Shown here: piece after piece, positions 1 to 64,000 of the stretch
Layout of the letters: every line of letters starts with the position of its first letter
Numbering within the stretch: position 1 is the first letter of the stretch
Source of the DNA: Fidelibacterota bacterium
GTDB lineage: Bacteria; Fidelibacterota; Marinisomatia; SCGC-AAA003-L08; TS1B11
Direction: 5' to 3'
Length of the DNA: 64,000 bases
NCBI GenBank assembly: GCA_020354025.1
Contig: CP070638.1
Span: 1 to 64,000 of the forward strand
Notes under the pieces: generated by a model
Database searches by the model: none
What the model saw: only the letters and a program-made list of their open reading frames with translations
What the model was told of the DNA's origin: nothing
Position numbers and translations under genes: made by a program

Positions 1-393
1 CTCTAGGATGCGGTATTCGGTCACGGTTACGTTGGGATCGCCGGCAATCATGGTCGATAGGCGGCGGCCCTCGGCAGGCTGGCACAGAGCCAGGACAGGC
101 TTGCCCTGTATACCGGCGTGGGCAACTTCCACCCCCACGCCAAAGGAGGGGATGGTGACCTCGGTCAACAGTACGTCACACTGGTTGATATAGTCGATGT
201 CGCGCTGGTAAACAGATTCTGGGGGGGCCTGCTGCTCACCCAGTTGGGTGTGGGCATTATCGGCCACAAACGTGGTTAGCACCTCGCCGTATTGCTTGGG
301 ATACTCAATTATGCGGGGATAAATATGGGCCTGGTCGCGGCCGCCGGTTATGCAGGCGGAGAAGTAGAAGCGCATGGGGTGGTGAATTTTCAT
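1..393 (-). CDS. DNPH1-like 2'-deoxynucleoside 5'-phosphate N-hydrolase (cut by window edge)
   Basis: Partial gene whose 3' end lies outside the window; 131 codons are visible. The family (nucleoside 2-deoxyribosyltransferase fold, Rcl/DNPH1) cleaves the glycosidic bond of deoxynucleoside monophosphates in nucleotide salvage. Visible family motifs are FYFSACITGGR near residues 9-19 (phosphate-binding start), QRDIDYINQCDVLLTEV in the middle, and SFGVGVEVAHA, whose Glu matches the catalytic glutamate. The start is ATG at 393; a second ATG at 375 lies just before the conserved block and is also possible. It is the last gene of a minus-strand run starting at the YhaM-like gene, 28 bases after the outer-membrane protein gene. 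The family call is firm; exact substrate is inferred. Confidence 0.8.
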   Translation of the reverse strand, partial: MKIHHPMRFYFSACITGGRDQAHIYPRIIEYPKQYGEVLTTFVADNAHTQLGEQQAPPESVYQRDIDYINQCDVLLTEVTIPSFGVGVEVAHAGIQGKPVLALCQPAEGRRLSTMIAGDPNVTVTEYRILE

Positions 394-421
394 GACATAT
401 TCGTTTAGTCGATTAGCATGC

Positions 422-2305
422 TCAGTTCGATTTCCCCTCAGGCAGGAACCTCCAGGAGAGGCTGTAGTGCCTCAGAGGCGTGTTGCCCCAACCCCTCTGA
501 GGTAAGTAATCAGGGGAATTCTGAATAGTAATTCCCGGCGCGTTGTAAAACCGCATCCGCAGCTCAAAGTTTCTTACTTTCAGCCCTACTTCTGCGTTGA
601 CCCACAGTACGGCTGTCCAGGTGTCCACCAGCGGATTGAGGAAGGGGGTGCTGTCGGCAAAGCGGGGGTCCAGCCACAGGACGAACTCGTTGGAAATAAA
701 GGATGCAGTGCCGCTCACGAAGGGGCGGGCTCTCGCGCGGCGCAGGGGCAGTGTGAAAGTCAGCCCTACCTCAGCGTTGATGCGCGTCGGGAAAAGGGCA
801 GTATCGGAAGAGCTGACGACGGTTACGACACCACGCAGCCGCAGCACCTCCTTCCAGGGGGTCCAGTCCAGCGCCATCCCACCAGTGATGGCTGCACGTT
901 CATCAGCAGGGGCCAGTTGGGTCAGCCGGGCAGATATGTAGCCCCGGGAGCCATGCGCTTGAAGGGCCAGGGTAGTGCGTCGTAGGAAGATAGGACCGGG
1001 TAGCCAAGCGGTGGTATCTTGAGGAGGGGTGATACGCCTCCCGCGATGGGGGTAGTCGAAGAAGCTGGTAGTCTCGGTCCCGAAGGTGATATTGCGGTGC
1101 TTCGAGCCTGCGGTTATCCAGCCTTCCGGCGCGAGTCGGCCGTTAATGACGGCTAAGCCGCCACCCATTGAGAGAAAGCTCCGGGTCCACTCCGTCCCCA
1201 GGCGGCTATGGTACCAGCTCAGGGGGTGATAACCGAGAGTATCATCAGCGATGTACCGCTGCTTGGTATCCCATTTCGCCGTGAGGTGCCAGGATGGGGT
1301 CAAGTGGTAGATAATTTTACCCCCTCCCCAAAGGCTCAGGCTGCGGCGGCTCAGATGAGGTTGATTTGTGCCAAAGGTCGTCGTGCGAATGTCACTGACC
1401 ATACTGGAGCCATTAACTAGGATGGTCATAGAGGTAAACAACTTTTCCAGACGGAAACCCTGGGCCCAGTAATAGTTACGTCGGCGATCCGCGTTCAAGT
1501 ATTTTTCCACAAACAGGTCATCGACGAACAGGCTGTCCAGAAACGGCAGTCCGACCTGCTCCCGCTGGTGCAGTAGTGTGTAATTGAAGTCTATCGAGGC
1601 CGGGATGCGACGCCGATAGTCCAGCAGGTAATTCTGGAGAACACTGCCTTCATCCGCAGGGTGGTTTCGGAGAACACTGCTTGCGTACTGATTGGGATTG
1701 GGGCCAGCCAGGTTGAATTGGCCGGGATGGCTACGGGTTTGCCCGGCGATCATGATATTGCGGCTTTCATCCAGCTGCACCGCACCACCAACCTGCACAT
1801 CCTGATAGGAGTAGTCGCCCTGGTCCCAGAAGAAGTAAGTCTGGTTGGACCGCATCTGGTCCTGCAATGGCGCGATGATAAAGGTGGGCAGATCGGGCGG
1901 TGGTGCCGTCTCCGATACCGGTGAGCTACTTTCCTCACCTGGATTGTAAGTGCCGTTGAGTTCTACGGCCGCTGACGGAATAATGGCTGAGAAAATGGGC
2001 TGCCCCAGGCTCCCGTCCAGGCGGGCGGCGCCTGCCTGGAGATCAGCCGCCACGAACGGGTTGGCGGCAGTGGCAACCAGATCTGAGTGCCCCCATTCAT
2101 CCCAGGAGAGGTGAAGACGGTAGGGCTTGGGAGTATCCTGCATCAGCGGCACCAAGCGGCTGATCCAGGAAAATTCCGCTACATCAACGGAGTCGGGGGC
2201 TTGAGTTGTGTCTATCTGCTGGGCATGCAGCGGGCATAGGGTAATACCTGCGACGGAGAAAACCAGAAGCAGACCCGAGCGCATCGATGCCTTGGCTTGT
2301 TCCAT
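422..2305 (-). CDS. Predicted outer-membrane beta-barrel protein
   Basis: 627 residues with an N-terminal signal peptide (hydrophobic stretch about residues 11-28, cleavage probably after LHAQ). The mature part is rich in alternating polar and aromatic segments, with many short amphipathic strands ending in a C-terminal strand around SLSWRFLP, as in outer-membrane barrels. I see no TonB box or plug domain, so it is more like a porin or Bacteroidetes-type putative porin than a TonB receptor. The gene lies 17 bases after an ECF S-component gene and is probably cotranscribed with it, so a role in solute entry is possible but unproven. A second in-frame ATG at codon 8 would give a more compact signal peptide. 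Confidence 0.6.
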   Translation of the reverse strand: MEQAKASMRSGLLLVFSVAGITLCPLHAQQIDTTQAPDSVDVAEFSWISRLVPLMQDTPKPYRLHLSWDEWGHSDLVATAANPFVAADLQAGAARLDGSLGQPIFSAIIPSAAVELNGTYNPGEESSSPVSETAPPPDLPTFIIAPLQDQMRSNQTYFFWDQGDYSYQDVQVGGAVQLDESRNIMIAGQTRSHPGQFNLAGPNPNQYASSVLRNHPADEGSVLQNYLLDYRRRIPASIDFNYTLLHQREQVGLPFLDSLFVDDLFVEKYLNADRRRNYYWAQGFRLEKLFTSMTILVNGSSMVSDIRTTTFGTNQPHLSRRSLSLWGGGKIIYHLTPSWHLTAKWDTKQRYIADDTLGYHPLSWYHSRLGTEWTRSFLSMGGGLAVINGRLAPEGWITAGSKHRNITFGTETTSFFDYPHRGRRITPPQDTTAWLPGPIFLRRTTLALQAHGSRGYISARLTQLAPADERAAITGGMALDWTPWKEVLRLRGVVTVVSSSDTALFPTRINAEVGLTFTLPLRRARARPFVSGTASFISNEFVLWLDPRFADSTPFLNPLVDTWTAVLWVNAEVGLKVRNFELRMRFYNAPGITIQNSPDYLPQRGWGNTPLRHYSLSWRFLPEGKSN

Positions 2306-2322
2306 TCCGAACGGCGAGATCT

Positions 2323-3045
2323 TCAGGAAAGCGGCCCTTTACTAAGGTGATTCTGAGGCATGCCCTCATATGTCGAGCTTGAATGAAAATCGTCCGCGGC
2401 AGTCCTCCCGGACTTCCGACTTACCTGAATCAGCTGCGGTACCAGCAGGAAAAAGATCAGGGTGTTGGATACCTGGTGAATGGCCGTGAAAACCAGGCCC
2501 GAGACAAGCAGAGCGATGATTTCACTAGGTGGTGCTCCGGCGAAAAGCGGGAAGCTGATGGAGGTCAGGCTATCGTAGAGCACTGTTCCGGTCAGGCCAG
2601 CGATGGTAATCAACAGGCGTAGGGGCCAGCGGATCAGGTTGGATGTATCCGCCCGGGAGAAGAGTCCACCCAGCAGTCCAATCGCCGCCTGACCCGCCAC
2701 CTGGGCGGCCAGCATTACGGGGAACGCCAGACCCGAACCTACGGGGTTGGTGGCGGAGAACAAAAACATACCGCCAGCCCCCGTCACGGCCCCCAGGACG
2801 GGACCCAACGTGGCACCGGCAGTAAAGGCCAAGGCGGTAACAAACTCCACATTGGGCACCATAGCCAGCGCCCATCCCGAACCAACCATGAGAGCCACGA
2901 ACATGGCCACCAGAGCCATTGTGCTTGTCCGCGAAAGGGGCTCCTCCGGAATTTGTAAGGCCTGGGACTCCCCAAGGGGCTCGCTGGAGGCGCTGTGCCG
3001 AGGCTGGCTACGCCCAGAGCCAGGGTTGGTTAGAGCAGTTTTCAC
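2323..3045 (-). CDS. ECF-type transporter S component (substrate-binding membrane protein)
   Basis: 240 residues with a hydrophilic N-terminal 40, then about five to six membrane helices between residues 42 and 210. The glycine-rich helices (VGSGWALAMVPNVEF, GAVTGAGGMFLFSATNP) and short charged loops resemble S components of energy-coupling-factor vitamin or queuosine transporters. Such proteins bind the substrate and need an EcfA/EcfA'/EcfT module; none is in the window. The start is GTG at 3045, overlapping the TGA of the YhaM-like gene (GTGA), so translation is probably coupled. A start at Met43 would remove the hydrophilic tail. The substrate cannot be read from sequence. Confidence 0.7.
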   Translation of the reverse strand: MKTALTNPGSGRSQPRHSASSEPLGESQALQIPEEPLSRTSTMALVAMFVALMVGSGWALAMVPNVEFVTALAFTAGATLGPVLGAVTGAGGMFLFSATNPVGSGLAFPVMLAAQVAGQAAIGLLGGLFSRADTSNLIRWPLRLLITIAGLTGTVLYDSLTSISFPLFAGAPPSEIIALLVSGLVFTAIHQVSNTLIFFLLVPQLIQVSRKSGRTAADDFHSSSTYEGMPQNHLSKGPLS

Positions 3046-4001
3046 CGCCGGTAGTTTTTCCAGAGCGGCGTTCGGAACAGGTTCCGCGAATCGGTATATG
3101 AGTCATCGCCGGGATCGTCGTCAATTTCCCGAAACATAATGTCCAGCCTCCCGTCCATTCGGTCTATAAGGTGAGTTAGAAGGGCTTCCGGGAACTTGGG
3201 GGGGCGGGGAGAACCTTCGACGTGAGAGCCCTGATGGCCGATGATAATGTGCTCAAGCCTGATTGCCAGCTCCGGGGGGAATTTATCTACGGTCTGGATA
3301 GCCTCCCGGAGGATATCCCGGCCCAAAACCACGTGACCAATCAAGTGCCCGTCGTCGGTATATCCCCCCTCCAGGCCGATGGATATGCCCCTGACCATAC
3401 CGATATCGTGGAGCAGGACACCGGTCAGGAGCAGATCCCCATCGATGCGGGGATAATGCCTGGCAAGCATTGAAGCAATCTGTCCCGTGGATACCAGGTG
3501 CTGAAGAAAGCCCCCGCGCTCGGGATGGTGGTGGCTAACCGATGCCGGTAACCGCATGATGGTATCTTTATATGTCCTGAAAATGTGGCGCAAGAGCCCT
3601 TTAAGGTGCTTATCCTTCATGCCGGTGATAAGCTCCATAAGGGTTTTCCACAACAACCGGCGATCTTCCTGGATGGTGGGAATCAGGAGCTCCTCCCGAA
3701 AACCGTATTGGCCATACCGTTCTTTAGTGGCCCGGGCTACGTGGGTACAGCTCAGCTGCAGTGCGCCGCCGTACTTCTCTACCACACCCTTGGCGGCGAT
3801 AGGATCGCCGGACTCGAACTGACTGCGGAAATGATCCACCTGATCCCAGATCTTACCCTGGATGCGGCCAGTGGCGTCCTGAAGGAGGATGTCCAGGTAG
3901 TAATCGCCAGTTTTTGTAGTTCTCAGACGCTTCTCAAGGCAAAGGAAAAAGCCTTGAATTGTAGTATTTTCCTGGAAATCGCGAATGGCGGTCAGTTTCA
4001 T
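3042..4001 (-). CDS. YhaM-like OB-fold / HD-domain 3'-5' exoribonuclease
   Basis: 319 residues. An N-terminal OB-fold nucleic-acid binding domain (about residues 10-90, with DYYLDILLQDATGRIQGKIW) is followed by an HD phosphohydrolase domain (about 150-300) with HHPERGGFLQH, LLHDIGM and EHIIIGHQG supplying the metal-binding His/Asp ligands. This order and length match the YhaM/CBF1 family, which degrades single-stranded RNA or DNA from the 3' end with Mn2+. It is the first gene of the minus-strand group that continues with the S component and the outer-membrane protein. The functional link to transport is unclear and the pairing may be simple proximity. Confidence 0.85.
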   Translation of the reverse strand: MKLTAIRDFQENTTIQGFFLCLEKRLRTTKTGDYYLDILLQDATGRIQGKIWDQVDHFRSQFESGDPIAAKGVVEKYGGALQLSCTHVARATKERYGQYGFREELLIPTIQEDRRLLWKTLMELITGMKDKHLKGLLRHIFRTYKDTIMRLPASVSHHHPERGGFLQHLVSTGQIASMLARHYPRIDGDLLLTGVLLHDIGMVRGISIGLEGGYTDDGHLIGHVVLGRDILREAIQTVDKFPPELAIRLEHIIIGHQGSHVEGSPRPPKFPEALLTHLIDRMDGRLDIMFREIDDDPGDDSYTDSRNLFRTPLWKNYRR

Positions 4002-4453
4002 AGTGAATGTATTTTACCTTCGATGGCGAAAGGAAACAAGCTACATTGCGCCCGGTAATTCCCCCGAAATATCAGGTGATATTGAGCTATATATGCTGTG
4101 GAGAGCGTTTGGGCCGTCAGGATGCCGGTCAAGCAAGCGGCCAGCCTGTCGTTCCAAAATTGCATCAAAACCCCACCAAAATTCTGCACTATAGAAAAAG
4201 TTCCCGTCGACAGGGTAAACAAGCGCGGAGAATTTTGCCCTCATCGCAAAACCGTATCCCGGAGCGCTGAGGTTGATGGCAGAAATATGTTATCGCCACT
4301 TTCATGGTGCCTGAAATTTAGGGGAGCCGGGCAGGTTTGTCGTTCGCCCAGTGCGCGAGGTGCGCCTGGTGCGCTGTATGCGCGAGTATTTTGGGACTAG
4401 AGGCTTGGGACCAGGACCTTGGATCAAATCCCACGGTTGAAACCGTGAGCTAA
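4002..4453. other. Intergenic stretch with repeats, no gene seen
   Basis: About 450 bases between the YhaM-like gene and a TPR remnant. It holds the first copy of a composite repeat described separately and short CTTG-rich motifs near 4400-4440. All reading frames are short and lack recognisable protein content. Confidence 0.6.
4153..4386 (+). repeat. Composite intergenic repeat, copy 1
   Basis: Two blocks recur in the same order and orientation near 19963-20285. Block A (4153-4218) contains the 17-base core CCCACCAAAATTCTGCA at 4172-4188, identical at 19981-19997. Block B (4342-4386) is five tandem copies of a 9-base unit of type GTGCGCNNN (the first GTTCGCCCA, the last ATGCGCGAG). The sequence between the blocks is not obviously conserved. 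Function unknown. Confidence 0.65.
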
Positions 4454-4795
4454 TACTATTTATTTGAGCTGCTGCGGACTGAGTGGATCCGGGGGAACAA
4501 GGAGAAAGTATACGCAGTTCGTGATTCGCTGAGGTCCACCGGGGAGCTGCCGCAGCGGGAGCAGGAGGATCCAAACTGGTCTGCGCGCTTTTATGCTATC
4601 ATGGGTGAGAGGGCTAAGACCATCAGCTTGCTGGAAAAGGCCTATGAAGATACCACTAAAGAGTCATATTACGCTACAGGGCTCGTTTACTATCAGGAAT
4701 TTGATTTCCTCCGCGGCGAATCCCGTTTCAAAGCCCTGTTCCAGAAAGTAGGACTGACGGAAGTATTCGATCAATACGGGCAGAGGATTCGGTAG
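4454..4795 (+). pseudogene. Remnant of a TPR protein C-terminus
   Basis: An open frame of 114 codons follows a TAA at 4451 and has no early start codon; the first ATG is at 4601. The translation reads as a helical repeat protein: ERAKTISLLEKAYED, then FDFLRGESRFKALFQKVGL, which matches the 'FdpLRdDPRFqaLlrkvGL' ending common to TPR tails of bacterial adenylate cyclases and serine/threonine kinases. The rest of the parent gene is absent upstream, so this is best seen as a decayed 3' end. If an internal ATG were used the product would be a 64-residue peptide, which I consider unlikely. Confidence 0.6.
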
Positions 4796-5001
4796 GGGGG
4801 GCCTAGGGGCTTTAGACTTGAGGCTTGGGGCTTGTCCTGAGCCCTTCATCCCAAGGCCCCGGGATCCAGGATAAACTCCATCGAAGGGTGGCAAGGTATA
4901 AACAGCGGGAAGTCTCTCATCAAAAGTCCTTGCTCCTCACTGCTCCAGATAATAACATTCCCGCTAATTCAGGGGTGTTTTAATCCAGTAAAGGTTTCTC
5001 G

Positions 5002-5190
5002 ATGGTTAACAAGCGTGCAAATAGTGATCGACGTACAGCGAATGGGCGACGTTCGGGTTCCGATCGCAGGGTGAAGGATGTTCCCACCGATGTGGACCGG
5101 CGGTCGGACTTTAGTCGGCGGTTAGATAATGACCGGCGGACGGATATTGACCGGCGACAATTAAGCTACATATTAGCCGAAGAATCCTGA
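5002..5190 (+). CDS. Small DRR-repeat protein of unknown function
   Basis: 62 codons. The product is highly charged and consists of about six repeats of (S/N/V/I)DRR or related RR pairs spaced 6-9 residues apart, with no membrane segment or cysteine. Comparable DRR-rich stretches occur in small proteins and linkers of many bacteria, but no function is assigned here. AAAGG lies upstream of the ATG. Its TGA (5188-5190) is separated by one base from the ATG of the aromatic leader peptide, so ribosomes ending here could restart on the leader. Whether this gene shares the promoter of the aromatic operon or lies before it is not clear. Confidence 0.5.
   Translation: MVNKRANSDRRTANGRRSGSDRRVKDVPTDVDRRSDFSRRLDNDRRTDIDRRQLSYILAEES
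5147..5176 (+). promoter_or_regulatory. Possible promoter for the aromatic leader
   Basis: TTGACC (5147-5152) followed after 18 bases by TATTAG (5171-5176) resembles a sigma-70 pair. It lies inside the end of the DRR ORF and would give a very short 5' leader before the peptide ATG at 5192. This is a weak match; a promoter upstream of 5002 is equally possible. Confidence 0.25.
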
Positions 5191-5191
5191 C

Positions 5192-5248
5192 ATGGCTACT
5201 TACAACCAGCTCGCTTATTATTACTTTTGGTTTTTGAGGACGGGTTGA
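5192..5248 (+). CDS. Aromatic leader peptide (attenuator peptide)
   Basis: An 18-codon ORF, MATYNQLAYYYFWFLRTG, ending in TGA at 5246-5248. Seven of 18 residues are aromatic and six are consecutive: Tyr-Tyr-Tyr-Phe-Trp-Phe (codons 5216-5233). This is the hallmark of ribosome-stalling leader peptides in amino-acid operons, here placed 106 bases before trpE. Because all three aromatic amino acids are encoded by the downstream operon, the peptide is inferred to sense charged tRNA-Tyr, tRNA-Phe and tRNA-Trp together. No strong Shine-Dalgarno is seen; initiation may be coupled to the DRR ORF, whose stop lies one base upstream. Too short to be picked up by most gene callers. Confidence 0.88.
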   Translation: MATYNQLAYYYFWFLRTG

Positions 5249-5320
5249 TGGTGCGCCCGTAAACGAGTTATTACAGCCACTGCGCACTTCAACCCTGTTC
5301 AAATCGGACGGGGTTTTTTT
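5240..5320 (+). promoter_or_regulatory. Attenuator: mutually exclusive antiterminator and terminator
   Basis: The 5' arm GGGTTGA (5242-5248, including the leader stop) plus GTGCGC (5251-5256) pairs with GCGCAC (5282-5287) plus TCAACCC (5289-5295): 13 base pairs interrupted by one small internal loop. The 3' arm shares bases 5291-5295 with the terminator stem, so both cannot form. A small alternative hairpin, ACGGG (5240-5244) with CCCGT (5256-5260), could act as the pause/protector stem. A ribosome held on the aromatic codons would leave the 5' arm free (antitermination); one reaching the stop would cover it (termination). The pairing is visible in the sequence; the mechanism follows the classic trp/his/phe attenuation model. 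Confidence 0.85.
5291..5320 (+). terminator. Intrinsic terminator of the aromatic attenuator
   Basis: AACCCTGTTC (5291-5300) pairs with GGACGGGGTT (5306-5315) around the loop AAATC, giving 10 base pairs including two G-U pairs, and is followed directly by a run ending at 5320 (seven T from 5314). It ends 34 bases before the trpE ATG. Confidence 0.88.
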
Positions 5321-5354
5321 CGGTCTGAACGCTAACGGGATAGAAACAGACAAT

Positions 5355-6833
5355 ATGAACTTCGAACAGTATCAAGCCCTGGCCCAAAGCCACACTGCGG
5401 TGCCGGTTTACCGCAAGGTCCTGGCCGATCTGCTCACACCCGTTTCGGCCTATATGCGCCTAATGGGGCATTACCGTTCCGCGGTGCTCCTGGAGTCAGT
5501 CGAGGGGGGCCGGCAGTTCGCGCGCTACTCCTACATCTGTCTCGACCCGCGCGTTATTGTCTCTCATGCCGCCGGTACCACTAGCATTCAAAAGGGACCG
5601 AAGCGGCGCAAGACCAGAAAACCATTCCTCTCCCTGCTGCGGGAGATGCTGGCCGAATATAATGTTCCCCACCTGGACGAAATCCCCGACTTCTGCGGCG
5701 GCTGGGTGGGATACCTGGGATATGAAACCACCGCCTGGGTGGAGAAAGTGCCAATCCATCCCGCACAGGACGGGGATATCCCCGACGCAATCTTTATGCT
5801 GTTCGAGACCGTAATGGCCTTCGACCACCTTAAGCAGGAGGTTATTGTATGTAACACTGGAAAGGTTGACCGGGGCCAGCCCCTGCGGCCCCAATATGAG
5901 GCTGCCCTGGCGGTAGTGGACCAGGTAGGCGAGGCGCTGCATACTGATATAGATTACCAGACACCACCGGTAACCAGTGAGAGCAAACTGGAGCCTAATA
6001 TCAGCAAGCGGCAGTATATGGAGGCAGTAAAACGGGCCAAGGACTATATTTTCGCCGGGGACATCTTCCAGCTGGTCCTCAGCCAGTGCTTCCAGCGAGC
6101 CACCGAGGTGGAAGCCCTCACCATTTATCGCGCGCTGCGAAATATCAATCCATCCCCATACATGTTCTTCCTCGACCTGGATGGTTTTGCCATCATCGGC
6201 GCCTCGCCGGAGTTGCTGGTGAAAGTGGAGCAGGGTACTATGGAGGTGCGGCCCATCGCCGGGACGCGCCCCCGGGGCAGGGATGCCGCTGAGGACGCCC
6301 GCCTGGCCGAAGACCTCCTGGCTGATGAAAAGGAGCGGGCTGAGCACCTTATGCTAGTGGACCTAGGCCGCAACGACGTGGGCCGCGTATGCCGCTTCAA
6401 GTCGCTGTCAGTGAAGGAGTTCATGGTGGTAGAATGCTACAGCCACGTGATGCACATCGTCAGCGACATCCGCGGTGAACTGTCGACCGGCAAGGATGCC
6501 TTTGACGCCCTGCTGTCCGGTTTTCCGGCAGGCACCGTCACGGGTGCTCCCAAGATCAGGGCTATGGAACTGATCCACGAGCTGGAGCCCGCCCGCCGGG
6601 GCATCTATGCCGGTACCGTGGGCTACATTGATTTCCACGGCAACCTGAACACCTGTATCGTCATTCGCACCATGCTTATGAATAACGGTGTAGTGAGCTT
6701 CCAGAGCGGGGCGGGGATTGTGGCTGACTCCGATCCGGAAAGGGAGTACGAGGAGACGATACACAAGGCCAAAGCCATCATGCAGGCCGTTGATTTCGCT
6801 GAGAGGGGCCTACAACAGCGGGGTGATTTCTGA
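5355..6833 (+). CDS. trpE: Anthranilate synthase component I
   Basis: 492 residues, full length. It converts chorismate with ammonia or TrpG-supplied glutamine nitrogen to anthranilate, the first Trp-specific step. The chorismate-binding domain shows SQCFQR (about 243), GASPELLVK (282), RPIAGTRPRG (299), FPAGTVTGAPK (390-400) and QSGAGIVADSDPEREYE near the end. The Trp feedback site elements LLES (45-48) and PSPYM (266-270) are both present, so allosteric inhibition by Trp is expected. First structural gene after the attenuator; its TGA overlaps the ATG of trpG by one base. The Shine-Dalgarno is weak. Confidence 0.97.
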   Translation: MNFEQYQALAQSHTAVPVYRKVLADLLTPVSAYMRLMGHYRSAVLLESVEGGRQFARYSYICLDPRVIVSHAAGTTSIQKGPKRRKTRKPFLSLLREMLAEYNVPHLDEIPDFCGGWVGYLGYETTAWVEKVPIHPAQDGDIPDAIFMLFETVMAFDHLKQEVIVCNTGKVDRGQPLRPQYEAALAVVDQVGEALHTDIDYQTPPVTSESKLEPNISKRQYMEAVKRAKDYIFAGDIFQLVLSQCFQRATEVEALTIYRALRNINPSPYMFFLDLDGFAIIGASPELLVKVEQGTMEVRPIAGTRPRGRDAAEDARLAEDLLADEKERAEHLMLVDLGRNDVGRVCRFKSLSVKEFMVVECYSHVMHIVSDIRGELSTGKDAFDALLSGFPAGTVTGAPKIRAMELIHELEPARRGIYAGTVGYIDFHGNLNTCIVIRTMLMNNGVVSFQSGAGIVADSDPEREYEETIHKAKAIMQAVDFAERGLQQRGDF

Positions 6834-7402
6834 TGATCCTGGTGCTGGACAACTACGATTCCTTCACCTACAACCTCGTACAGTTCATTGGCGAGTTCAC
6901 CGAGGATGTAGAAGTGGTCCGCAACGATGTGTTGTCCCTGGAAGCATTACGTGACAAGTCGCCGGAGAAGATCGTTATCTCCCCCGGGCCCGGCCGCCCG
7001 GAGAACGCCGGCCTCTCCGTAGCAGTAGTGCGGGAGCTGGGACCGACCGTGCCGATCCTGGGGGTTTGCCTGGGGCACCAGGCAGTGGCCGCCGCCTACG
7101 GAGGCAAAGTGGTCCAGGCCCCGGAAATCCTGCACGGCAAGGTCTCTACCATCAAGCATGATGGCGGCTGTCTCTTTGACGGCATCCCTTCGCCTCTCAG
7201 CGCCACCCGGTACCATTCCCTGGTGGTGGAAGAGGCATCGCTGCCGCCGGAGCTGACCGTCACGGCCCGGAGTGAAAACGGCCTGATAATGGCGATTGAG
7301 CACAGGTCCCATCCCGTGCTGGGGGTACAGTTCCATCCTGAATCCATCCTCACCGAGCATGGACTCCAAATCATCGAAAACTACATCTTGAGGTTCCCAT
7401 GA
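6833..7402 (+). CDS. trpG: Anthranilate synthase component II (glutamine amidotransferase)
   Basis: 189 residues. A class I glutamine amidotransferase that supplies ammonia to TrpE. The catalytic triad is intact: Cys79 in GVCLGHQ, and His168 and Glu170 in QFHPESI. The N-terminus MILVLDNYDSFTYNLVQ is diagnostic for TrpG/PabA. It could also serve 4-amino-4-deoxychorismate synthase (PabA role), as in Bacillus; no pabB is seen in the window. It overlaps trpE by one base and trpD by four (ATGA). Confidence 0.96.
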   Translation: MILVLDNYDSFTYNLVQFIGEFTEDVEVVRNDVLSLEALRDKSPEKIVISPGPGRPENAGLSVAVVRELGPTVPILGVCLGHQAVAAAYGGKVVQAPEILHGKVSTIKHDGGCLFDGIPSPLSATRYHSLVVEEASLPPELTVTARSENGLIMAIEHRSHPVLGVQFHPESILTEHGLQIIENYILRFP

Positions 7403-8398
7403 AAGCCATACTGAACAAGCTCCTAGGCCACAGGGATCTTTCTATCGATGAGGCCCGCGAGATCATGATCCGCATAATGTCGGGCGAGTTTAGCGATACT
7501 CAGATCGCCGGTTTCCTGGTAGCGCTCAGGGCCAAAGGCGAAACTTCCTCCGAGATCGCCGGCTTCGCCCAAGCCATGCGCGATAAAATGATCAAGGTAC
7601 CAGTCACGGTGGACGCTATTGACATGTGTGGTACGGGTGGAGATGCCAAGGGAACGTTCAATATCTCCACAGTAGCGTCGATTGTAGTAGCGGGGGCGGG
7701 AGTCCCGGTGGCCAAGCACGGGAATCGCTCCATAACCAGCAGCTGTGGATCGGCAGACGTACTCGCCGCCCTGGGGGTGGACATTGATATGAAGCCTGAT
7801 AAAGTAGCCCGAGCTGTAGAACAGGTGGGGCTGGGCTTCATGTTCGCCCCGTCGCTGCACCCGGCCATGAAGCACGTCATGCCGGCACGGAAGGCGCTGA
7901 GTATCCGCACCGTTTTCAACATCCTGGGCCCGCTTTCCAATCCCGCTGAGGCCAGGCGTCAGCTGCTGGGCATCTTCGACGGTACACTCACTGAAACCCT
8001 GGCAGAGGTGCTTAAAAAGCTAGGCTCCAGGCAGGCCTTGCTGGTGCACGGGGAGGACGGACTGGACGAGCTCACCACCACTACGTCCTCCAAGGTGAGC
8101 CGCCTCTTTGATACCGGGGTAGTGAAGTCATTCATTGTCAATCCCCGCAGCCTTGAACCTGCCCCAGGCATCCCTGGAGGATCTAAAAGGGGGGACCCCC
8201 GAAGAGAACGCCAAGATGGCCGTTGAGATACTCCAGGGCGAGTCCGGCCCCAAGCGGGACATTGTGATGCTCAACGCCGGCGCCGGATTAATGGTGGGTG
8301 GTGCAGCGGACAATCTGGAGGCAGGGATCGCGCTAGCTGGCGAGTCCATCGACGGGGGCCAGGCTCTTAAGGTATTGGAAAAACTGGTAGATTTCTAG
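7399..8398 (+). CDS. trpD: Anthranilate phosphoribosyltransferase, interrupted by a frameshift
   Basis: Transfers phosphoribose from PRPP to anthranilate. The first frame (from ATG 7399) carries MCGTGGDAKGTFNIST, KHGNRSITSSCGSADVL, MPARKALSIRTVFNILGP and HGEDGLDEL, all typical. After IVNP (about codon 248) this frame loses family similarity and runs to a stop at 8226. The family continues in the +1 frame as LNLPQASLEDLKGGTPEENA and RDIVMLNAGAGLMVGG, ending at TAG 8396-8398. Removing one C from the CCCC at 8143-8146 restores one continuous protein of about 332 residues. Either a base-calling/assembly error or a real inactivating mutation; the intact operon context favours an error. The stop abuts the trpC ATG. 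Confidence 0.9.
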
Positions 8399-9217
8399 AT
8401 GTCCATTCTGGATGAGATCATAGCCCATAAGACTGAAGAGGTCCGCCGCCGGCAGGACCAGCTACCATTGGAGACATTCCTTCCCAGGGATAGTAGTGTA
8501 CGCGACTTTGCCGGGGCGTTAGCCCAACCGGGACTGCGGATTATCGCCGAGGTGAAGAGGAAGTCACCTTCGAGGGGGAATATCCGTCTGGATCTGGAAC
8601 CCGCTGACCTTGCCCAGGCCTACCAGCAGGCGGGTGCTGCGGCGATTTCGGTCCTCACCGATGAAAAATACTTTGGTGGTAGCCTGGATCACCTGGCTGA
8701 AGTACGCGCCGCCGTGGACCTTCCGGTGCTGCGCAAGGACTTTGTCATCAGCGAGTATCAGGTACACGAGTCCTACCACGCCGATGCCGACGCAATACTC
8801 CTGATTGCCGATGCCCTACCCTTTGACAAACTGAGGCGACTTTATCAGCTGGCAGACTCCCAGGGACTCCATGTGCTGGTAGAAGGTCACAGCGATGAAG
8901 CTCTGGCGCACATTCAGAGGCTGGCACCCCGGATAGCGGGGATCAACTCCCGCGACCTCACCACCATGCAGGTGGATCTGGAGGCCATGCTAAAACGGCG
9001 GCAGTTGCTTCCGAAGGGAGTTCTCCAGGTGGCCGAGTCGGGTATTACCGGCCCGGAGGACCTGCCCCGGGTGGCTCGCGCGGGCTTCGACGCCGCCCTC
9101 ATCGGAACGGCCTTGCTGACTGAAGGCGATCCGGGAGAGACCCTGCGCCAATTCCTGGCTTCAGGAATAGTCGCCTCGGAGAGCCCAGGTATTACTACGG
9201 TGGAGGCTCCGGGATGA
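8399..9217 (+). CDS. trpC: Indole-3-glycerol phosphate synthase
   Basis: 272 residues, a TIM barrel of normal length. It decarboxylates and closes 1-(2-carboxyphenylamino)-1-deoxyribulose 5-phosphate to indole-3-glycerol phosphate. Seen motifs: IIAEVKRKSPSRG (catalytic Lys and phosphate contacts), VLTDEKYFGGS, VLRKDFVISEYQV (second catalytic Lys), LVEGHSDEA, GINSRDLTTMQVDL and VAESGIT. Starts with ATG right after the trpD stop and overlaps trpF by four bases. It is a separate gene, not a TrpC-TrpF fusion as in enterics. Confidence 0.96.
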   Translation: MSILDEIIAHKTEEVRRRQDQLPLETFLPRDSSVRDFAGALAQPGLRIIAEVKRKSPSRGNIRLDLEPADLAQAYQQAGAAAISVLTDEKYFGGSLDHLAEVRAAVDLPVLRKDFVISEYQVHESYHADADAILLIADALPFDKLRRLYQLADSQGLHVLVEGHSDEALAHIQRLAPRIAGINSRDLTTMQVDLEAMLKRRQLLPKGVLQVAESGITGPEDLPRVARAGFDAALIGTALLTEGDPGETLRQFLASGIVASESPGITTVEAPG

Positions 9218-9849
9218 TACCCGTCAAGATTTGCGGTATCACTAGAGCAAAGGACGCCCACCTAGCAGCAAGACTAGGGGCAGCGGCATTGGGATTCATC
9301 TTTTTTCCTCCCAGCCCACGCTATATCGCGCCAGACCGGGCCAGGGCTGTCGCTGACGCGATAGACGGCCGAATCCGTAAGGTGGGCGTATTCGTCAACA
9401 TGCCTCTGGAAGAGATTAATGCCATCGTGGACGAGGTGGGTCTGGACCTGGTCCAGCTCAGTGGCGATGAGCCGCCGGAGGCCTGCCAGGGGATAGCCGT
9501 TCCCGTGATTAAAACCTTTCATGTGGGCGCTGATTTCAACCCGGCAACCACGCACCCATACGACGTCCTGGCTGTACTTCTGGATACCAGCCAGACGGGC
9601 AGCTATGGCGGCACCGGCCGGACTTTTGAGTGGTCGCAGGTGAATCGGGACGTCTTTACATGCCCACTGATACTCTCAGGAGGATTAACTCCAGAAAATA
9701 TTCTGGATGGGATAGAGATTGTCCGTCCTGATGCCGTGGATGTCAACAGCGGCGTAGAAGCCAGCCCCGGCGTGAAGGACCAGGCCAGGTTAGAGCACCT
9801 TTTTGACATTCTAAAAAACACCGAGGCGGGTGGTGAGCAGGTCTTCTAA
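9214..9849 (+). CDS. trpF: Phosphoribosylanthranilate isomerase
   Basis: 211 residues, TIM barrel. Isomerises N-(5-phosphoribosyl)anthranilate to the carboxyphenylaminodeoxyribulose phosphate. VKICGIT at the N-terminus holds the catalytic Cys; [33 protein letters not shown] (catalytic Asp) and [10 protein letters not shown] with [15 protein letters not shown] near the C-terminus are all family hallmarks. The 3' end overlaps the start of trpB by 20 bases, in keeping with tight translational coupling in this operon. Confidence 0.96.
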
Positions 9850-11053
9850 AGCCAAGCAGACGGGCTACGTTCAGCCCGACGGAGAGGGACGTTTCGGGGG
9901 TTTTGGCGGTCGGTACGTACCGGAAACCCTGCTCCCGGCCCTCCAGGAGCTGGAGCAGGCCTACGCTGCAGCGAAGGAAGATCAGGCCTTCCGGGAAGAG
10001 CTTGACCATCTATCACGGCAGTACGCCGGGCGACCTACTCCCCTCTACCACGCGCAGAGGATCAGCGCGGAGCTAGGCACTGACATCTACTTGAAACGGG
10101 AAGACCTGGCCTTTACCGGTGCTCACAAGATCAACAATACTCTGGGTCAGATCCTGCTAGCCCGGCGCATGGGTAAGACCAGGATCATCGCCGAGACGGG
10201 GGCCGGGCAGCACGGGGTAGCCACGGCTACAGTGGCAGCCCGATTCGGATTTAGGTGCGTGGTTTATATGGGTGAAGAGGACATGCGCCGCCAGCGACTC
10301 AACGTCTTCCGTATGGAGCTGCTGGGCGCGGAAGTGCGGCCCGTATCTTCCGGCACCCGAACCCTGAAAGACGCCACCAACGAAGCCATCCGTGACTGGG
10401 TGGTCAACGTGGAGAATACCCACTATCTACTGGGATCGGTGGTAGGGCCTCACCCTTACCCAATGCTGGTTCGAGACTTCCAGTCGGTGATAGGCAGGGA
10501 GACCAGGGAGCAGTTCGCTCAGCAGGTGGATGGACTACCGGACCTGCTGGTGGCCTGTGTGGGGGGTGGCAGCAACGCCATTGGCCTGTTCCATCCCTTC
10601 CTTGGCGATCCGGTGCGCATGATCGGCGTAGAAGCCGCTGGCCGAGGGCTGGACTCGGGCGCCCACGCCGCTACGCTGAGCAAGGGAACCAGGGGAGTAC
10701 TCCACGGTTCGGCCAGCTACTTGTTGCAGACTGATGATGGTCAGGTACAGCTGCCTCACTCCATCAGTGCAGGTCTTGACTACCCCGGCGTGGGACCAGA
10801 GCACAGCTACCTCAAAGAACAGGGAAGAGTGACCTACCTTACTGCTACCGACGAGGAGGCCTTGGCGGCTTTTCAGTGGCTGTCGGAGAAGGAAGGGATC
10901 ATCCCTGCTCTGGAACCAGCCCACGCCCTGGCCGTACTGCAGCAGGGCAGAATTGACCTCCCGACCGGCTCCAGCGTGGTTCTATGCCTTTCAGGGCGGG
11001 GGGACAAAGACGTGCATACGGTGGCCAAGGCCCTCGGGAGGAAGTTGTCATGA
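9830..11053 (+). CDS. trpB: Tryptophan synthase beta chain
   Basis: 407 residues. PLP enzyme that condenses indole with serine. The Schiff-base lysine is in [15 protein letters not shown] (Lys100), followed by [13 protein letters not shown], the phosphate-binding [10 protein letters not shown] and the C-terminal [22 protein letters not shown] at the N-terminus marks the TrpB1 (canonical) type rather than TrpB2. Two adjacent GTG codons (9830 and 9833) lie in the trpF tail; the first is used here. Overlaps trpA with ATGA. Confidence 0.96.
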
Positions 11054-11859
11054 GGCGGATTGCCCGTTTATTCCATTCCCCCGGAAAGAAGCTGGTCCCC
11101 TTCATCACTGCCGGATTTCCACACCTGGAGGATACTGTCGCCCTGGTGCTGGCGGCTGAGAGAGCCGGAGCCCATATGGTTGAGATCGGCATACCATTCT
11201 CCGACCCGCTCGCTGATGGCCCGGTTATACAGCAGACCAGCCAGGTGGCACTGGCCAATGGCGTCACAGTTCCTTGGATACTGGAGGCGGTTACCCAAAT
11301 CAGGGAACACTCCCAGGTACCCATCGTGCTTATGGGCTACATTAATCCCCTGCTGAACATGGGCCTTGATACGTTTTTGAAAAAGGCCTGTGAGGCTGGA
11401 GTTGACGGATTGATTATTCCCGACCTGCTACCAGAAGAAGGGACGCTGTTCTTCAAGCAAGCCCGTTCGATGGGTCTCAGCACTATCTACCTGGTTGCCC
11501 CCAACACCCCCGACGACCGTATTCAGCAACTGGGGCGGGAGGCGGAGGACCTGCTATACGCAGTATCAATCCTAGGAGTCACCGGATCAGCCCTGGCGGG
11601 GCAGGAGAAGCTAGACCGGTATCTGGACCGGGTGCGGGCTGTGTCGAAAGTGCCATTCGTAGTGGGATTCGGTATATCAACGCCGGAAGATGTACAGCGG
11701 GCTGCCGTAAAAGCGGACGGTGTAGTGGTGGGCAGCGCCCTGCTGGCCTGTCTGGATGAAGCGGCTGACCCGGTGAAAGAGGCAGTGGAATATCTGCGAA
11801 CCCTGGCGGCGGCCCTGAGCGAAACTAGCAAAGACACGGTAAAAGGAGCCAGTATATGA
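11050..11859 (+). CDS. trpA: Tryptophan synthase alpha chain
   Basis: 269 residues from the ATG at 11050. Cleaves indole-3-glycerol phosphate and channels indole to Trp[33 protein letters not shown] (catalytic Glu and Asp), [11 protein letters not shown] and [13 protein letters not shown] with VVGSALL are present. An upstream in-frame start at 10984 would add 22 residues unlike any TrpA and would run deep into trpB, so the ATGA overlap with trpB is chosen. Also overlaps the pheA-like gene by four bases. Confidence 0.95.
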
Positions 11860-12446
11860 GCAAATCAGCTCGAACGCGGGTAGGGATACAGGGAGCTCAA
11901 GGGAGCTTCAGCGAGGAGGCGGCCATGGAGTTCTGTGACCGGCACGGTATTGACGATTATGAACTGGTCTACTTGATCACGTCGGCCAGGGTGCTTCAGG
12001 CCATAAATGACGGTGAGGTAGACTATGGTATAATGGCCATGGAGAATGCCCAGGGGGGCGTGGTGATTGAGAGTATAGAGGCTCTAGCCCAGTTCCGGTG
12101 TCACATCGTGGAGATGTTCCACACGGATGTGGAGCAATGCCTGCTGGGTCGGCCCGGTCTTCAGTTGGGCGATATTACGGAAGTTCACTCGCATCCCCAG
12201 GCCCTCGGCCAGTGCCGCGACTACCTGGCAGACCATTTCTGGACCCGCCCCCTGATCCACGAAGACGACACCGCCCTTGCAGCCGAGCGGCTATCCAAAG
12301 GAGAGATCACTGCCACGGCAGCGGTCATCGGCAGCCGGAAATGCGGCGAGCTGTACGGTCTGGAAATTCTTACCGAGGGTATTCAAGATCTGAAAAATAA
12401 TCTGACCCTGTTTCTAGGAGTAAACAAATGGCAACCGATGACATAA
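11856..12446 (+). CDS. pheA: Prephenate dehydratase-like protein, catalytic domain only
   Basis: 196 residues: a stand-alone prephenate dehydratase (periplasmic-binding-like) domain without the usual C-terminal ACT domain and without a chorismate mutase domain. It should convert prephenate to phenylpyruvate. Conserved features: GAQGSFSEEAA (13-23), AMENAQGG (61-68), HSHPQALGQC (111-120), DDTALAA (137-143) and GIQDLKNNLT (175-184). The nearly invariant Thr-Arg-Phe motif reads Thr-Leu-Phe (184-186), so the key Arg is missing, and ENS is ENA. Activity may be altered, or the protein may have another role. No ACT domain means Phe feedback by the usual route is absent. Overlaps tyrA by 19 bases. 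Confidence 0.8.
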   Translation: MSKSARTRVGIQGAQGSFSEEAAMEFCDRHGIDDYELVYLITSARVLQAINDGEVDYGIMAMENAQGGVVIESIEALAQFRCHIVEMFHTDVEQCLLGRPGLQLGDITEVHSHPQALGQCRDYLADHFWTRPLIHEDDTALAAERLSKGEITATAAVIGSRKCGELYGLEILTEGIQDLKNNLTLFLGVNKWQPMT

Positions 12447-13183
12447 ACGATACTGTAGGCATCATCGGGTTCGGTCGCTTCGGGCCGGTACTCACCAGGC
12501 TGCTTACTCCCAGCTATAAAGTGCTGGCATACGATATAACCGATATTACTGAGCAAGCCAGGGCAGTAGGCGCCCAACCGGTTGGGTGGAAAGCGGTGGT
12601 AGCTGCTCCCACCATCTTCCTTGCGGTGCCAATCCGTAGCTTCAAGGAAGTAGCAGCCAAGCTAGCGCCCGAGGTAAAGCCCGGCGCCACGATATTCGAT
12701 GTATGCTCGGTGAAAGTCTATCCCACCACCGTCATGAAGGAACACTTTCCACCGGAGATCACCACCATTGCTTCTCACCCCCTATTCGGACCCGACTCCA
12801 GCCAGCACGGTTTCGAAGAACTGCCAATGGTGATGCACCCGGTGTCCCGGCGGACGGAGGTATTTAATGACTGGATACGGTATTTCGAGAAGCAGGGACT
12901 GCGCGTCCTGGAACTGACGCCGGAGGAGCATGATCGCCTTGCTGCCCGGAGCCAGGGTATCACCCACTTTATCGGGCGGGTACTAACAGAGTTCGGCATT
13001 GCCGCTACTCCTATAGACACCGAAGGCTTCCGGGACCTGCAGCTGGTGGTGGAACAGACCTGCCACGACAGTTTCGAGCTCTTTCACGACCTGGAGAACT
13101 TCAATCCCTACACAACGGAGATGGTCGATACTCTGATCAGGGCCGTTGAACAAACTAAACAGTCAATCTTGCGGAGGAAATAA
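12428..13183 (+). CDS. tyrA: Prephenate (or arogenate) dehydrogenase
   Basis: 251 residues. NAD(P)-dependent oxidative decarboxylase of the Tyr branch. A Rossmann motif GFGRFG (14-19) is followed by DVCSVKVYP and SHPLFGPDSS, which contains the catalytic His, and by RSQGITHFIGR in the helical C-terminal domain. It lacks a fused chorismate mutase and any ACT domain. The compact size and sequence resemble plant/cyanobacterial-type TyrA, which may prefer arogenate or NADP; this cannot be decided here. AGGAG precedes the ATG inside the pheA-like tail; its TAA directly abuts the aroF ATG. Confidence 0.88.
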   Translation: MATDDINDTVGIIGFGRFGPVLTRLLTPSYKVLAYDITDITEQARAVGAQPVGWKAVVAAPTIFLAVPIRSFKEVAAKLAPEVKPGATIFDVCSVKVYPTTVMKEHFPPEITTIASHPLFGPDSSQHGFEELPMVMHPVSRRTEVFNDWIRYFEKQGLRVLELTPEEHDRLAARSQGITHFIGRVLTEFGIAATPIDTEGFRDLQLVVEQTCHDSFELFHDLENFNPYTTEMVDTLIRAVEQTKQSILRRK

Positions 13184-14221
13184 ATGTTTGTCATTATGGA
13201 TTCGCGAGCAAGCGATGAAGATATCGTGCGAGTTGAAAATCGCATAAGGGAACTGGGTTACCAGGCCCACACCATCCACGGGGACACTCGCCGGGCTATT
13301 GGCGTAACCGGCAACCGGGGGACGGAAGACCGCATTTACCTGGAAGGACTGCCGGGGGTTCAGCAGGTCATCCCGGTGACCAAGCCTTACAAGCTGGCCA
13401 GCCGTGAGATCAAACCGGAGAACTCGGTGGTGACCGTAGGAAATGTACGGTTCGGCGACGGGGGCGTGGTAATGATAGCCGGTCCCTGCGCCGTCGAGAG
13501 CCGCGACCAAACCCTGCGCATTGCTGACCTAGTGGCTTCCAAGGGCGCCCATATGCTCCGGGGCGGAGCGTATAAACCACGCACCTCGCCATACACCTTC
13601 CAAGGATTAGGGGAACCGGGATTGGAGATCCTGGCCGAGGCCCGTGAACAAACCGGCCTGCCAGTAGTGACGGAAGTCATGAATCCTGGTCTAGCCCCTC
13701 TGGTAGCTCAGTACGCCGACATGCTGCAGATCGGTACCCGAAATATGCAGAACTTCGAGCTTCTTAAGGAATCCGGGAAGCTCGGCAAGCCGGTGTTGAT
13801 GAAGCGGGGAATGAGCGCCACTCTAGACGAGACCCTCATGTCCGCCGAATACCTTATGTCCCACGGCACCCATGAGGTAGTAGTCTGTGAGCGGGGGGTA
13901 CGCACTTTCGCCAGCCACGCCCGTAATACATTGGATGTGAGCGTTATCCCGGCTTTCAAACAGGTAAGTCACCTGCCAATTATCGTGGACCCCAGCCACG
14001 CCAGCGGCAAATGGACCAGCGTAATCCCAATGGCCCTGGCGGGAGTGGGGGCTGGTGCCGACGGCCTCCTGGTTGATGTGCATGATGACCCATCCCACGC
14101 CCTGGTGGACGGTCCCCAGGCCTTGCTGCCGGAGAATTTTCAGGAACTGATGGATCTAACAGCAAAGGTTTCAGCCGCGTTGGGCCGCCCGTTTAACCTA
14201 CACTCGACCGCAACCGGGTAG
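13184..14221 (+). CDS. aroF: 3-deoxy-D-arabino-heptulosonate 7-phosphate synthase, type I-beta
   Basis: 345 residues. First step of the shikimate pathway, from PEP and erythrose 4-phosphate. An N-terminal ferredoxin/ACT-like domain (residues 1-75) precedes the barrel, the architecture of the Thermotoga-type enzyme in which this domain mediates inhibition by Phe and Tyr; that regulation is inferred. Barrel motifs: IAGPCAVESRDQT, LRGGAYKPRTSPY, QIGTRNMQNF, LMKRGMSATLDE and VDPSHASGKW (metal and substrate ligands). It has no chorismate mutase domain. GGAGG lies at the end of tyrA, upstream of the ATG. Confidence 0.95.
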   Translation: MFVIMDSRASDEDIVRVENRIRELGYQAHTIHGDTRRAIGVTGNRGTEDRIYLEGLPGVQQVIPVTKPYKLASREIKPENSVVTVGNVRFGDGGVVMIAGPCAVESRDQTLRIADLVASKGAHMLRGGAYKPRTSPYTFQGLGEPGLEILAEAREQTGLPVVTEVMNPGLAPLVAQYADMLQIGTRNMQNFELLKESGKLGKPVLMKRGMSATLDETLMSAEYLMSHGTHEVVVCERGVRTFASHARNTLDVSVIPAFKQVSHLPIIVDPSHASGKWTSVIPMALAGVGAGADGLLVDVHDDPSHALVDGPQALLPENFQELMDLTAKVSAALGRPFNLHSTATG

Positions 14222-14235
14222 GGAGCCGTAAGCCG

Positions 14236-15480
14236 TTGCACCTGCACCTACCCGGTGACAAGTCCATATCCCATCGGGCCCTCATATTGGCGGCCCTGGC
14301 TGACGGGACCTCGCACCTGACCAACCTTTCCCCCGGTGACGATGTGGATGCTACCCGCAGCTGCCTGGAGCAGTGCGGTATCCGCATCAGCGCCGAAGGC
14401 GAGGTGGTTATTGTCGCGGGCCGCGGCGGGGATTTCCAGACACCTGATGAGGACCTGGTAGCGGGCAATTCGGGTACAACCGCGCGCCTGCTCGCCGGTA
14501 TGCTAGCAGGGAGGGGCATCCAAGCGCGGCTAACCGGCGATGCCTCCCTCTCCCGACGACCGATGGAACGGGTGGCTGAGCCTCTTAGACAGATGGGGGC
14601 GGACATCGAATTGTCCCCGGCAGGAACCCTGCCCCTAGAACTCCGTCCTGCCTGCCTTGGATCACTGACATACACACTCCCGGTGGCCAGTGCCCAGGTC
14701 AAATCAGCCCTGCTGCTGGCGGGCCTAGCCAGTGAAGGAGTTGTAAACGTGATCGAACCGGTGCCCACCCGCAACCACACCGAGCTCATGCTCCAGGCGC
14801 TGGGGGTGGATATCCAGGTGTCAGGAGACAGGATCACATTGGGGTCCGCAAAACGGCAAATGCCTGCATTCGACCTCGAGATCCCGGGCGACCCTTCCTC
14901 GGCGGCTTTCCTGGCGACCCTGGCTATTCTCCTACCGGACATGGAACTCACCTTCGATGACCTCCTGCTAAATCCTACACGGATGGGTTTTTTCCGAGCC
15001 CTGCAGCGCATGGGAGGCCAGATCATCTGGACAGGCAAGCGCCGGGCAGTCGGTGAGGAAACGGGAAGCCTCACCGTCCAATCCTCTTCCCTTAAAGGCA
15101 TTGAGATTTCCGGTGCTGAAATCCCGGCTCTGATCGATGAGCTGCCGATTCTGGCGATACTTGCCTCACAGGCTGAAGGAGTCACGGTAGTGCGCGATGC
15201 GGGTGAGCTACGAGTCAAGGAAAGCGACCGTATCCGGGCTATCTGCGAAAACCTTGGCAGCATGGGAGGGCAGGTGGAGGAGCTTTCCGACGGGTTCCGT
15301 ATCCGGGGGCCAATTTCCCTCAAAGGGGCTGCGATCACTACTTACGGCGATCACCGTATCGCCATGGCTTTTTCCGTCGCCGGTTATCTGGCAGACGGCG
15401 AAACTGCTCTGGATGATCCGGACTGCGTGGCAATCTCGTTCCCAGACTTTCACAATCTTGTCCAGAGGGTGGTGTCATGA
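14236..15480 (+). CDS. aroA: 3-phosphoshikimate 1-carboxyvinyltransferase (EPSP synthase)
   Basis: 414 residues. Condenses shikimate 3-phosphate with PEP. Motifs: LPGDKSISHRA at the very N-terminus, AGNSGTTARLLAGMLA, GDASLSRRPM, SAQVKSALLLAGL, IPGDPSSAAF, DELPILAILA, RVKESDRI and YGDHRIAMA. The start is TTG at 14236, 14 bases after aroF; the N-terminus is about ten residues shorter than usual and no better start exists before an upstream stop, so the first strand may be trimmed or another rare start used. Overlaps aroE by four bases. Confidence 0.94.
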   Translation: MHLHLPGDKSISHRALILAALADGTSHLTNLSPGDDVDATRSCLEQCGIRISAEGEVVIVAGRGGDFQTPDEDLVAGNSGTTARLLAGMLAGRGIQARLTGDASLSRRPMERVAEPLRQMGADIELSPAGTLPLELRPACLGSLTYTLPVASAQVKSALLLAGLASEGVVNVIEPVPTRNHTELMLQALGVDIQVSGDRITLGSAKRQMPAFDLEIPGDPSSAAFLATLAILLPDMELTFDDLLLNPTRMGFFRALQRMGGQIIWTGKRRAVGEETGSLTVQSSSLKGIEISGAEIPALIDELPILAILASQAEGVTVVRDAGELRVKESDRIRAICENLGSMGGQVEELSDGFRIRGPISLKGAAITTYGDHRIAMAFSVAGYLADGETALDDPDCVAISFPDFHNLVQRVVS

Positions 15481-16388
15481 TGAATTTCGCCGTTATTGGT
15501 CATCCCCTTGGTCATTCCCTCAGCCCGGCTCTTCACACCCATGTCTTCCACCGGCTGTCCCTAAACGCCAGCTATCAAGCCCTGGATACGCCACCCGAAC
15601 GCCTAGCAGAGGTGGCCCGGCAGCTCCGGCAGGGAGACCTGGCGGGAATCAACATCACCCTGCCACATAAAACAGCTTTCATAGAGCACCTTGATCTGGT
15701 AGCCCCCGATGCCGTACCGGCCGGTGCTGTAAACTGCGTAGTCGTGGACCAAGAGCGACTAATTGGACACAACACTGATATAACGGGGATTCAGTATGCT
15801 CTCAGGCAAGCCCAATTCCAGGCATCGGGTAGCAGCGCTTTAGTCATAGGGGCTGGCGGCGGCGGCCGGGCAGTCGTAGCGGCGCTGCTGCTGTTGGGGG
15901 CAGGCCATATCTGCGTGGTGGACTGCAGAGAGCCGGCAGTAAAGAGCCTCCTGGCCAATTTCCAAGAGCAGGCCGGCAGCACCACACTGGAAGGCCGGTT
16001 AATCCAATCCGAGCTGGACACCGCTCCTTACCAGCTGCTCGTTAACGCCACCCCGGTTGGTATGTGGCCCCGGACAGGGGACTCGCCGCTCGAGACATAC
16101 CAGATCCATGGTAGACAGACCGTTTTCGATTTGGTATATCACCCGGAAAAGACCTTGCTCCTGCGACGGGCTTTTGAGCAGGGCTGCCGGACCGTCACCG
16201 GGCTGGACATGTTTATTGCCCAGGGATTGGCTTCATTGGAACACTGGTTCCCTGGCGTCATATACAATGAAGTCGGCGAGCTAAATCCCGGGATCGAGCT
16301 GGCCGCCTTGAAAGCAGTGCTGTCGGCTGCTATTGAGGATCACGCATCGGGTGCAAGCACAGCCTCGCAAACAGGAGAGACGACATGA
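15477..16388 (+). CDS. aroE: Shikimate dehydrogenase
   Basis: 303 residues. NADP-dependent reduction of 3-dehydroshikimate. Shikimate-binding GHSLSPALH (12-20), catalytic Lys65 in NITLPHK and Asp101 in GHNTDITG are all present; the nucleotide-binding loop is GAGGGGRA, and NATPVGMWP and GLDMFIAQG follow. About 20 extra residues at the C-terminus (Ala/Ser/Thr rich) have no clear role. Coupled to aroA by an ATGA overlap and to aroC by another four-base overlap. Confidence 0.95.
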   Translation: MMNFAVIGHPLGHSLSPALHTHVFHRLSLNASYQALDTPPERLAEVARQLRQGDLAGINITLPHKTAFIEHLDLVAPDAVPAGAVNCVVVDQERLIGHNTDITGIQYALRQAQFQASGSSALVIGAGGGGRAVVAALLLLGAGHICVVDCREPAVKSLLANFQEQAGSTTLEGRLIQSELDTAPYQLLVNATPVGMWPRTGDSPLETYQIHGRQTVFDLVYHPEKTLLLRRAFEQGCRTVTGLDMFIAQGLASLEHWFPGVIYNEVGELNPGIELAALKAVLSAAIEDHASGASTASQTGETT

Positions 16389-17551
16389 TGAGGAAGCTAC
16401 GCTGGCTAACGGCCGGTGAATCTCACGGTAAGGGGCTGGTAGGCGTCCTGGAAGGACTACCGGCCGGTCTGGAGATCACCGAGGACTATATTGCATCTCA
16501 GCTGGCCCGGCGACAGAAAGGTCACGGCCGGGGACAGCGTATGGACATCGAGAGTGACCGTGCTGAGATTTATAGCGGTATACGTCACGGTAGCTCCTTA
16601 GGATCGCCCATTGCTTTGATTATACCTAACCGGGACTGGGCCAACTGGCAGCAGGTCATGTCTGTCGGTCCGGTTGAAGATGGGATCGAGCCGGTTACCC
16701 TCCCCAGGCCGGGCCACGGGGACCTGGCAGGGGCCAGGAAATATGGTTTCACCGATATCCGCAACGTACTGGAACGAGCCAGTGCCCGGGAGACCGCCAT
16801 GAGGGTTGCATTAGGTAGTATTGCCCGTAAATTCCTGGGCGACCTGGACATTGAGGTGGGTAGTAGGGTGCTAGCAATTCACGACGCGAGGGATGAGTCG
16901 GCCCTGCCGGATGGCCTTTCCCCTGAAGGCCTCAACGCTCTGGTGGACGGTTCCCCGGTGCGGTGCCTTGACAAGAAAGCGGAGAAGGCCATGATACGGG
17001 CCATAGACGATGCCCAAGGTGTAGGAGACAGCGTGGGCGGCATCTTCGAGGTCATCGCCACCGGAATCCCCTACGGTCTCGGTAGTCATACTCAGTGGGA
17101 TCTGAAACTAAAAGCCCGCCTGGGCGAAGCGATAGTATCCATCAATGCTATTGAGGGGATGGAAATCGGTCTGGGATTTGTCGGAGTAGAACGTCCAGGC
17201 AGTACCTTTCATGACGAGATTATTAAGGAAGATGATCCTGAGCGGCTTACGCGGTCCACAAACAACGCCGGTGGTATCGAGGCGGGCATGAGTAACGCCC
17301 AACCTGTTATCATACGGGCAGTAATGAAGCCGATACCCACTCTGGCAAAACCGCTGAAGTCGGTAGACATTCAAACCGGGGAGCCTGGTCAGGCCCACAA
17401 AGAACGCACCGACGCCTGTGCCGTACCGGCGGCAGCAGTCGTCGCTGAAAGCATGGTCTGTCTGGTCCTGGCCGATGCCCTGCTGGAAAAATTCGGGGGC
17501 GACAGTATGAAGCAGGTGAAAGCCCACATGCATGCAACCGCCCGGTATTAA
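16385..17551 (+). CDS. aroC: Chorismate synthase
   Basis: 388 residues. FMN-dependent elimination of phosphate from EPSP to give chorismate, the branch-point metabolite for the trp, phe and tyr genes upstream. Family signatures: GESHGKGLVGVLEGLPAG at the N-terminus, RRQKGHGRGQRM, RPGHGDLAGARKYG, ERASARETAMRVA, and AGGIEAGMSNAQP and RTDACAVPAA near the C-terminus. Length and motifs match the bacterial monofunctional enzyme that needs reduced flavin supplied by another protein. Followed by aroK after a 17-base gap, the second widest in the operon. Confidence 0.96.
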   Translation: MMRKLRWLTAGESHGKGLVGVLEGLPAGLEITEDYIASQLARRQKGHGRGQRMDIESDRAEIYSGIRHGSSLGSPIALIIPNRDWANWQQVMSVGPVEDGIEPVTLPRPGHGDLAGARKYGFTDIRNVLERASARETAMRVALGSIARKFLGDLDIEVGSRVLAIHDARDESALPDGLSPEGLNALVDGSPVRCLDKKAEKAMIRAIDDAQGVGDSVGGIFEVIATGIPYGLGSHTQWDLKLKARLGEAIVSINAIEGMEIGLGFVGVERPGSTFHDEIIKEDDPERLTRSTNNAGGIEAGMSNAQPVIIRAVMKPIPTLAKPLKSVDIQTGEPGQAHKERTDACAVPAAAVVAESMVCLVLADALLEKFGGDSMKQVKAHMHATARY

Positions 17552-17568
17552 CTTATGGATTGAAAATA

Positions 17569-18132
17569 ATGGGTCAAGAGAACCACACTCATCAGCCGTT
17601 ATCCGCCGGAAATATCTGTCTCATCGGACTTATGGGTAGTGGGAAATCCACTATCGGCCCGCTTCTGGCACAACGCCTGGGATATACCTTCGTTGACCTG
17701 GACGGGGAAATATCCATGAGCATGAAGCGGCCTATACGGGAGATCTTCGAGCAGCTGGGCGAGGAAAAATTCCGTATAGAAGAATGTGTGCAGCTGCGCC
17801 GCTTCTGCCAGCAGGAGCAGCAGGTCATCGCCTGCGGGGGCGGCGTGGTAGTTACTCCCGACAACCTGGAGTGCCTCCGCCGGCAGATCACCGTTTACCT
17901 GAAGGCATCACCGGAAACGCTGGCAAACCGGATAGGTCCTGACAAGGAGCGACCCATGCTGAAGGGCGCCGTTTCCGTAGCCCAGCGACTGGCTACAATC
18001 CTCAGTGAGCGGGAGCCGTGGTACCAGGACTGCGCAAAAATCACCCTTTTAACTGAAGGTAAGGACCCCAATACCCTCGTCGGAGAACTGCTTGCCCAGC
18101 TACCACCTGGGATTTCCTCCCCCGTAGCATGA
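17569..18132 (+). CDS. aroK: Shikimate kinase
   Basis: 187 residues from ATG 17569; an in-frame TTG at 17560 would add three. Phosphorylates shikimate at O3. The P-loop GLMGSGKST (20-28), the shikimate-binding Asp in FVDLDGEIS (41-49), Arg69 in EEKFRIEE, the CGGGVV loop and the lid Arg in KERPMLKG are all present. A hydrophilic N-terminal extension of about 15 residues precedes the P-loop strand. It overlaps aroB by four bases. Confidence 0.94.
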   Translation: MGQENHTHQPLSAGNICLIGLMGSGKSTIGPLLAQRLGYTFVDLDGEISMSMKRPIREIFEQLGEEKFRIEECVQLRRFCQQEQQVIACGGGVVVTPDNLECLRRQITVYLKASPETLANRIGPDKERPMLKGAVSVAQRLATILSEREPWYQDCAKITLLTEGKDPNTLVGELLAQLPPGISSPVA

Positions 18133-19223
18133 CTACCGTTTCCGTTGAGCTGGGTTCCCGCAGTTACCCTATCCACATCGGTGAGGGATTGCTCTCATCG
18201 CTAGCGGAGCTGCTCGGTCCGCTGGGGGTCTCGGGACGGATGGGGTTAGTCAGCAGTGCCAGGATCCACGAGCTCTACGGCGAGGCGGTGGAATCCGCCC
18301 TGACCGCTATCGGTTGCCAGGTGTCGACCACCCTCATTCCCGACGGTGAAAAGGCCAAAGACCTGGCCACTGTATCCTACCTCTATAACGCCTTCCTGGA
18401 GGCGGGTCTGGACCGCACCTCAACTCTGGTATCACTGGGCGGCGGCGTAGTAGGAGATGTCACCGGTTTTGTGGCAGCAACCCTCTTTCGCGGCATCCCC
18501 TACATCCAGATTCCCACCACCCTGCTCGCAATGGTGGACTCTTCCATCGGCGGAAAGACGGGAGTGAACCACCCTTGCGGCAAGAACCTTATTGGGGCCT
18601 TTCATCAGCCCCAGGCGGTGTTGATCGACCCGGCAATGGTGCGCACCCTACCCCGACGGGAGATCACGTCCGCCTGTGCTGAGATCATCAAGGCGGCGGC
18701 AATTGCCGATGGCGGCTTCTTCCAGCAGTTGGCCGGAGGCATACAGCAACTGGTCGACCTGACAGATATGCCCCTACTGGAAGACGCCATTATCCGATCC
18801 TGCCGCATCAAGGCCGAGGTTGTCTCCGGGGATGAACGGGAGAGTAATCGCCGGCGAATCCTTAATTTCGGGCACACTCTGGGACACGCCTTGGAGGCAA
18901 CCGCAGGTTACGATACCCTCAGGCACGGTGAAGCGGTGGCTATGGGCATGGTGGCAGCCGGTTACATCAGCACCCGAGTTACGGGCTTTCCCGCAGGCGA
19001 TCTGGAGCTGCTCGCAGCCCCAATAACCCAGCTGGAGCTGCCCAGACTACCGGCCCTGGATCAGGCAGTCTTTCAATCATTCCTGAGCCACGACAAGAAG
19101 ATCCGCCGGGGAGAGCTCCATTTTGTTCTGTTGGAAAGTATTGGACGGCCGGTAATCACAACCGAGGTTACCGAGTCCCATATCAATGAGACGCTTGACG
19201 AATTACAACGGAGGTTTGGATGA
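18129..19223 (+). CDS. aroB: 3-dehydroquinate synthase
   Basis: 364 residues. NAD-dependent cyclisation of DAHP to 3-dehydroquinate, the second shikimate step. Motifs: DGEKAKDLATVSYLY, GGGVVGDVTGFVAATLFRG, QIPTTLLAMVDSSIGGKTG, GKNLIGAFHQP, FGHTLGHALEA (zinc-ligand His) and RHGEAVAMGM, then SHDKK in the C-terminal domain. Length is standard. The TGA overlaps the aroQ ATG. Confidence 0.96.
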   Translation: MTTVSVELGSRSYPIHIGEGLLSSLAELLGPLGVSGRMGLVSSARIHELYGEAVESALTAIGCQVSTTLIPDGEKAKDLATVSYLYNAFLEAGLDRTSTLVSLGGGVVGDVTGFVAATLFRGIPYIQIPTTLLAMVDSSIGGKTGVNHPCGKNLIGAFHQPQAVLIDPAMVRTLPRREITSACAEIIKAAAIADGGFFQQLAGGIQQLVDLTDMPLLEDAIIRSCRIKAEVVSGDERESNRRRILNFGHTLGHALEATAGYDTLRHGEAVAMGMVAAGYISTRVTGFPAGDLELLAAPITQLELPRLPALDQAVFQSFLSHDKKIRRGELHFVLLESIGRPVITTEVTESHINETLDELQRRFG

Positions 19224-19648
19224 GATTTCTGGTGATTCAAGGACCCAATATGAATATTCTGGGCCGACGGGAACCGGAGATTTACGGCAAGGAGACTCTG
19301 GATGAGCTCAACGCCTGGATCAGAGAGCGGCCCGAGCTGATAAATGACAATTTAGTCTTCTTTCAAAGCAATCACGAGGGGGACATTATCGACTGCCTCC
19401 ACGCCCACATAGGCAAAGTGAAGGGGGCCGTCATCAATCCCGGTGCTTTCACCCACACCAGCTACGCCATCCGGGACGCTATCGCCGCCGTGGACTACCC
19501 GGTCGTGGAGGTACACCTCTCAGATATCCACAAACGGGAAGAGTTCCGTAAGGTCTCCCTGATCGCCGATGTGTGCCTCAAGCAGATCGTTGGCAAGGGC
19601 AAGAGGGGCTATCTGCAGGGCTTGAAGGTTCTGAAAAAGAAGGGCTAG
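19220..19648 (+). CDS. aroQ: 3-dehydroquinate dehydratase, type II
   Basis: 142 residues. Dehydrates 3-dehydroquinate to 3-dehydroshikimate, completing the shikimate set in this operon. IQGPNMNILGRREPEIYG carries the N-terminal loop with the catalytic Arg and Tyr; FFQSNHEGDIID, NPGAFTHTSYAIRDAI (Asn and His) and EVHLSDIHKREEFR follow. This is the small dodecameric type, unrelated to AroD. Here 'aroQ' means dehydroquinase, not the chorismate mutase class of that name. Last gene of the supraoperon; no convincing terminator is seen behind it. Confidence 0.95.
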   Translation: MRFLVIQGPNMNILGRREPEIYGKETLDELNAWIRERPELINDNLVFFQSNHEGDIIDCLHAHIGKVKGAVINPGAFTHTSYAIRDAIAAVDYPVVEVHLSDIHKREEFRKVSLIADVCLKQIVGKGKRGYLQGLKVLKKKG

Positions 19649-19962
19649 ATACTCCAGGCTTGTCACTCTGAACGACGAAAAACCACTACGGCCGAATTGA
19701 CCCTGACAGGTTGAGTCAGCCGGACAATGCGGTCGTCTTCAGTGTCGTATGACCGAGCCGGGCCATTGTAGACCGCAAACTACATTATCAGTGACTATAC
19801 CGTTGGGCCGTTACAGCCTCTTGGCCAGTCCGGCCAACCTTTTCCCCAGCGCCTGCCACCGGGCAAGGTGGAGAGCGGCCCCCGCCATGACCGGCAGCAC
19901 CCTGGCCTTAAGCAGCCTGGCGGCTGCACCGCCGGGGCTGTGAAAGGGCAAATAAGGCCCGG

Positions 19963-20285
19963 CGCAAAATTCCGCAAAATCCCACCAAAATTCTGCATTC
20001 TGAAGTTTTTCACCGACGAGATGCTGGGTAAAAGAGTGCAAAATGCAAAATTCAAAATGCAAAGGGCAGATCAGGTCATGGGCGCTGCCCATGCCATGAG
20101 CTGCGCTCATGTCTGAGCTGAGCTCATGTCTGAGCTGAGCTCATGTCTGAGCTGAGCTCATGTCTGAGCTGAGCTCAGGGGGCGATATGGCGACAGTGTC
20201 AGCATAACGCCGGAATATAAGCTATAAGCGGCGGCCTGTCGTTCGCCTGGTGCGCCTGGTGCGCGAGGTGCGCGAGATGCGCGAA
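19963..20285 (+). repeat. Composite intergenic repeat, copy 2
   Basis: Block A at 19963-20032 (shared core 19981-19997) and block B at 20241-20285, five 9-base units of the GTGCGCNNN type, correspond in order and orientation to 4153-4386. The spacing between blocks is about 85 bases longer here because of the 17-base tandem repeat. Confidence 0.65.
20107..20174 (+). repeat. 17-base tandem repeat, four copies
   Basis: Four exact head-to-tail copies of TCATGTCTGAGCTGAGC. Each junction creates the palindrome TGAGCTCA, so the array can fold into several alternative hairpins. It sits inside composite-repeat copy 2 and is absent from copy 1. Confidence 0.9.
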
Positions 20286-20316
20286 AATGGCTGAGAAAGC
20301 TGTAGGCCTTAAGTGG

Positions 20317-20478
20317 TCAGCGGCTGGCCTCGTCCAGGTCCCAGGGCTTCAGGAGGATGCTGGTTCCGAGGGAGGTAAAGGAGTCAGGACCTATTTCCTC
20401 TTCGGTAGGAATGGGGAAGATTGTCCCATAAGCTATGATATATGTCAAAATGCAACTATTAGGGCAATTACTATTCAC
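20317..20478 (-). pseudogene. Possible C-terminal gene remnant
   Basis: A 53-codon open frame from GTG 20478 to TGA. The last part, GTIFPIPTEEEIGPDSF then LGTSILLKPWDLDEASR, reads like ordinary protein, while the first 15 residues do not. I do not recognise the family. It may be the decayed 3' end of a gene displaced by the AT-rich insertion at 20514, or a chance frame. Confidence 0.25.
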
Positions 20479-20513
20479 GGTGTAATCTCACCTCTCGGTG
20501 CTTAAGAACATAT

Positions 20514-21743
20514 TTATTTTAGGTTATAAATCAAGGCCTGATCTATCATGTTCGCTATGACTTCTACTTCTCCATTATTATCAATATCACCCAGAACAAT
20601 ACTTTTAAGGTTAACAAACGGATGCCCGCCTTTATATTTTGAAATAGGTAGATTAACCGCCGCCGAAATCTCGCTGAATTCTTCGATATCGAAAATTTTT
20701 TTATTCCCAGCCAGTTTACCGCCAGTTTTTACTAAACTTGGATCAAATTCAAAAGTTCTTATATTTCCAATATTCTTAATATATTTCTTCCCTATATCCC
20801 ATATAGTACAATAAGACATAATAGAGGTATTATTTATGCCCTTTAATGCAATCCTCTGATCACCCCCATTGTTATTAAAATCGATAAATCCATATGTGTA
20901 GAATCCACCATTCAATGCACCATACCACCATCGTTCTGGATCATTCACAACATAATCTTCATGCTGTTGAATCGACTTAAAGATATAAACCGAAGACCCG
21001 CCGATAATCAATTCATTTAAGCCATCTTTATCGATATCGATGATATATATTCCTGCATTATAGTCTCCAGCAACAATCGCATCAATGACCTCGAAATGGT
21101 CCTTCTGCCATTGAAAAATATCATTTGTGCAAATAAGCTGAGGGATAATAGTCTGGAATTCAAAGGGATGAAGGAATGTCTTTGTTACAACAATTTCATT
21201 TTTCCCATCATTGTTTACATCACCAATTGCAATTCTACCTGCTTCTTTTAATTCTTTCGATAATGGTCTAACATGCGCAGATTCAATCTGAGGAGAGATA
21301 ACATTTGACTTTCCTTTTCTATCAGGTCCATATAGGTGCGTAGTTTTATTTGTATCAACTATATACTGCCTATTTTCCTTTTCTAAAACAAAAAGATTTA
21401 CTTTAGTGATAAACACAATTTCATCATCTCCATCATTATCAACATCCCCTGCTTTCATATCACGGATTTCACTAGCCTTAACGCTTATTTCTATATTTTG
21501 TGCTATCCCATTATTATCAACAAACTTAAGTGTTTTGCTTTGTTTATCTGTGTTTAAAACACTAAGATTAGAAAAGCCAATCTTACTACGCTGTTGATCA
21601 CCTAGTACCGAAAAGATTTGGCCTTGATAGGTATCTATTTGAGCAAAGACAACATCATTAAAATAAATAATCACGCATATTATTAAAAGAATGCTATATA
21701 CCTGCTTGTCAAAGAAACTGTTTTTTAATCTTTTAGAGTACAT
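20514..21743 (-). CDS. Secreted FG-GAP/VCBS-like repeat protein, AT-rich
   Basis: 409 residues from the ATG at 21743, which has AAGGG seven bases upstream; an ATG at 21788 would add 15 residues before the signal. A signal peptide (hydrophobic around YSILLIICVIIYF, cleavage near VFAQ) leads to a repeat domain with several Asp-rich calcium-type loops: AGDVDNDGDDEIVF, IGDVNNDGKNEIVV, DIDKDGLNELIIGG and LGDIDNNGEVEVIA. These are FG-GAP/integrin-like beta-propeller blades. No enzyme domain is seen. The gene and its flanks are strikingly AT-rich and Lys/Asn/Ile-rich compared with the neighbours, suggesting acquisition from a low-GC source. Binding or surface role is inferred only from the fold. Confidence 0.7.
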   Translation of the reverse strand: MYSKRLKNSFFDKQVYSILLIICVIIYFNDVVFAQIDTYQGQIFSVLGDQQRSKIGFSNLSVLNTDKQSKTLKFVDNNGIAQNIEISVKASEIRDMKAGDVDNDGDDEIVFITKVNLFVLEKENRQYIVDTNKTTHLYGPDRKGKSNVISPQIESAHVRPLSKELKEAGRIAIGDVNNDGKNEIVVTKTFLHPFEFQTIIPQLICTNDIFQWQKDHFEVIDAIVAGDYNAGIYIIDIDKDGLNELIIGGSSVYIFKSIQQHEDYVVNDPERWWYGALNGGFYTYGFIDFNNNGGDQRIALKGINNTSIMSYCTIWDIGKKYIKNIGNIRTFEFDPSLVKTGGKLAGNKKIFDIEEFSEISAAVNLPISKYKGGHPFVNLKSIVLGDIDNNGEVEVIANMIDQALIYNLK

Positions 21744-22288
21744 ATCCCATCCCTTTTTATTATCAAAATGAAAATCACCAAGCAACAAGAATCCATTGAC
21801 TGATGGGATTATAATATTCGCCTGATCCTGTAAAAGTAATCCCTTAAAGTTGCTCTATAGAGTAATTCAACAGCACTAGTTAAACTAATTGCATTCCACC
21901 CCGCCTGAGTATCTTCCACGTTATTGCCATTATCAAAATAGATGGCCCGCCAGAACACATGCAGAGAGGAATCTTCACTACCCACTCTTTCATTGCGGGC
22001 AGAATTGCCATGAGGCGCTGCGCTTTCATTTCGGCAACTTCGGTTAGATGTAAAGTATTACTGCCATCCTGGTATCACTGTAACAATACAGTGACAGAAA
22101 GTCAAGCCAATTCTTCTTGAGTACTGAGGGCCAGAAGATTGATTTTAGGCTGTCAGGTGGGTGTTATCAGCCATTGACGGGATAAGCTGTATTTATTCCC
22201 CTCCCTCTCGTGAGAGGGGGCCAGGCGGCGAGGCGCTTCAGCAACAGCTTTGCCTGCGGCCCTATATAATTCCCGGTTATCTATAAAA
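21744..22288. other. Intergenic stretch with possible gene debris
   Basis: On the minus strand 21809-22057 is open without a start codon and contains protein-like text (HVFWRAIYFDNGNNVED, then TSAVELLYRATLRDYFY) of no family I recognise; it may be a decayed gene. A perfect inverted repeat TCACTGTA-ACAA-TACAGTGA lies at 22075-22094 with no T-run on either side. No intact gene. Confidence 0.4.
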
Positions 22289-22966
22289 TCAGCGGAGTTC
22301 CAGGCGCAGGCCGAGAGTGATCGGTGGCAGGATCAGGGGATGGCCGTCCTGGTCTGCCCCGCTGCTCCCCCCGGTCCGGCTGAGAATCCACTTCCCGATA
22401 ACCATACCCGTGACTGCTCCGGCCAGGACATCACCGACATAGTGATTGCCCACGTAGACCTGGCTCCAGGCCGAGACCAGGGCATATGCGGCGGCGATAG
22501 GGGCACTGCGGGGATACCGCCCGGCGGCGATGGCGGCCCACGCGGCGGAGGAAGCGGTGTGGCCCGAAGGAAATGACGGGGTGATGCGGGTGTTCCAGAG
22601 CCGCGGCTGATAGTCTCGCGCGGGTCTCTCCCGTTTGAGGGCGTATTTCAACGCAGTAACGGCGGCCTGGGTGATAAGCAGTGAGCCGGCCGCCAGCCGG
22701 AAGGTCTCAGCGGCCCGGGGATCGGAACCGGCACACCCAAGGTAGCCCTGGCGCAGGGTCCAGCCGACCTCCACAACCGGGGTAAGGAGGGAAATGCTCT
22801 CCATGGTCAAGTTCCATACCGGGTGGTCGTTGCTGCCCTGGAGGGTGGCGGTCAGGAGTGAATCCGTTCTCAGTATGCCGCCCTGTGCGAGATTATGCAG
22901 GGCAAGGATGAGGAAGAAGGCAGCTGTCCCCGGGTAACGGATTCTAAGACGCTGATGGTAGTTCAA
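22289..22966 (-). CDS. PAP2-family membrane phosphatase
   Basis: 225 residues with about five membrane segments. The three phosphatase motifs are present in order: KYALKRERP (motif 1), SFPSGHTAS (motif 2, catalytic His) and SQVYVGNHYVGD (motif 3, with nucleophile His and Asp). The usual Arg of motif 3 (SR) is Gln here. The family dephosphorylates undecaprenyl pyrophosphate, phosphatidate or lipid A phosphates at the membrane; the exact substrate is open. The gene lies 64 bases after the S8 protease gene on the same strand. Confidence 0.85.
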   Translation of the reverse strand: MNYHQRLRIRYPGTAAFFLILALHNLAQGGILRTDSLLTATLQGSNDHPVWNLTMESISLLTPVVEVGWTLRQGYLGCAGSDPRAAETFRLAAGSLLITQAAVTALKYALKRERPARDYQPRLWNTRITPSFPSGHTASSAAWAAIAAGRYPRSAPIAAAYALVSAWSQVYVGNHYVGDVLAGAVTGMVIGKWILSRTGGSSGADQDGHPLILPPITLGLRLELR

Positions 22967-23030
22967 GTGCCGGAATAGCGGGAGGAAGGGAGTGACCTGG
23001 TAGGTTCGTTTAAAGTGGGCCAGACAGCCG

Positions 23031-26000
23031 TCATTTCAATAATACCAGCTTGCGGGTTGCCGTGAAACCGCCGGCCTGGATGCGATAAAGGTACAGTCCG
23101 GTACTCACCCGGCGCCCACGGTTGTCCCGGCCATTCCATACAGCCGTATGTTTGCCCGCTTCTTGTGGCTCATCATTCATCAGGGTCTTCACCTCGCGAC
23201 CTAAAATGTCATATATGGTAAGCCGGACCTGCACTGGTCTACGGAGTTGGTACGGAATGGTCGTTTCACCAGTAGCTGATGACAAATGGAAGGGATTGGA
23301 ATAGTTTTGATACAGGTAAAAGGTGGGCTCCACCGTTACAGTGTCGCTGGTGGTGCTGGAGTAGGTATCATCGCTGACGGTGACGGTTATTATAAAGGTC
23401 CCGGTCTGATCAATGTCGGGCTGGAAGGTAAGCACGCCGGTTTCGCTGCCGATAGTGGCGTTCAGCGGCGGATCGACAAGGCTGAACGTCAGATTGTCGC
23501 CGTCGGCGTCCTCCGCCACGTAGGTGAAGGTGAGCGTATTAATCGATACGATGGTTGTATCGGGAAGCGTCGTTAGAAATACCGGTGAGTGACTTGTAAG
23601 GGAAGGGGAGATGGCGTTGTCCCAGAAAGTCCTGGCGTTGTCGGCGTTAGTCTCGAGGGCCGCTTGACTGCCGGCAGCGATTACGGCGAAGGCGATTTCG
23701 ATGGACTGACCCGGCTGCATGGTGTAGGGGCCGCTGGCCGTCAGGGTGGATACGTCCATTGTATCCAAATCCCGGGTCTGGATCCCACTACTCAGGAACG
23801 CCCATTTCTCTGCCGCAGTAAAACCGTTGCCCGCATCACCGCCGTAAATTTCACCGGCGTTATCAATTGCCCGGTACGACAGGCCGCCGGTGCTGGTCAG
23901 CAACCGGGTAGCCGCGAGGAAAGTGGGACTGGTGTAGTCGTCCTGCACAATACCCATCTGTCGTGCCTGGTCAAAGCGCGCGAAATCAGCGGCGCCTTGG
24001 TTGATGTCCCAGTCAAAGAACAGGCCGGCGTACAGGTTCGACAGCGCGCTTTCACTCGAGTTGGTGATGATGTAGCTGAAAATAACGAAATCGTTGTTGT
24101 TGGAGCTGTTATCGGCGTAGCTGTCCTGGCGGATTATCAAACCGAGGGGCAGCGAGGCGAGTTGATCGGTCAGGACTACTGAGCCTTCCTCATTTGCCGC
24201 CTGGCCGGGAGCGATCATCAGCTCCGAACCGGGCAACGCCTCGAAATCCTTTTCCAGCTTATCATCGACACCCCGGATACAATCCGACACACTGCTTGAA
24301 GAAGTCCCAACCAGCAATCCCCCCTCGAAGAGCAGATTGGTTCCGTTGTAGACAAATCCCTGTCCCGGGGATTCGTACGCGAATCCTATCCAGCCGATAT
24401 TGCCCTCTTCGGTGAGGGATACCCGCAGGGGACCGGTATCATGGGTGAGAACGATGGGCTCGTTGGCATACAGCCTGACCAGGTCCCGGTCCTGGTAGCT
24501 GCCGGCACTGATGTCCAGTATGAACCGCAAGAAGTAATCCATATCAACCTGATCCACTTTGAACTGGAAATCGGCGTAGGCAATAGCGCCGGACAGCAGG
24601 CTGGGAATAGTATTGTACCCGCTGGTTATCTTCACATTGGGATCATCCTGGCTCAGGGCAACTTCTACGTTAGTGGCATCAGCAAGGTAGTTGGCCAAGA
24701 CCACTCTAACGTACACGGTCTCGCCACTTTCGATATACCCGTCCTCATCGCTATCCAGGTACAACGTACCGAGAATACGGATGGCGGGGATGGCAGTGTC
24801 GGTAACGGCCCGGTAGGCGTTGACTCGGCCTTTGCCCATGAGGCCAGTAAAGTTCGGATTGAGGTCATCGATCGGGTCAGCGGTAACCCGCACCTGCTGG
24901 GCGAGCTGATATGGTGAAAGGTGGGGGAACCGCGCCTTGACAAGGGCCGCAGTCCCGACAGCCAGGGGCGCTGAGAAGGAAGTGCCGTGGGCATCAGAGG
25001 AATATTGGTTATCGGGAGCGGTAGTGTTGATGAACTCCCCCGGAGTGAAGACATCCACGGAAACACCGTAATTAGAGAAGCCGGATTTTATATCATCCGC
25101 CTTCCGTATAGCGCTGACGGCCAGGACGCCAGGTGCACCCGCAGGCAGGTTGAGCACTACATCGTTATTCTCCCCGCCGTTGCCTGCCGATGATATCAGC
25201 AACGCCCCATTTTCCGCCAGGAAATCCGCGAGCAGCTGGTAGTAAAAGAGCAACAGCTGTTCTTCGAAGGGAGTAATGTCGGCGTAGGCGGAACCCCAGC
25301 TGGCGTTGATGATATCGGCGCCGTTCAAGGCTGCATAGATGATCCCTTCATCACCGTAGCAAAGGAAAGTGTCCGACACGCAACTGATGTTGACAGGCAT
25401 GAGCTGCGCATTCCAGCTGGACCCTGCTATCCCGATACCGTTATCGGTTACCGCCGATGCCACGCCGGCCACCGCCGTACCATGCCAGGCATTCACAGGC
25501 GTAGTCGAGAGGCCGGTCGGATCATTCGAGTCGTCAGCGAAGTTCCAGCCGTGTACATCGTCGACGAAACCGTTGCCATCATCATCAATGCCGTTGTCAG
25601 CAATTTCACCGGGATTGGTCCAGATATTGGCCTGCAGGTCCTCGTGCCGCCAGTCCGTACCGCCATCCACGATGGCGATGACCACGTCGCCGTCCTGCGC
25701 TTTGACCGAGTCCCAGGCGGCGGGCAGCTGGATTTGCGCCAGGTGGGTCATGTTCGGATAAAGCGGATCGTTGGGAGTGGCTGCCGTGCCCTGGATGGTC
25801 CGATCGGCCTGCCGCGCTTCCAAACCGGTAACGCGGTGGAGGTACCACGGTATGGCGAATTCAACGTTTGGATCCCGTGCAATTTTCAAAGCAACACTGC
25901 GGGGGCTCTCTCCGCTGCCATAGCGTACGTAGTAGACCTTCCGGAGCTCCGATCCTTTGGGACCCAACGCACGGTTCCGCAGGGGGAAGGCCTGCTCAAC

Positions 26001-26297
26001 GTCGTAGGCGCTTTGAGCATCCAGGATCCTGTCCAGCGAGGAAAGCCCGGTCCGCGACATCCCCCGAGGAATAGCCTGCGGGGCGATGAATTTCACAATT
26101 ACCACACCGTCTACCATGTTGGCGTTGCCACTGCTCACGATAAACTGGGGATTGCTGACAGTACCAGTACTACGATTATGATTTCCCATTCCTTCAACGG
26201 ATACGGGAAGGATAGAGATGCCAGTAAAAATAAATACCAGGGTAGAGTGGATCAGTCGTGTCCGGGTTTCCAGAAGCGATCCAAATTTTTCATTCAA
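23031..26297 (-). CDS. Secreted subtilisin-like (S8) protease with C-terminal sorting domain
   Basis: 1088 residues starting at TTG 26297, with a signal peptide about 13-36 and a propeptide to about 170. The catalytic triad is Asp211 (VDGGTDWRHEDL), His272 (WHGTAVAGVA) and Ser440 (HGTSFSAP), with the oxyanion Asn373 in SSAGNGG. A calcium-type loop DNGIDDDGNGFVDD lies after the Asp. Beta-sandwich regions follow, then a cadherin-like/putative-Ig module (about 905-990), and the last 80 residues form a FlgD-like sorting domain (YDILGREVKTL, VWNGRDNRGRRV, GLYLYRI). This C-terminus is typical of type IX-like secretion substrates of FCB bacteria. Probably an exported, surface-bound or released protease. 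Confidence 0.92.
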   Translation of the reverse strand: MNEKFGSLLETRTRLIHSTLVFIFTGISILPVSVEGMGNHNRSTGTVSNPQFIVSSGNANMVDGVVIVKFIAPQAIPRGMSRTGLSSLDRILDAQSAYDVEQAFPLRNRALGPKGSELRKVYYVRYGSGESPRSVALKIARDPNVEFAIPWYLHRVTGLEARQADRTIQGTAATPNDPLYPNMTHLAQIQLPAAWDSVKAQDGDVVIAIVDGGTDWRHEDLQANIWTNPGEIADNGIDDDGNGFVDDVHGWNFADDSNDPTGLSTTPVNAWHGTAVAGVASAVTDNGIGIAGSSWNAQLMPVNISCVSDTFLCYGDEGIIYAALNGADIINASWGSAYADITPFEEQLLLFYYQLLADFLAENGALLISSAGNGGENNDVVLNLPAGAPGVLAVSAIRKADDIKSGFSNYGVSVDVFTPGEFINTTAPDNQYSSDAHGTSFSAPLAVGTAALVKARFPHLSPYQLAQQVRVTADPIDDLNPNFTGLMGKGRVNAYRAVTDTAIPAIRILGTLYLDSDEDGYIESGETVYVRVVLANYLADATNVEVALSQDDPNVKITSGYNTIPSLLSGAIAYADFQFKVDQVDMDYFLRFILDISAGSYQDRDLVRLYANEPIVLTHDTGPLRVSLTEEGNIGWIGFAYESPGQGFVYNGTNLLFEGGLLVGTSSSSVSDCIRGVDDKLEKDFEALPGSELMIAPGQAANEEGSVVLTDQLASLPLGLIIRQDSYADNSSNNNDFVIFSYIITNSSESALSNLYAGLFFDWDINQGAADFARFDQARQMGIVQDDYTSPTFLAATRLLTSTGGLSYRAIDNAGEIYGGDAGNGFTAAEKWAFLSSGIQTRDLDTMDVSTLTASGPYTMQPGQSIEIAFAVIAAGSQAALETNADNARTFWDNAISPSLTSHSPVFLTTLPDTTIVSINTLTFTYVAEDADGDNLTFSLVDPPLNATIGSETGVLTFQPDIDQTGTFIITVTVSDDTYSSTTSDTVTVEPTFYLYQNYSNPFHLSSATGETTIPYQLRRPVQVRLTIYDILGREVKTLMNDEPQEAGKHTAVWNGRDNRGRRVSTGLYLYRIQAGGFTATRKLVLLK

Positions 26298-26773
26298 TTT
26301 TGTTTGCTTTCTTCAGGCGGTGTGCTTGAGAATTAAACGGTGTGTACTCCCTGCGGTGCCAAATTAGCCCTGCACCACCGATACGGGCAACATCATCTTA
26401 ATGATCTGTCCGTTCGGTACGGGATCGATCTATACCGATCTGCAGGGAAAAAAATACCCAGGGTTTTATGCGGCACCGTTGCATGCTCCTCCTCCCCGGT
26501 AAATATAAGGGGGGTAGAGACCCTGGGTAAAATCTGGTATGCAAAATAGCCGACGCAAATGTCGTTATCAGATATTGGGGCAATTAGTATGCCAGTCTAG
26601 CATAAATGGGAGCATTCAGGCTCGTCGCAGCCGGTTTTTCGCGTGTTGAGGTGAATATGATTAAAGTTTGTTCCTGATACCGGGTTTCGTACATTCCAGC
26701 TGACCGTATTCGGCCGGGCAGGAATACAAAGAAACTCGGGGAAAATAGCAATAATTATCAACCGGCCCACCCA
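26298..26773. other. Divergent intergenic region between protease and glycosyltransferase genes
   Basis: 476 bases with no gene. Its main feature is the minus-strand terminator-like structure at 26448-26529, lying in the 5' leader of the S8 protease gene. No clear promoter can be named for either direction. Confidence 0.5.
26448..26529 (-). terminator. Leader terminator or structured RNA upstream of the S8 protease
   Basis: On the minus strand TACCCAGGGT (26529-26520) pairs perfectly with ACCCTGGGTA (26464-26455) and is followed at once by seven T (26454-26448). The 55-base interior can form a second GC-rich hairpin and an AUGC/GCAU stem, so it is more elaborate than a simple terminator. It sits about 150 bases before the protease start and no minus-strand gene precedes it, which suggests a regulated leader (riboswitch- or attenuator-like). 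It matches no riboswitch consensus that I know. Confidence 0.6.
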
Positions 26774-27769
26774 ATGAGATTGGGAATCCTCACCAGGGAT
26801 GAGCCCGTCTTCAGCCTCCAGGTGTACCGCCAGAATCTAACGCGGGAGTTTGCAGCATTGGGGATAGAAATCATCTCCATCCCGGTTGATGATCCCCGCT
26901 TTATCGAGAGCGATGTAGTGTGGGATCCTGGACTTATCAGCGCTCGTTTTCCACACCCCAAACTGAGACAGTGTCATAAGCCGGTTGTGGTGACGGTGCA
27001 TGGATTGGCGGCTCACACTCTGAGCGTACGGGAATATTTTCCCGATCCGGTGGAAGCAATAATAGGCCAGACGTTTCACCAGCAGGTAGCCGCCGAGTGG
27101 CAGTGGTTCAGCGAGAAGGTTTCCAGGGTGATTGCCGTTTCACGCTACGGTGCTGATGAGGTATCCTCCATTTTCGGTCTACCGCAGGAGAAGGTGGTCG
27201 CGATCTATCACGGGATAGACCATGATGTTTTCAATGTGCAGGGGGAGAAGAAAACGGCTGAGAGACCCTATATACTGCAGATTGCCCAGTTCGCACCCAA
27301 GAAAAACCTAGACCGGGTGCTGGATGCCTATGCCCAGCTTCCGGAATCCGGTCGCCCTGACCTGGTAGTAGTTCTGCCCAATTATGAGGGAGCGGACCCG
27401 GAAATAAAGGGTGTCCGAATAATCCGTGAGGGTCTGACCCAGGAGGAGCTAGCCTGCTGGTATCGAGGTGCACTCGGTTTTATTTTCCCGTCAATCCATG
27501 AGACTTTCGGTATGCCGGTGCTGGAGGCCATGGCCTGCGGCTGCCCGGTGATCAGTGCTGATGTCACTGCCATTCCCGAACTGGCGGGAGATGCCACAAT
27601 CCTGATAAATCCCCGGTCGGTGGAGGAGATTACCTCCGGGATCCAGCGACTGGTGAAAGATCGGGCTCTACAGCGCCGGCTGCGAGAGAAAGGGCTGGAG
27701 CGAGCCCACCTTTTCACATGGGAAAAAACTGCCAGGGAACACCTGGACGTTTTCGAATCGGTTCAGTAA
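26774..27769 (+). CDS. Family 4 (GT-B) glycosyltransferase
   Basis: 331 residues. The C-terminal Rossmann half shows the GT4 signature: ILQIAQFAPKKNLDRVL, then FIFPSIHETFGMPVLEAMACG, whose Glu residues bind the nucleotide-sugar phosphate and ribose, followed by PVISADVTAIPEL. The N-terminal half is slightly short for the family. A retaining transfer of a sugar from an NDP-sugar to a glycan or lipid acceptor is expected; donor and acceptor are unknown. Divergent from the protease gene and not part of an obvious polysaccharide cluster. ATG at 26774 lacks a strong ribosome-binding site. Confidence 0.88.
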   Translation: MRLGILTRDEPVFSLQVYRQNLTREFAALGIEIISIPVDDPRFIESDVVWDPGLISARFPHPKLRQCHKPVVVTVHGLAAHTLSVREYFPDPVEAIIGQTFHQQVAAEWQWFSEKVSRVIAVSRYGADEVSSIFGLPQEKVVAIYHGIDHDVFNVQGEKKTAERPYILQIAQFAPKKNLDRVLDAYAQLPESGRPDLVVVLPNYEGADPEIKGVRIIREGLTQEELACWYRGALGFIFPSIHETFGMPVLEAMACGCPVISADVTAIPELAGDATILINPRSVEEITSGIQRLVKDRALQRRLREKGLERAHLFTWEKTAREHLDVFESVQ

Positions 27770-27797
27770 CCTGCTCGAAAGCTCCACCTTTAAGCAA

Positions 27798-27917
27798 TCA
27801 ACCCAGAACAGTCCGCACCTTCTTGGGTAATATCTCTGGCGTGAACGGCTTGACGATATAGCCATTAATCCCCGGCATATATGTTTTTACCCTATCGGCT
27901 CCTGAAATAGCTACTGG
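27798..27917 (-). pseudogene. Remnant of a response-regulator receiver domain
   Basis: A minus-strand frame without start codon translates as PVAISGADRVKTYMPGING then YIVKPFTPEILPKKVRTVLG before TGA. GYIVKPFTPE is the conserved Lys-Pro region of CheY-like receiver domains, followed by the last helix. The phosphoacceptor Asp part is missing and a neighbouring frame upstream may hold further debris, so the gene is frameshifted and truncated. Confidence 0.6.
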
Positions 27918-28005
27918 CGGTGGAAGAGATGAACCCTATGCCCTTGCTGGAATAACATAGTATTTTCGACCTGTTTGGTGGAACCTGCTTGCGACCAGAT
28001 AATTG

Positions 28006-28704
28006 ATGACAGACTGGCCTACAACACCGGATGAACTGATCCAGGCTCAAGAAGGCCTGCGGCAGCAGTCGGCTTCATTGTGGCGACCGGGCGATTCACC
28101 CTTTGAGGCCGGCGCCTGTTTTGTCTGCTTTGTTCCGGGTCTTTCGCCAACGGGCGCCGAGGGTGACGCCGGCTGGGCCGGGGCGGTCCTCTGGCGAGAT
28201 AGCCAGCTCATTGCCGAATCGATAATCAGGGGTGTGGCAGGGGCAGCGTATCGGCCGGGACTGTTGGCGCTGCGGGAAGGTCCCCTGCTGGAAGCGGCCG
28301 TGAGCTCGTTACCCAGACCTCCAGACGTCCTATTGGTCAGCGCCACCGGACGCGACCATCCCCGCCGGTCCGGTCTGGCTTTTCACCTAGGAGCCATTCT
28401 CGACGTACCGACTATCGGTGTTACCAATCGTCCACTTCTGGCCCAGGGGGAATGGCCAGCTCCCGACCGGGGCAGCACCAGTCCCTTGAGGATTGAAGGG
28501 GAGGAGGCCGGTGTTTGGCTGCGTACGCGGTCTGGCGCCCACCCTCTAGCAGTTCATCCAGCCTGGCGTACCGATGTGGAAACCTGCGTTAAAGTGGTGC
28601 TGGCTGTTTCTATAAGGGTACGTACCCCTGAACCGCTGCGTCAGGCGCGCCGTCTCGCCCGAACGGCCCGGGCAAAGGATCAAAGAGAGGATTTGAGCGG
28701 TTAG
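28006..28704 (+). CDS. Endonuclease V-like protein with degenerate active site
   Basis: 232 residues from ATG 28006 (a TTG directly before it is possible). The fold signature of endonuclease V (deoxyinosine repair) is clear: YRPGLLALREGP (82-93), DHPRRSGLAFHLG (117-129) and DVPTIGV (133-139). Compared with Thermotoga and E. coli enzymes, Glu91 and His118 are kept, but the first metal Asp is Cys38 (AGACF), the second is Ser112 (LVSATG) and the catalytic Lys is Asn141 (TNRPL). Loss of two of three metal ligands suggests it cannot cut DNA by the known mechanism; it may still bind inosine-containing nucleic acid. Converges on the Mth938-like gene. The frame is intact, so it is probably expressed. 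Confidence 0.78.
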   Translation: MTDWPTTPDELIQAQEGLRQQSASLWRPGDSPFEAGACFVCFVPGLSPTGAEGDAGWAGAVLWRDSQLIAESIIRGVAGAAYRPGLLALREGPLLEAAVSSLPRPPDVLLVSATGRDHPRRSGLAFHLGAILDVPTIGVTNRPLLAQGEWPAPDRGSTSPLRIEGEEAGVWLRTRSGAHPLAVHPAWRTDVETCVKVVLAVSIRVRTPEPLRQARRLARTARAKDQREDLSG

Positions 28705-28732
28705 CCGTTTGAAGACTACAAATCGCGGGCTG

Positions 28733-29107
28733 TCAGCAGGTTGAATGAATGAGTCCGCCGACCGGCCCCCTCTCCCGGCATTCATTGTATACTCTGACCG
28801 CCTCTCTGGTACGCAGCAGGTGTACGGTTATGCCCCGGTCTTTCAGCAGTTGCATGGTCTCCGGGCACACCTGAAGCCGCCCATACACCCCACTTGAGAG
28901 CACTGCTACCGCCGCACCGTGCTGTAGCAGCTCTTCCACGTCGGCGGGCTGGATGCCCGGGACGTGGCCGGTGCCGGTCTCGCGCCAATCCCAAGCCCGA
29001 CAGCCTCCGGGATAGAGCTTGACATCCTTGTAGTTTCCGTGCCCCTCGACCTCTACCCGGCCCCAGGAAAGGCGCGATATGCGAGGGGCCTGTGGTGATT
29101 CAGCCAT
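28733..29107 (-). CDS. Mth938-like (DUF498/NDUFAF3-type) domain protein
   Basis: 124 residues forming a single Mth938-like domain. Visible features are WGRVEVEGHGNYKDVKLYPG, the Trp-rich WDWRETGTGH, GIQPADVEELL, the glycine turn VLSSGVYGRL and the C-terminal AVRVYNECRERG. The human homologue NDUFAF3 assists complex I assembly; bacterial roles are not established. The gene stands alone, tail to tail with the endonuclease V-like gene. Confidence 0.8.
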   Translation of the reverse strand: MAESPQAPRISRLSWGRVEVEGHGNYKDVKLYPGGCRAWDWRETGTGHVPGIQPADVEELLQHGAAVAVLSSGVYGRLQVCPETMQLLKDRGITVHLLRTREAVRVYNECRERGPVGGLIHSTC

Positions 29108-29453
29108 TGCAGGTACCTCATGTGGTGTTTCAGTCCGAATCGAGAAAGAGTGGATAGCCTTATGGCGCGGGGCAGACTTCCCGCTTCCAGTGGGACATTG
29201 TCCCGCCCCAGGCAGGACGGACTCCCTCGACCGGAATCACCGGATCTTGAATATAGCGCATCCACGTCTTGAAATAAAAGCCCGTTTCCAGCCCGTTCCG
29301 GGGAAATAACGATGAATTTGCAGATACCCTACATCAGTAACTGGTCACCTGAAAGTCGACGGGCGACGGTGATGCTTTCAGTTGGAATCCCATTCGGTGG
29401 AGAATACGTGTCCGTTCAGCATTAAATTCATATAAAGGATTGATGTTCTTAAG
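29108..29453. other. Intergenic region with a palindromic element
   Basis: About 346 bases with no gene. At 29175-29206 it holds GACTTCCCGC-N5-GTGGGAC-N4-TCCCGC, the same spaced motif as inside the damaged tRNA copy at 43165-43196. AAGGA upstream of nagA may serve its translation. Confidence 0.55.
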
Positions 29454-30629
29454 GTGAGCAACCTCATAATACGGAATTGCCAACCATATAACCTGGCTGC
29501 AGAAGGACAGCCGGTTGATATTGCAGTGCGAAACGGCAGGATCAGCCAGATCGGTCACGGCCTAACTGACCCAGCTCAGCCCGAGACATTTGATGCCGGT
29601 GGTCGGACCATGATACCGGGACTGATCGACGTGCATGTGCATGGTGCCGGTGGTGGGGATACTTCTGACGGCACAGCCGAGGCGCTCAGGACCATGTCCA
29701 GCACTCTAGCCCAACGGGGGATCACCAGCTTCCTCGCAACGGGAATGACCCGTCGAGAGGAAGGCAACCAACACCTTGAAAACGCGGGAGAGTATACCGG
29801 AAAAGACCTGGGGGGTGCCAACCTTCTGGGCCTGCATATCGAGGGACCATTCGTGAGCAGGGAAAAAAGAGGTGGCATCCAGCTGGGAGGAATCGAAACA
29901 CCATCGGTGGAAGTACTGGATGAGCTGCTAGAAACCACTAAAGGGGCCCTGAAGATGATGACCATCGCCCCGGAGGTTGATGGTGCTCTTAATGTAATTC
30001 GAGAGCTGGTAAATCGAGGTATCATTGCCTCGTTCGGCCATTCGGATGCCGATTATGAAGAGACCAAGGCGGGACTGATCGCTGGTATCTCGCACGTCAC
30101 CCATTTTTTCAACACAATGCGCCCATTGCACCATCGTGATCCGGGTCCAGTTCCGGCAATTTTCGAGCAGCCTGGTGTGACGGTTCAGGTCATTTGTGAC
30201 GGGATTCACCTGCACAGGGATATGGTTCGCTACATATACAAGCAATTTGGCGGTGAACGCTGTATCTGTGTTACCGATGGCATGCGGACTATGGGCCTCC
30301 CCGACGGAAAGTATTTCTATTATGGGAAGGAATATGAGTCCAGAGGCGGTATCGCCCGCTACCTGGACGGGACCCTTATCGGCACGACCTACAATCTGCA
30401 TCAGATGTTGCTCAATTTCCTGGAGTTCACAGGCTGCTCACTGGATGTCGCCGTAAATACCGCCACTGCCAATCCTGCGAAAGTATTGGGTATCGATGAC
30501 CGAAAAGGCGCAATAACCGTGGGTAAAGATGCAGACCTGGTGGTATTGGACCAGGACCGTTCGGTATGGGCCACGATCATAGGCGGCAGGATTATTTACA
30601 GAAAAGTGGAGGGAGAGGTTGTGGCATAG
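29454..30629 (+). CDS. nagA: N-acetylglucosamine-6-phosphate deacetylase
   Basis: 391 residues, GTG start. Amidohydrolase TIM-barrel enzyme that removes acetate from GlcNAc-6-phosphate for amino-sugar catabolism or recycling. Metal and catalytic residues are visible: HVHGAGG (61-67), Glu130 in GLHIEGPFVS, His196 in FGHSDADY, His217 in HVTHFFN and Asp275 in CVTDGM. GMRTMGLPDGKYFY is typical. No nagB or nagE follows. It is followed at 85 bases by a Tat-exported DegT-type protein, hinting at sugar metabolism. Confidence 0.93.
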   Translation: MSNLIIRNCQPYNLAAEGQPVDIAVRNGRISQIGHGLTDPAQPETFDAGGRTMIPGLIDVHVHGAGGGDTSDGTAEALRTMSSTLAQRGITSFLATGMTRREEGNQHLENAGEYTGKDLGGANLLGLHIEGPFVSREKRGGIQLGGIETPSVEVLDELLETTKGALKMMTIAPEVDGALNVIRELVNRGIIASFGHSDADYEETKAGLIAGISHVTHFFNTMRPLHHRDPGPVPAIFEQPGVTVQVICDGIHLHRDMVRYIYKQFGGERCICVTDGMRTMGLPDGKYFYYGKEYESRGGIARYLDGTLIGTTYNLHQMLLNFLEFTGCSLDVAVNTATANPAKVLGIDDRKGAITVGKDADLVVLDQDRSVWATIIGGRIIYRKVEGEVVA

Positions 30630-30713
30630 AGAAAAATGGGCTCCATTGATTCAGAATCGTGATTAATTTGTCGTTAGCTACCGAATAAACACCATCTACA
30701 TAAGGAGGTTCTT

Positions 30714-32063
30714 ATGAAAAGACCGATCTCACGCCGGAAGTTCCTGGAGAGGACCTCATTAAGTACAGCAGGGATCGCTTTATCTTTGAGCGGGGCTAAG
30801 TCCCTATATGCAAATCTGGCAAAGAAAGCGGATACCCCGGCGATCCTTGGTGGTACCCCGGTGCGTACAAAGCCGTTTCCGTCCTGGCCGATCTATGATG
30901 ACAAGGACGTGGAGATATATCTCGATGCTCTCCGTAGAAAGGTATGGTCGGAATACAATCATAATGAGACGGAGAGTGCCGTCAAATTTGAGAGAAAGTA
31001 CGCGGAGTTGATGGGCACGAAATTCTGCGCCTCAACAAACGCCGGCACTACCGCCCTGACCGCCGCGCTGTGCGCGCTGGATGTGGGTCCCGGTGACGAG
31101 GTAATAGTACCGACAAACACCTTCGTGGCCACTGCGCAGGTCGTGTTCAATCTGTACGCCCTGGCAGTATTTGTCGATTCGGACCCTGACACGTTCATGA
31201 TAGACGCCGATCTAATCGAGGAGCGTATCAATGAACGTACGAGGGCTATTATGCCGGTACATATCGGCGGTGGTGCGGCGGATATGGACAAAATCATGGC
31301 CATTTCAAAGAAACATGATATTCCGGTCCTGGAAGATGCCTGCCAGGCCCATATGGGCGAATGGCGGAAGAAGAGACTGGGATCTGTTGGTCATCTGGGC
31401 TGTTTCAGCTTTCAAGCCCACAAGAGTCTCACCAGTGGTGAGGGCGGCGCGATTATAGGAGATGACGAAGCGCTGATGGACAGGTGCATCGCCTATAAGA
31501 ACAATGGTAGAGATCCCAAGAGAAAGAGAGTATACACCGGTTCGAATTACCGGATGACGCCATTCCAGGTAGCGGTAATCACGGGGCAGATAAGGCGCTT
31601 GGAAGGGCAAATCAGTCACAGAGAGAAGAATGCGGCGTACCTGGAAAGACTCTTTGAGGACATACCTGGTATCACCCAGTGCAAAAAGTACCCCGGTCAA
31701 ACGCGCCGAGGGTATTATATGTATGGCATGCTATATGACAAGGAACAGTTCAACGGGCTCCCCAGAAGAAAATTTACCCAGGCGATGCACGCTGAAGGCA
31801 TTCCCATACGGGGAGGGTGTGATACGCTGAACAAGGACAAGTTCGTGGAGGTATACCTAAATATGCGTCACTTCCAGAACCTGTTCTCAAAGGAAAGGCT
31901 CGCGCAGTACTGGGAAGAGAACCACTGTCCCGCGAACGATGTCATAGATGAGGAGACGGGCCTGATCTTTGGCCAGCAGGTATTCCTTGGCACTAAGAAG
32001 GATATGGACGATATCGCCGAGGCGCTGGTGAAGGTACGTAAGAACGCGAAGGCCTTGATATAA
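30714..32063 (+). CDS. Tat-exported DegT/DnrJ/EryC1-type PLP protein
   Basis: 449 residues preceded by a perfect AAGGAGG. The N-terminus MKRPISRRKFLERTSLS and a following hydrophobic stretch form a twin-arginine signal, unusual for this cytosolic family. The rest is a full fold-type I sugar aminotransferase: NAGTTALTAALCAL (PLP phosphate), LEDACQAHMGEW (Asp), and FSFQAHKSLTSGEGGAI with the Schiff-base Lys. It would transaminate a keto-sugar; as an exported folded holoenzyme its substrate must lie in the periplasm. Proteins of this group are sometimes annotated near carbohydrate or aminotransferase clusters in FCB and Planctomycetota genomes. It converges with the PIG-L deacetylase gene. Confidence 0.85.
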   Translation: MKRPISRRKFLERTSLSTAGIALSLSGAKSLYANLAKKADTPAILGGTPVRTKPFPSWPIYDDKDVEIYLDALRRKVWSEYNHNETESAVKFERKYAELMGTKFCASTNAGTTALTAALCALDVGPGDEVIVPTNTFVATAQVVFNLYALAVFVDSDPDTFMIDADLIEERINERTRAIMPVHIGGGAADMDKIMAISKKHDIPVLEDACQAHMGEWRKKRLGSVGHLGCFSFQAHKSLTSGEGGAIIGDDEALMDRCIAYKNNGRDPKRKRVYTGSNYRMTPFQVAVITGQIRRLEGQISHREKNAAYLERLFEDIPGITQCKKYPGQTRRGYYMYGMLYDKEQFNGLPRRKFTQAMHAEGIPIRGGCDTLNKDKFVEVYLNMRHFQNLFSKERLAQYWEENHCPANDVIDEETGLIFGQQVFLGTKKDMDDIAEALVKVRKNAKALI

Positions 32064-32071
32064 GATCAGTC

Positions 32072-32135
32072 CGGCTCATCCCCAGGCTTCAGGCATAAAC
32101 TGTGAGCAAACCGTAACGAAATGGGGGATGGGCCG
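32072..32135. terminator. Inverted repeat between convergent genes
   Basis: CGGCTCATCCCC (32072-32083) pairs with GGGGATGGGCCG (32124-32135), 12 base pairs with one G-U, around a 40-base loop, in the gap between two convergent genes. It lacks a T-run, so a bidirectional terminator is only a guess. Confidence 0.35.
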
Positions 32136-32164
32136 AAGGTTAGCAGTCACCCCTGATCCAGAGC

Positions 32165-33106
32165 TTACTTGCCGAAGAAGGGGAAGAGCGCCTTAAGCTC
32201 GGCGGGAGTGGGCTGGCTGCCGTATTCGCACAGTTCGAACGCCTCGGCATACTTCACCCGCTTGCCCTCCCGGCTGCCGTACAATTCGGTCAATTTCTCC
32301 CGGTAGTTATCGGCGGTAGCCGCGAACCGCCGCTGGCGATTCTCCCTCACAACCTTGTCCGCCTTGCTTTTGGGAGTCATGATGCCCTCAAAGCCTCCCG
32401 TAGCCCAGAGCCCTTCCACCTGAGATTCCATTACCAGAAGGGCGTCCAGCTTCCGGTCGATTACGTCGTCGATAGCGATCACGATGTCCGGTTTGAAGGG
32501 ATTCGGCTTTTGGAACCGGTCGGAGTAGTACAGAAAAACCGGATTCTTGTTGACCGGGGGAACATCGGGAGTGAAGAATGGAACGGTGACCATGAAGGCG
32601 GCGTCCTGGACCAGGATGCCCGTATATCGATGGTCAGGGTGGTAGTCATTGGTGCGGGGGCCCAGCACGATATCCGCCTGCCAGTCCCGGATGAGCCGTG
32701 TGATGGTCCGCCGGTTCTCCAGGGTCGGCATGAGCTCCCCGTCGTGGATATCCAGGACTTCCGAGACAATTCCCAATATCTTCGCTGCTTCCTGAACTTC
32801 CGCTGTGCGTCGTTTGGCCAGCGGACCGCCTGCCATGTTGGGATGGCCGATATCCCCGTTGGTGGTTGACACGAATTTGACGTGATGCCCCTGGGCAGCC
32901 CACATGGCCGCCACGCCCCCCGCTCTAATCTCGCAGTCGTCGGGGTGGGCGCCAAAGGCGATAATGCGCAGCTTCCCATCGTCGGCGGGGGGGAGAGCGC
33001 TCTCGGGGCCGCGGGGTTCGGCCGCGGTAACCAGACCGGACAGGCCGACTATCACGGCCAATAACGGCAAGGCGTTTCTCGTAAGAGCAGGGATATGTTT
33101 CCTCAT
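32165..33106 (-). CDS. Secreted PIG-L/LmbE-family deacetylase
   Basis: 313 residues with a signal peptide (about 1-28) and AAGGAGAGG before the ATG. The zinc site is AFGAHPDDCEIRAGG (about 50-64; His-Pro-Asp-Asp), with a distal His in NDYHPDHRYTG. The family deacetylates N-acetylglucosaminyl compounds (GlcNAc-PI, GlcNAc-malate, mycothiol precursors). Export makes an extracytoplasmic amino-sugar substrate likely and fits the nearby nagA and Tat-exported DegT-like gene. The exact substrate is unknown. Confidence 0.87.
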   Translation of the reverse strand: MRKHIPALTRNALPLLAVIVGLSGLVTAAEPRGPESALPPADDGKLRIIAFGAHPDDCEIRAGGVAAMWAAQGHHVKFVSTTNGDIGHPNMAGGPLAKRRTAEVQEAAKILGIVSEVLDIHDGELMPTLENRRTITRLIRDWQADIVLGPRTNDYHPDHRYTGILVQDAAFMVTVPFFTPDVPPVNKNPVFLYYSDRFQKPNPFKPDIVIAIDDVIDRKLDALLVMESQVEGLWATGGFEGIMTPKSKADKVVRENRQRRFAATADNYREKLTELYGSREGKRVKYAEAFELCEYGSQPTPAELKALFPFFGK

Positions 33107-33420
33107 TTTTCCTCTCCTTGTAAGAAACCGTAAGAAGACCCGGACCAGCGCTGCTTTCCGGAGGATATCAAGCAGTTAAGCAGGTTTAGTCTATATTACA
33201 GGTAAATAGTTATGGCGTCAATGCTCACCCGGTGTTACCTCAGGAATATCCCGATACGTCATTCACCTGTAGTGAGATGCTGGCCGCGCCCAGGCCGGAT
33301 CTATTTATCCGGATCGATGGCTTTCAGCTTGTCGATTACCCTACATCTGCAGTTTCAGTATTGTGGAGTTACGCTAACGAGCTCGATCGTTATCTGCAAT
33401 GTAAATAGGCCATTTATTGT
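33107..33420. other. Intergenic region, nothing recognised
   Basis: 314 bases between two minus-strand genes. No ORF with protein-like content, no repeat and no clear terminator seen. Confidence 0.5.
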
Positions 33421-33996
33421 TCATTTTTCCTTGAACACAGCGCCGATCGAATAGGCATCCCCAAGGCGACTACCAAGGCCGTAGTATCCCTCCTGCTGAG
33501 GTGCATATGAAAATGGCATGATAAGCTGGATATCAGGCCGGCCTTGTTCATCGAGTACTGCTTCCTCCACCTGAATATTCAGGATCTCACCAATGAACTG
33601 CGTATGCCGGCCGATCTCATGGACCTGGATGACCTTGCATTCCAATATAAAGGGGAATTCTTTCACATAGGGGGCATCAACAATGTCACTCCTAACTGGT
33701 GTCAGTCCAGTGTCAGCAAACTTATCGGCTTTGCGTCCTGAGACAGTGCCAAAATAATCGGCTTCCTTGATGAAGGTTACTGAAGGGAGACTGATGGTAA
33801 ACTCTCTCCTATCCATGAGGCATCCATAAGTATATGTGGCTTTTCTGAGGGAGATGGTTACGCAGGGAGGATTGGAGCAGCATATTCCACCCCAAGAGAC
33901 TGCCATAACGTTCGGTTTTCCGTCGCCGTCATAGGTACCGACAATGAGAACCGGTGTTGGATAGACGATCGGTTTTGCACCAATGGATTGTTTCAT
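33421..33996 (-). CDS. FMN-binding split-barrel (flavin reductase-like) protein
   Basis: 191 residues, GAGGAG before the ATG. It matches the flavin reductase-like domain: TPVLIVGTYDGDGKPNVMAV at the N-terminus, then CVTISLRKATYTYGC, the FTISLP strand, YFGTVSGRKADKF and FILECKVIQVHEIG. These proteins bind FMN non-covalently and act as NAD(P)H:flavin oxidoreductases or similar; the partner is unknown. Similar proteins are abundant in anaerobes. Stands alone between the deacetylase and the ABC permease genes. Confidence 0.85.
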   Translation of the reverse strand: MKQSIGAKPIVYPTPVLIVGTYDGDGKPNVMAVSWGGICCSNPPCVTISLRKATYTYGCLMDRREFTISLPSVTFIKEADYFGTVSGRKADKFADTGLTPVRSDIVDAPYVKEFPFILECKVIQVHEIGRHTQFIGEILNIQVEEAVLDEQGRPDIQLIMPFSYAPQQEGYYGLGSRLGDAYSIGAVFKEK

Positions 33997-34278
33997 TAGA
34001 TGTCTCCTCGTACAATAGTCATCAAATTTACATATCGATAGATGTCTTCAGAATAGCTTGGCTAGAACGTGTAGAAATAAAGTGGTATTGCGCACGCCCC
34101 CATTCTTGCCTAATGAAGGCACTCCCGGCCTTAGTCCGTTGCTTCAGACTGTAGCCCTGGATGGGAAGTTCAGAGTAAAGGTTGATGGAGACCCCGCCCT
34201 TCGAAGGGAAAGGTGATTGAGGGACGAGTTATTCCACCATCATAGTGAACCGGGTATTACGGCCCGCTGGTTGTTCCC

Positions 34279-36717
34279 CTATTCATATCGCAGCGCTGTT
34301 ATCGGGTTGGTTGTAGCGGCTTTTATCACCTGCCATGTGACAGTAAAGACCGCAATCACCAAGGCGACAAGGCTGGCGATGATGAAGGTCAGCAGGCTGT
34401 AACCGATACGATAAGCGAAGTTTTCCAGCCAATTGTTCATAGCGTACCATGATATGGGCAGCGACAGCAGCGCCGAGATCAATACCAGATTGAGAACATC
34501 CCTGGACAGCAGGGTGAAGATCCCGGGTACCGTTGCGCCCAGTACCTTCCTGATGCCGATTTCCTTGGTGCGCTGCTCAGCCGTGAATGAGGCCAAGCCC
34601 AGCAGGCCGAGGCAGGCAACGAATATCGCCAACACCGAGAACATGGTCGCAAGGGTCTGGGTGCGGAATTCATTATTGTATAGGGCGTTGAAGTTGTCCT
34701 CGAAAAAGGTATACTCGAAGGCCTGATCCAGGGCGAATCCCGCCCAGATAGCTTCAACCGAAGCCAGGGTGGCTGAGATGTCATACGGTTGGATACGCAG
34801 GGTGGTATAGCGGCCGAAAGTAGGGCCCGGTCCACCAAAAATCCTGGTTCTATAGGGGACGATTACCATAGGGCGGATGGGACTATGGAGCGATTCGAAG
34901 TGGAAATCCTGGATGATGCCAATTATGGGGATCCGGGCATTCTGGTTGTCAGGCCCACCAAAAACGATCAGCTCTTTGCCGACGGGATCTTCGACCCCAT
35001 AGGCTTCCACAGCCGCCTGGTTGATCACCACTGTATTAGAGTCCATGCTGAAATCCTTCGAGAAGAAGCGTCCCTCAGCCATTTTCATCCCGTAGGTATT
35101 CAGGAAGTTGAAGTCAGTGAAATACATTGCCAGGATCTGGTACTGGTCGCCCGTGGGGGTACTCATTCCGAAGACCGATTCACCACTGGGAGGTTCACCC
35201 GGGATGCAGGTCGAGTTGGTTACCTCCAGGACACTGTTCTGCTCAGCCAGTTCCAGCTTGAAAGCCTGGATCTGTTGTCCGATGTCATCGGTTTTTTCAA
35301 CCACCAGGAGATTTTCCGGTGCATACCCCAGATTCTTTTCCTGTACGTAATCCAGCTGGTTGCGCACCATGATGGTGCTGGTGAAGAGGATGATGGAGAT
35401 GGTGAATTGGAACACGACCAGGCTGCTCCGCAGCCGTGAGCCCCGACCGCTGGATTTCATGGTACCCCGCAGTACTATTACCGGATTGAAGGATGAGAGG
35501 AAGAACGCAGGGTAGCTACCCGCCAGGATGCCCACCAGAATGGTGCCCAGAACGATCCAGGGCAGGTTGCTGTAGCGGAAGCTCAGCTGTAATCCCACCT
35601 GGTTGTTAAACCAGGGCAGGATGAGTAATACCAGAATTACGGCCAGGACGACGGATGCGAAAGTGAGAACGATCGATTCGATCAAGAACTGCCGCACAAG
35701 CATACCCCGGTTAGATCCGAGGGTCTTACGGATGCCCACCTCCCGGGCCCGGCTGGCCGAGCGGGCCGAGGCCAGGTTCATGAAGTTGATGCAGGCGATG
35801 ATCAGGATGAAGGCCGCGATGATTGAGAATATGTAAATGTAGGTGATGTTACCATTAACCTCGATTTCCCGATCGAGGTGAGAGTGCAGATGGATATCCG
35901 TGAGCGGTTGGAGGAAGATCTCGTAGGACGACCCATCCTCGGCCATCTGGTCCCAGGATACTCCCAGTGCTTGCTCCACCTGGGGGCCTACATATTTCCT
36001 TATCATGTCAGGAAACTTGGCTTCCAGCTCCTCGGCGGAAGCCCCTTCCTTCAGTACGATGTAGGTATGGTAGTTGTTGTTCAGCCAGTTGGTGCTGCGG
36101 CTGTCAGGACTGGTGGCTAGTGAGAGCAGGAAGTCATAGTGAAAATGTGAATTGTGGGGAAAATCCTTGATGACACCGGTGACCATCCGCTCATTCACCT
36201 TGTCTGACGTCATCAGCTTGCCGATTGGATTCTCATCACCGAAATAGCGCCTGGCGGTGGACTCGGTAAGGACCAGACTGTTCGGTTGGGTCAAGGCCGT
36301 TTTCGGATCACCGATGATGAAGGGGATATCAAAGACGTCAAAGATAGTGGAGTCAGCAGTTGTATAGCGCTCTTCACTGAAGACTTTATCTCCGTACCGG
36401 ATGACAGGGTATCCTCCGAGATAACCGATCCTCGTGGTTGTTTCCACTTCGGGGAACTCTTCCAGCAAAGTGCCCGCTATCGGTGCCGCTGATAGGGCGA
36501 CATTAAAATCATTGCCTCCTATTCTGGCGCTTAAAGCTACACGGTAAATGCGATCGGCTTTCTCATGGTAACGGTCATAACTCAATTCCTCCTGCACATA
36601 TAGAATGATCGTGATGCAGGCGGCAACGCCAATAGCCAGGCCAAGGATATTGATGGCGGAATACAGTTTCTGCCGGATAACGTTACGGACGGTGATTTTC
36701 ACGTAAGACCAGAACAT
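34279..36717 (-). CDS. MacB/FtsX-type ABC transporter permease
   Basis: 812 residues with two copies of the MacB periplasmic core plus FtsX domain: a first helix near 20-40, a large periplasmic domain, three helices about 285-425, then a second periplasmic domain and the final three helices (about 690-805). ARSASRAREVGIRKTLG and TEQRTKEIGIRKVLGA are the two coupling-helix motifs that contact the ATPase. This duplicated layout is common in FCB bacteria. Role: mechanotransmission-type export or signalling of peptides, lipoproteins or drugs. It lies 88 bases after its ATPase gene, with which it surely forms a unit. Confidence 0.9.
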   Translation of the reverse strand: MFWSYVKITVRNVIRQKLYSAINILGLAIGVAACITIILYVQEELSYDRYHEKADRIYRVALSARIGGNDFNVALSAAPIAGTLLEEFPEVETTTRIGYLGGYPVIRYGDKVFSEERYTTADSTIFDVFDIPFIIGDPKTALTQPNSLVLTESTARRYFGDENPIGKLMTSDKVNERMVTGVIKDFPHNSHFHYDFLLSLATSPDSRSTNWLNNNYHTYIVLKEGASAEELEAKFPDMIRKYVGPQVEQALGVSWDQMAEDGSSYEIFLQPLTDIHLHSHLDREIEVNGNITYIYIFSIIAAFILIIACINFMNLASARSASRAREVGIRKTLGSNRGMLVRQFLIESIVLTFASVVLAVILVLLILPWFNNQVGLQLSFRYSNLPWIVLGTILVGILAGSYPAFFLSSFNPVIVLRGTMKSSGRGSRLRSSLVVFQFTISIILFTSTIMVRNQLDYVQEKNLGYAPENLLVVEKTDDIGQQIQAFKLELAEQNSVLEVTNSTCIPGEPPSGESVFGMSTPTGDQYQILAMYFTDFNFLNTYGMKMAEGRFFSKDFSMDSNTVVINQAAVEAYGVEDPVGKELIVFGGPDNQNARIPIIGIIQDFHFESLHSPIRPMVIVPYRTRIFGGPGPTFGRYTTLRIQPYDISATLASVEAIWAGFALDQAFEYTFFEDNFNALYNNEFRTQTLATMFSVLAIFVACLGLLGLASFTAEQRTKEIGIRKVLGATVPGIFTLLSRDVLNLVLISALLSLPISWYAMNNWLENFAYRIGYSLLTFIIASLVALVIAVFTVTWQVIKAATTNPITALRYE

Positions 36718-36805
36718 AGACTATTCCCTTCCAGGATACGATAAATGTTGTTCATAGAGCATTTGGCTGAGAGCGCGAGATACTTACAGTAAAGCCGCAG
36801 ACTTA

Positions 36806-37495
36806 TCAGGCATGGGGCTTGCCGTTAGTAGCCTCAGCGACGATCCGACCGTCGAAGAGGTGGACTGTGCGGTGCCCCCATTCCGCATACGTCGGGGAGT
36901 GGGTCACCATGATGATCGTGGTCCCCTGATTGTTAAGCTCGGCAAGCAGCTCCATTACCTCTTTTCCGTTGCTTGAGTCCAGGTTTCCGGTAGGCTCATC
37001 CGCGAAGATTACTTTGGGATTACTGATCACCGCCCGGGAGACTGCCACCCGTTGCTGCTGGCCTCCGGACAGCTGCTGGGGGAAATGGTTGCGCCGGGCG
37101 GCGATTCCCATTTGGTCCAGCATCTCGTCCACGCGCTTACGGCGTTCCGCGCCGGGTACTTTAAGATAGAACAGAGGCAGCTCCACGTTTTCAAATACCG
37201 TCAGTTCATCAATAAGATTGAAACTCTGGAAGACGAAGCCGACATTTCGTTTCCGGCAGTCAGCGCGCTGGTGCTCGGAGTGGAGGGAGACCTCCTCACC
37301 GTTGAAGTGATATTCCCCGCTGGAGGTACTGTCGAGCATTCCCAGCACATTTAGCAAGGTTGACTTCCCGCTTCCCGAGGGTCCCATAACAGAAACGAAC
37401 TCACCGTTTTGAATATCGATATTCAGGTCGTTGAGGGCAGTGGTCTCCATTTCTTCGGTTCGAAAGACTTTGCATAGATCTTTGGTTTTAATCAT
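36806..37495 (-). CDS. ABC transporter ATP-binding protein, LolD/MacB type
   Basis: 229 residues, AGGAG before the ATG. All ATPase motifs are present: Walker A GPSGSGKST, Q-loop VGFVFQSFNL, signature LSGGQQQR, Walker B VIFADEPTGNLDS and the switch His in MVTHSP. The pattern belongs to the MacB/LolD/FtsE group that powers type VII ABC permeases, matching the downstream gene. No periplasmic MacA-type adaptor or outer-membrane channel is adjacent. Confidence 0.93.
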   Translation of the reverse strand: MIKTKDLCKVFRTEEMETTALNDLNIDIQNGEFVSVMGPSGSGKSTLLNVLGMLDSTSSGEYHFNGEEVSLHSEHQRADCRKRNVGFVFQSFNLIDELTVFENVELPLFYLKVPGAERRKRVDEMLDQMGIAARRNHFPQQLSGGQQQRVAVSRAVISNPKVIFADEPTGNLDSSNGKEVMELLAELNNQGTTIIMVTHSPTYAEWGHRTVHLFDGRIVAEATNGKPHA

Positions 37496-37924
37496 CGGGT
37501 AACTCCTTTTATTTTCGCCTTCAGGCTCCGCATAGGTACGTAGCAGGTTTTATACTAGTCATCGGTTCAGCACGAGTATCTCCGCATCCACGAAGTGGCT
37601 ACAGGGCTAAATGATCACTTTCTTTCTGTGTGAAAGTCCCTCGAGAACCTCGTAGTCGAACTGTTTTTAGTTGTTAAAGCGTATGGCTCGTTTTGAAGAC
37701 GGATTACCGGCTCTCGTAACAGGATCTGCAAGGATGGTCTGCAGTTATGACAGTCAAAACGGCCATCAAGGCCAAGGTATTCCATAGCAGCGGTCATCTG
37801 CGCTCTTTGATAATCCAATCCATTTTGTTGTTAGACTGTTAGAATCACACAAAGGTTGCCTGCTTGTTTGCGGTTAATAGCGATGCTATTCGGGGAAAAA
37901 AGGAGTGATGTTTTAATAAGGGAC
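37496..37924. other. Intergenic region, nothing recognised
   Basis: 429 bases between two minus-strand units. A 67-codon frame at 37615-37818 has no recognisable protein character. Probably contains the promoter of the ABC unit, which I cannot place. Confidence 0.45.
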
Positions 37925-38887
37925 TTAGCCCTTCGGCGGCTTCAACATTAAGTCCTCAATTATTTTTGCCAGCTCGGCAGGATCCATTTTTTCAATCAGA
38001 TACGAGTGCTGTGTTTCGGTTGTAGTGCGCCACTCGTTGCTGCCATCCTGGTTAATGTGCAGATATCCACCGGTGCCGATATCCCAATAGTCGCGCAATC
38101 CTCGCACCGCATACAGTACCGCGCTGTGATCCCAGCTTTCCCTGTTACTTAATCCGTTGAAGTGATAATAAGCGGCGCGGACCGGATTCGATTCCGGGGT
38201 GCCCTCAAGACGTTTGCCGGTCATGATTTTATGACCGATCTCATAGCCGCTGAATACAACGGGGGTTGGCCAGTCGCGTACTGCGATTATGGAAGCCGCC
38301 GCATCGGTATGGATGTTGTACTCTTTTCCCTCGGGAAAATGCCCACCCATGCAAACCCACAGCTTTACTTTTTCCCTGACAAGATCAACTCCACCGAGAT
38401 CGCTGTATTCGTCCGGTTCCGTCTGCAACAGGTTTTTTAAATTCGTGAGAAAGCCGACCGATACAATCACAACACTTCCATCCGGTTGATCCGCTAAAAT
38501 CTTCCGGTACAACCTGGCCGCATCGGGAACGTCGCTGCCTGATTGAATTACGTGAGGAAAGCTGTCCGCGACCGCTTTAGTGTATCTTGATTCAGCCTTG
38601 ACACCGTCATTCACTGAGCCTATCGGAATATCAGGCCGTCCATAATAGGTATTGATGGCGTTGAGGCACGGAACCACGTGCTCATTCCGGGAGGACACCA
38701 TCGCCGCGAGTATTTCCGCTTCACCAAGATCGGCGAGGGTATGCAACAAGGCCAGGGCCCCCACATCATCCACATCCGCGGCCATATCCGTATCGTAAAT
38801 GATATTCACTGGAGCACCTTGAGGTTCAGTACAAGACATCCCAAAAGCAGCAAGGCAAATCAATGCAAAGAATAGATGTGTATTCAT
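37925..38887 (-). CDS. Exported inosine-uridine-type nucleoside hydrolase (lipoprotein)
   Basis: 320 residues. The N-terminus is a lipoprotein signal (FALICLAAFGMSC, Cys19). The calcium-binding nucleoside hydrolase motif IIYDTDMAADVDD follows at about 29-41, and WDHSAVLYAV near 255 carries the C-terminal ligands. It should release ribose from nucleosides in the periplasm or at the outer membrane. Last gene of a minus-strand set with ribokinase, an ADP-ribosylglycohydrolase-family lipoprotein and a sugar permease, which together suggest ribose scavenging. Confidence 0.88.
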   Translation of the reverse strand: MNTHLFFALICLAAFGMSCTEPQGAPVNIIYDTDMAADVDDVGALALLHTLADLGEAEILAAMVSSRNEHVVPCLNAINTYYGRPDIPIGSVNDGVKAESRYTKAVADSFPHVIQSGSDVPDAARLYRKILADQPDGSVVIVSVGFLTNLKNLLQTEPDEYSDLGGVDLVREKVKLWVCMGGHFPEGKEYNIHTDAAASIIAVRDWPTPVVFSGYEIGHKIMTGKRLEGTPESNPVRAAYYHFNGLSNRESWDHSAVLYAVRGLRDYWDIGTGGYLHINQDGSNEWRTTTETQHSYLIEKMDPAELAKIIEDLMLKPPKG

Positions 38888-38995
38888 TAATGATGTCCTC
38901 CACCTGTTTATCGTTCAAATACTGAATACGATCTCCGGTCTCTTCGGAATTGCGGTATATCCAGGGAGTTCGCCCATCGTGAAATGCCAGACCGG

Positions 38996-39913
38996 TTACC
39001 TGGCAAACTCCTGAAGCTCCTCTAGAGTTGGCATCGATGGTTGGGCACCCATTCTGGTAGCCGAGAGTGCACCGGTCAGGTTGGCAAATCGAACAGCCTC
39101 GATCATAGGCTCGCCTTTTGCGAGTGCAAATGCCAAGGCGCCATTGAATGCATCCCCGGCTGCGGTTGTATCCACTGCCTGTACTTCCTTGGACGGTACT
39201 AATTGAGCGCCCTCCTCATTGACGACCAGGGCTCCCTTGGCTCCTAAGGTGATAATCACATTTTTAACACCCCGCTGTTTTAATTTCTTTGCCGCTTCCT
39301 CCGCCGAAGCTCCATCCGTAACACTTACACCGGTAAGGAGCCCAGCTTCTGATTCATTCGGGGTAAGTACAGTGACGTTGCGCAACAGGTCATCGTCCAA
39401 TGGTCTCGCCGGTGCCGGATTAAGTATCACCATGACTCCCATTTTCCGGGCTGAACTAGCTGCATAACGCACAGTTTCGATAGGGGTCTCCAGCTGGAGT
39501 AACAGCACATTCATGGCTTCAAATTCAACTTGAGCAGCTGACACATCCTTGGTTGAGAGCCGGCCATTCGCACCTGAAGCCACACCAATGCTGTTCTCAC
39601 CATTCTGGTCGACAAAAATGAGTGCAACACCGGATGGACTTACTTCATCCTGTACTATGAAATCAGTGCAGATTTCCTCCTTCGCAAATCCCTCGATAGC
39701 CTGCTGGCCAAAAATATCCCGGCCAACTCTGGCGATAAAGGTCACCTTTCCACCAAGTCTGGCCGCCGCTACGGCTTGATTTGCGCCTTTGCCGCCTGCG
39801 GCCATAATGAACTCATCACCAATTAGGGTTTCACCGGGGCCCGGCAGTCTATCCATTTTGATGACCATGTCGGTGTTGGAACTCCCGACAACTACAATCC
39901 TAGGTGCTGCCAT
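38996..39913 (-). CDS. rbsK: Ribokinase
   Basis: 305 residues, PfkB family. Phosphorylates D-ribose at O5. Motifs: VVGSSNTDMVIKMDRLP at the N-terminus, the AAGGKGANQAVAAARLG signature, LNPAPARPL, LTPNESEAGLLTG and DTTAAGDAFNGALA with the anion-hole glycine and catalytic Asp. GGGGAGGAA precedes the ATG. Its place between an exported nucleoside hydrolase and a sugar permease supports ribose as substrate rather than another sugar. Confidence 0.93.
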   Translation of the reverse strand: MAAPRIVVVGSSNTDMVIKMDRLPGPGETLIGDEFIMAAGGKGANQAVAAARLGGKVTFIARVGRDIFGQQAIEGFAKEEICTDFIVQDEVSPSGVALIFVDQNGENSIGVASGANGRLSTKDVSAAQVEFEAMNVLLLQLETPIETVRYAASSARKMGVMVILNPAPARPLDDDLLRNVTVLTPNESEAGLLTGVSVTDGASAEEAAKKLKQRGVKNVIITLGAKGALVVNEEGAQLVPSKEVQAVDTTAAGDAFNGALAFALAKGEPMIEAVRFANLTGALSATRMGAQPSMPTLEELQEFAR

Positions 39914-40139
39914 ATGACTATTCCTCCCCTTGATAGATATCTACTTTTAGAATAATTCTCCTTAAATGACAACGGCTTCAAACGTTGCTCCCATTAATAC
40001 TGCCATATATGGATTCCACGTGCTCACTGGAGCCAGAGGACTTAGTACTGCTTTGGGTACTACGAGTAGCAGTCTCTATAGAAGGCTTTCTTTTCCTGGT
40101 TTTGATTAATGTGAATTCCTAGATGAGGTAAGTTGCACG

Positions 40140-41684
40140 CTAGTATCTCGCCGTATAGGGCTCATCATCGTAGACAATGGCATATTCGAGTCGTACATCT
40201 GCCTTGTCATTCGGATTAAGAAGTTTGAGGACAACTTCATGCTCTCCCGTAGGGAGCTGGTAGCGCCAGAACGGGTAAAATCTGCGCGCTTGAAATTTCG
40301 TAGGCAGCTTTACGGTCTCAACCAAGTCACCGTCAATGTACATCTCAACATCGAAGGTAGAGTCTTCCTCACCCTTTTTATTGGCCCAGCCGGTGACTGC
40401 GAATCCGATCCCATCAAATTTGAACGAGGCTTCACCTTCCAGAGTCTGTCCCAGCCAGATCTTATCGATGGGGAAATGACCCTCGAAGGCGATTTCCAGC
40501 GGCACCGGTGCTGGTTCCTGGAACTTGATGACGATGTCATTTTCACGAATCTCACCACCGTTTCGCTCGATCATCTGCAAGGCATGCCTATATGACATTT
40601 CATAGGCATCGTTCAGAGAAATAGTAGTGTATTTAAAATCAATGGATTCAACTTCAGCGAGTCCCTGTTTCCAGAAATCGGGAATGTTTTTATATCCTTT
40701 TATGGCACCCAGGATACCACCGGCGGAGGCGGGATTACAGTCAGCGTCATCACCACAGCGGGTAGCGATCTCATAGGTCCGGGTGAAATCTCCGTTACCG
40801 TATAGCAAGCCAACCAGCACCCAGGCGGCGTTGATCTTGGCATCGATGTTGAAGGGCTGGAATACACCAGACGGCGAGCCGATATCCTCGGACCATTTAC
40901 GGTGGACCTTGAACCAGGTCTCTTTCCAGTCCTCCGGATTCTCTTTATGCCACCGGATCACGTCCCTCATGGTCTGATAAAACTTGCTCTCAGGCGGAAT
41001 GACCTTCAGGGCCTCTTCCACGACATAACCGATATCGTCTGATACGAAGGCCAGGGCATACATTGCCGCCATATAAACTCCACCATACCAGCCATCACCG
41101 TAATTCATGATATGTCCGATCCTATCGCTGACTTCTGCGGCCGCATTCACCATGCCCGGACACATGAGACCGGCAAAATCGGCTTCGATCTGGAAATCGA
41201 TGTCATCGGCGCAGGGATTATTCAGCCAGTGACCCGACTGTGGCGGCATGATGCCATTCTGGATGTTGTACCTGGCGGTCTGATTTGCGTGCCAGAGATG
41301 ATAGTCGGCATAGGCAAACGCCCTGGCGAAGGATTCCGCCGGGGCATCCAAGCCTTCATCCTCGAAGACCTGAACGAAGGTGAGGTCCATGTAGATATCA
41401 TCATAGGCTCCGGGTGCCTCTTCGTAGGTGTTCTTCAGCATACCCTCGTACCATGCGAGTTTGTGATAATCCGGAATCATGGTACTGTTATACCGGAACT
41501 CTACGGGACTGCCAAAGGTTACCCCAATGGTCTGCGCCGCCCAGCCGCCCCTGATCTTGTCCTGTAGTTGTTCTTTGGAAAGGGTAACCGTCTCGGGAGG
41601 AGCAGATTGGCAAGCAATAATCAGGAAAAGCGCAGATGAACACGCGCCTAACCACACTGATCTGCTATAGCGTGACGTATTCAC
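40140..41684 (-). CDS. ADP-ribosylglycohydrolase-family lipoprotein
   Basis: 514 residues from GTG 41684, which has AGGAG seven bases upstream; an upstream TTG at 41708 would span that ribosome-binding site. A lipoprotein signal ends in SALFLIIAC. The ADP-ribosylglycohydrolase core (about 35-360) shows GAYDDIYMDL and RCGDDADCNPASAGGILGA, the paired Asp motifs that bind two Mg2+. A C-terminal beta-sandwich (about 400-514) may bind carbohydrate. The family removes ADP-ribose from proteins or related conjugates; in an exported lipoprotein next to ribose genes a role in releasing ribose from ADP-ribose-like or glycosidic substrates is possible. Confidence 0.85.
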   Translation of the reverse strand: MNTSRYSRSVWLGACSSALFLIIACQSAPPETVTLSKEQLQDKIRGGWAAQTIGVTFGSPVEFRYNSTMIPDYHKLAWYEGMLKNTYEEAPGAYDDIYMDLTFVQVFEDEGLDAPAESFARAFAYADYHLWHANQTARYNIQNGIMPPQSGHWLNNPCADDIDFQIEADFAGLMCPGMVNAAAEVSDRIGHIMNYGDGWYGGVYMAAMYALAFVSDDIGYVVEEALKVIPPESKFYQTMRDVIRWHKENPEDWKETWFKVHRKWSEDIGSPSGVFQPFNIDAKINAAWVLVGLLYGNGDFTRTYEIATRCGDDADCNPASAGGILGAIKGYKNIPDFWKQGLAEVESIDFKYTTISLNDAYEMSYRHALQMIERNGGEIRENDIVIKFQEPAPVPLEIAFEGHFPIDKIWLGQTLEGEASFKFDGIGFAVTGWANKKGEEDSTFDVEMYIDGDLVETVKLPTKFQARRFYPFWRYQLPTGEHEVVLKLLNPNDKADVRLEYAIVYDDEPYTARY

Positions 41685-41721
41685 TTTAGTACTCCTATTA
41701 ATGAGCAAACGACCATATATC

Positions 41722-42726
41722 CTAGGTCAACCTGGCAGTAATGATCAATCCCAGGCCGATAATGAAGCAGGCAAACATGAGAGCGATAAGCGTGTTGGTG
41801 CCTTTCGGAGCGTCCTTGAACTCTTTCCAGATGAAGACCCCCCACAACGCCGCCACCATGGTGGCCCCCTGGCCAAGTCCATAGGAGATCGCAAAGCCAG
41901 CCGCACCGGCTGCGATGATGCTGAGAGACATGCCAATTCCCCAGATTATGCCACCGAGGATGCCGATCGAATGCAGACGGGCGTCTCCCCTGGTGAAATA
42001 GTCCCGATATGACACCGGATCACCCGCGAAGGGCTTGGCCATCACAAACGTATTCCAGACGAAGTTGGAAGCCAGCAAGCCGATAGAGAAGACGAACACA
42101 GCCGAGTATGGGCTGAGCTTACCTGCCTCCAGGACAATGTAATCTTCAGACATGGATGCCGCCACAAAGCGATAGAAAAAACCCATCAATACACCGGCCG
42201 CAACAGAGATTAGGATTCCCTTGGTAGTGGTTTTCTGCCCCTCAGAGGGAAGACGCCGATATGCGATCGCATCAAGAAGGATAGCGCCTACCACCAAGGC
42301 TACACCGAGAAACAGGACTACCGGATTTCCCAGTGGGGTAGCGATGTAGTTGGTGATGACCCCCAGCGCCAGGGCTAAGCCAATCCCAATCGGGAATGCA
42401 ACAGCCATCCCGGCAATATCGATTGCCGCAACCAGCAATATATTAGCCAGATTGAAAATCACACCACCGAGGAAAGCCAGCCACAGGAAATTGAGGGATG
42501 CCTGTCCGAGATCCGCGAAGAAACTGCGGCCAGCCGAGCCGAAACTCCCCATCGTAAGAGCCAGAATAAAGGAAAGCACCAAAACACCGATGGCGTAATC
42601 CCAGTAAAAGAGCTGAAAAGGCCATTGTTTCGTGGCAAGCTTCTGCGTATTGGCCCAAGATCCCCAGCAGAGCATGGTAACCAGACACATAATAACCGCC
42701 ACGAGGTATGATTCTACGACAACCAT
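41722..42726 (-). CDS. GRP/ureide-permease-like sugar transporter
   Basis: 334 residues with ten predicted membrane helices, AAAGGA before the ATG. The repeated DMT-type bundle with MLCWGSWANTQK near the N-terminus, AFPIGIGLALALGV in the middle and GQGATMVAALWGVFIWKEFK near the end resembles the glucose/ribose porter (GRP) and ureide permease families. It probably carries ribose or a nucleoside-derived sugar across the inner membrane for the adjacent ribokinase. First gene of the four-gene minus-strand set. Confidence 0.85.
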   Translation of the reverse strand: MVVVESYLVAVIMCLVTMLCWGSWANTQKLATKQWPFQLFYWDYAIGVLVLSFILALTMGSFGSAGRSFFADLGQASLNFLWLAFLGGVIFNLANILLVAAIDIAGMAVAFPIGIGLALALGVITNYIATPLGNPVVLFLGVALVVGAILLDAIAYRRLPSEGQKTTTKGILISVAAGVLMGFFYRFVAASMSEDYIVLEAGKLSPYSAVFVFSIGLLASNFVWNTFVMAKPFAGDPVSYRDYFTRGDARLHSIGILGGIIWGIGMSLSIIAAGAAGFAISYGLGQGATMVAALWGVFIWKEFKDAPKGTNTLIALMFACFIIGLGLIITARLT

Positions 42727-43109
42727 GTGATGTCCTTTCTATGAGGTAGATCGGTCGCAGGCATCTCGATCTGGTCGTTCATCTCAGCCTGTAATACGAA
42801 TTGAAGAATGACCTGCTACCGATAGTTGGGCTACTTTCAAAGTTAGGATTTCGGAGCTCTGTTAGCATGGTAAATGTATCTGATGTATTACGAGCAGCGG
42901 CTGGACCGAGGCTTTGGTGACGGCAAGTATAGCCTGCGGAGTTGGTGGTCGATAACCGTGACTACTTTACGGCTGGTGGCGAGGATATTCTCGGCGTCAA
43001 CGATTTATGAGCGCCGCGCTTCCGGCCCGTATCCGGTAAAAAGTGCTAATCTTTGATAACCTTTGATAAAGTTTGGCGTTTCGAGGGGTATTCGATCGGG
43101 TATGAAAAG

Positions 43110-43125
43110 AGCCCTAATCAGGGCT
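43110..43125 (-). terminator. Hairpin with T-rich tail beside the damaged tRNA copy
   Basis: AGCCCT-AATC-AGGGCT is a perfect 6-bp hairpin; on the minus strand it is followed by CTTTT. It matches the position of a less perfect version (about 45535-45555) downstream of the intact tRNA-Leu, so it is probably the old tRNA terminator. Confidence 0.45.
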
Positions 43126-43152
43126 GGTTTGTCGAAGGAAAACAGGGGAGAG

Positions 43153-43250
43153 TGCCGCGAATAGGACTTCCCGCCTATGGTGGGACTGAATCCCGCTGAC
43201 AGCGGGGCGAACCTACACGTCCATAGGGACACTGGATCCTAAATACAGTG
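43153..43250 (-). pseudogene. Damaged copy of tRNA-Leu
   Basis: 43153-43167 matches the 3' end of the intact tRNA-Leu and 43208-43246 matches its T-arm, variable-arm and anticodon part (CCTACACGTCCATAGGGAC, then GGATCCTAAAT). A 40-base palindromic insertion splits the two parts, and the 5' half of the tRNA (D-arm, 5' acceptor strand) is missing. It cannot make a tRNA. Confidence 0.75.
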
Positions 43251-43491
43251 GCTCACGAGGATAAGTTTGGGAAATGTGCGGTAGTTGTGCAGTCTTTCGC
43301 AGATGGATTTTCAATTTGCTGCTCTCCCGTCGCTTCGGCAAAAACGGGGCAGGAAAAAGGGGCAGGAATATGCTCTAGAGTGACTAGGCTAGATCAGTCG
43401 CTAAGTACCTAAGTATCCATAAATCCTGACCTAAGACTTGGGCCAGGTTTTGGGGGCAAGGTCATATTTCCTGAATGAATACCTATTACTT

Positions 43492-45270
43492 TCATTTACC
43501 ATCAAGATAACCTGTAATAACCGCCAGCAATTTCTCCATTGTTATTGAAACAGATTCCCCACCCTCGGTATTATCCAAAAATCCAATACAGACATCATAG
43601 TCTGGTAAATAGATACATGCTGCGGCATAACCGGGCGCATTTCCGCTGTGTCCGATTGCATTCAAGCCGTTAAGCAAATCTGGATTGAACTTTACTGTCC
43701 CCAATCCATATCCGGCTACCTGATACTCTTCACCGGTACATGGAGAATGAAATGCTAGCATTTCATCCATATATTGCTCGTTTAGCACGCTTCTATCATG
43801 GAACAAAGCCCGGGCCCATTTTGCCAGATCCTCTGCCGTAGAAAACACCTCTCCACAAACACCACTGGCAAAGGCAGTTCTTGGCCAGGAAAAAAAGTCT
43901 TCATAGTCTCCATCATTATCCAAATCATACCAGCCATGCGCAGTGTTTGCCGGGAGTGGTTCTCCCATTGAGGCAAACGTATTATTAAGCTCGAACGGAA
44001 CAAAGAAGCGATCATTATATGCTGTTGCTACATCCGAGCCGGTGATATCTTCAATAATCATGCGCAGTAGAGCGTAACCAGGAATTGAAGAATAATTCCA
44101 ATCAGTTCCTTTGGGAAAAAGCGGCTCATGATTAAATGCTATTATCATTTCTGCGGGCGTCCAAACTTTAGAAGGATTCTGAAATATCTCCTGCCAGTAA
44201 TCGGAATTATCTATGACGTCATACAAGCCGCTGGTATGGTTGAGAAGTTGCCGGATGTTAATCGTACTATCAACATATGGGTATGCTGACACCCATTCGT
44301 ACAGCGAATCATCTAGAGTAATTTCTCCTTCTTCTGCTAGCTTAAGAATTGCTGCAGCGGTGAAATTCTTGGCAATGCTTCCGGCACCGAACGCCATATC
44401 GGGGGTTATTGCAGTTGATTCATGAGAAACGCCACTCACACCGACCCACTCCGAACCATCCGGAAAAATAACGGCTGCTGCGATCCCTTTACCCTTTATC
44501 TTGTTAAGCCCGTCATCTAAAGCCTTCTGAAGCTTTTGTTCAAGTGAAGCCTGCGAACTATCTTCGTGTGAGTATAAAACCACTGCCCGAACCGACAAGC
44601 CTGTTCCCTTAGGCCAGTTACCTCTAAGAATACCGCCACTGTAATATGGGATGTCGCGCCCCCATGCACTTGAGGGATTGTTCTCTAAGGTACTCCACCA
44701 GAGACCATCGGTGCCAAGGGCTGCGAAATCACCAGCTGCAGTACGAGCACCGCCGGGTAGAGCATTAAACAAACTGGAGTTATCCCCATTCCCGTTTGAG
44801 TTCCAGCCAGAGGTCGATTTCATTTTAAAACCAGCATTCTCTCCCAGGTTGTAATCAGTCAGGGTTGTCCATTCATTATCCGAAGGGATATGCCATCCTT
44901 CGGGGGCTATGCCTCTTGGATCCACTATAGCAAACCAGTTGTAAAGCTTGCCATATTTGTTACCATTTTCAGGATTATTATCGTAGTAGCACCAGGCAGG
45001 TTTACCCTCTGACGCAGCTTGTACCCATTCCTCCTTGGATTCAGCTTGAGTAATTACATCTCCATTTCTGAAATGTGATACATTAAGGTTTTCAGACATC
45101 CATATTTGATCTTCGATTCTTACTGTTTTATAACCATTCCCGTCAATATCCGCTATAGGATTTGATTCTTCGATTATTATATCCCCCGGTTCAATAACTC
45201 CGTTTTTCTGACAATTCATTTCCGCACTCACGATGAATAGTACTGTGGGTATTAAAATAATCTTCTTCAT
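43492..45270 (-). CDS. Lipoprotein: Fibrobacter 'major paralogous' domain fused to beta-lactamase-like serine hydrolase
   Basis: 592 residues with a lipoprotein-type signal (VLFIVSAEMNC). Residues about 40-235 form the Fibrobacter succinogenes major paralogous domain (KTVRIEDQIWMSENL, YNWFAIVD, GWHIPSDNEW, LPGGAR, SVRAV). Residues about 250-590 are a class C beta-lactamase/DD-peptidase-like serine hydrolase: the SxxK motif is SIAK in GAGSIAKNF, the tyrosine motif region is WNYSSIPGY (YSS in place of YSN) and the third box is HSGNAPGY. Possible peptidase or esterase at the cell surface. The gene is AT-rich compared with its surroundings and sits between two copies of tRNA-Leu sequence, suggesting horizontal arrival. 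Confidence 0.85.
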   Translation of the reverse strand: MKKIILIPTVLFIVSAEMNCQKNGVIEPGDIIIEESNPIADIDGNGYKTVRIEDQIWMSENLNVSHFRNGDVITQAESKEEWVQAASEGKPAWCYYDNNPENGNKYGKLYNWFAIVDPRGIAPEGWHIPSDNEWTTLTDYNLGENAGFKMKSTSGWNSNGNGDNSSLFNALPGGARTAAGDFAALGTDGLWWSTLENNPSSAWGRDIPYYSGGILRGNWPKGTGLSVRAVVLYSHEDSSQASLEQKLQKALDDGLNKIKGKGIAAAVIFPDGSEWVGVSGVSHESTAITPDMAFGAGSIAKNFTAAAILKLAEEGEITLDDSLYEWVSAYPYVDSTINIRQLLNHTSGLYDVIDNSDYWQEIFQNPSKVWTPAEMIIAFNHEPLFPKGTDWNYSSIPGYALLRMIIEDITGSDVATAYNDRFFVPFELNNTFASMGEPLPANTAHGWYDLDNDGDYEDFFSWPRTAFASGVCGEVFSTAEDLAKWARALFHDRSVLNEQYMDEMLAFHSPCTGEEYQVAGYGLGTVKFNPDLLNGLNAIGHSGNAPGYAAACIYLPDYDVCIGFLDNTEGGESVSITMEKLLAVITGYLDGK

Positions 45271-45401
45271 TTTTATTTCTCTTTTAGGTTTTATTCTATC
45301 AGACCTGTCCCTATTCTTTAGCTCCTTTTGAAAATAAGGAATTTATGCTAGCTTTGGGTAGAGTCGAGTACACTAGTGACCTACCCCTATTCTTTGGCCC
45401 A

Positions 45402-45740
45402 CTTTTAAAAGTTAGGATTTTGGTACCTATCCCGCCCCCCATTATAATGAGCCCGTATCCAGTTCCGTATCCGGCCAAAAGTGTTAATCTTTGATAATCT
45501 TTGGTGGCGTAGGGTCCGATTTTTGGGATAGAAAAAGAGCCTTAATCAGGGTTCCTTTCTCGAAGGAATACAAGGCTTTGTGCCGCGGATAGGACTCCCC
45601 GACGCTCGCTGCGCTCTGTCGGGATAGACTTCTCGTCCTATCCCATGGGGAGTGTGCCGCGGATAGGACTCGAACCTACACGTCCATAGGGACACTGGAT
45701 CCTAAATCCAGCGCGTCTACCAGTTCCGCCACCGCGGCTA
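45402..45740. repeat. Right copy of the tRNA-Leu flanking duplication
   Basis: Diverged direct repeat of 42828-43250: same blocks in the same order, ending in the intact tRNA-Leu. A smaller tandem duplication precedes it (CCCTATTCTTTRGC at about 45312 and 45389). Within it, GTGCCGCGGATAGGACTC occurs twice (45580-45597 and 45654-45671), the second being the true tRNA 3' end; the 56 bases between them contain nested palindromes (CCCGAC...GTCGGG, GGGATAG...CTATCCC). Confidence 0.7.
45655..45738 (-). tRNA. tRNA-Leu(UAG)
   Basis: On the minus strand GCCGCGG (45738-45732) pairs with CCGCGGC (45662-45656) as acceptor stem, followed by discriminator A. The anticodon stem is CTGGA/TCCAG with loop TTTAGGA, anticodon TAG. 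A class II variable arm GTCC-CTAT-GGAC and the T-arm GTAGG-TTCGAGT-CCTAT complete the cloverleaf. CCA is not encoded. Confidence 0.95.
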
Positions 45741-45855
45741 CGATAAGCGGCAAAGCCCGCCGTCCGACCCTGAATTTTACTGCCTTTACCCGTATAAACA
45801 CAACCGGATGACGACTGTTCCGGTTATAGCAAATCTTTACAGCCAGAGAAGTAGT

Positions 45856-48800
45856 CTACCGCATGAGGAGCAGTTTGTGAGTAACGGTGCCGTCGGGGGT
45901 ACGCACCCGGTAGAAGTACATCCCGTTCTTGGCCGTCATGCCGGCAGCATCGATCCCGTTCCAGACCACCTCGTGGTATCCAGCGGCCGTCATTCCGTCA
46001 TGCAGGGTAATCACCTCACGCCCCATCAGGTCGAATACGGTCACCTTTACTTCCATTTCCTCAGGTAGTCCGAAGCGGATCGTGGTTGTGTCGCTGAAAG
46101 GATTGGGATCGTTGGAGGCCACTTCTAGCCCCTCCGGGAACAGCTCCGGTGCAGGCCTAACCTGCTCCGGTATGCGTACCATCTCGACTATCGTCAGGCC
46201 GTTGTTTTCGCCCCAGATGCCCTCACCCAGAACATAACGGGCATCGGTGCTTGATCTTCCCTCCTGCCCCGTTTCGCGATCCCAAGCCTGGAAGTGGATA
46301 GTCCCGCCGACCCGGGCCCCGGGGAGCACTTCTAGATAATCACCCTCTGCGAAGCCGCTCGTGTAAGGCTCTCCAAATGGATCCGGGCGGGAAAATCCCA
46401 TAACTGCGGTGATGTTAACAGAGCCATCAGGCTGCACTACTCCAGCCCCCACTATCAAGTGGCCAACCTCACCTTCGAGACTGACCCAGCCGGCTGAATC
46501 AATAGCAGCCAGCTCATCGCCGGCGTTCAAATAAGCACCACCCAGGGTTGAAGCCTGCACCTGGATGAAGTGGGTAATACCGGTCGGCTCGATATCTACG
46601 GTAAAGTGCTCTGGTTCCGGGGGCAGCTTACCAACAGTGATTTCTCCCTCCTGTCCCAGGGTGAAGACCAACCGATCCTCGCAGCCCAGGGACGTCACCC
46701 GACCCGGAAAAATGGAAAGGGAGGTGTCGTCTGGCGTCTGGGCATCCAGCAGAAAGATCAGGTTCAGCAGCGGGCCCGTACCAGCCTGGATCACACCGTT
46801 GTCACCGGGTGTGTACTGAAAGCGTATCCCTCCCCCGTATCCCGATTTTCCTTCAGCGGGGTCATATGGTTCGACCGAAAGCTCATCAGGATCTGCTATC
46901 CGTTCCAGGGCTTCGAATGATAGAAAGGCCAGGTAACTTGAATCGTAGTCAAGAGTCATCTGAAATCCGCATAGGTCAATGGAATTAGCCAGTCCCAGAG
47001 GGACGGTGACGGTACGCCCGGGTTCCCCCTCGCTACTGACAGGGGCGAAAACCGCCCGAACCTCACCGATGGGGAACGATCCGGAAACGGTGGTTTGGCG
47101 CAGTGTGAGACCCTGCTCGTCAGATAGGACCACATCCTCCAGGTTCAGTTTTACCAATCCTTCGGGGGCATCGGGATCGACGCGATAGACAATGGTAGCT
47201 ACTAGCCCCTGACCGGCGGCAATGGGTATTCCGGAAAAGGAAGACTCGATAAGCCGTAAATCCCCATTCCCCAGATCGCTGAATGCCAGGTGAGCATCGG
47301 CGGGAAGCCGCGATCCTCCCTGCACTTCCATTACCTGCAAAGCATCCGAGGCGGATCTGACCACCAGCTGAAAAGCCACTACCGGGAGGGGGTTATCCAT
47401 AAAGATGGACACATATCCAGTATCCCCAGGCTGTGTGGGAGCCCCAGTCCCAACACGGAGCCATGCTAGCTGAATGTCAATAAATACCGATCCGCTACTA
47501 ACTCGCACCTGGTATGCGTCGCCGTGAGCATCGGAAATCACTACCCTGCCTGCCTCAAGGTTAACCTTGGTCGGGATCACAGCCTCAGCGTCCATGATTA
47601 GCAGCAGGACTTCTCCCTTTCCGGGTGGGATAGCGGTAAGTCGTGGTGAGAAACCTACAATCGACAGAATCCCGCTGGACGTATCCTGCTCCAGGGAGAC
47701 CACCCAATCCGGGGGAGCGTGTTTGCCCAGCACAACCCGGGGATTCGAGAGATGCCCCGATGGAAGGCCCCGGATCTCAAAACGGATGCCGGATACCGGA
47801 TCTTCATTTTCCATCAGGATGGGAATGGCAGCTTGCCCACCAGCCATAACCATTATCTCACCCACGCTGAAGTCCACCCAGCTGATGGGGATGGCCTCAG
47901 TCTGGTTTGAGGACTCGGACTCAAACTGTTCTTCGTACCTGGCAGTTACTACGTACTTGTACCTTTGCCCGTTGGTAACCGTTGTATCCACAAAAGATAG
48001 GACATCAGGGCCCACGGCAGCTACCTGGGTGTCGAGGCGCAGCGGTACCGGTATTTCACGCCCGCGATAAATACTATAACCGGTAAACAGCGGACCATCC
48101 TGTCGAGTCGGAGGTACTACAGCTGGTAACCGGATCGGGGAATCTGACACAGGTGAGTATCCCTGAGACAGGGCTTCATCTTTAACAGGTGAGGGGGCTC
48201 GCGGAGCGTAACGGGAAGCATGTTCACCGATCAGCACGCTTCCTATGCCGGGATTTAGGGAAGGTTCAATCCCGAACGCGGCCAATTGACGCTGTATGCC
48301 ATTGATCCGGTCCATCCGACCAAGGATAAAGCCGTACTCTAAACCCCAGAATGCAGTGTGATCCTGTCCTACAGAGCCCAGGTGAGATAATCCTTCCACC
48401 AGTCCTCCAGCCTTTTTATTGCTGGTCGTGAGAGCATCCCCGTAGTCTGTCCCGGACAGCAGGGCGGTGGCCGGATATTCGGTTCCCACCATGAAGTTAT
48501 CCGCAGACCCGATCATTACTTCAGGTGTGCCCACATCCTCGGCCACGCTCCGGGCGCCAAAGTGGCGGCTGATAAAGTCATCCCCGATATCCCAGATGAT
48601 GTCCTGCCCGATAAGCCAGACCCTGCCGCCCTGCTCCAGAAAATCCGCCAGAACGGTCTGATCATCAGGTGTGAGCGTGGGGTGATAGCCCCACTCGTAG
48701 CCGGTCATCCAGATAACGGTATGGGCGTGCTGGAACACCTCGTGAGGGGGACCATTCGAACCCGGTGGGATAGAATAATAATCGAAGGTGTAGCCGGCGG

Positions 48801-49971
48801 TGGTGAGATCATTGGCCATCTGGCCACCCGCATCAAAATATGGCGGTCCCAGCTGGGAAGCGTCATCATCCACCAAGAGCAGAGCTTCTTTCCCGATATT
48901 CCTGTCCGTGGGCGGTGCCCAGCTCAGGGATACCCTTCCGTCCTGCCCTGACATGGCAATCAGGCTGCGGGGTGGGTCAAGGTAGCCGGGGAAGACGCTT
49001 ACCCGACCCGGTTTGATCCGGGTAACAACGCGCTCCCTCCCTCCACTAACCATCACCCGAACATCCAGCAGGTGGATATCGCTATAGCTCAGGTATGTGC
49101 CGGCAGCTACCTTGAATGTCAGCTCCAGGATATCTCCCGTCCCGGGTTTCAGCTCATTGCCTGCCTGAGCGTAGAGCCAAATCCGTCCGCCAGCTCCACG
49201 GAGCTTTTGCGGAACCAGCAGGCTGTCGCCGGAGACCTGCCACTCCAGTTGAAATCGGGCGGTGCGATCAGTAGTGGAAGCCCCAACCAGTGTCAAAATA
49301 TCCGGGTCCCAGAAAAGATTGAACTGAGTCCCGATCACCTGTCCGGTATTGGACATGCTTACCGCCAAACGGACCGCTTCACCCTGATCAGCTTCAGTTT
49401 CACTAACCTCAAATTCCACCACTTCTCCCGCCGTCAGGGAGCCGTTTTCACTGCTAGATGGGAGCACCCCGCCCATAGGATCGGAAACGACGACAGCTAT
49501 CAGCCTCAGCGGGTTAATGTCTGGGATAACAGCATCCTCCGGGATATTGAGGACCAGTTCCATAATAGGACCCGCTCCGACAGCAACATTTTTTCCGGCG
49601 GGATCGAACAGGAGAATACGGAAGACACCCGCTGCCGACTGCTGCCATAGATCGATACTCCAGCCAGCGGTACGCTCGGTGGTCAGTATGGTATCCAGAG
49701 TCAATCCGAAATCTCCACAAGAGATGTCCAGCTGCAAGCCGCCCACCTCGTCCCATTCATTGCGCAGCTCCACCGGTACGACGACGATATTGGTATCGGG
49801 GGGAAGGGTGAGATGGGGCAGAGAGAGTGTAACTCTGGAACTGTCGGGAATAACCTCTCCGACAGTCCTAGGGCAAGCCAGGGTGCAAAGGGGCCGCAAG
49901 CCCAGGCCCAGCAGGCATACAGCCAGGAGCAGTGGGCTGAAGCGGCCGGCGATTTGGAGTAATGCCTTCAG
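45856..49971 (-). CDS. Giant secreted cohesin-domain protein with FlgD-like sorting domain
   Basis: 1371 residues if started at CTG 49971, as argued here. The first standard start (TTG 49899) lies after the signal peptide; the 24 residues upstream (KALLQIAGRF, then PLLLAVCLLGLGL) form a complete signal peptide, AAGGA stands six bases before the CTG, and TGATAA stops precede it. The product has several cohesin-like beta-sandwich domains (for example SMSNTGQVIGTQFNLFWDP, and later ANSIDLCGFQMTLDYDSSYL), fibronectin-III-like segments (PRSLIAMSGQDGRVSLSW) and a ThuA/GATase-like stretch (LLLVDDDASQ ... IWMTGYEWGY). The last 80 residues are a FlgD-like sorting domain (FDLMGREVITL, VWNGIDAAG, GMYFYRV). 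Probably a surface or released adhesin or scaffold; no catalytic site identified. Confidence 0.85.
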   Translation of the reverse strand: MKALLQIAGRFSPLLLAVCLLGLGLRPLCTLACPRTVGEVIPDSSRVTLSLPHLTLPPDTNIVVVPVELRNEWDEVGGLQLDISCGDFGLTLDTILTTERTAGWSIDLWQQSAAGVFRILLFDPAGKNVAVGAGPIMELVLNIPEDAVIPDINPLRLIAVVVSDPMGGVLPSSSENGSLTAGEVVEFEVSETEADQGEAVRLAVSMSNTGQVIGTQFNLFWDPDILTLVGASTTDRTARFQLEWQVSGDSLLVPQKLRGAGGRIWLYAQAGNELKPGTGDILELTFKVAAGTYLSYSDIHLLDVRVMVSGGRERVVTRIKPGRVSVFPGYLDPPRSLIAMSGQDGRVSLSWAPPTDRNIGKEALLLVDDDASQLGPPYFDAGGQMANDLTTAGYTFDYYSIPPGSNGPPHEVFQHAHTVIWMTGYEWGYHPTLTPDDQTVLADFLEQGGRVWLIGQDIIWDIGDDFISRHFGARSVAEDVGTPEVMIGSADNFMVGTEYPATALLSGTDYGDALTTSNKKAGGLVEGLSHLGSVGQDHTAFWGLEYGFILGRMDRINGIQRQLAAFGIEPSLNPGIGSVLIGEHASRYAPRAPSPVKDEALSQGYSPVSDSPIRLPAVVPPTRQDGPLFTGYSIYRGREIPVPLRLDTQVAAVGPDVLSFVDTTVTNGQRYKYVVTARYEEQFESESSNQTEAIPISWVDFSVGEIMVMAGGQAAIPILMENEDPVSGIRFEIRGLPSGHLSNPRVVLGKHAPPDWVVSLEQDTSSGILSIVGFSPRLTAIPPGKGEVLLLIMDAEAVIPTKVNLEAGRVVISDAHGDAYQVRVSSGSVFIDIQLAWLRVGTGAPTQPGDTGYVSIFMDNPLPVVAFQLVVRSASDALQVMEVQGGSRLPADAHLAFSDLGNGDLRLIESSFSGIPIAAGQGLVATIVYRVDPDAPEGLVKLNLEDVVLSDEQGLTLRQTTVSGSFPIGEVRAVFAPVSSEGEPGRTVTVPLGLANSIDLCGFQMTLDYDSSYLAFLSFEALERIADPDELSVEPYDPAEGKSGYGGGIRFQYTPGDNGVIQAGTGPLLNLIFLLDAQTPDDTSLSIFPGRVTSLGCEDRLVFTLGQEGEITVGKLPPEPEHFTVDIEPTGITHFIQVQASTLGGAYLNAGDELAAIDSAGWVSLEGEVGHLIVGAGVVQPDGSVNITAVMGFSRPDPFGEPYTSGFAEGDYLEVLPGARVGGTIHFQAWDRETGQEGRSSTDARYVLGEGIWGENNGLTIVEMVRIPEQVRPAPELFPEGLEVASNDPNPFSDTTTIRFGLPEEMEVKVTVFDLMGREVITLHDGMTAAGYHEVVWNGIDAAGMTAKNGMYFYRVRTPDGTVTHKLLLMR

Positions 49972-50091
49972 TACGAATCCTTATCAGGTAGACCGCATCA
50001 GTTGACGAAAATTCAGTGATCCAGACGGGAGTGGCAAGGACTTTTGCGAGGGTAGCGCCGTCGAGTACAGGAAAAAGAGCGTCAGGCCTGT

Positions 50092-51270
50092 TCAGGCCAG
50101 CGCGGCGAGCCCCGCCGCCAGGTCGTCCTGCAGGTCGGCAAGGTCCTCGATGCCCACTGAGAGTCGAACCAGGCCGTCGGTCAGGCCTAATGCTTCCCGC
50201 TTTTCCCGGGGCACATCGGCGTGGGTCATGATGGCCGGATGTTCCACCAGGCTCTCCACACCACCGAGACTTTCTGCCAGGGTGAAGACCGCCAGGTTTT
50301 TAATAAACATCCTGGCCCGTTCCAGTGACCCGGTTTCCAAGCTGATCATTCCGCCGAAGACCGGGTGTCCGTCCGGAGTACTCTGTTGCCGAGCGGCCAG
50401 TTCGTGCCCGGGATGAGTGGGCAAACCGGGATAGTAAACCCGCTTTATCTCGGAGTGTTCATCCAGGAACCGGGCCAGTGTCAAGGCGTTGCGGCTGTGC
50501 TGCTCAATCCGTACAGCCAAGGTCTTGAGGGATCGGGAGGCAAGCCAGCAGTCGAAGGGAGAAGGCACCGCCCCCACCGACTTCTGGACGAAATAGAGAT
50601 CCTCCGCCAGGTCATCCTCGCTAGTGATCAGCACGCCCATCAGGACGTCGCTGTGGCCTGCCAGATACTTGGTAACGCTATGGAAGGCGACATGGGCGCC
50701 CAATTCCAGAGGGCGCTGGCAATAAGGACTCATAAAGGTGTTGTCCACTACACACAGTAGATCCCGGTCTCGTGCTAGCCGAGCTGTCCCTTCGATATCC
50801 GAGAGGGTCATCATAGGATTGCTGGGAGTCTCGATAATCACAGCCCGGGTAGTTGATGTTATCGCAGCGGCGATGTTGTCCACAGAGCGGGAGTCCACCC
50901 AGCTGCACTTGATGTTAAAGCGGTTGAATACACGGGTGAGAACACGGTAGGTGCCGCCGTAGATGTTCTCACCAACCACGAAGTGATCACCGGCACCGAA
51001 GTGCATTACCAGGGCTGACAGCGCGGCCATGCCCGAAGCGAAAGCAATGCCGTACCGGCCCCCTTCAAGTGAAGCCAGGTTCTGTTCCAGGCTGGTCCGG
51101 GTAGGATTCTGTGCCCGGCTGTAGATAAAGCCCCGATGAATCCCCGGGTCCTCCTGGGCAAAGGTGGTGGTTTGATAGACGGGGGGCACCACGGCGCCGG
51201 TGCCGGGATCGGGTTCCTGCCCTACGTGTATGGCCCGGGTGGCGAAACCCTGCTTCAGCTTCCGTGACAC
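50092..51270 (-). CDS. Cys/Met-metabolism PLP enzyme (cystathionine gamma-synthase/lyase type)
   Basis: 392 residues, GTG start, overlapping the 3' end of secA by 16 bases. Fold-type I PLP enzyme: YSRAQNPTRTSLE (substrate and cofactor contacts), FASGMAALSAL, IETPSNPMM, VVDNTFMSPY and the Schiff-base Lys in SVTKYLAGHSD. TFAQEDPG and the C-terminal RLSVGIEDLADL fit cystathionine gamma-synthase, cystathionine gamma-lyase or methionine gamma-lyase, which sequence alone does not separate. Neighbouring genes do not decide between synthesis and degradation. Confidence 0.9.
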   Translation of the reverse strand: MSRKLKQGFATRAIHVGQEPDPGTGAVVPPVYQTTTFAQEDPGIHRGFIYSRAQNPTRTSLEQNLASLEGGRYGIAFASGMAALSALVMHFGAGDHFVVGENIYGGTYRVLTRVFNRFNIKCSWVDSRSVDNIAAAITSTTRAVIIETPSNPMMTLSDIEGTARLARDRDLLCVVDNTFMSPYCQRPLELGAHVAFHSVTKYLAGHSDVLMGVLITSEDDLAEDLYFVQKSVGAVPSPFDCWLASRSLKTLAVRIEQHSRNALTLARFLDEHSEIKRVYYPGLPTHPGHELAARQQSTPDGHPVFGGMISLETGSLERARMFIKNLAVFTLAESLGGVESLVEHPAIMTHADVPREKREALGLTDGLVRLSVGIEDLADLQDDLAAGLAALA

Positions 51271-54200
51271 TTCTTATATTTCTTCCCGCTGCCACACGGG
51301 CACGGATCGTTGCGGCCAACTTTTTCGGCTACTTTGACAGGCTTTCGCTGGGCGGGTGGTACCCGGGCACCGCCTATGCCAGCCAAGGCGGGCTGGTCCT
51401 GGGGCTGTTGCTGTGGGGCCGGGCTGCTGGCGGCCATGAAACCCATATTTATCGCTTCAGCATGGGAGGTCTGCAGCTGCCGGCCTACTCGCTGAAGCTG
51501 CGGTCGCTGCTCTTCCAGACCCGCAATCCGCACCCCGAACAGCCGCCTCAGGGTGTTTCGGTTAATGTCATCGAGCATCTCAATAAACATGTCGCTTGCT
51601 TCGCGCTTATATTCCAGCAGGGGATCCTTTTGCCCGTACGCCCGTAGGTTGATGCCTTCCCGCAGCTGGTCCATGCTGTACAGGTGCTGCTGCCATTTTT
51701 CATCTACCGTGCGGAGTATGACGTAGCGTTCGAAGTGGGCAAAGGCCTCCGGTTCCGCCAGGGAGCGCTTGAAAGCATACTGGGTCATCGCCTGTTCCTG
51801 GATGGATTTTTTCACAATCTCCAGGTCACCATCAGTACTTTCCCCTACCTGGAAGTCCATAAGTAGGATTTGCCCCAGTTCGTGGCGGAGGGCCTCAAAG
51901 TCAATCATCCCATCGGATGCTACCGGACCGGGAAGCAGCAGGCTGTCGGACAGCTCCGTGATCATCTCTTCCACCTCAGGCAGCAGGTCCTGGCCGTGGA
52001 GGGCGTAGTTCCGGCGGTCGTAGATAATCTCCCGCTGCCGGTTCATCACATCGTCGTACTCCAGCAGGTGTTTGCGGATGCCGAAGTTGCGGGATTCCAC
52101 CCGTTTCTGGGCCCGTTCGATGGACTTGGTTACAAAGCGGTGGGTGATCACCTCCCCCTCCGGGAGGCCCATGCGGTCCATGAGCCGGGCAATGCGGTCA
52201 GAGCTGAACAAGCGCATTAGGTCGTCTTCCAGGCTGAGGAAGAATACGGAGCTGCCGGGGTCCCCCTGTCGGCCGGAGCGTCCCCGCAGCTGGAGGTCTA
52301 TGCGGCGGCTCTCGTGGCGCTCGGTACCCAGTATATGCAGACCATCCAGGTTGGTTACGCCCTCTCCCAGCTTGATGTCTGTACCGCGGCCGGCCATGTT
52401 GGTAGCGATGGTAACTGCGCCATGCTGACCCGCCCGCAGAACTATCTCCGCCTCCCGCTGGTGCTGCTTGGCGTTCAGCACGTTGTGGGGGATGCCCCGG
52501 CGCTTAAGCATGCGGGAAAGGGTTTCAGAAACCTCCACGGAAATTGTGCCCACCAAAATGGGTTGCCCTTTATGGTGGAGCTCTTCGATCCCGTCAAGAA
52601 TGGCGTTGTATTTCTCACGTTTGGTCTTGTAGACCAAATCATCGTTATCGGTACGGATCACCGGTTCGTGGGTGGGGATGACCGTCACTTCCAACTTATA
52701 TATCTGGGCGAATTCCTGGGCTTCAGTAGCGGCGGTACCTGTCATACCAGCCAGCTTCTCGTACATACGGAAGTAATTCTGAATAGTGATGGTGGCGATG
52801 GTCTGGGTCTCTTTCTCAATCACCACCCCTTCTTTAGCTTCCAGAGCCTGGTGCAAACCGTCGCTGTATCGGCGTCCCGGCAGGATGCGGCCAGTAAACT
52901 CATCTACAATCAGCACCTTGCCATCCTGCACCACGTATTCCACGTCTTTCTCATACAAGGCATAAGCCCGCAGGAGTTGGCTGATGTGGTGGATGGTGTT
53001 ACTCCGCTCGCTATGGAGTTCCTGAACCTCTCCTTTTTTCTGTAGTTTCTGTTCCGGGCTGAGGCTACCGTCATTCTCAATAGTATGGAAGACATCCCCC
53101 AGGTCCGGGATTATAAAAGCATCAGGATTGTCTGGGGAAATATGCACGCGGCCTTTCTCGGTGAGATCAATGATGTGGCTTTTTTCATCGACAAAGAAGT
53201 AGAGCTCCTCATCCAGTTCGTGGAGCTTCTTGTCCCGCATGTAAGCGTTCTCCACCGAGCGCACGGCGGCCTGAACGCCGGTCTCCTGGAACATCTTCAT
53301 CAGCTTGCGGTTCTTGGGCATGCCCCGGCTGGCGATCAGCAGCTTGGTCGCTGCGTCATACTCCTCTTTTTCCCATTCCTTTTCAGCCTCCGCCACCAGC
53401 GAGTTGACCAGGTTAGTCTGGCTGCGGATGAGCTGCTGCACCTTGGGCTTGACTTCCGTGTAGCGGGCATCGATGGGACTGTCTACCTGACCGGAGATGA
53501 TGAGCGGTGTCCGGGCTTCGTCCACGAGCACCGAGTCCACCTCGTCCACAATGCCATATACGTGACCCCGCTGTACCTGGTCTTCTGGACTCACCGCCAT
53601 ATTGTCGCGGAGATAATCGAAGCCGAACTCATTGTTGGTGCCATAAGTGATATCGCAGGCGTAGATCTGGCGGCGCTCGTTGGGGGTCATGCGGTTGAGG
53701 ATACATCCCACCGAAAGACCGAGGAGCTCATAGACCTGGCCCATCCACTGGCTGTCACGTTCAGCCAGGTAATCGTTGACGGTGATGATGTGCACACCCC
53801 GCCCGGTGAGGGCGTTAAGTACTACCGGCATGGTGGCTGCCAGCGTTTTCCCCTCGCCGGTTTTCATCTCGGCAATGCGCCCCTTATGGAGAACGATTGC
53901 GCCCAGCAGCTGGACGTCGAAGGGGATCATATCCCAGACCATAGCTTGGCCCAGCACCTTGAACTCCTTCCCCATCAGCCGCCGGCAGGCGTCCTTGACA
54001 ATGGCAAACACCTCAGTAAGACGTTGATTGAGGACGTCCTGTTCCGCCCGGTAGATTTCCTCATCCCGCTCCGGGCTTTCCTGGGCGGCCTGTTTTGCCG
54101 CCTCACGGGTGTCAGCCACCTCCTGCCGGATCTCCTTCAGGCGATCCGTCAGGGCCTCTAGGGGCTGGTCCTCCAGAGAAGCGTATATGTTGTTTATCTC

Positions 54201-54275
54201 GTCAACCAGCGGTCTGAAGCTGCGGATGTCCCGCTCCGACTTGGTCCCGCCAAGTATTTTCCGAATGAAGCTCAT
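51255..54275 (-). CDS. secA: Protein translocase ATPase SecA
   Basis: 1006 residues. Motor of the Sec pathway. Walker A is in GEGKTLAATMP, followed by TVNDYLAERD, the DEVDSVLVDEARTPLIISG helicase segment, the preprotein crosslinking domain, VDEFTGRILPGRRYSDG, NMAGRGTDIKLG and GRSGRQGDPGSS. A zinc-binding SEC-C tail (NDPCPCGSGKKYKKC) ends the protein. It is about 100 residues longer than the E. coli protein; a charged insertion (about 300-350) in the first nucleotide-binding domain resembles the long SecA of FCB bacteria. Signal-peptide substrates abound in this window. Confidence 0.97.
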   Translation of the reverse strand: MSFIRKILGGTKSERDIRSFRPLVDEINNIYASLEDQPLEALTDRLKEIRQEVADTREAAKQAAQESPERDEEIYRAEQDVLNQRLTEVFAIVKDACRRLMGKEFKVLGQAMVWDMIPFDVQLLGAIVLHKGRIAEMKTGEGKTLAATMPVVLNALTGRGVHIITVNDYLAERDSQWMGQVYELLGLSVGCILNRMTPNERRQIYACDITYGTNNEFGFDYLRDNMAVSPEDQVQRGHVYGIVDEVDSVLVDEARTPLIISGQVDSPIDARYTEVKPKVQQLIRSQTNLVNSLVAEAEKEWEKEEYDAATKLLIASRGMPKNRKLMKMFQETGVQAAVRSVENAYMRDKKLHELDEELYFFVDEKSHIIDLTEKGRVHISPDNPDAFIIPDLGDVFHTIENDGSLSPEQKLQKKGEVQELHSERSNTIHHISQLLRAYALYEKDVEYVVQDGKVLIVDEFTGRILPGRRYSDGLHQALEAKEGVVIEKETQTIATITIQNYFRMYEKLAGMTGTAATEAQEFAQIYKLEVTVIPTHEPVIRTDNDDLVYKTKREKYNAILDGIEELHHKGQPILVGTISVEVSETLSRMLKRRGIPHNVLNAKQHQREAEIVLRAGQHGAVTIATNMAGRGTDIKLGEGVTNLDGLHILGTERHESRRIDLQLRGRSGRQGDPGSSVFFLSLEDDLMRLFSSDRIARLMDRMGLPEGEVITHRFVTKSIERAQKRVESRNFGIRKHLLEYDDVMNRQREIIYDRRNYALHGQDLLPEVEEMITELSDSLLLPGPVASDGMIDFEALRHELGQILLMDFQVGESTDGDLEIVKKSIQEQAMTQYAFKRSLAEPEAFAHFERYVILRTVDEKWQQHLYSMDQLREGINLRAYGQKDPLLEYKREASDMFIEMLDDINRNTLRRLFGVRIAGLEEQRPQLQRVGRQLQTSHAEAINMGFMAASSPAPQQQPQDQPALAGIGGARVPPAQRKPVKVAEKVGRNDPCPCGSGKKYKKCHGS

Positions 54276-54401
54276 GCTCAGTTAGCTCTATAACTCTTAG
54301 CCGTTAATAGATAATCAGCCATCAGTGATCAGTCTTTAGCCCGTACCAACAGTTCCAGCTCCGAAGTCTCGGGTTCCTAATCACCAGCCGCAAGTCATCA
54401 G
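54276..54401. repeat. Degenerate short-repeat spacer between nusB and secA
   Basis: Contains imperfect echoes such as CATCAGTGATCAGT and TCATCAGTCACTGATC. Read on the minus strand it resembles the 7-base CTGGAAA/GACTTGAG-type spacer near 58075-58180. No gene or clear terminator. Confidence 0.4.
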
Positions 54402-54845
54402 TCACTGATCGCCATCCTCCATCTTCTCGTCCAGAATGTCGTGATAAACAGCATCCAGAATGCCGTTGATAAATCCGGGACTATCATCGGTGCTGTACCT
54501 TTTAGCAATCTCAATGGCCTCACTGATGCTCACTTTCAAAGGCACGTCACAAAAGTTAACCATTTCGATGAGCGCTAGTTCCAGAATTAGTCTATCGATA
54601 AGCGTTAAGCGTGCCAGGTCCCAGTGCTCCAGTTTAGAGGTGATAACCTGATCAGCCCATTTCTGCTTCTCGATGGTCTGAGTCATTAGTTTCAGGCAGT
54701 AATCCCGGGCGTCATCGTTAGGTGGGCATTCCCGTTCTCGGGCGACAAAGTCGACGATTTCCTCCGGGCTATCACCCCCGAAACTAGCCGCATAGAGACA
54801 CTGCAAGGCCATTTCGCGGGCACGCCGCCTAACCTTCCTGGTAAT
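54402..54845 (-). CDS. nusB: Transcription antitermination factor NusB, probable ATT start
   Basis: 147 residues when started at ATT 54845. The first ATG (54812) is inside the conserved N-terminus; the frame upstream reads TRKVRRRAREMALQCLY, the classic NusB start, and the only plausible codon before it is ATT, with GAGGGGG six bases upstream and a TAA just before. NusB binds boxA RNA with NusE/S10 and supports rRNA antitermination; helical family features include EHWDLARLTLIDRLIL and PLKVSISEAIEIAKRY. The TAA of the leucine dehydrogenase gene lies three bases before the ATT, so translational coupling is likely. Confidence 0.88.
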   Translation of the reverse strand: MTRKVRRRAREMALQCLYAASFGGDSPEEIVDFVARERECPPNDDARDYCLKLMTQTIEKQKWADQVITSKLEHWDLARLTLIDRLILELALIEMVNFCDVPLKVSISEAIEIAKRYSTDDSPGFINGILDAVYHDILDEKMEDGDQ

Positions 54846-54848
54846 AGA

Positions 54849-55946
54849 TTACCCCCTCTTAAATACCAGCCGGGGAGTGCAGGTATAAAAAGTCTTCAAC
54901 TTAGCGACGCTGCGAATGCGGTTCTCGGCCAGGCGATCAGAGGCAACGTTAGTTGGGATCCCTTCGTCAGCTGACATCCTAAAAATTTCCATCAGTGTGT
55001 CATAAATTCCTTCTGCCTGTTTGAAGGCCCGCTCCCGATTGTAGCCCTCCAACTCGTTTGCGACATTGATGAGGCCACCGGAATTAATGGCATAGTCCGG
55101 GGCGTAAAGAATACCTTGTTCAAGCAGGGCGGCACCGTGTTCCTCGGAAGCGGCCAGCTGGTTATTGGCAGCCCCGCCGACGATGGGCGCCTTGATCTCG
55201 GGGATGGTCTTGTCATTCAACACCGCGCCCATGGCACAGGGCGCAAAGACATCCACATCCAGGGCGTGGATCTTGTTGCCGTCGATAGCCTTGGCACCGA
55301 ATTCAGCCACAGCCCGATCTACTGCCTCCTGGTTGATATCGGAGACAAAGATCTCTGCCCCGGCGTCATAGAGATAACGGCACAGGTTATATCCGACGTG
55401 TCCCACCCCCTGGATGGCGACCTTGATCCCGTTCAGGTCCTCTGTCCCCCGCTTGGTCTTCAGGGCCGCCTTGATTCCCAGAAAGACGCCGAAAGCGGTC
55501 ACAACTGAGGGATCGCCGCTACCGCCCAGGGCTCGGGATATACCCGTCACATACTGGGTTTCCATGCGAACCCACTCCATGTCCCGGACGGAGGTGTTGA
55601 CGTCCTCAGCGGCGATGTAGCGGCCGCCCAGGCCGTCCACAAACCGTCCAAAAGCCCTAAAGAGGTATTCATTCTTATCAGTCTCCGGGTTGCCGATGAT
55701 CACTGACTTGCCACCTCCCAGGTTCAGGCCGGCGATAGAGGCCTTATACGTCATGCCGCGGGAGAGGCGGAGAACGTCGTTGAGCCCCTCCTCATCGGTC
55801 TTATAGGGGTAGAAACGGCAGCCACCAAGGCTGGGGCCCAGGGTAGTGTCATGGATGGCAATTAGGGCTTTGAGCCCTATGTCGGGTTCGTTGCAGAATA
55901 CCACCTGTTCGTGGTCGTGACTGCTCATCATTTTGAAAACATCCAT
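54849..55946 (-). CDS. Leucine dehydrogenase (Glu/Leu/Phe/Val dehydrogenase family)
   Basis: 365 residues. NAD-dependent reversible deamination of branched-chain amino acids. The catalytic lysines are Lys68 (GMTYKASIAGL) and Lys80 (LGGGKSVIIG), at the positions known in Bacillus leucine dehydrogenase; GPSLGGCRFYPY and the Rossmann motif IQGVGHVGYNLC follow. Length and sequence favour leucine over glutamate dehydrogenase. It lies 7 bases after the acyl-CoA dehydrogenase gene, suggesting coupled branched-chain amino acid catabolism or amino-acid fermentation. Confidence 0.9.
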   Translation of the reverse strand: MDVFKMMSSHDHEQVVFCNEPDIGLKALIAIHDTTLGPSLGGCRFYPYKTDEEGLNDVLRLSRGMTYKASIAGLNLGGGKSVIIGNPETDKNEYLFRAFGRFVDGLGGRYIAAEDVNTSVRDMEWVRMETQYVTGISRALGGSGDPSVVTAFGVFLGIKAALKTKRGTEDLNGIKVAIQGVGHVGYNLCRYLYDAGAEIFVSDINQEAVDRAVAEFGAKAIDGNKIHALDVDVFAPCAMGAVLNDKTIPEIKAPIVGGAANNQLAASEEHGAALLEQGILYAPDYAINSGGLINVANELEGYNRERAFKQAEGIYDTLMEIFRMSADEGIPTNVASDRLAENRIRSVAKLKTFYTCTPRLVFKRG

Positions 55947-55953
55947 AGGGTAA

Positions 55954-57099
55954 TTATCCTTTCTTTTGCAGGTCGCGGGCGATAACTACCCGCTGAATTT
56001 CGGAGGTGCCTTCATAAATCTGGGTGATTTTGGCATCACGCAGAAGACGTTCTACGCCGGTCTCCCGGATATAGCCGTAGCCGCCGTGAATCTGCACGCA
56101 TTTATCAGCGGCTTTCATGGCGACTTCCGAGGCGAATACCTTGGCCATGGCGGCCAGGCGGCTGAACGGTTCCCCCTGGTCCTTAGTGAAAGCCGCCCGC
56201 CGCACCAGCAGCCGGGCCGCTTCGATCTCCATGGCCATGTCGGCCAGCATGAACTGGATGACCTGGAAGTCGACGATCTTGTGACCGAACTGCTCCCGCT
56301 CCCGGGCGTAGTTCAGGGCATGGTCCAAGGCTGCCTGGGCAATACCCAAGGCCTGTGCGGCAATCCCGATGCGGCCGCTGTCCAGGGTCGCCAAGGCGAT
56401 GTGAAAACCCTCACCCTCGTCGCTGATCCGGTTGACCGCCGGAACCTTAACGTCGTCAAGATAGAGCTCCGAAGTGTCGGAAGAACGGATGCCCAGCTTA
56501 TCCTCGGGCTTGCCAACGCTGAAGCCTTCCAGTCCCTTCTCCACTATGAAACAGGAGATGCCGTGATGCTTCTGCTCCGGATCGGTGACGGCGAACAGCA
56601 CAACCACGTCGGAATGGATGCCGTTGGATACCCAATTCTTGGTGCCGGTGATATGGTAAACATCATCTGTCAACCGGGCCCGGCAAAGCAGGTTGGAGGC
56701 ATCAGAACCGGCCTGGGGTTCGGATAGGGAAAAAGCGCCCAGGCACTCACCTTTGGCTAGCGGAGCCAGGTATTTACGCTTCTGATCATTGCTTCCAAAA
56801 TCATCCAGCAGGCCGCACACCAGTGAGTTGTTCACGCTCATGATAACACCCACCGAGGCATCGGCTCGGCAGATTTCTTCCATGGCGATAACGTAGCAGA
56901 TAGTATCCATCCCCGCGCCGTCGTACTCCTCCGGGACCATGATACCCATTAAACCCATTTCGCCCAGCTGGCGCACGATGTCTTCCGGCCAGGTCTTGGT
57001 CTCGTCGCGCTCGATGGCCCCGGGGGCCACTTCCTCCTCGGCAAACTGCCGGACGGTCTGCTGAAGGAGAGTCTGCTCGTCAGTAAGGTTGAAATTCAT
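55954..57099 (-). CDS. Short-chain acyl-CoA dehydrogenase
   Basis: 381 residues, FAD enzyme that introduces the alpha-beta double bond in acyl-CoA. Hallmarks: GIMVPEEYDGAGMD, AFSLSEPQAGSDASN (FAD/substrate loop), KNWVSNGIHSD, the CoA-binding DSGRIGIAAQALGIA, QIHGGYGYIRE and YEGTSEIQR, whose Glu (about 366) is the catalytic base at the position used by short-chain and butyryl-CoA enzymes. Electron transfer flavoprotein genes are not in the window. Grouped with leucine dehydrogenase, hydroxyacyl-CoA dehydrogenase and thiolase. Confidence 0.92.
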   Translation of the reverse strand: MNFNLTDEQTLLQQTVRQFAEEEVAPGAIERDETKTWPEDIVRQLGEMGLMGIMVPEEYDGAGMDTICYVIAMEEICRADASVGVIMSVNNSLVCGLLDDFGSNDQKRKYLAPLAKGECLGAFSLSEPQAGSDASNLLCRARLTDDVYHITGTKNWVSNGIHSDVVVLFAVTDPEQKHHGISCFIVEKGLEGFSVGKPEDKLGIRSSDTSELYLDDVKVPAVNRISDEGEGFHIALATLDSGRIGIAAQALGIAQAALDHALNYAREREQFGHKIVDFQVIQFMLADMAMEIEAARLLVRRAAFTKDQGEPFSRLAAMAKVFASEVAMKAADKCVQIHGGYGYIRETGVERLLRDAKITQIYEGTSEIQRVVIARDLQKKG

Positions 57100-57195
57100 C
57101 GTATTATGTAGGTTGTGTTTATTTTAGGTTTACGTCCTACGGCAATACCTGTAGTCGCGATCCGCCTGTTTACGGACCCAGTACGAGGTCCGTGG

Positions 57196-58050
57196 TTAAT
57201 ACTCATAAAATCCCCTCCCCGCCTTACGCCCCAAATGTCCGGCGGCCACCATACGCCGCAGCAAGGGACAGGGGCGGTACTTGTCGTCTCCCAGCTGGCT
57301 ATGTAGTACCTGCATGATGCTCAAACAGGTGTCCAATCCGATGAGGTCTGCCAGGGCCAGAGGGCCTAATGGATGGTTCATGCCCAGTTTCATGACCTCG
57401 TCAATCGCCTCCCGCTCGGCCACTCCTTCCATGAGGCAATAGATCGCCTCATTTATCATGGGCATGAGGACTCGATTGGAGACGAAGCCGGGGTAGTCGT
57501 TCACTGTTACCGGGGTCTTGCCTAAACCTTTGGCCAGCGCCACCACCGTATCGTGGGTTTCATCGCTGGTATCTTGTCCACGGATCACCTCGACCAGTTT
57601 CATCACCGGCACGGGATTCATGAAGTGCATCCCGATAACCTTATCCGGCCGCTTGGTGGCGGCACCTAGAAGGGTTATGGATATGGAGGATGTGTTGGAG
57701 GAGAGAATGGTTTCAGGCGGGCAAAGATTATCGAGGTCGGTGAATAGGCGACACTTGAGGTCAGTGTCTTCTGTGGCGGCCTCGACTACGAGCCAGGCAT
57801 CCCTTGCCGTAGCAAGCTCGGTAGTGGTGTATATCCGCCCTAAGGTGGTATCGGCCTTACTCTTGGTCAGGACCTGCTTAGCCACCTGGCGACTCAGGTT
57901 CTTAGTGATGGTCTCCAAGCCCCGCTGGAGGAGCTCCTCGCTAAGGTCAACCAGGACAACCTGGTGGTCGTGCTGGGCGCAGACATGGGTGATACCGCTG
58001 CCCATGGTGCCCGAACCGATAACGGCTACGGATGCGGTTTTTTCAGACAT
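57196..58050 (-). CDS. 3-hydroxybutyryl-CoA dehydrogenase (3-hydroxyacyl-CoA dehydrogenase)
   Basis: 284 residues, the stand-alone monofunctional type. NAD-binding [15 protein letters not shown] at the N-terminus, [12 protein letters not shown] (catalytic Ser region), [15 protein letters not shown] with the catalytic His, [18 protein letters not shown] (Asn) and the C-terminal [11 protein letters not shown] are all family signatures. Oxidises 3-hydroxyacyl-CoA or runs in reverse for butyrate or polyhydroxybutyrate synthesis. Between the acyl-CoA dehydrogenase and thiolase genes; the crotonase expected for a full cycle is absent here. Confidence 0.93.
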
Positions 58051-58076
58051 GATACAATCTCAATGAGCGTTTTTCG

Positions 58077-58138
58077 ACTTCAGGACTTAGGCCTGAAGTT
58101 ACGAGTGATTAGTTTCGAGTTTCGAGTTTCCAGTTTCC
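58077..58138. repeat. Hairpin and 7-base tandem repeat
   Basis: A perfect 8-bp hairpin ACTTCAGG-ACTTAGG-CCTGAAGT (58077-58099) is followed by four 7-base units, AGTTTCG twice and AGTTTCC twice (58111-58138). CAAGCCTCAAGCC-type text continues to about 58180 and resembles CTTGAGGCTTGGGGCTTG near 4818-4836 in the opposite sense. Confidence 0.7.
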
Positions 58139-58191
58139 AGCCACAAGCCTCAAGCCCCCGGTCTCAAGTCTTAACCATAATCTTCAATTCC

Positions 58192-59376
58192 TTATCTCTC
58201 GACGATCATCGCTGCCGCCTCTCCGCCGCCAATGCAGACAGCAGCCAGTCCTCTCCAGACATCCCGCTGCTCCATAGCGCTGAGGAGGGTCACCAGGATT
58301 CGGGTGCCGGAAGCGCCGATGGGATGCCCCAAGGCCACCGCCCCACCGTGGATATTGACCTTGTCCGGGTCCAAGCTCAGCTCATCAATAGCCGCCAAGG
58401 CCACTACGGCGAAGGCTTCGTTGATCTCGAACAGGTCAATGTCATCCAGGGAAAGGCCAGTTTTATCCAGCACCTTGCTGATGGCCTTGGCCGGTGCGGT
58501 GGTAAACCACTCCGGGGCCTGGGCTGTCGATGCCTGCCCTATTATACTGGCCACCGGCCGAATGCCCAGCTCTTCGGCCAGTGCTCGGGACATGACAACC
58601 ACTGCGGCAGCGCCGTCACTGATGGTGCTGGCATTGGCAGCGGTGATAGTACCTTCCTTCTCGAAAACCGGTTTCAGGGTGGGAATCTTATCGAAATCCA
58701 CCCGCACCGGCTCCTCGTCCCTGTTCACTATCAGCGGCTCGCCCTTGCGCTGGGGCACCTCTACGGGGACTATCTCCTGGTCGAAGATGCCGCCGTCCTG
58801 GGCAGCCAATACCCGTTTGTAGGATCGGACGGTATACTCGTCCTGTTGATCGCGGGTGTAGCCCAGTTCGCGTACGCAGATCTCTACACAGCTGCCCATG
58901 TGTATCTGGTGGTACACGTCCCATAGACCATCGTGGATCATGCCGTCGATAAACTCCCGGTTACCCATGCGTAAACCCTGCCGGGCACCCTGCAGGAAGT
59001 AAGGGACGTTGCTCATGCTTTCCATTCCGCCGGCCACAATCAGCTTGGCGTTGCCGGACTGGATGGCCTGCGCTGCCAGCATGACCGCTTTCAGGCCTGA
59101 TCCGCAGACCTTGTTTACGGTGAGGGTCTCCACGCTGTTGGGCAGTCCAGCACCCAGAGCGGCCTGTCTGGCAGGTGCCTGACCTACACCGGATGTAAGG
59201 ACATGCCCCATAATCACTTCATTAACCTGCTCCGGAGCCATACCGGGACTGCGCTTCAGGGCGGCGGCAATGGCCACCGATCCCAGTTGCGGCGCTGGTA
59301 ATGATGAGAGGCTGCCCAGAAACGAGCCAACTGGCGTGCGGGCAAACGAGGTAATTACTACTTCCGGGTAATCCAT
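58192..59376 (-). CDS. Acetyl-CoA C-acetyltransferase (thiolase)
   Basis: 394 residues. Condenses or cleaves acetoacetyl-CoA and related 3-ketoacyl-CoA. The nucleophile Cys is in LTVNKVCGSGLKAVML (about 90), GGMESMSNVPY follows, GHPIGASGTRILVTLL carries the catalytic His and AAVCIGGGEAAAMI the second Cys. Length is typical of biosynthetic-type thiolases (AtoB/PhaA). First gene of the minus-strand group with hydroxyacyl-CoA and acyl-CoA dehydrogenases and leucine dehydrogenase. Confidence 0.93.
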   Translation of the reverse strand: MDYPEVVITSFARTPVGSFLGSLSSLPAPQLGSVAIAAALKRSPGMAPEQVNEVIMGHVLTSGVGQAPARQAALGAGLPNSVETLTVNKVCGSGLKAVMLAAQAIQSGNAKLIVAGGMESMSNVPYFLQGARQGLRMGNREFIDGMIHDGLWDVYHQIHMGSCVEICVRELGYTRDQQDEYTVRSYKRVLAAQDGGIFDQEIVPVEVPQRKGEPLIVNRDEEPVRVDFDKIPTLKPVFEKEGTITAANASTISDGAAAVVVMSRALAEELGIRPVASIIGQASTAQAPEWFTTAPAKAISKVLDKTGLSLDDIDLFEINEAFAVVALAAIDELSLDPDKVNIHGGAVALGHPIGASGTRILVTLLSAMEQRDVWRGLAAVCIGGGEAAAMIVER

Positions 59377-59517
59377 GACAGTACTCCAGATTCAGCTTGT
59401 CAGGAGAGGTGTCTTACAAACAGTGGATTATTATCCACCAGCGATTGAAGTATTCCTAGTCCCTGGGTACGAGTTGCGATTTGAAGATCCCCAATAACCG
59501 GTCACCAGGATTTATTA

Positions 59518-60459
59518 TCAATCAGCCACCTGTCCCTGGTAAGCTCTAAGAATATCCCTCACCAATCGGTGGCGTACCACGTCACGCTCATCGAGGCGAC
59601 AGAAAGCAATGCCATCGATACCTTCCAGGATGTGCATGGCCTGAATACAGCCTGACTCCTCATTGGGTGGTAGGTCGATCTGGGTGATGTCACCCGTGAT
59701 GATAGCCCTGGAATTCACGCCCAGACGCGTGAGAAACATCTTCATCTGCATGGACGTGGCGTTTTGGGCTTCGTCCAGGATGACGTAGGCACTGCTGAGG
59801 GTGCGACCTCGCATATATGCCAGCGGCGCAATCTCTATGATCCGCTGGTCCAGGTAAGTACGCAACTTGTCGTAAGGCAGCATATCCTGGAGTGCGTCGT
59901 ACAGCGGTGTGAGGTAGGGATCGATTTTCTCTTTCAGGTCCCCGGGGAGGAATCCCAGCCGCTCCCCGGCTTCCACGGCGGGGCGACACAGGATAAGGCG
60001 GTCTACCTGCCGAGCTTTCAGGGCCGCCACCGCCACCGCCACCGCCATATAGGTCTTGCCAGTACCCGCTGGGCCGATGGAGAAGACTATATCCTTCTGT
60101 TGCATGGCCTCGAAGTAACGCAGCTGCCCCTCGGTGCGGGGGGCTACTTCCCCTTTTGGCGTGTATACAATCACCGGCATGTCTCCCTTTGAAGGAGCTG
60201 CTTGTCCATCGGTGGATACTTTTACCAAGGCCGATACGTCCTCCGGAGTCAGCGATCCCTTGCGGTTAATGGTCAGAATCATATCCCGGAGAACCTGCTC
60301 TACCCGCTGGACCTCCTCTCCAGTCCCCTCGATGGTGATGTGCTCACCCCGGGCCACTACCTGGGCCTTGAATGTGTTGGCCAGAATCTGGATGTGCTGG
60401 TCGTTAACACCGAAAAGGAGGAGGGGGTCGGTATCCTTGATGTCGAAAGTGTGCTTCAT
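59518..60459 (-). CDS. PhoH-like ATPase
   Basis: 313 residues. N-terminal KH-like region (about 15-65), then the PhoH P-loop domain: SIGPAGTGKTYMAVA (Walker A), RPAVEAGERLGFLPGD, YVILDEAQNAT (Walker B) and ITGDITQIDLP. Bacterial PhoH2/YbeZ-type proteins are RNA-linked ATPases acting with the endonuclease YbeY in ribosome quality control; YbeY normally follows but is not downstream on this strand. Role therefore inferred from family only. Confidence 0.92.
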   Translation of the reverse strand: MKHTFDIKDTDPLLLFGVNDQHIQILANTFKAQVVARGEHITIEGTGEEVQRVEQVLRDMILTINRKGSLTPEDVSALVKVSTDGQAAPSKGDMPVIVYTPKGEVAPRTEGQLRYFEAMQQKDIVFSIGPAGTGKTYMAVAVAVAALKARQVDRLILCRPAVEAGERLGFLPGDLKEKIDPYLTPLYDALQDMLPYDKLRTYLDQRIIEIAPLAYMRGRTLSSAYVILDEAQNATSMQMKMFLTRLGVNSRAIITGDITQIDLPPNEESGCIQAMHILEGIDGIAFCRLDERDVVRHRLVRDILRAYQGQVAD

Positions 60460-60610
60460 TATCAGGTGGCCAGCGGGATTAGAATTTTTCGCTTATAAGG
60501 CGTTATCAGGGTGGCAACACCGGCGGCAGGCCTGAAAAGGAGAGATTCGGTTATCACTGCCGGAACTTACCAAGGAACAACGCCATATGCCAACTGTACC
60601 GGACTGCTGG

Positions 60611-61432
60611 TTATCCTGAAGTGGCAGGCTGGGGCGCTTCGGGTCTTGCCAGGTAATATCCACAAGTAGTCAGGAGGTCCCGGAAGTAGGGCAGCCCGGT
60701 GATAAGCCGGAACTGCTGCCGGGGCTTGAGTCCGAACTTGAATTGGTAGATGGGATTGATGAGGTACAGGGTACGCTTGATGAGACCGAATCCGGCCTTT
60801 ACTGCCAGGCGCTCGAACCGCTCCAAGGAAATGCCCGTCCGCTTGACCTCCAGCAGCTGCTCGATCTTCTTTTCCGTTTCGCCGAATAGGTTCAATACGC
60901 CCCGGTAGAGAAGGGCAGGCAGCAGGTGGAGGTAGGGAGTGAGAGACAGTACCTTGCTATCGCAGACCTGTTGATGTCCGCCGAAGGGCATCTGCCAGGG
61001 GGGAAAGCTGACGAAGATGACTCCGCCAGGCTGGAGGAAACCTGCCAGCCGCCGGAGCAGCCGCTCCTGGTCGGGGATATGCTCGATGACGTCCTTCAGG
61101 ATGACGAGGTGGAATCCACTCTCGAAATCCTTATCGATGCCCACCGAATATATGTCATTCCTAATCAGCCTTACCCGGCCTTGCTGGAGTTCTTCCTGCA
61201 GTAAATGTTCGGCGCGGGTGTAGCGCTGCTCATCCAGCTCAATCCCCGTCCCGATGCAGCCGCGGTCGACGAAGGCTTTGATTACGCCCCCCTCGCCGCA
61301 GCCGATTTCCAGGACGTGCAGTCCCTCCCGGAGGGGGAATGCGCTCTCAATGAAGGGGATAATAGTATTGTCGGTGACAAGCCGCTGCTGGTCGAACTGC
61401 TGCTGGGCATCTTGGTGGAACTTGAAGACCAT
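60611..61432 (-). CDS. Class I SAM-dependent methyltransferase
   Basis: 273 residues. The SAM-binding motif I is LEIGCGEGGVIKAFVDRG (about 41-58) with acidic IELDEQR at motif II and LVILKDVIEHIPDQERLLRR as the catalytic/post-I region; PGGVIFVSFPPWQMPFGG resembles methyltransferases of UbiE/UbiG or glycan-biosynthesis type. The C-terminal third has no recognised domain. Substrate unknown. The spacing to SixA (59 bases) allows cotranscription. Confidence 0.85.
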   Translation of the reverse strand: MVFKFHQDAQQQFDQQRLVTDNTIIPFIESAFPLREGLHVLEIGCGEGGVIKAFVDRGCIGTGIELDEQRYTRAEHLLQEELQQGRVRLIRNDIYSVGIDKDFESGFHLVILKDVIEHIPDQERLLRRLAGFLQPGGVIFVSFPPWQMPFGGHQQVCDSKVLSLTPYLHLLPALLYRGVLNLFGETEKKIEQLLEVKRTGISLERFERLAVKAGFGLIKRTLYLINPIYQFKFGLKPRQQFRLITGLPYFRDLLTTCGYYLARPEAPQPATSG

Positions 61433-61491
61433 GGGGGGTCAAATTAGTGCGCGGAGATACCGGGCTGGAAATAATTACCAGGATTTATAGA

Positions 61492-61956
61492 TTATTGCAG
61501 TATTTCCGGTACCACCGTCCAGCGCAGCGACCAGCGGCCTTCCTCGTCACGCTTCAGGCAGACTACCCCTCCGGGTTTGAATGATACCCCCTGCTGATCG
61601 GTTTCCCCTGCTAACAGGAGGTCAGCCAGCAAGCCCAGGTGTGGAAGGTGCCCAACCAGCATGATGTTCTCTTGAATCTCGGCTAAGCGGCCGGACCAGA
61701 CGGTGGGATCATCCAGGGGCGCCAGGCCGTCGGTTTCGCTGGTGTCTCCGCTAGGATGGAGGCGCTCAGACAGGGCTTCGGCGGTCTGCCGGGCACGCAG
61801 CTTACTGCTGTGCAGAATGCGGCTGACTTCGATGCCGCGATCCCCGAGATGGGCCGCAACCTTCCGGATATCCGCCCGACCCTGGTCGGAAAGGGATCGT
61901 TGGGAGTCTTCCTCCTTGGCCTTGGGCTGGGCATGCCGGACGAGGTAGAGGTTCAT
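61492..61956 (-). CDS. sixA: SixA-like phosphohistidine phosphatase
   Basis: 154 residues of the histidine phosphatase superfamily. LVRHAQPKAKEED (Arg-His nucleophile, residues 6-8) begins the protein, SSKLRARQTAEAL supplies the second Arg and MLVGHLPHLGLLADLL the second catalytic His. The small size and GHLPHL are typical of SixA, which dephosphorylates histidine-phosphotransfer domains or PTSNtr proteins. No two-component genes are adjacent. Confidence 0.88.
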   Translation of the reverse strand: MNLYLVRHAQPKAKEEDSQRSLSDQGRADIRKVAAHLGDRGIEVSRILHSSKLRARQTAEALSERLHPSGDTSETDGLAPLDDPTVWSGRLAEIQENIMLVGHLPHLGLLADLLLAGETDQQGVSFKPGGVVCLKRDEEGRWSLRWTVVPEILQ

Positions 61957-62062
61957 TATACCCCCTGCTCAAGTTACGAAGCCGATGAATCAGTTATTGA
62001 TACGGCATGAGCTTATGTGAATCCGCGACGGAATTCGTCGGCTTGGACTTGGGTCTGCGCCG

Positions 62063-62329
62063 CTACTCAGATGATTCAGTTGGTTGAGTTGTGAACCTAT
62101 TGTACAACCAGGCTAGCAATACTCCCCCGATAAACCCGTCGACAAAGCCCCAGACCAGTCCGACAAACGCACCATACCATGTCACTGAATAACCAAGGTA
62201 TACGTTTGAGAGCTTGCTCAGCGTGGTCCCGCCATGTCCGAATAGCAGGAACCAGTAAGTGATCAGAAAGATCACCAGTCCCCATACGATACCACCGGCC
62301 AGACCTAGTGCCCTTACATTGAGTTTCAT
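62063..62329 (-). CDS. Small membrane protein, two helices
   Basis: 88 residues with two membrane segments (about 9-30 and 48-76) rich in Gly and Trp (VWGLVIFLITYWFLLFGHG, and GLVWGFVDGFIGGVLLAWL). Such proteins are sometimes labelled 'holin-like' or 'membrane-associated' in uncultured FCB genomes, but no phage genes are nearby. GGAGG precedes the ATG. I do not assign a function. Confidence 0.65.
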   Translation of the reverse strand: MKLNVRALGLAGGIVWGLVIFLITYWFLLFGHGGTTLSKLSNVYLGYSVTWYGAFVGLVWGFVDGFIGGVLLAWLYNRFTTQPTESSE

Positions 62330-62420
62330 GGTGCCCTCCTTTCATTTCTCGCTGTTAAAATAAGCTTAAGTATTTTCAGGTCTTTCTGCAACCTGCCGTC
62401 ACGCCCAGAGCTGCTATTAT

Positions 62421-62798
62421 TTACAGTGCGCTTCCCAGGAAGAATAGCAAAGCCACTGCCGTTTTTACGTAGGGGCACAGCCGCATAGGGAGCAGGGCAG
62501 TCCGCGCGCCGGTCAATTGGGACAGCACGGCCAGTACCACCAGCATCCCCGCTGATGTGCGGTAGACTATGAGAGCGATGGGTTCCTTGGACCATCCCAA
62601 GAAGGTTGTCAGCAGCACCAGCACCCCGATGAAACAAAGGGTGAGCCCCTCGGCAATCCATTCCATGGTTATGATGCGCAGGTTGTCGGTGGATATATCC
62701 CCGAAATCGGCGATCACTCCTTTAGTGGGGACGATATGGGCAATGCCCCAGGCGATGATGATAGCCGAACCGATATAGAGCAGGACGTCGTTTAGCAT
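62421..62798 (-). CDS. Small four-helix membrane protein of unknown function
   Basis: 125 residues with four predicted membrane helices (about 5-25, 48-68, 76-95 and 105-125). LLYIGSAIIIAWGIAHIVPTK near the N-terminus, with a His in the first helix, and the TMEWIAEGLTLCFIG segment resemble uncharacterised DUF-type membrane proteins. No catalytic motif. It is upstream of the two-helix protein on the same strand with 91 bases between. Confidence 0.6.
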   Translation of the reverse strand: MLNDVLLYIGSAIIIAWGIAHIVPTKGVIADFGDISTDNLRIITMEWIAEGLTLCFIGVLVLLTTFLGWSKEPIALIVYRTSAGMLVVLAVLSQLTGARTALLPMRLCPYVKTAVALLFFLGSAL

Positions 62799-62996
62799 GA
62801 TCAGGGTTTCCTCTTTGCTTTAATTGAAGTGGGTTGTGCAGACCCACCACCCCGAACCGCTACCCAGCCTCCACGCCCGAAAAAGATCGCTCCCCCGATT
62901 TCACAGGGATTTCCCATCGGAAAAGGGGATTCCTTCGGAACAGGAGACGTCTTAATGGCCCGGTCCAGGTGTTGCTTGTGAATACTATTCCGTGAT

Positions 62997-63959
62997 CTAA
63001 TTCTCTCCCAGCAGGTACTGGTTAAAAAAGGCGGTTACCCGGGCTTCAAAAGCGGCTGCCTGGGTCAGGTCAGGTTCGGCGATCAGCATGTTGATCAGCT
63101 GGCTGAAACCGAGATGGTCCAGATGGTCTTCATACCAGTAAGTGCGGGGTTCACCGGCTGCCGCGTAGAGTGCTTCACCACCTTCCGGCGGGACCATAGG
63201 ATCGCTGCCTCCCATCATGATGAAAACCGGCCGGGGACTGATCTCCCCGATACGATTGACCGGGGAGACGCTGGCAAGAGGAAAGCCCAGCTTCTGCTCC
63301 AGGAAATAGACGATCAGGGCAGGAATCGGCCAGGGCATACCGGTGAAGGCCGCCACGGATTCCTTGCTGAGTTCGTGGTAGGGACTCTCTGCCACTACGG
63401 CCTTGATCTTTGGATTGTCAGCGGCGTACAGGATGACCAAGGCCCCGCCCATGGAGGTGCCGATAGCCCCGATCTTCTCCGGATCGACCTCCGGCCGGTT
63501 CGCCAGATACTGATAGGCGGCCTCCAGGTCTTTAACCTCATGGTGACCGAAGGTAATGAGTTCGCCTCCACTTTCGCCGTGGGCCCTCAGGGTTGGTAGA
63601 ATGGCGCCGTAGCCCTGACGGATGAACATGGCCGCCATTGGAATCATGTCGGAGCCGCGGGCGAAGCCCCCATGTTGGATGATAATGGCCGCACCATTGT
63701 GGGAAGGGAAATGCAGGGCTTCCAGCTCCAGGTCGTCAGCCGTGACCAGGGTTATCTTCTCACATTCCAGCAAACCGTATTCAGCCAGGAGGGTGTCGGC
63801 ATGGAGCTCCGGTAGAGTGGCCCAGAATTCACGACGTTTTTCCAGCGGATTGCTACCAAGACTGGCACTGATATAGTATGAGAGTGCGAAAGCCGCGATT
63901 ATCACCAGGCTAACCACGGCCCCGACGGTTCCCAGAGTGACTTTCTGCCATTTTTTCAT
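62997..63959 (-). CDS. Membrane-anchored alpha/beta hydrolase
   Basis: 320 residues from ATG 63959, supported by AAGGA eight bases upstream; a further ATG at 63986 would add nine charged residues. An N-terminal membrane segment (about 8-30) precedes an alpha/beta-hydrolase domain. The nucleophile Ser is in GAIGTSMGGALV (GxSxG), the acid probably Asp in MMGGSDPMVP, and the His in DHLDHLGF. QHGGFARGSDM forms the oxyanion loop. Similar proteins are esterases or peptidases of the BAAT/DUF-type and FrsA-like groups; substrate unknown. Probably periplasmic. Confidence 0.82.
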   Translation of the reverse strand: MKKWQKVTLGTVGAVVSLVIIAAFALSYYISASLGSNPLEKRREFWATLPELHADTLLAEYGLLECEKITLVTADDLELEALHFPSHNGAAIIIQHGGFARGSDMIPMAAMFIRQGYGAILPTLRAHGESGGELITFGHHEVKDLEAAYQYLANRPEVDPEKIGAIGTSMGGALVILYAADNPKIKAVVAESPYHELSKESVAAFTGMPWPIPALIVYFLEQKLGFPLASVSPVNRIGEISPRPVFIMMGGSDPMVPPEGGEALYAAAGEPRTYWYEDHLDHLGFSQLINMLIAEPDLTQAAAFEARVTAFFNQYLLGEN

Positions 63960-64000
63960 GTCCCGTTTCCTTCGGATTGGTAGCATGCGATCCAGGACTA

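Follow-up and report, generated by a model that had tools for sequence, protein, structure and literature searches.

The window analysed here, that is, the whole stretch of DNA at its full length, covers the opening 64 kb of a genome of 3.40 Mb in a single contig; the nearest named relatives of this genome are Candidatus Neomarinimicrobiota (CP070787 and CP070656). It contains 16 codirectional genes on the forward strand (5355–19648) in the order trpE, G, D, C, F, B, A, pheA, tyrA, aroF, A, E, C, K, B and Q. The first of these, trpE (5355–6833), is followed by trpG, trpD, trpC, trpF, trpB and trpA (6833–11859), by pheA and tyrA, which encode prephenate dehydratase and prephenate dehydrogenase (11856–13183), and by aroF (DAHP synthase), aroA, aroE, aroC, aroK, aroB and aroQ (13184–19648). 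The operon spans the aromatic pathway from DAHP synthase onward, and eight of the 16 genes have Pfam support. An earlier, sequence-only reading of this DNA had proposed a unified aromatic operon, and the operon is indeed unified. The trpD gene (7399–8398) is open in one frame to 8226 (275 amino acids), with the remainder in another frame; since the homologue at L118 has 333 amino acids, trpD of the window is frameshifted, by mutation or sequencing error.

Upstream of trpE, on the same strand, lies a predicted leader peptide ORF (5192–5248; MATYNQLAYYYFWFLRTG) that runs from an ATG at 5192–5194 through 18 sense codons to a TGA stop at 5246–5248. Its codons at 5216–5233 (TAT TAT TAC TTT TGG TTT) specify Tyr-Tyr-Tyr-Phe-Trp-Phe and are the putative control codons. 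The coordinates, the peptide length and the aromatic run agree with those of the sequence-only reading. Immediately upstream is a 62-residue DRR-repeat ORF (5002–5190, forward strand) that has no Pfam match, with a single base between its stop codon and the leader ATG. The close relatives L118, L119 and L137 have the same stop–start junction, which suggests that the DRR ORF and the leader are translated in a coupled manner. A candidate promoter, TTGACC-16-CATATT (5147–5174, forward strand), is a consensus match of which one is expected by chance, although it outscores its own shuffles.

Attenuator stems

Between the leader ORF and trpE, folding predicts an intrinsic terminator, a stem-loop of 10 bp with a loop of 5 bases (5291–5315; −13.5 kcal/mol) followed by a U-run at 5316–5320, and 39 bases separate the stems from the start of the operon. 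The predicted antiterminator pairs a 5′ arm at 5238–5256, which overlaps the last leader codons and the stop codon, with a 3′ arm at 5282–5300, which overlaps the 5′ arm of the terminator. Bases 5291–5300 are common to the antiterminator 3′ arm and the terminator stem, so the two structures are mutually exclusive. The sequence-only reading had already noted these shared bases and had rightly placed the stop codon inside the antiterminator 5′ arm, but had begun that arm at 5242 rather than 5238. It did not include a possible protector (1:2) hairpin (5207–5247), in which 5207–5216 pairs with 5237–5239 and 5241–5247 and which appears in the minimum-energy fold.

The folding energy of the leader region is ordinary for its composition (z about −1 to −1.5) and is uninformative as evidence for an attenuator, and one terminator-like site is expected there by chance. 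In 82 of 85 leaders collected from the phylum, the real spacer shows more complementarity than its shuffled versions. The antiterminator was also recovered unprompted in an alignment of 22 leaders from families f8, f13 and f4. The homologous 5′ arm covaries with its partner in f8/f13, with 13 double-change cells versus 5.1 expected and none of 500 shuffles reaching this value; kinship among sequences can produce more than shuffles do, but sliding the partners abolishes the pairing. In f1, the family of the window, only six sequences, too few for such a test, bear on the stems, and covariation among them was not significant.

Conservation of the leader across the phylum

To place the leader in context, trpE was sought in relatives, in the class (171 genomes) and in the phylum (245 genomes), tyrA was sought in the class, and the flanking DNA was compared. 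The unified gene order is retained through most of the class, and trpE is preceded by a leader ORF that contains an aromatic block, and by a terminator, in nearly every class locus with upstream sequence, the exceptions being three loci of genus g8. A total of 85 leaders, including that of the window, were gathered from the phylum, located before trpE or before pheA/aro genes. ORFs preceding terminators were scored for Tyr, Phe and Trp jointly, which favours aromatic-rich ORFs in general but no residue in particular. Further leaders were added on reading the sequence, namely those of f25, L204 and L207 and, in the trp-bearing f6 genomes, the first leader. The aromatic run that the earlier reading had proposed to look for in relatives is, on this sampling, conserved. 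In G001 (L137, L193), trpEGDC lies ∼750 kb from the trpB-to-aroQ part, and the operon is apparently split or the assembly rearranged.

Chance occurrence of the codon run was estimated by a pattern search across the 3.4-Mb genome, in which four Tyr or Phe codons followed by Trp and by a further Tyr or Phe codon occur once, in this leader. A wider comparison took in 80 loci around trpE (up to about 21 kb each, most of them outside the phylum). Leader-like ORFs that have a terminator and five or more aromatic codons out of nine include, in this set, only two unrelated to trp; the remaining matches are Neomarinimicrobiota trp leaders and two Trp-rich leaders before trpE (L049, L050). By these comparisons the codon run exceeds chance, and its phylum-wide conservation confirms that the element is real. 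A His-codon run was also considered as a sign of other attenuators in this genome, and no his leader was found.

Leader codons follow operon content

Operons that combine trp with phe, tyr and aro genes have leaders with mixed aromatic codons, as do, in the other classes of the phylum, the trp-plus-aro operons of f24 and f25. Trp-only operons (f23 and f29, likewise in those other classes) instead have Trp blocks such as NWWWQ, NWWWE, QWWK, RWWK and QWWHF, whereas trp-less operons, which begin with pheA or, in f6, with chorismate mutase/DAHP synthase genes, still have a leader that retains Phe and Tyr codons and has mostly lost Trp (NYYSWYWFF versus NYYSLYRFF). Where small f6 genomes have retained trp, a leader with TWKWYF stands before trpE and a second, with FNYYYFYF, before the aro-phe-tyr part. 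Overall, 54 of 54 leaders that precede trp genes contain Trp codons, against 5 of 31 ahead of trp-less pheA/tyrA/aro operons, one tie-break in choosing leaders having favoured Trp equally in both kinds of locus. Two of the five (L162, L172) carry Trp near the stop codon, outside the block. The other three (L168, L175, L177) keep Trp codons inside the block and look like recent losses of trp. The L168 locus has a trpA remnant between the leader and pheA (3578–4046 of the reverse complement) and has lost one of two Trp codons, and is an apparent intermediate in trp loss.

In f8/f13 the Trp codons have been replaced in place. The first TGG has become TTG, GGG or TTT and the second CGG, GGA, TAT, AAC or ATG, while most flanking Tyr and Phe codons are kept and synonymous TAT/TAC changes are frequent. 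Aromatic codons that change synonymously and that match the products of the operon are as expected for the control codons of a trp-type attenuator.

On a tree built from five proteins (TyrA, PheA, AroA, AroE and AroC), a quick tree in which some long branches are joined, trp presence switches no fewer than 15 times. Supported branches give 12 independent pairs; in 10–12 of them a Trp codon in the block agrees with the presence of trp, and in none does it go the other way (p about 0.001); when f6 is excluded, 7–9 of nine independent pairs agree (p 0.004–0.016). Joint transfer of trp genes and their leader would produce this pattern as well. The Phe and Tyr codons may behave likewise. In G124 (L136) and G015 (L142), where tyrA or prephenate dehydratase was not detected, the leaders are Trp-dominated, that of L136 having no Phe and the block of L142 no Tyr, which is suggestive of Phe/Tyr codons also tracking pathway content. 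No Phe/Tyr leaders were found within flanks of roughly 1.5 kb before the stand-alone prephenate dehydratase genes of trp-only genomes. Taken with the tree, the match between codons and products in three directions (trp-only, phe/tyr-only and all three) supports the suggestion of the sequence-only reading that the leader acts as an integrated aromatic sensor.

Modelled switching by ribosome position

Ribosome-dependent folding was modelled by masking from 12 bases before to 15 bases after the first P-site base and scoring pairing before the terminator 3′ arm exists; the outcome depends on the chosen footprint, and equilibrium pairing stands in for a kinetic process. For the window, modelled antiterminator pairing is 0.99–1.00 while the Tyr codons or the first Phe codon occupy the A site, and falls to 0.88 at Trp, to 0.59 at the final Phe codon and to 0.19 a codon further on. 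Without a ribosome, the model forms the antiterminator early and the terminator at equilibrium. Averaged over the 85 leaders, antiterminator pairing drops from ∼0.9 to 0.34 around the position where the aromatic codons end, and a clean switch was absent under simple masking in the distant families f23, f24, f25 and f29 and in the first f6 leaders. In computation, then, stalling would free the antiterminator and a ribosome at the stop codon would block it, both for the window and on average over all leaders. This ribosome-mask folding places the change where the ribosome switch proposed in the earlier reading would have it, at the end of the aromatic block.

Start of the leader transcript

The best −10 hexamer ends 5–10 bases before the start codon in 56 of the 85 leaders (11 families), and a Shine–Dalgarno-like sequence precedes 2 of 85; the gene starts that served for comparison are a weak control because they lie mostly inside operons. 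Leaders with such a close −10 box come from 23 genera. Given the close −10 box and the near absence of Shine–Dalgarno sequences, many leader transcripts may begin at or near the ATG, and many of these mRNAs may be leaderless, as far as can be read from sequence. The window, with its leader ATG one base past the DRR ORF stop, is an exception to this arrangement.

Proposed mechanism and alternatives

We propose that the leader is a ribosome-mediated transcription attenuator with three inputs, Tyr, Phe and Trp, a reading that the comparative and modelling results make highly probable. Transcription of the leader RNA would be accompanied by a ribosome translating its 18 codons. A shortage of any of the charged tRNAs for Tyr, Phe and Trp would stall that ribosome at the matching codon within 5216–5233 and leave 5238–5256 free to pair with 5282–5300; the antiterminator would capture the terminator 5′ arm and the polymerase would read through into the 16 genes. 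When all three amino acids are plentiful, the ribosome would reach the stop codon and cover 5238–5256, and the terminator at 5291–5315 would form. Under this scheme the leader would behave roughly as an OR gate, and over evolution its codons would have been adjusted to the amino acids made by the downstream operon. Directly observed are the features in the sequence, their conservation throughout the phylum, the link between Trp codons and trp genes and the antiterminator covariation in one lineage; switching by ribosome position is computed. A multivalent response, in which one leader answers to each of several amino acids as in ilvGMEDA, is suggested on comparative grounds.

The three inputs need not be equal, as the modelled antiterminator forms fully for the Tyr codons and the first Phe codon but drops to 0.88 at Trp and to 0.59 for the final Phe codon. 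This leaves room for a leader that mainly senses one amino acid, with the other aromatic codons as bystanders (for example, tolerated slow or hydrophobic codons). However, mixed blocks persist in families that share almost no other leader sequence, and Trp codons come and go with the trp pathway, which makes such a leader improbable. A short aromatic-rich peptide adjoining a terminator could also act by nascent-chain arrest, binding free aromatic amino acids within the exit tunnel in the way TnaC binds tryptophan. We regard this as very improbable, since no conserved arrest motif was seen, the residues of the block exchange freely among Tyr, Phe and Trp and vary with operon content, and arrest when the amino acid is plentiful would regulate a biosynthetic operon in the wrong sense.

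Terminator/antiterminator pairs are common in T-box, TRAP-type and other direct-binding RNA regulators, in which case the leader ORF would be incidental. An Rfam scan of the window matched only a tRNA, with no curated leader above the gathering threshold at the attenuator site, and the 171 class genomes contain no T-box and no TRAP (mtrB) gene. The aromatic codons, moreover, are conserved as codons and not as a fixed RNA sequence, and of the alternatives considered a direct-binding regulator is the least likely, with hardly any probability left to it. Nor was a Trp repressor (TrpR) found above the cut-off in the 171 class genomes.

Beyond the single locus, we think it fairly likely, with a good deal less assurance than for the attenuator itself, that a Tyr-or-Phe-or-Trp attenuator is the principal control of the complete aromatic pathway throughout the phylum, that its codons are revised through point substitutions each time the operon gains or loses genes and that its transcript often starts at or near the leader start codon. 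If so, the whole pathway would be set, in a major, largely uncultured phylum, by one RNA switch that combines information on three amino acids. The repeated loss of Trp codons with loss of trp genes amounts to a natural mutational series that shows the purpose of the control codons without experiment, and the content of an operon could be read from a 60-base leader. The family of leaders would also be a tractable system for how a multi-codon leader weighs several inputs.

Comparison with known systems

The mechanism is that of classical attenuation. E. coli trpL likewise combines a short leader ORF, control codons, protector, antiterminator and terminator arms and a biosynthetic operon downstream, with the stop codon within the region covered by the terminating ribosome; it differs in having Trp codons before a trp-only operon, whereas here Tyr, Phe and Trp codons precede a 16-gene operon and no Trp repressor was found. 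The pheL and pheM leaders (of pheA and pheST) use the same mechanism with aromatic codons, but Phe is their controlling residue and is one of three inputs here. The ilvGMEDA and thr leaders are multivalent, one leader having codons for several operon products. Multi-amino-acid leaders are already known in principle, so the attenuator logic is not new, only its aromatic form: those leaders serve the branched-chain amino acids or Thr/Ile, and here the codons are of the aromatic family and follow operon content across a phylum.

In the open literature searched, no leader combining Tyr, Phe and Trp codons ahead of a joint operon and no leader-peptide attenuator in Neomarinimicrobiota were found; an earlier description may exist elsewhere. 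Attenuators from Merino's database have been predicted before joint aro/phe/tyr or aro-plus-trp clusters (Song et al. 2005, PMC1173090); the accessible part of that source gives attenuator positions, and no leader peptide with all three aromatic residues was found in it. The trpL of Sinorhizobium meliloti is leaderless, its transcript starting with the ORF (PMC7298713), and in this it resembles the arrangement predicted for many of the relatives considered here. That leader, however, responds to Trp only and precedes trpE(G) alone, whereas the leader described here has codons for three residues and precedes a joint operon.
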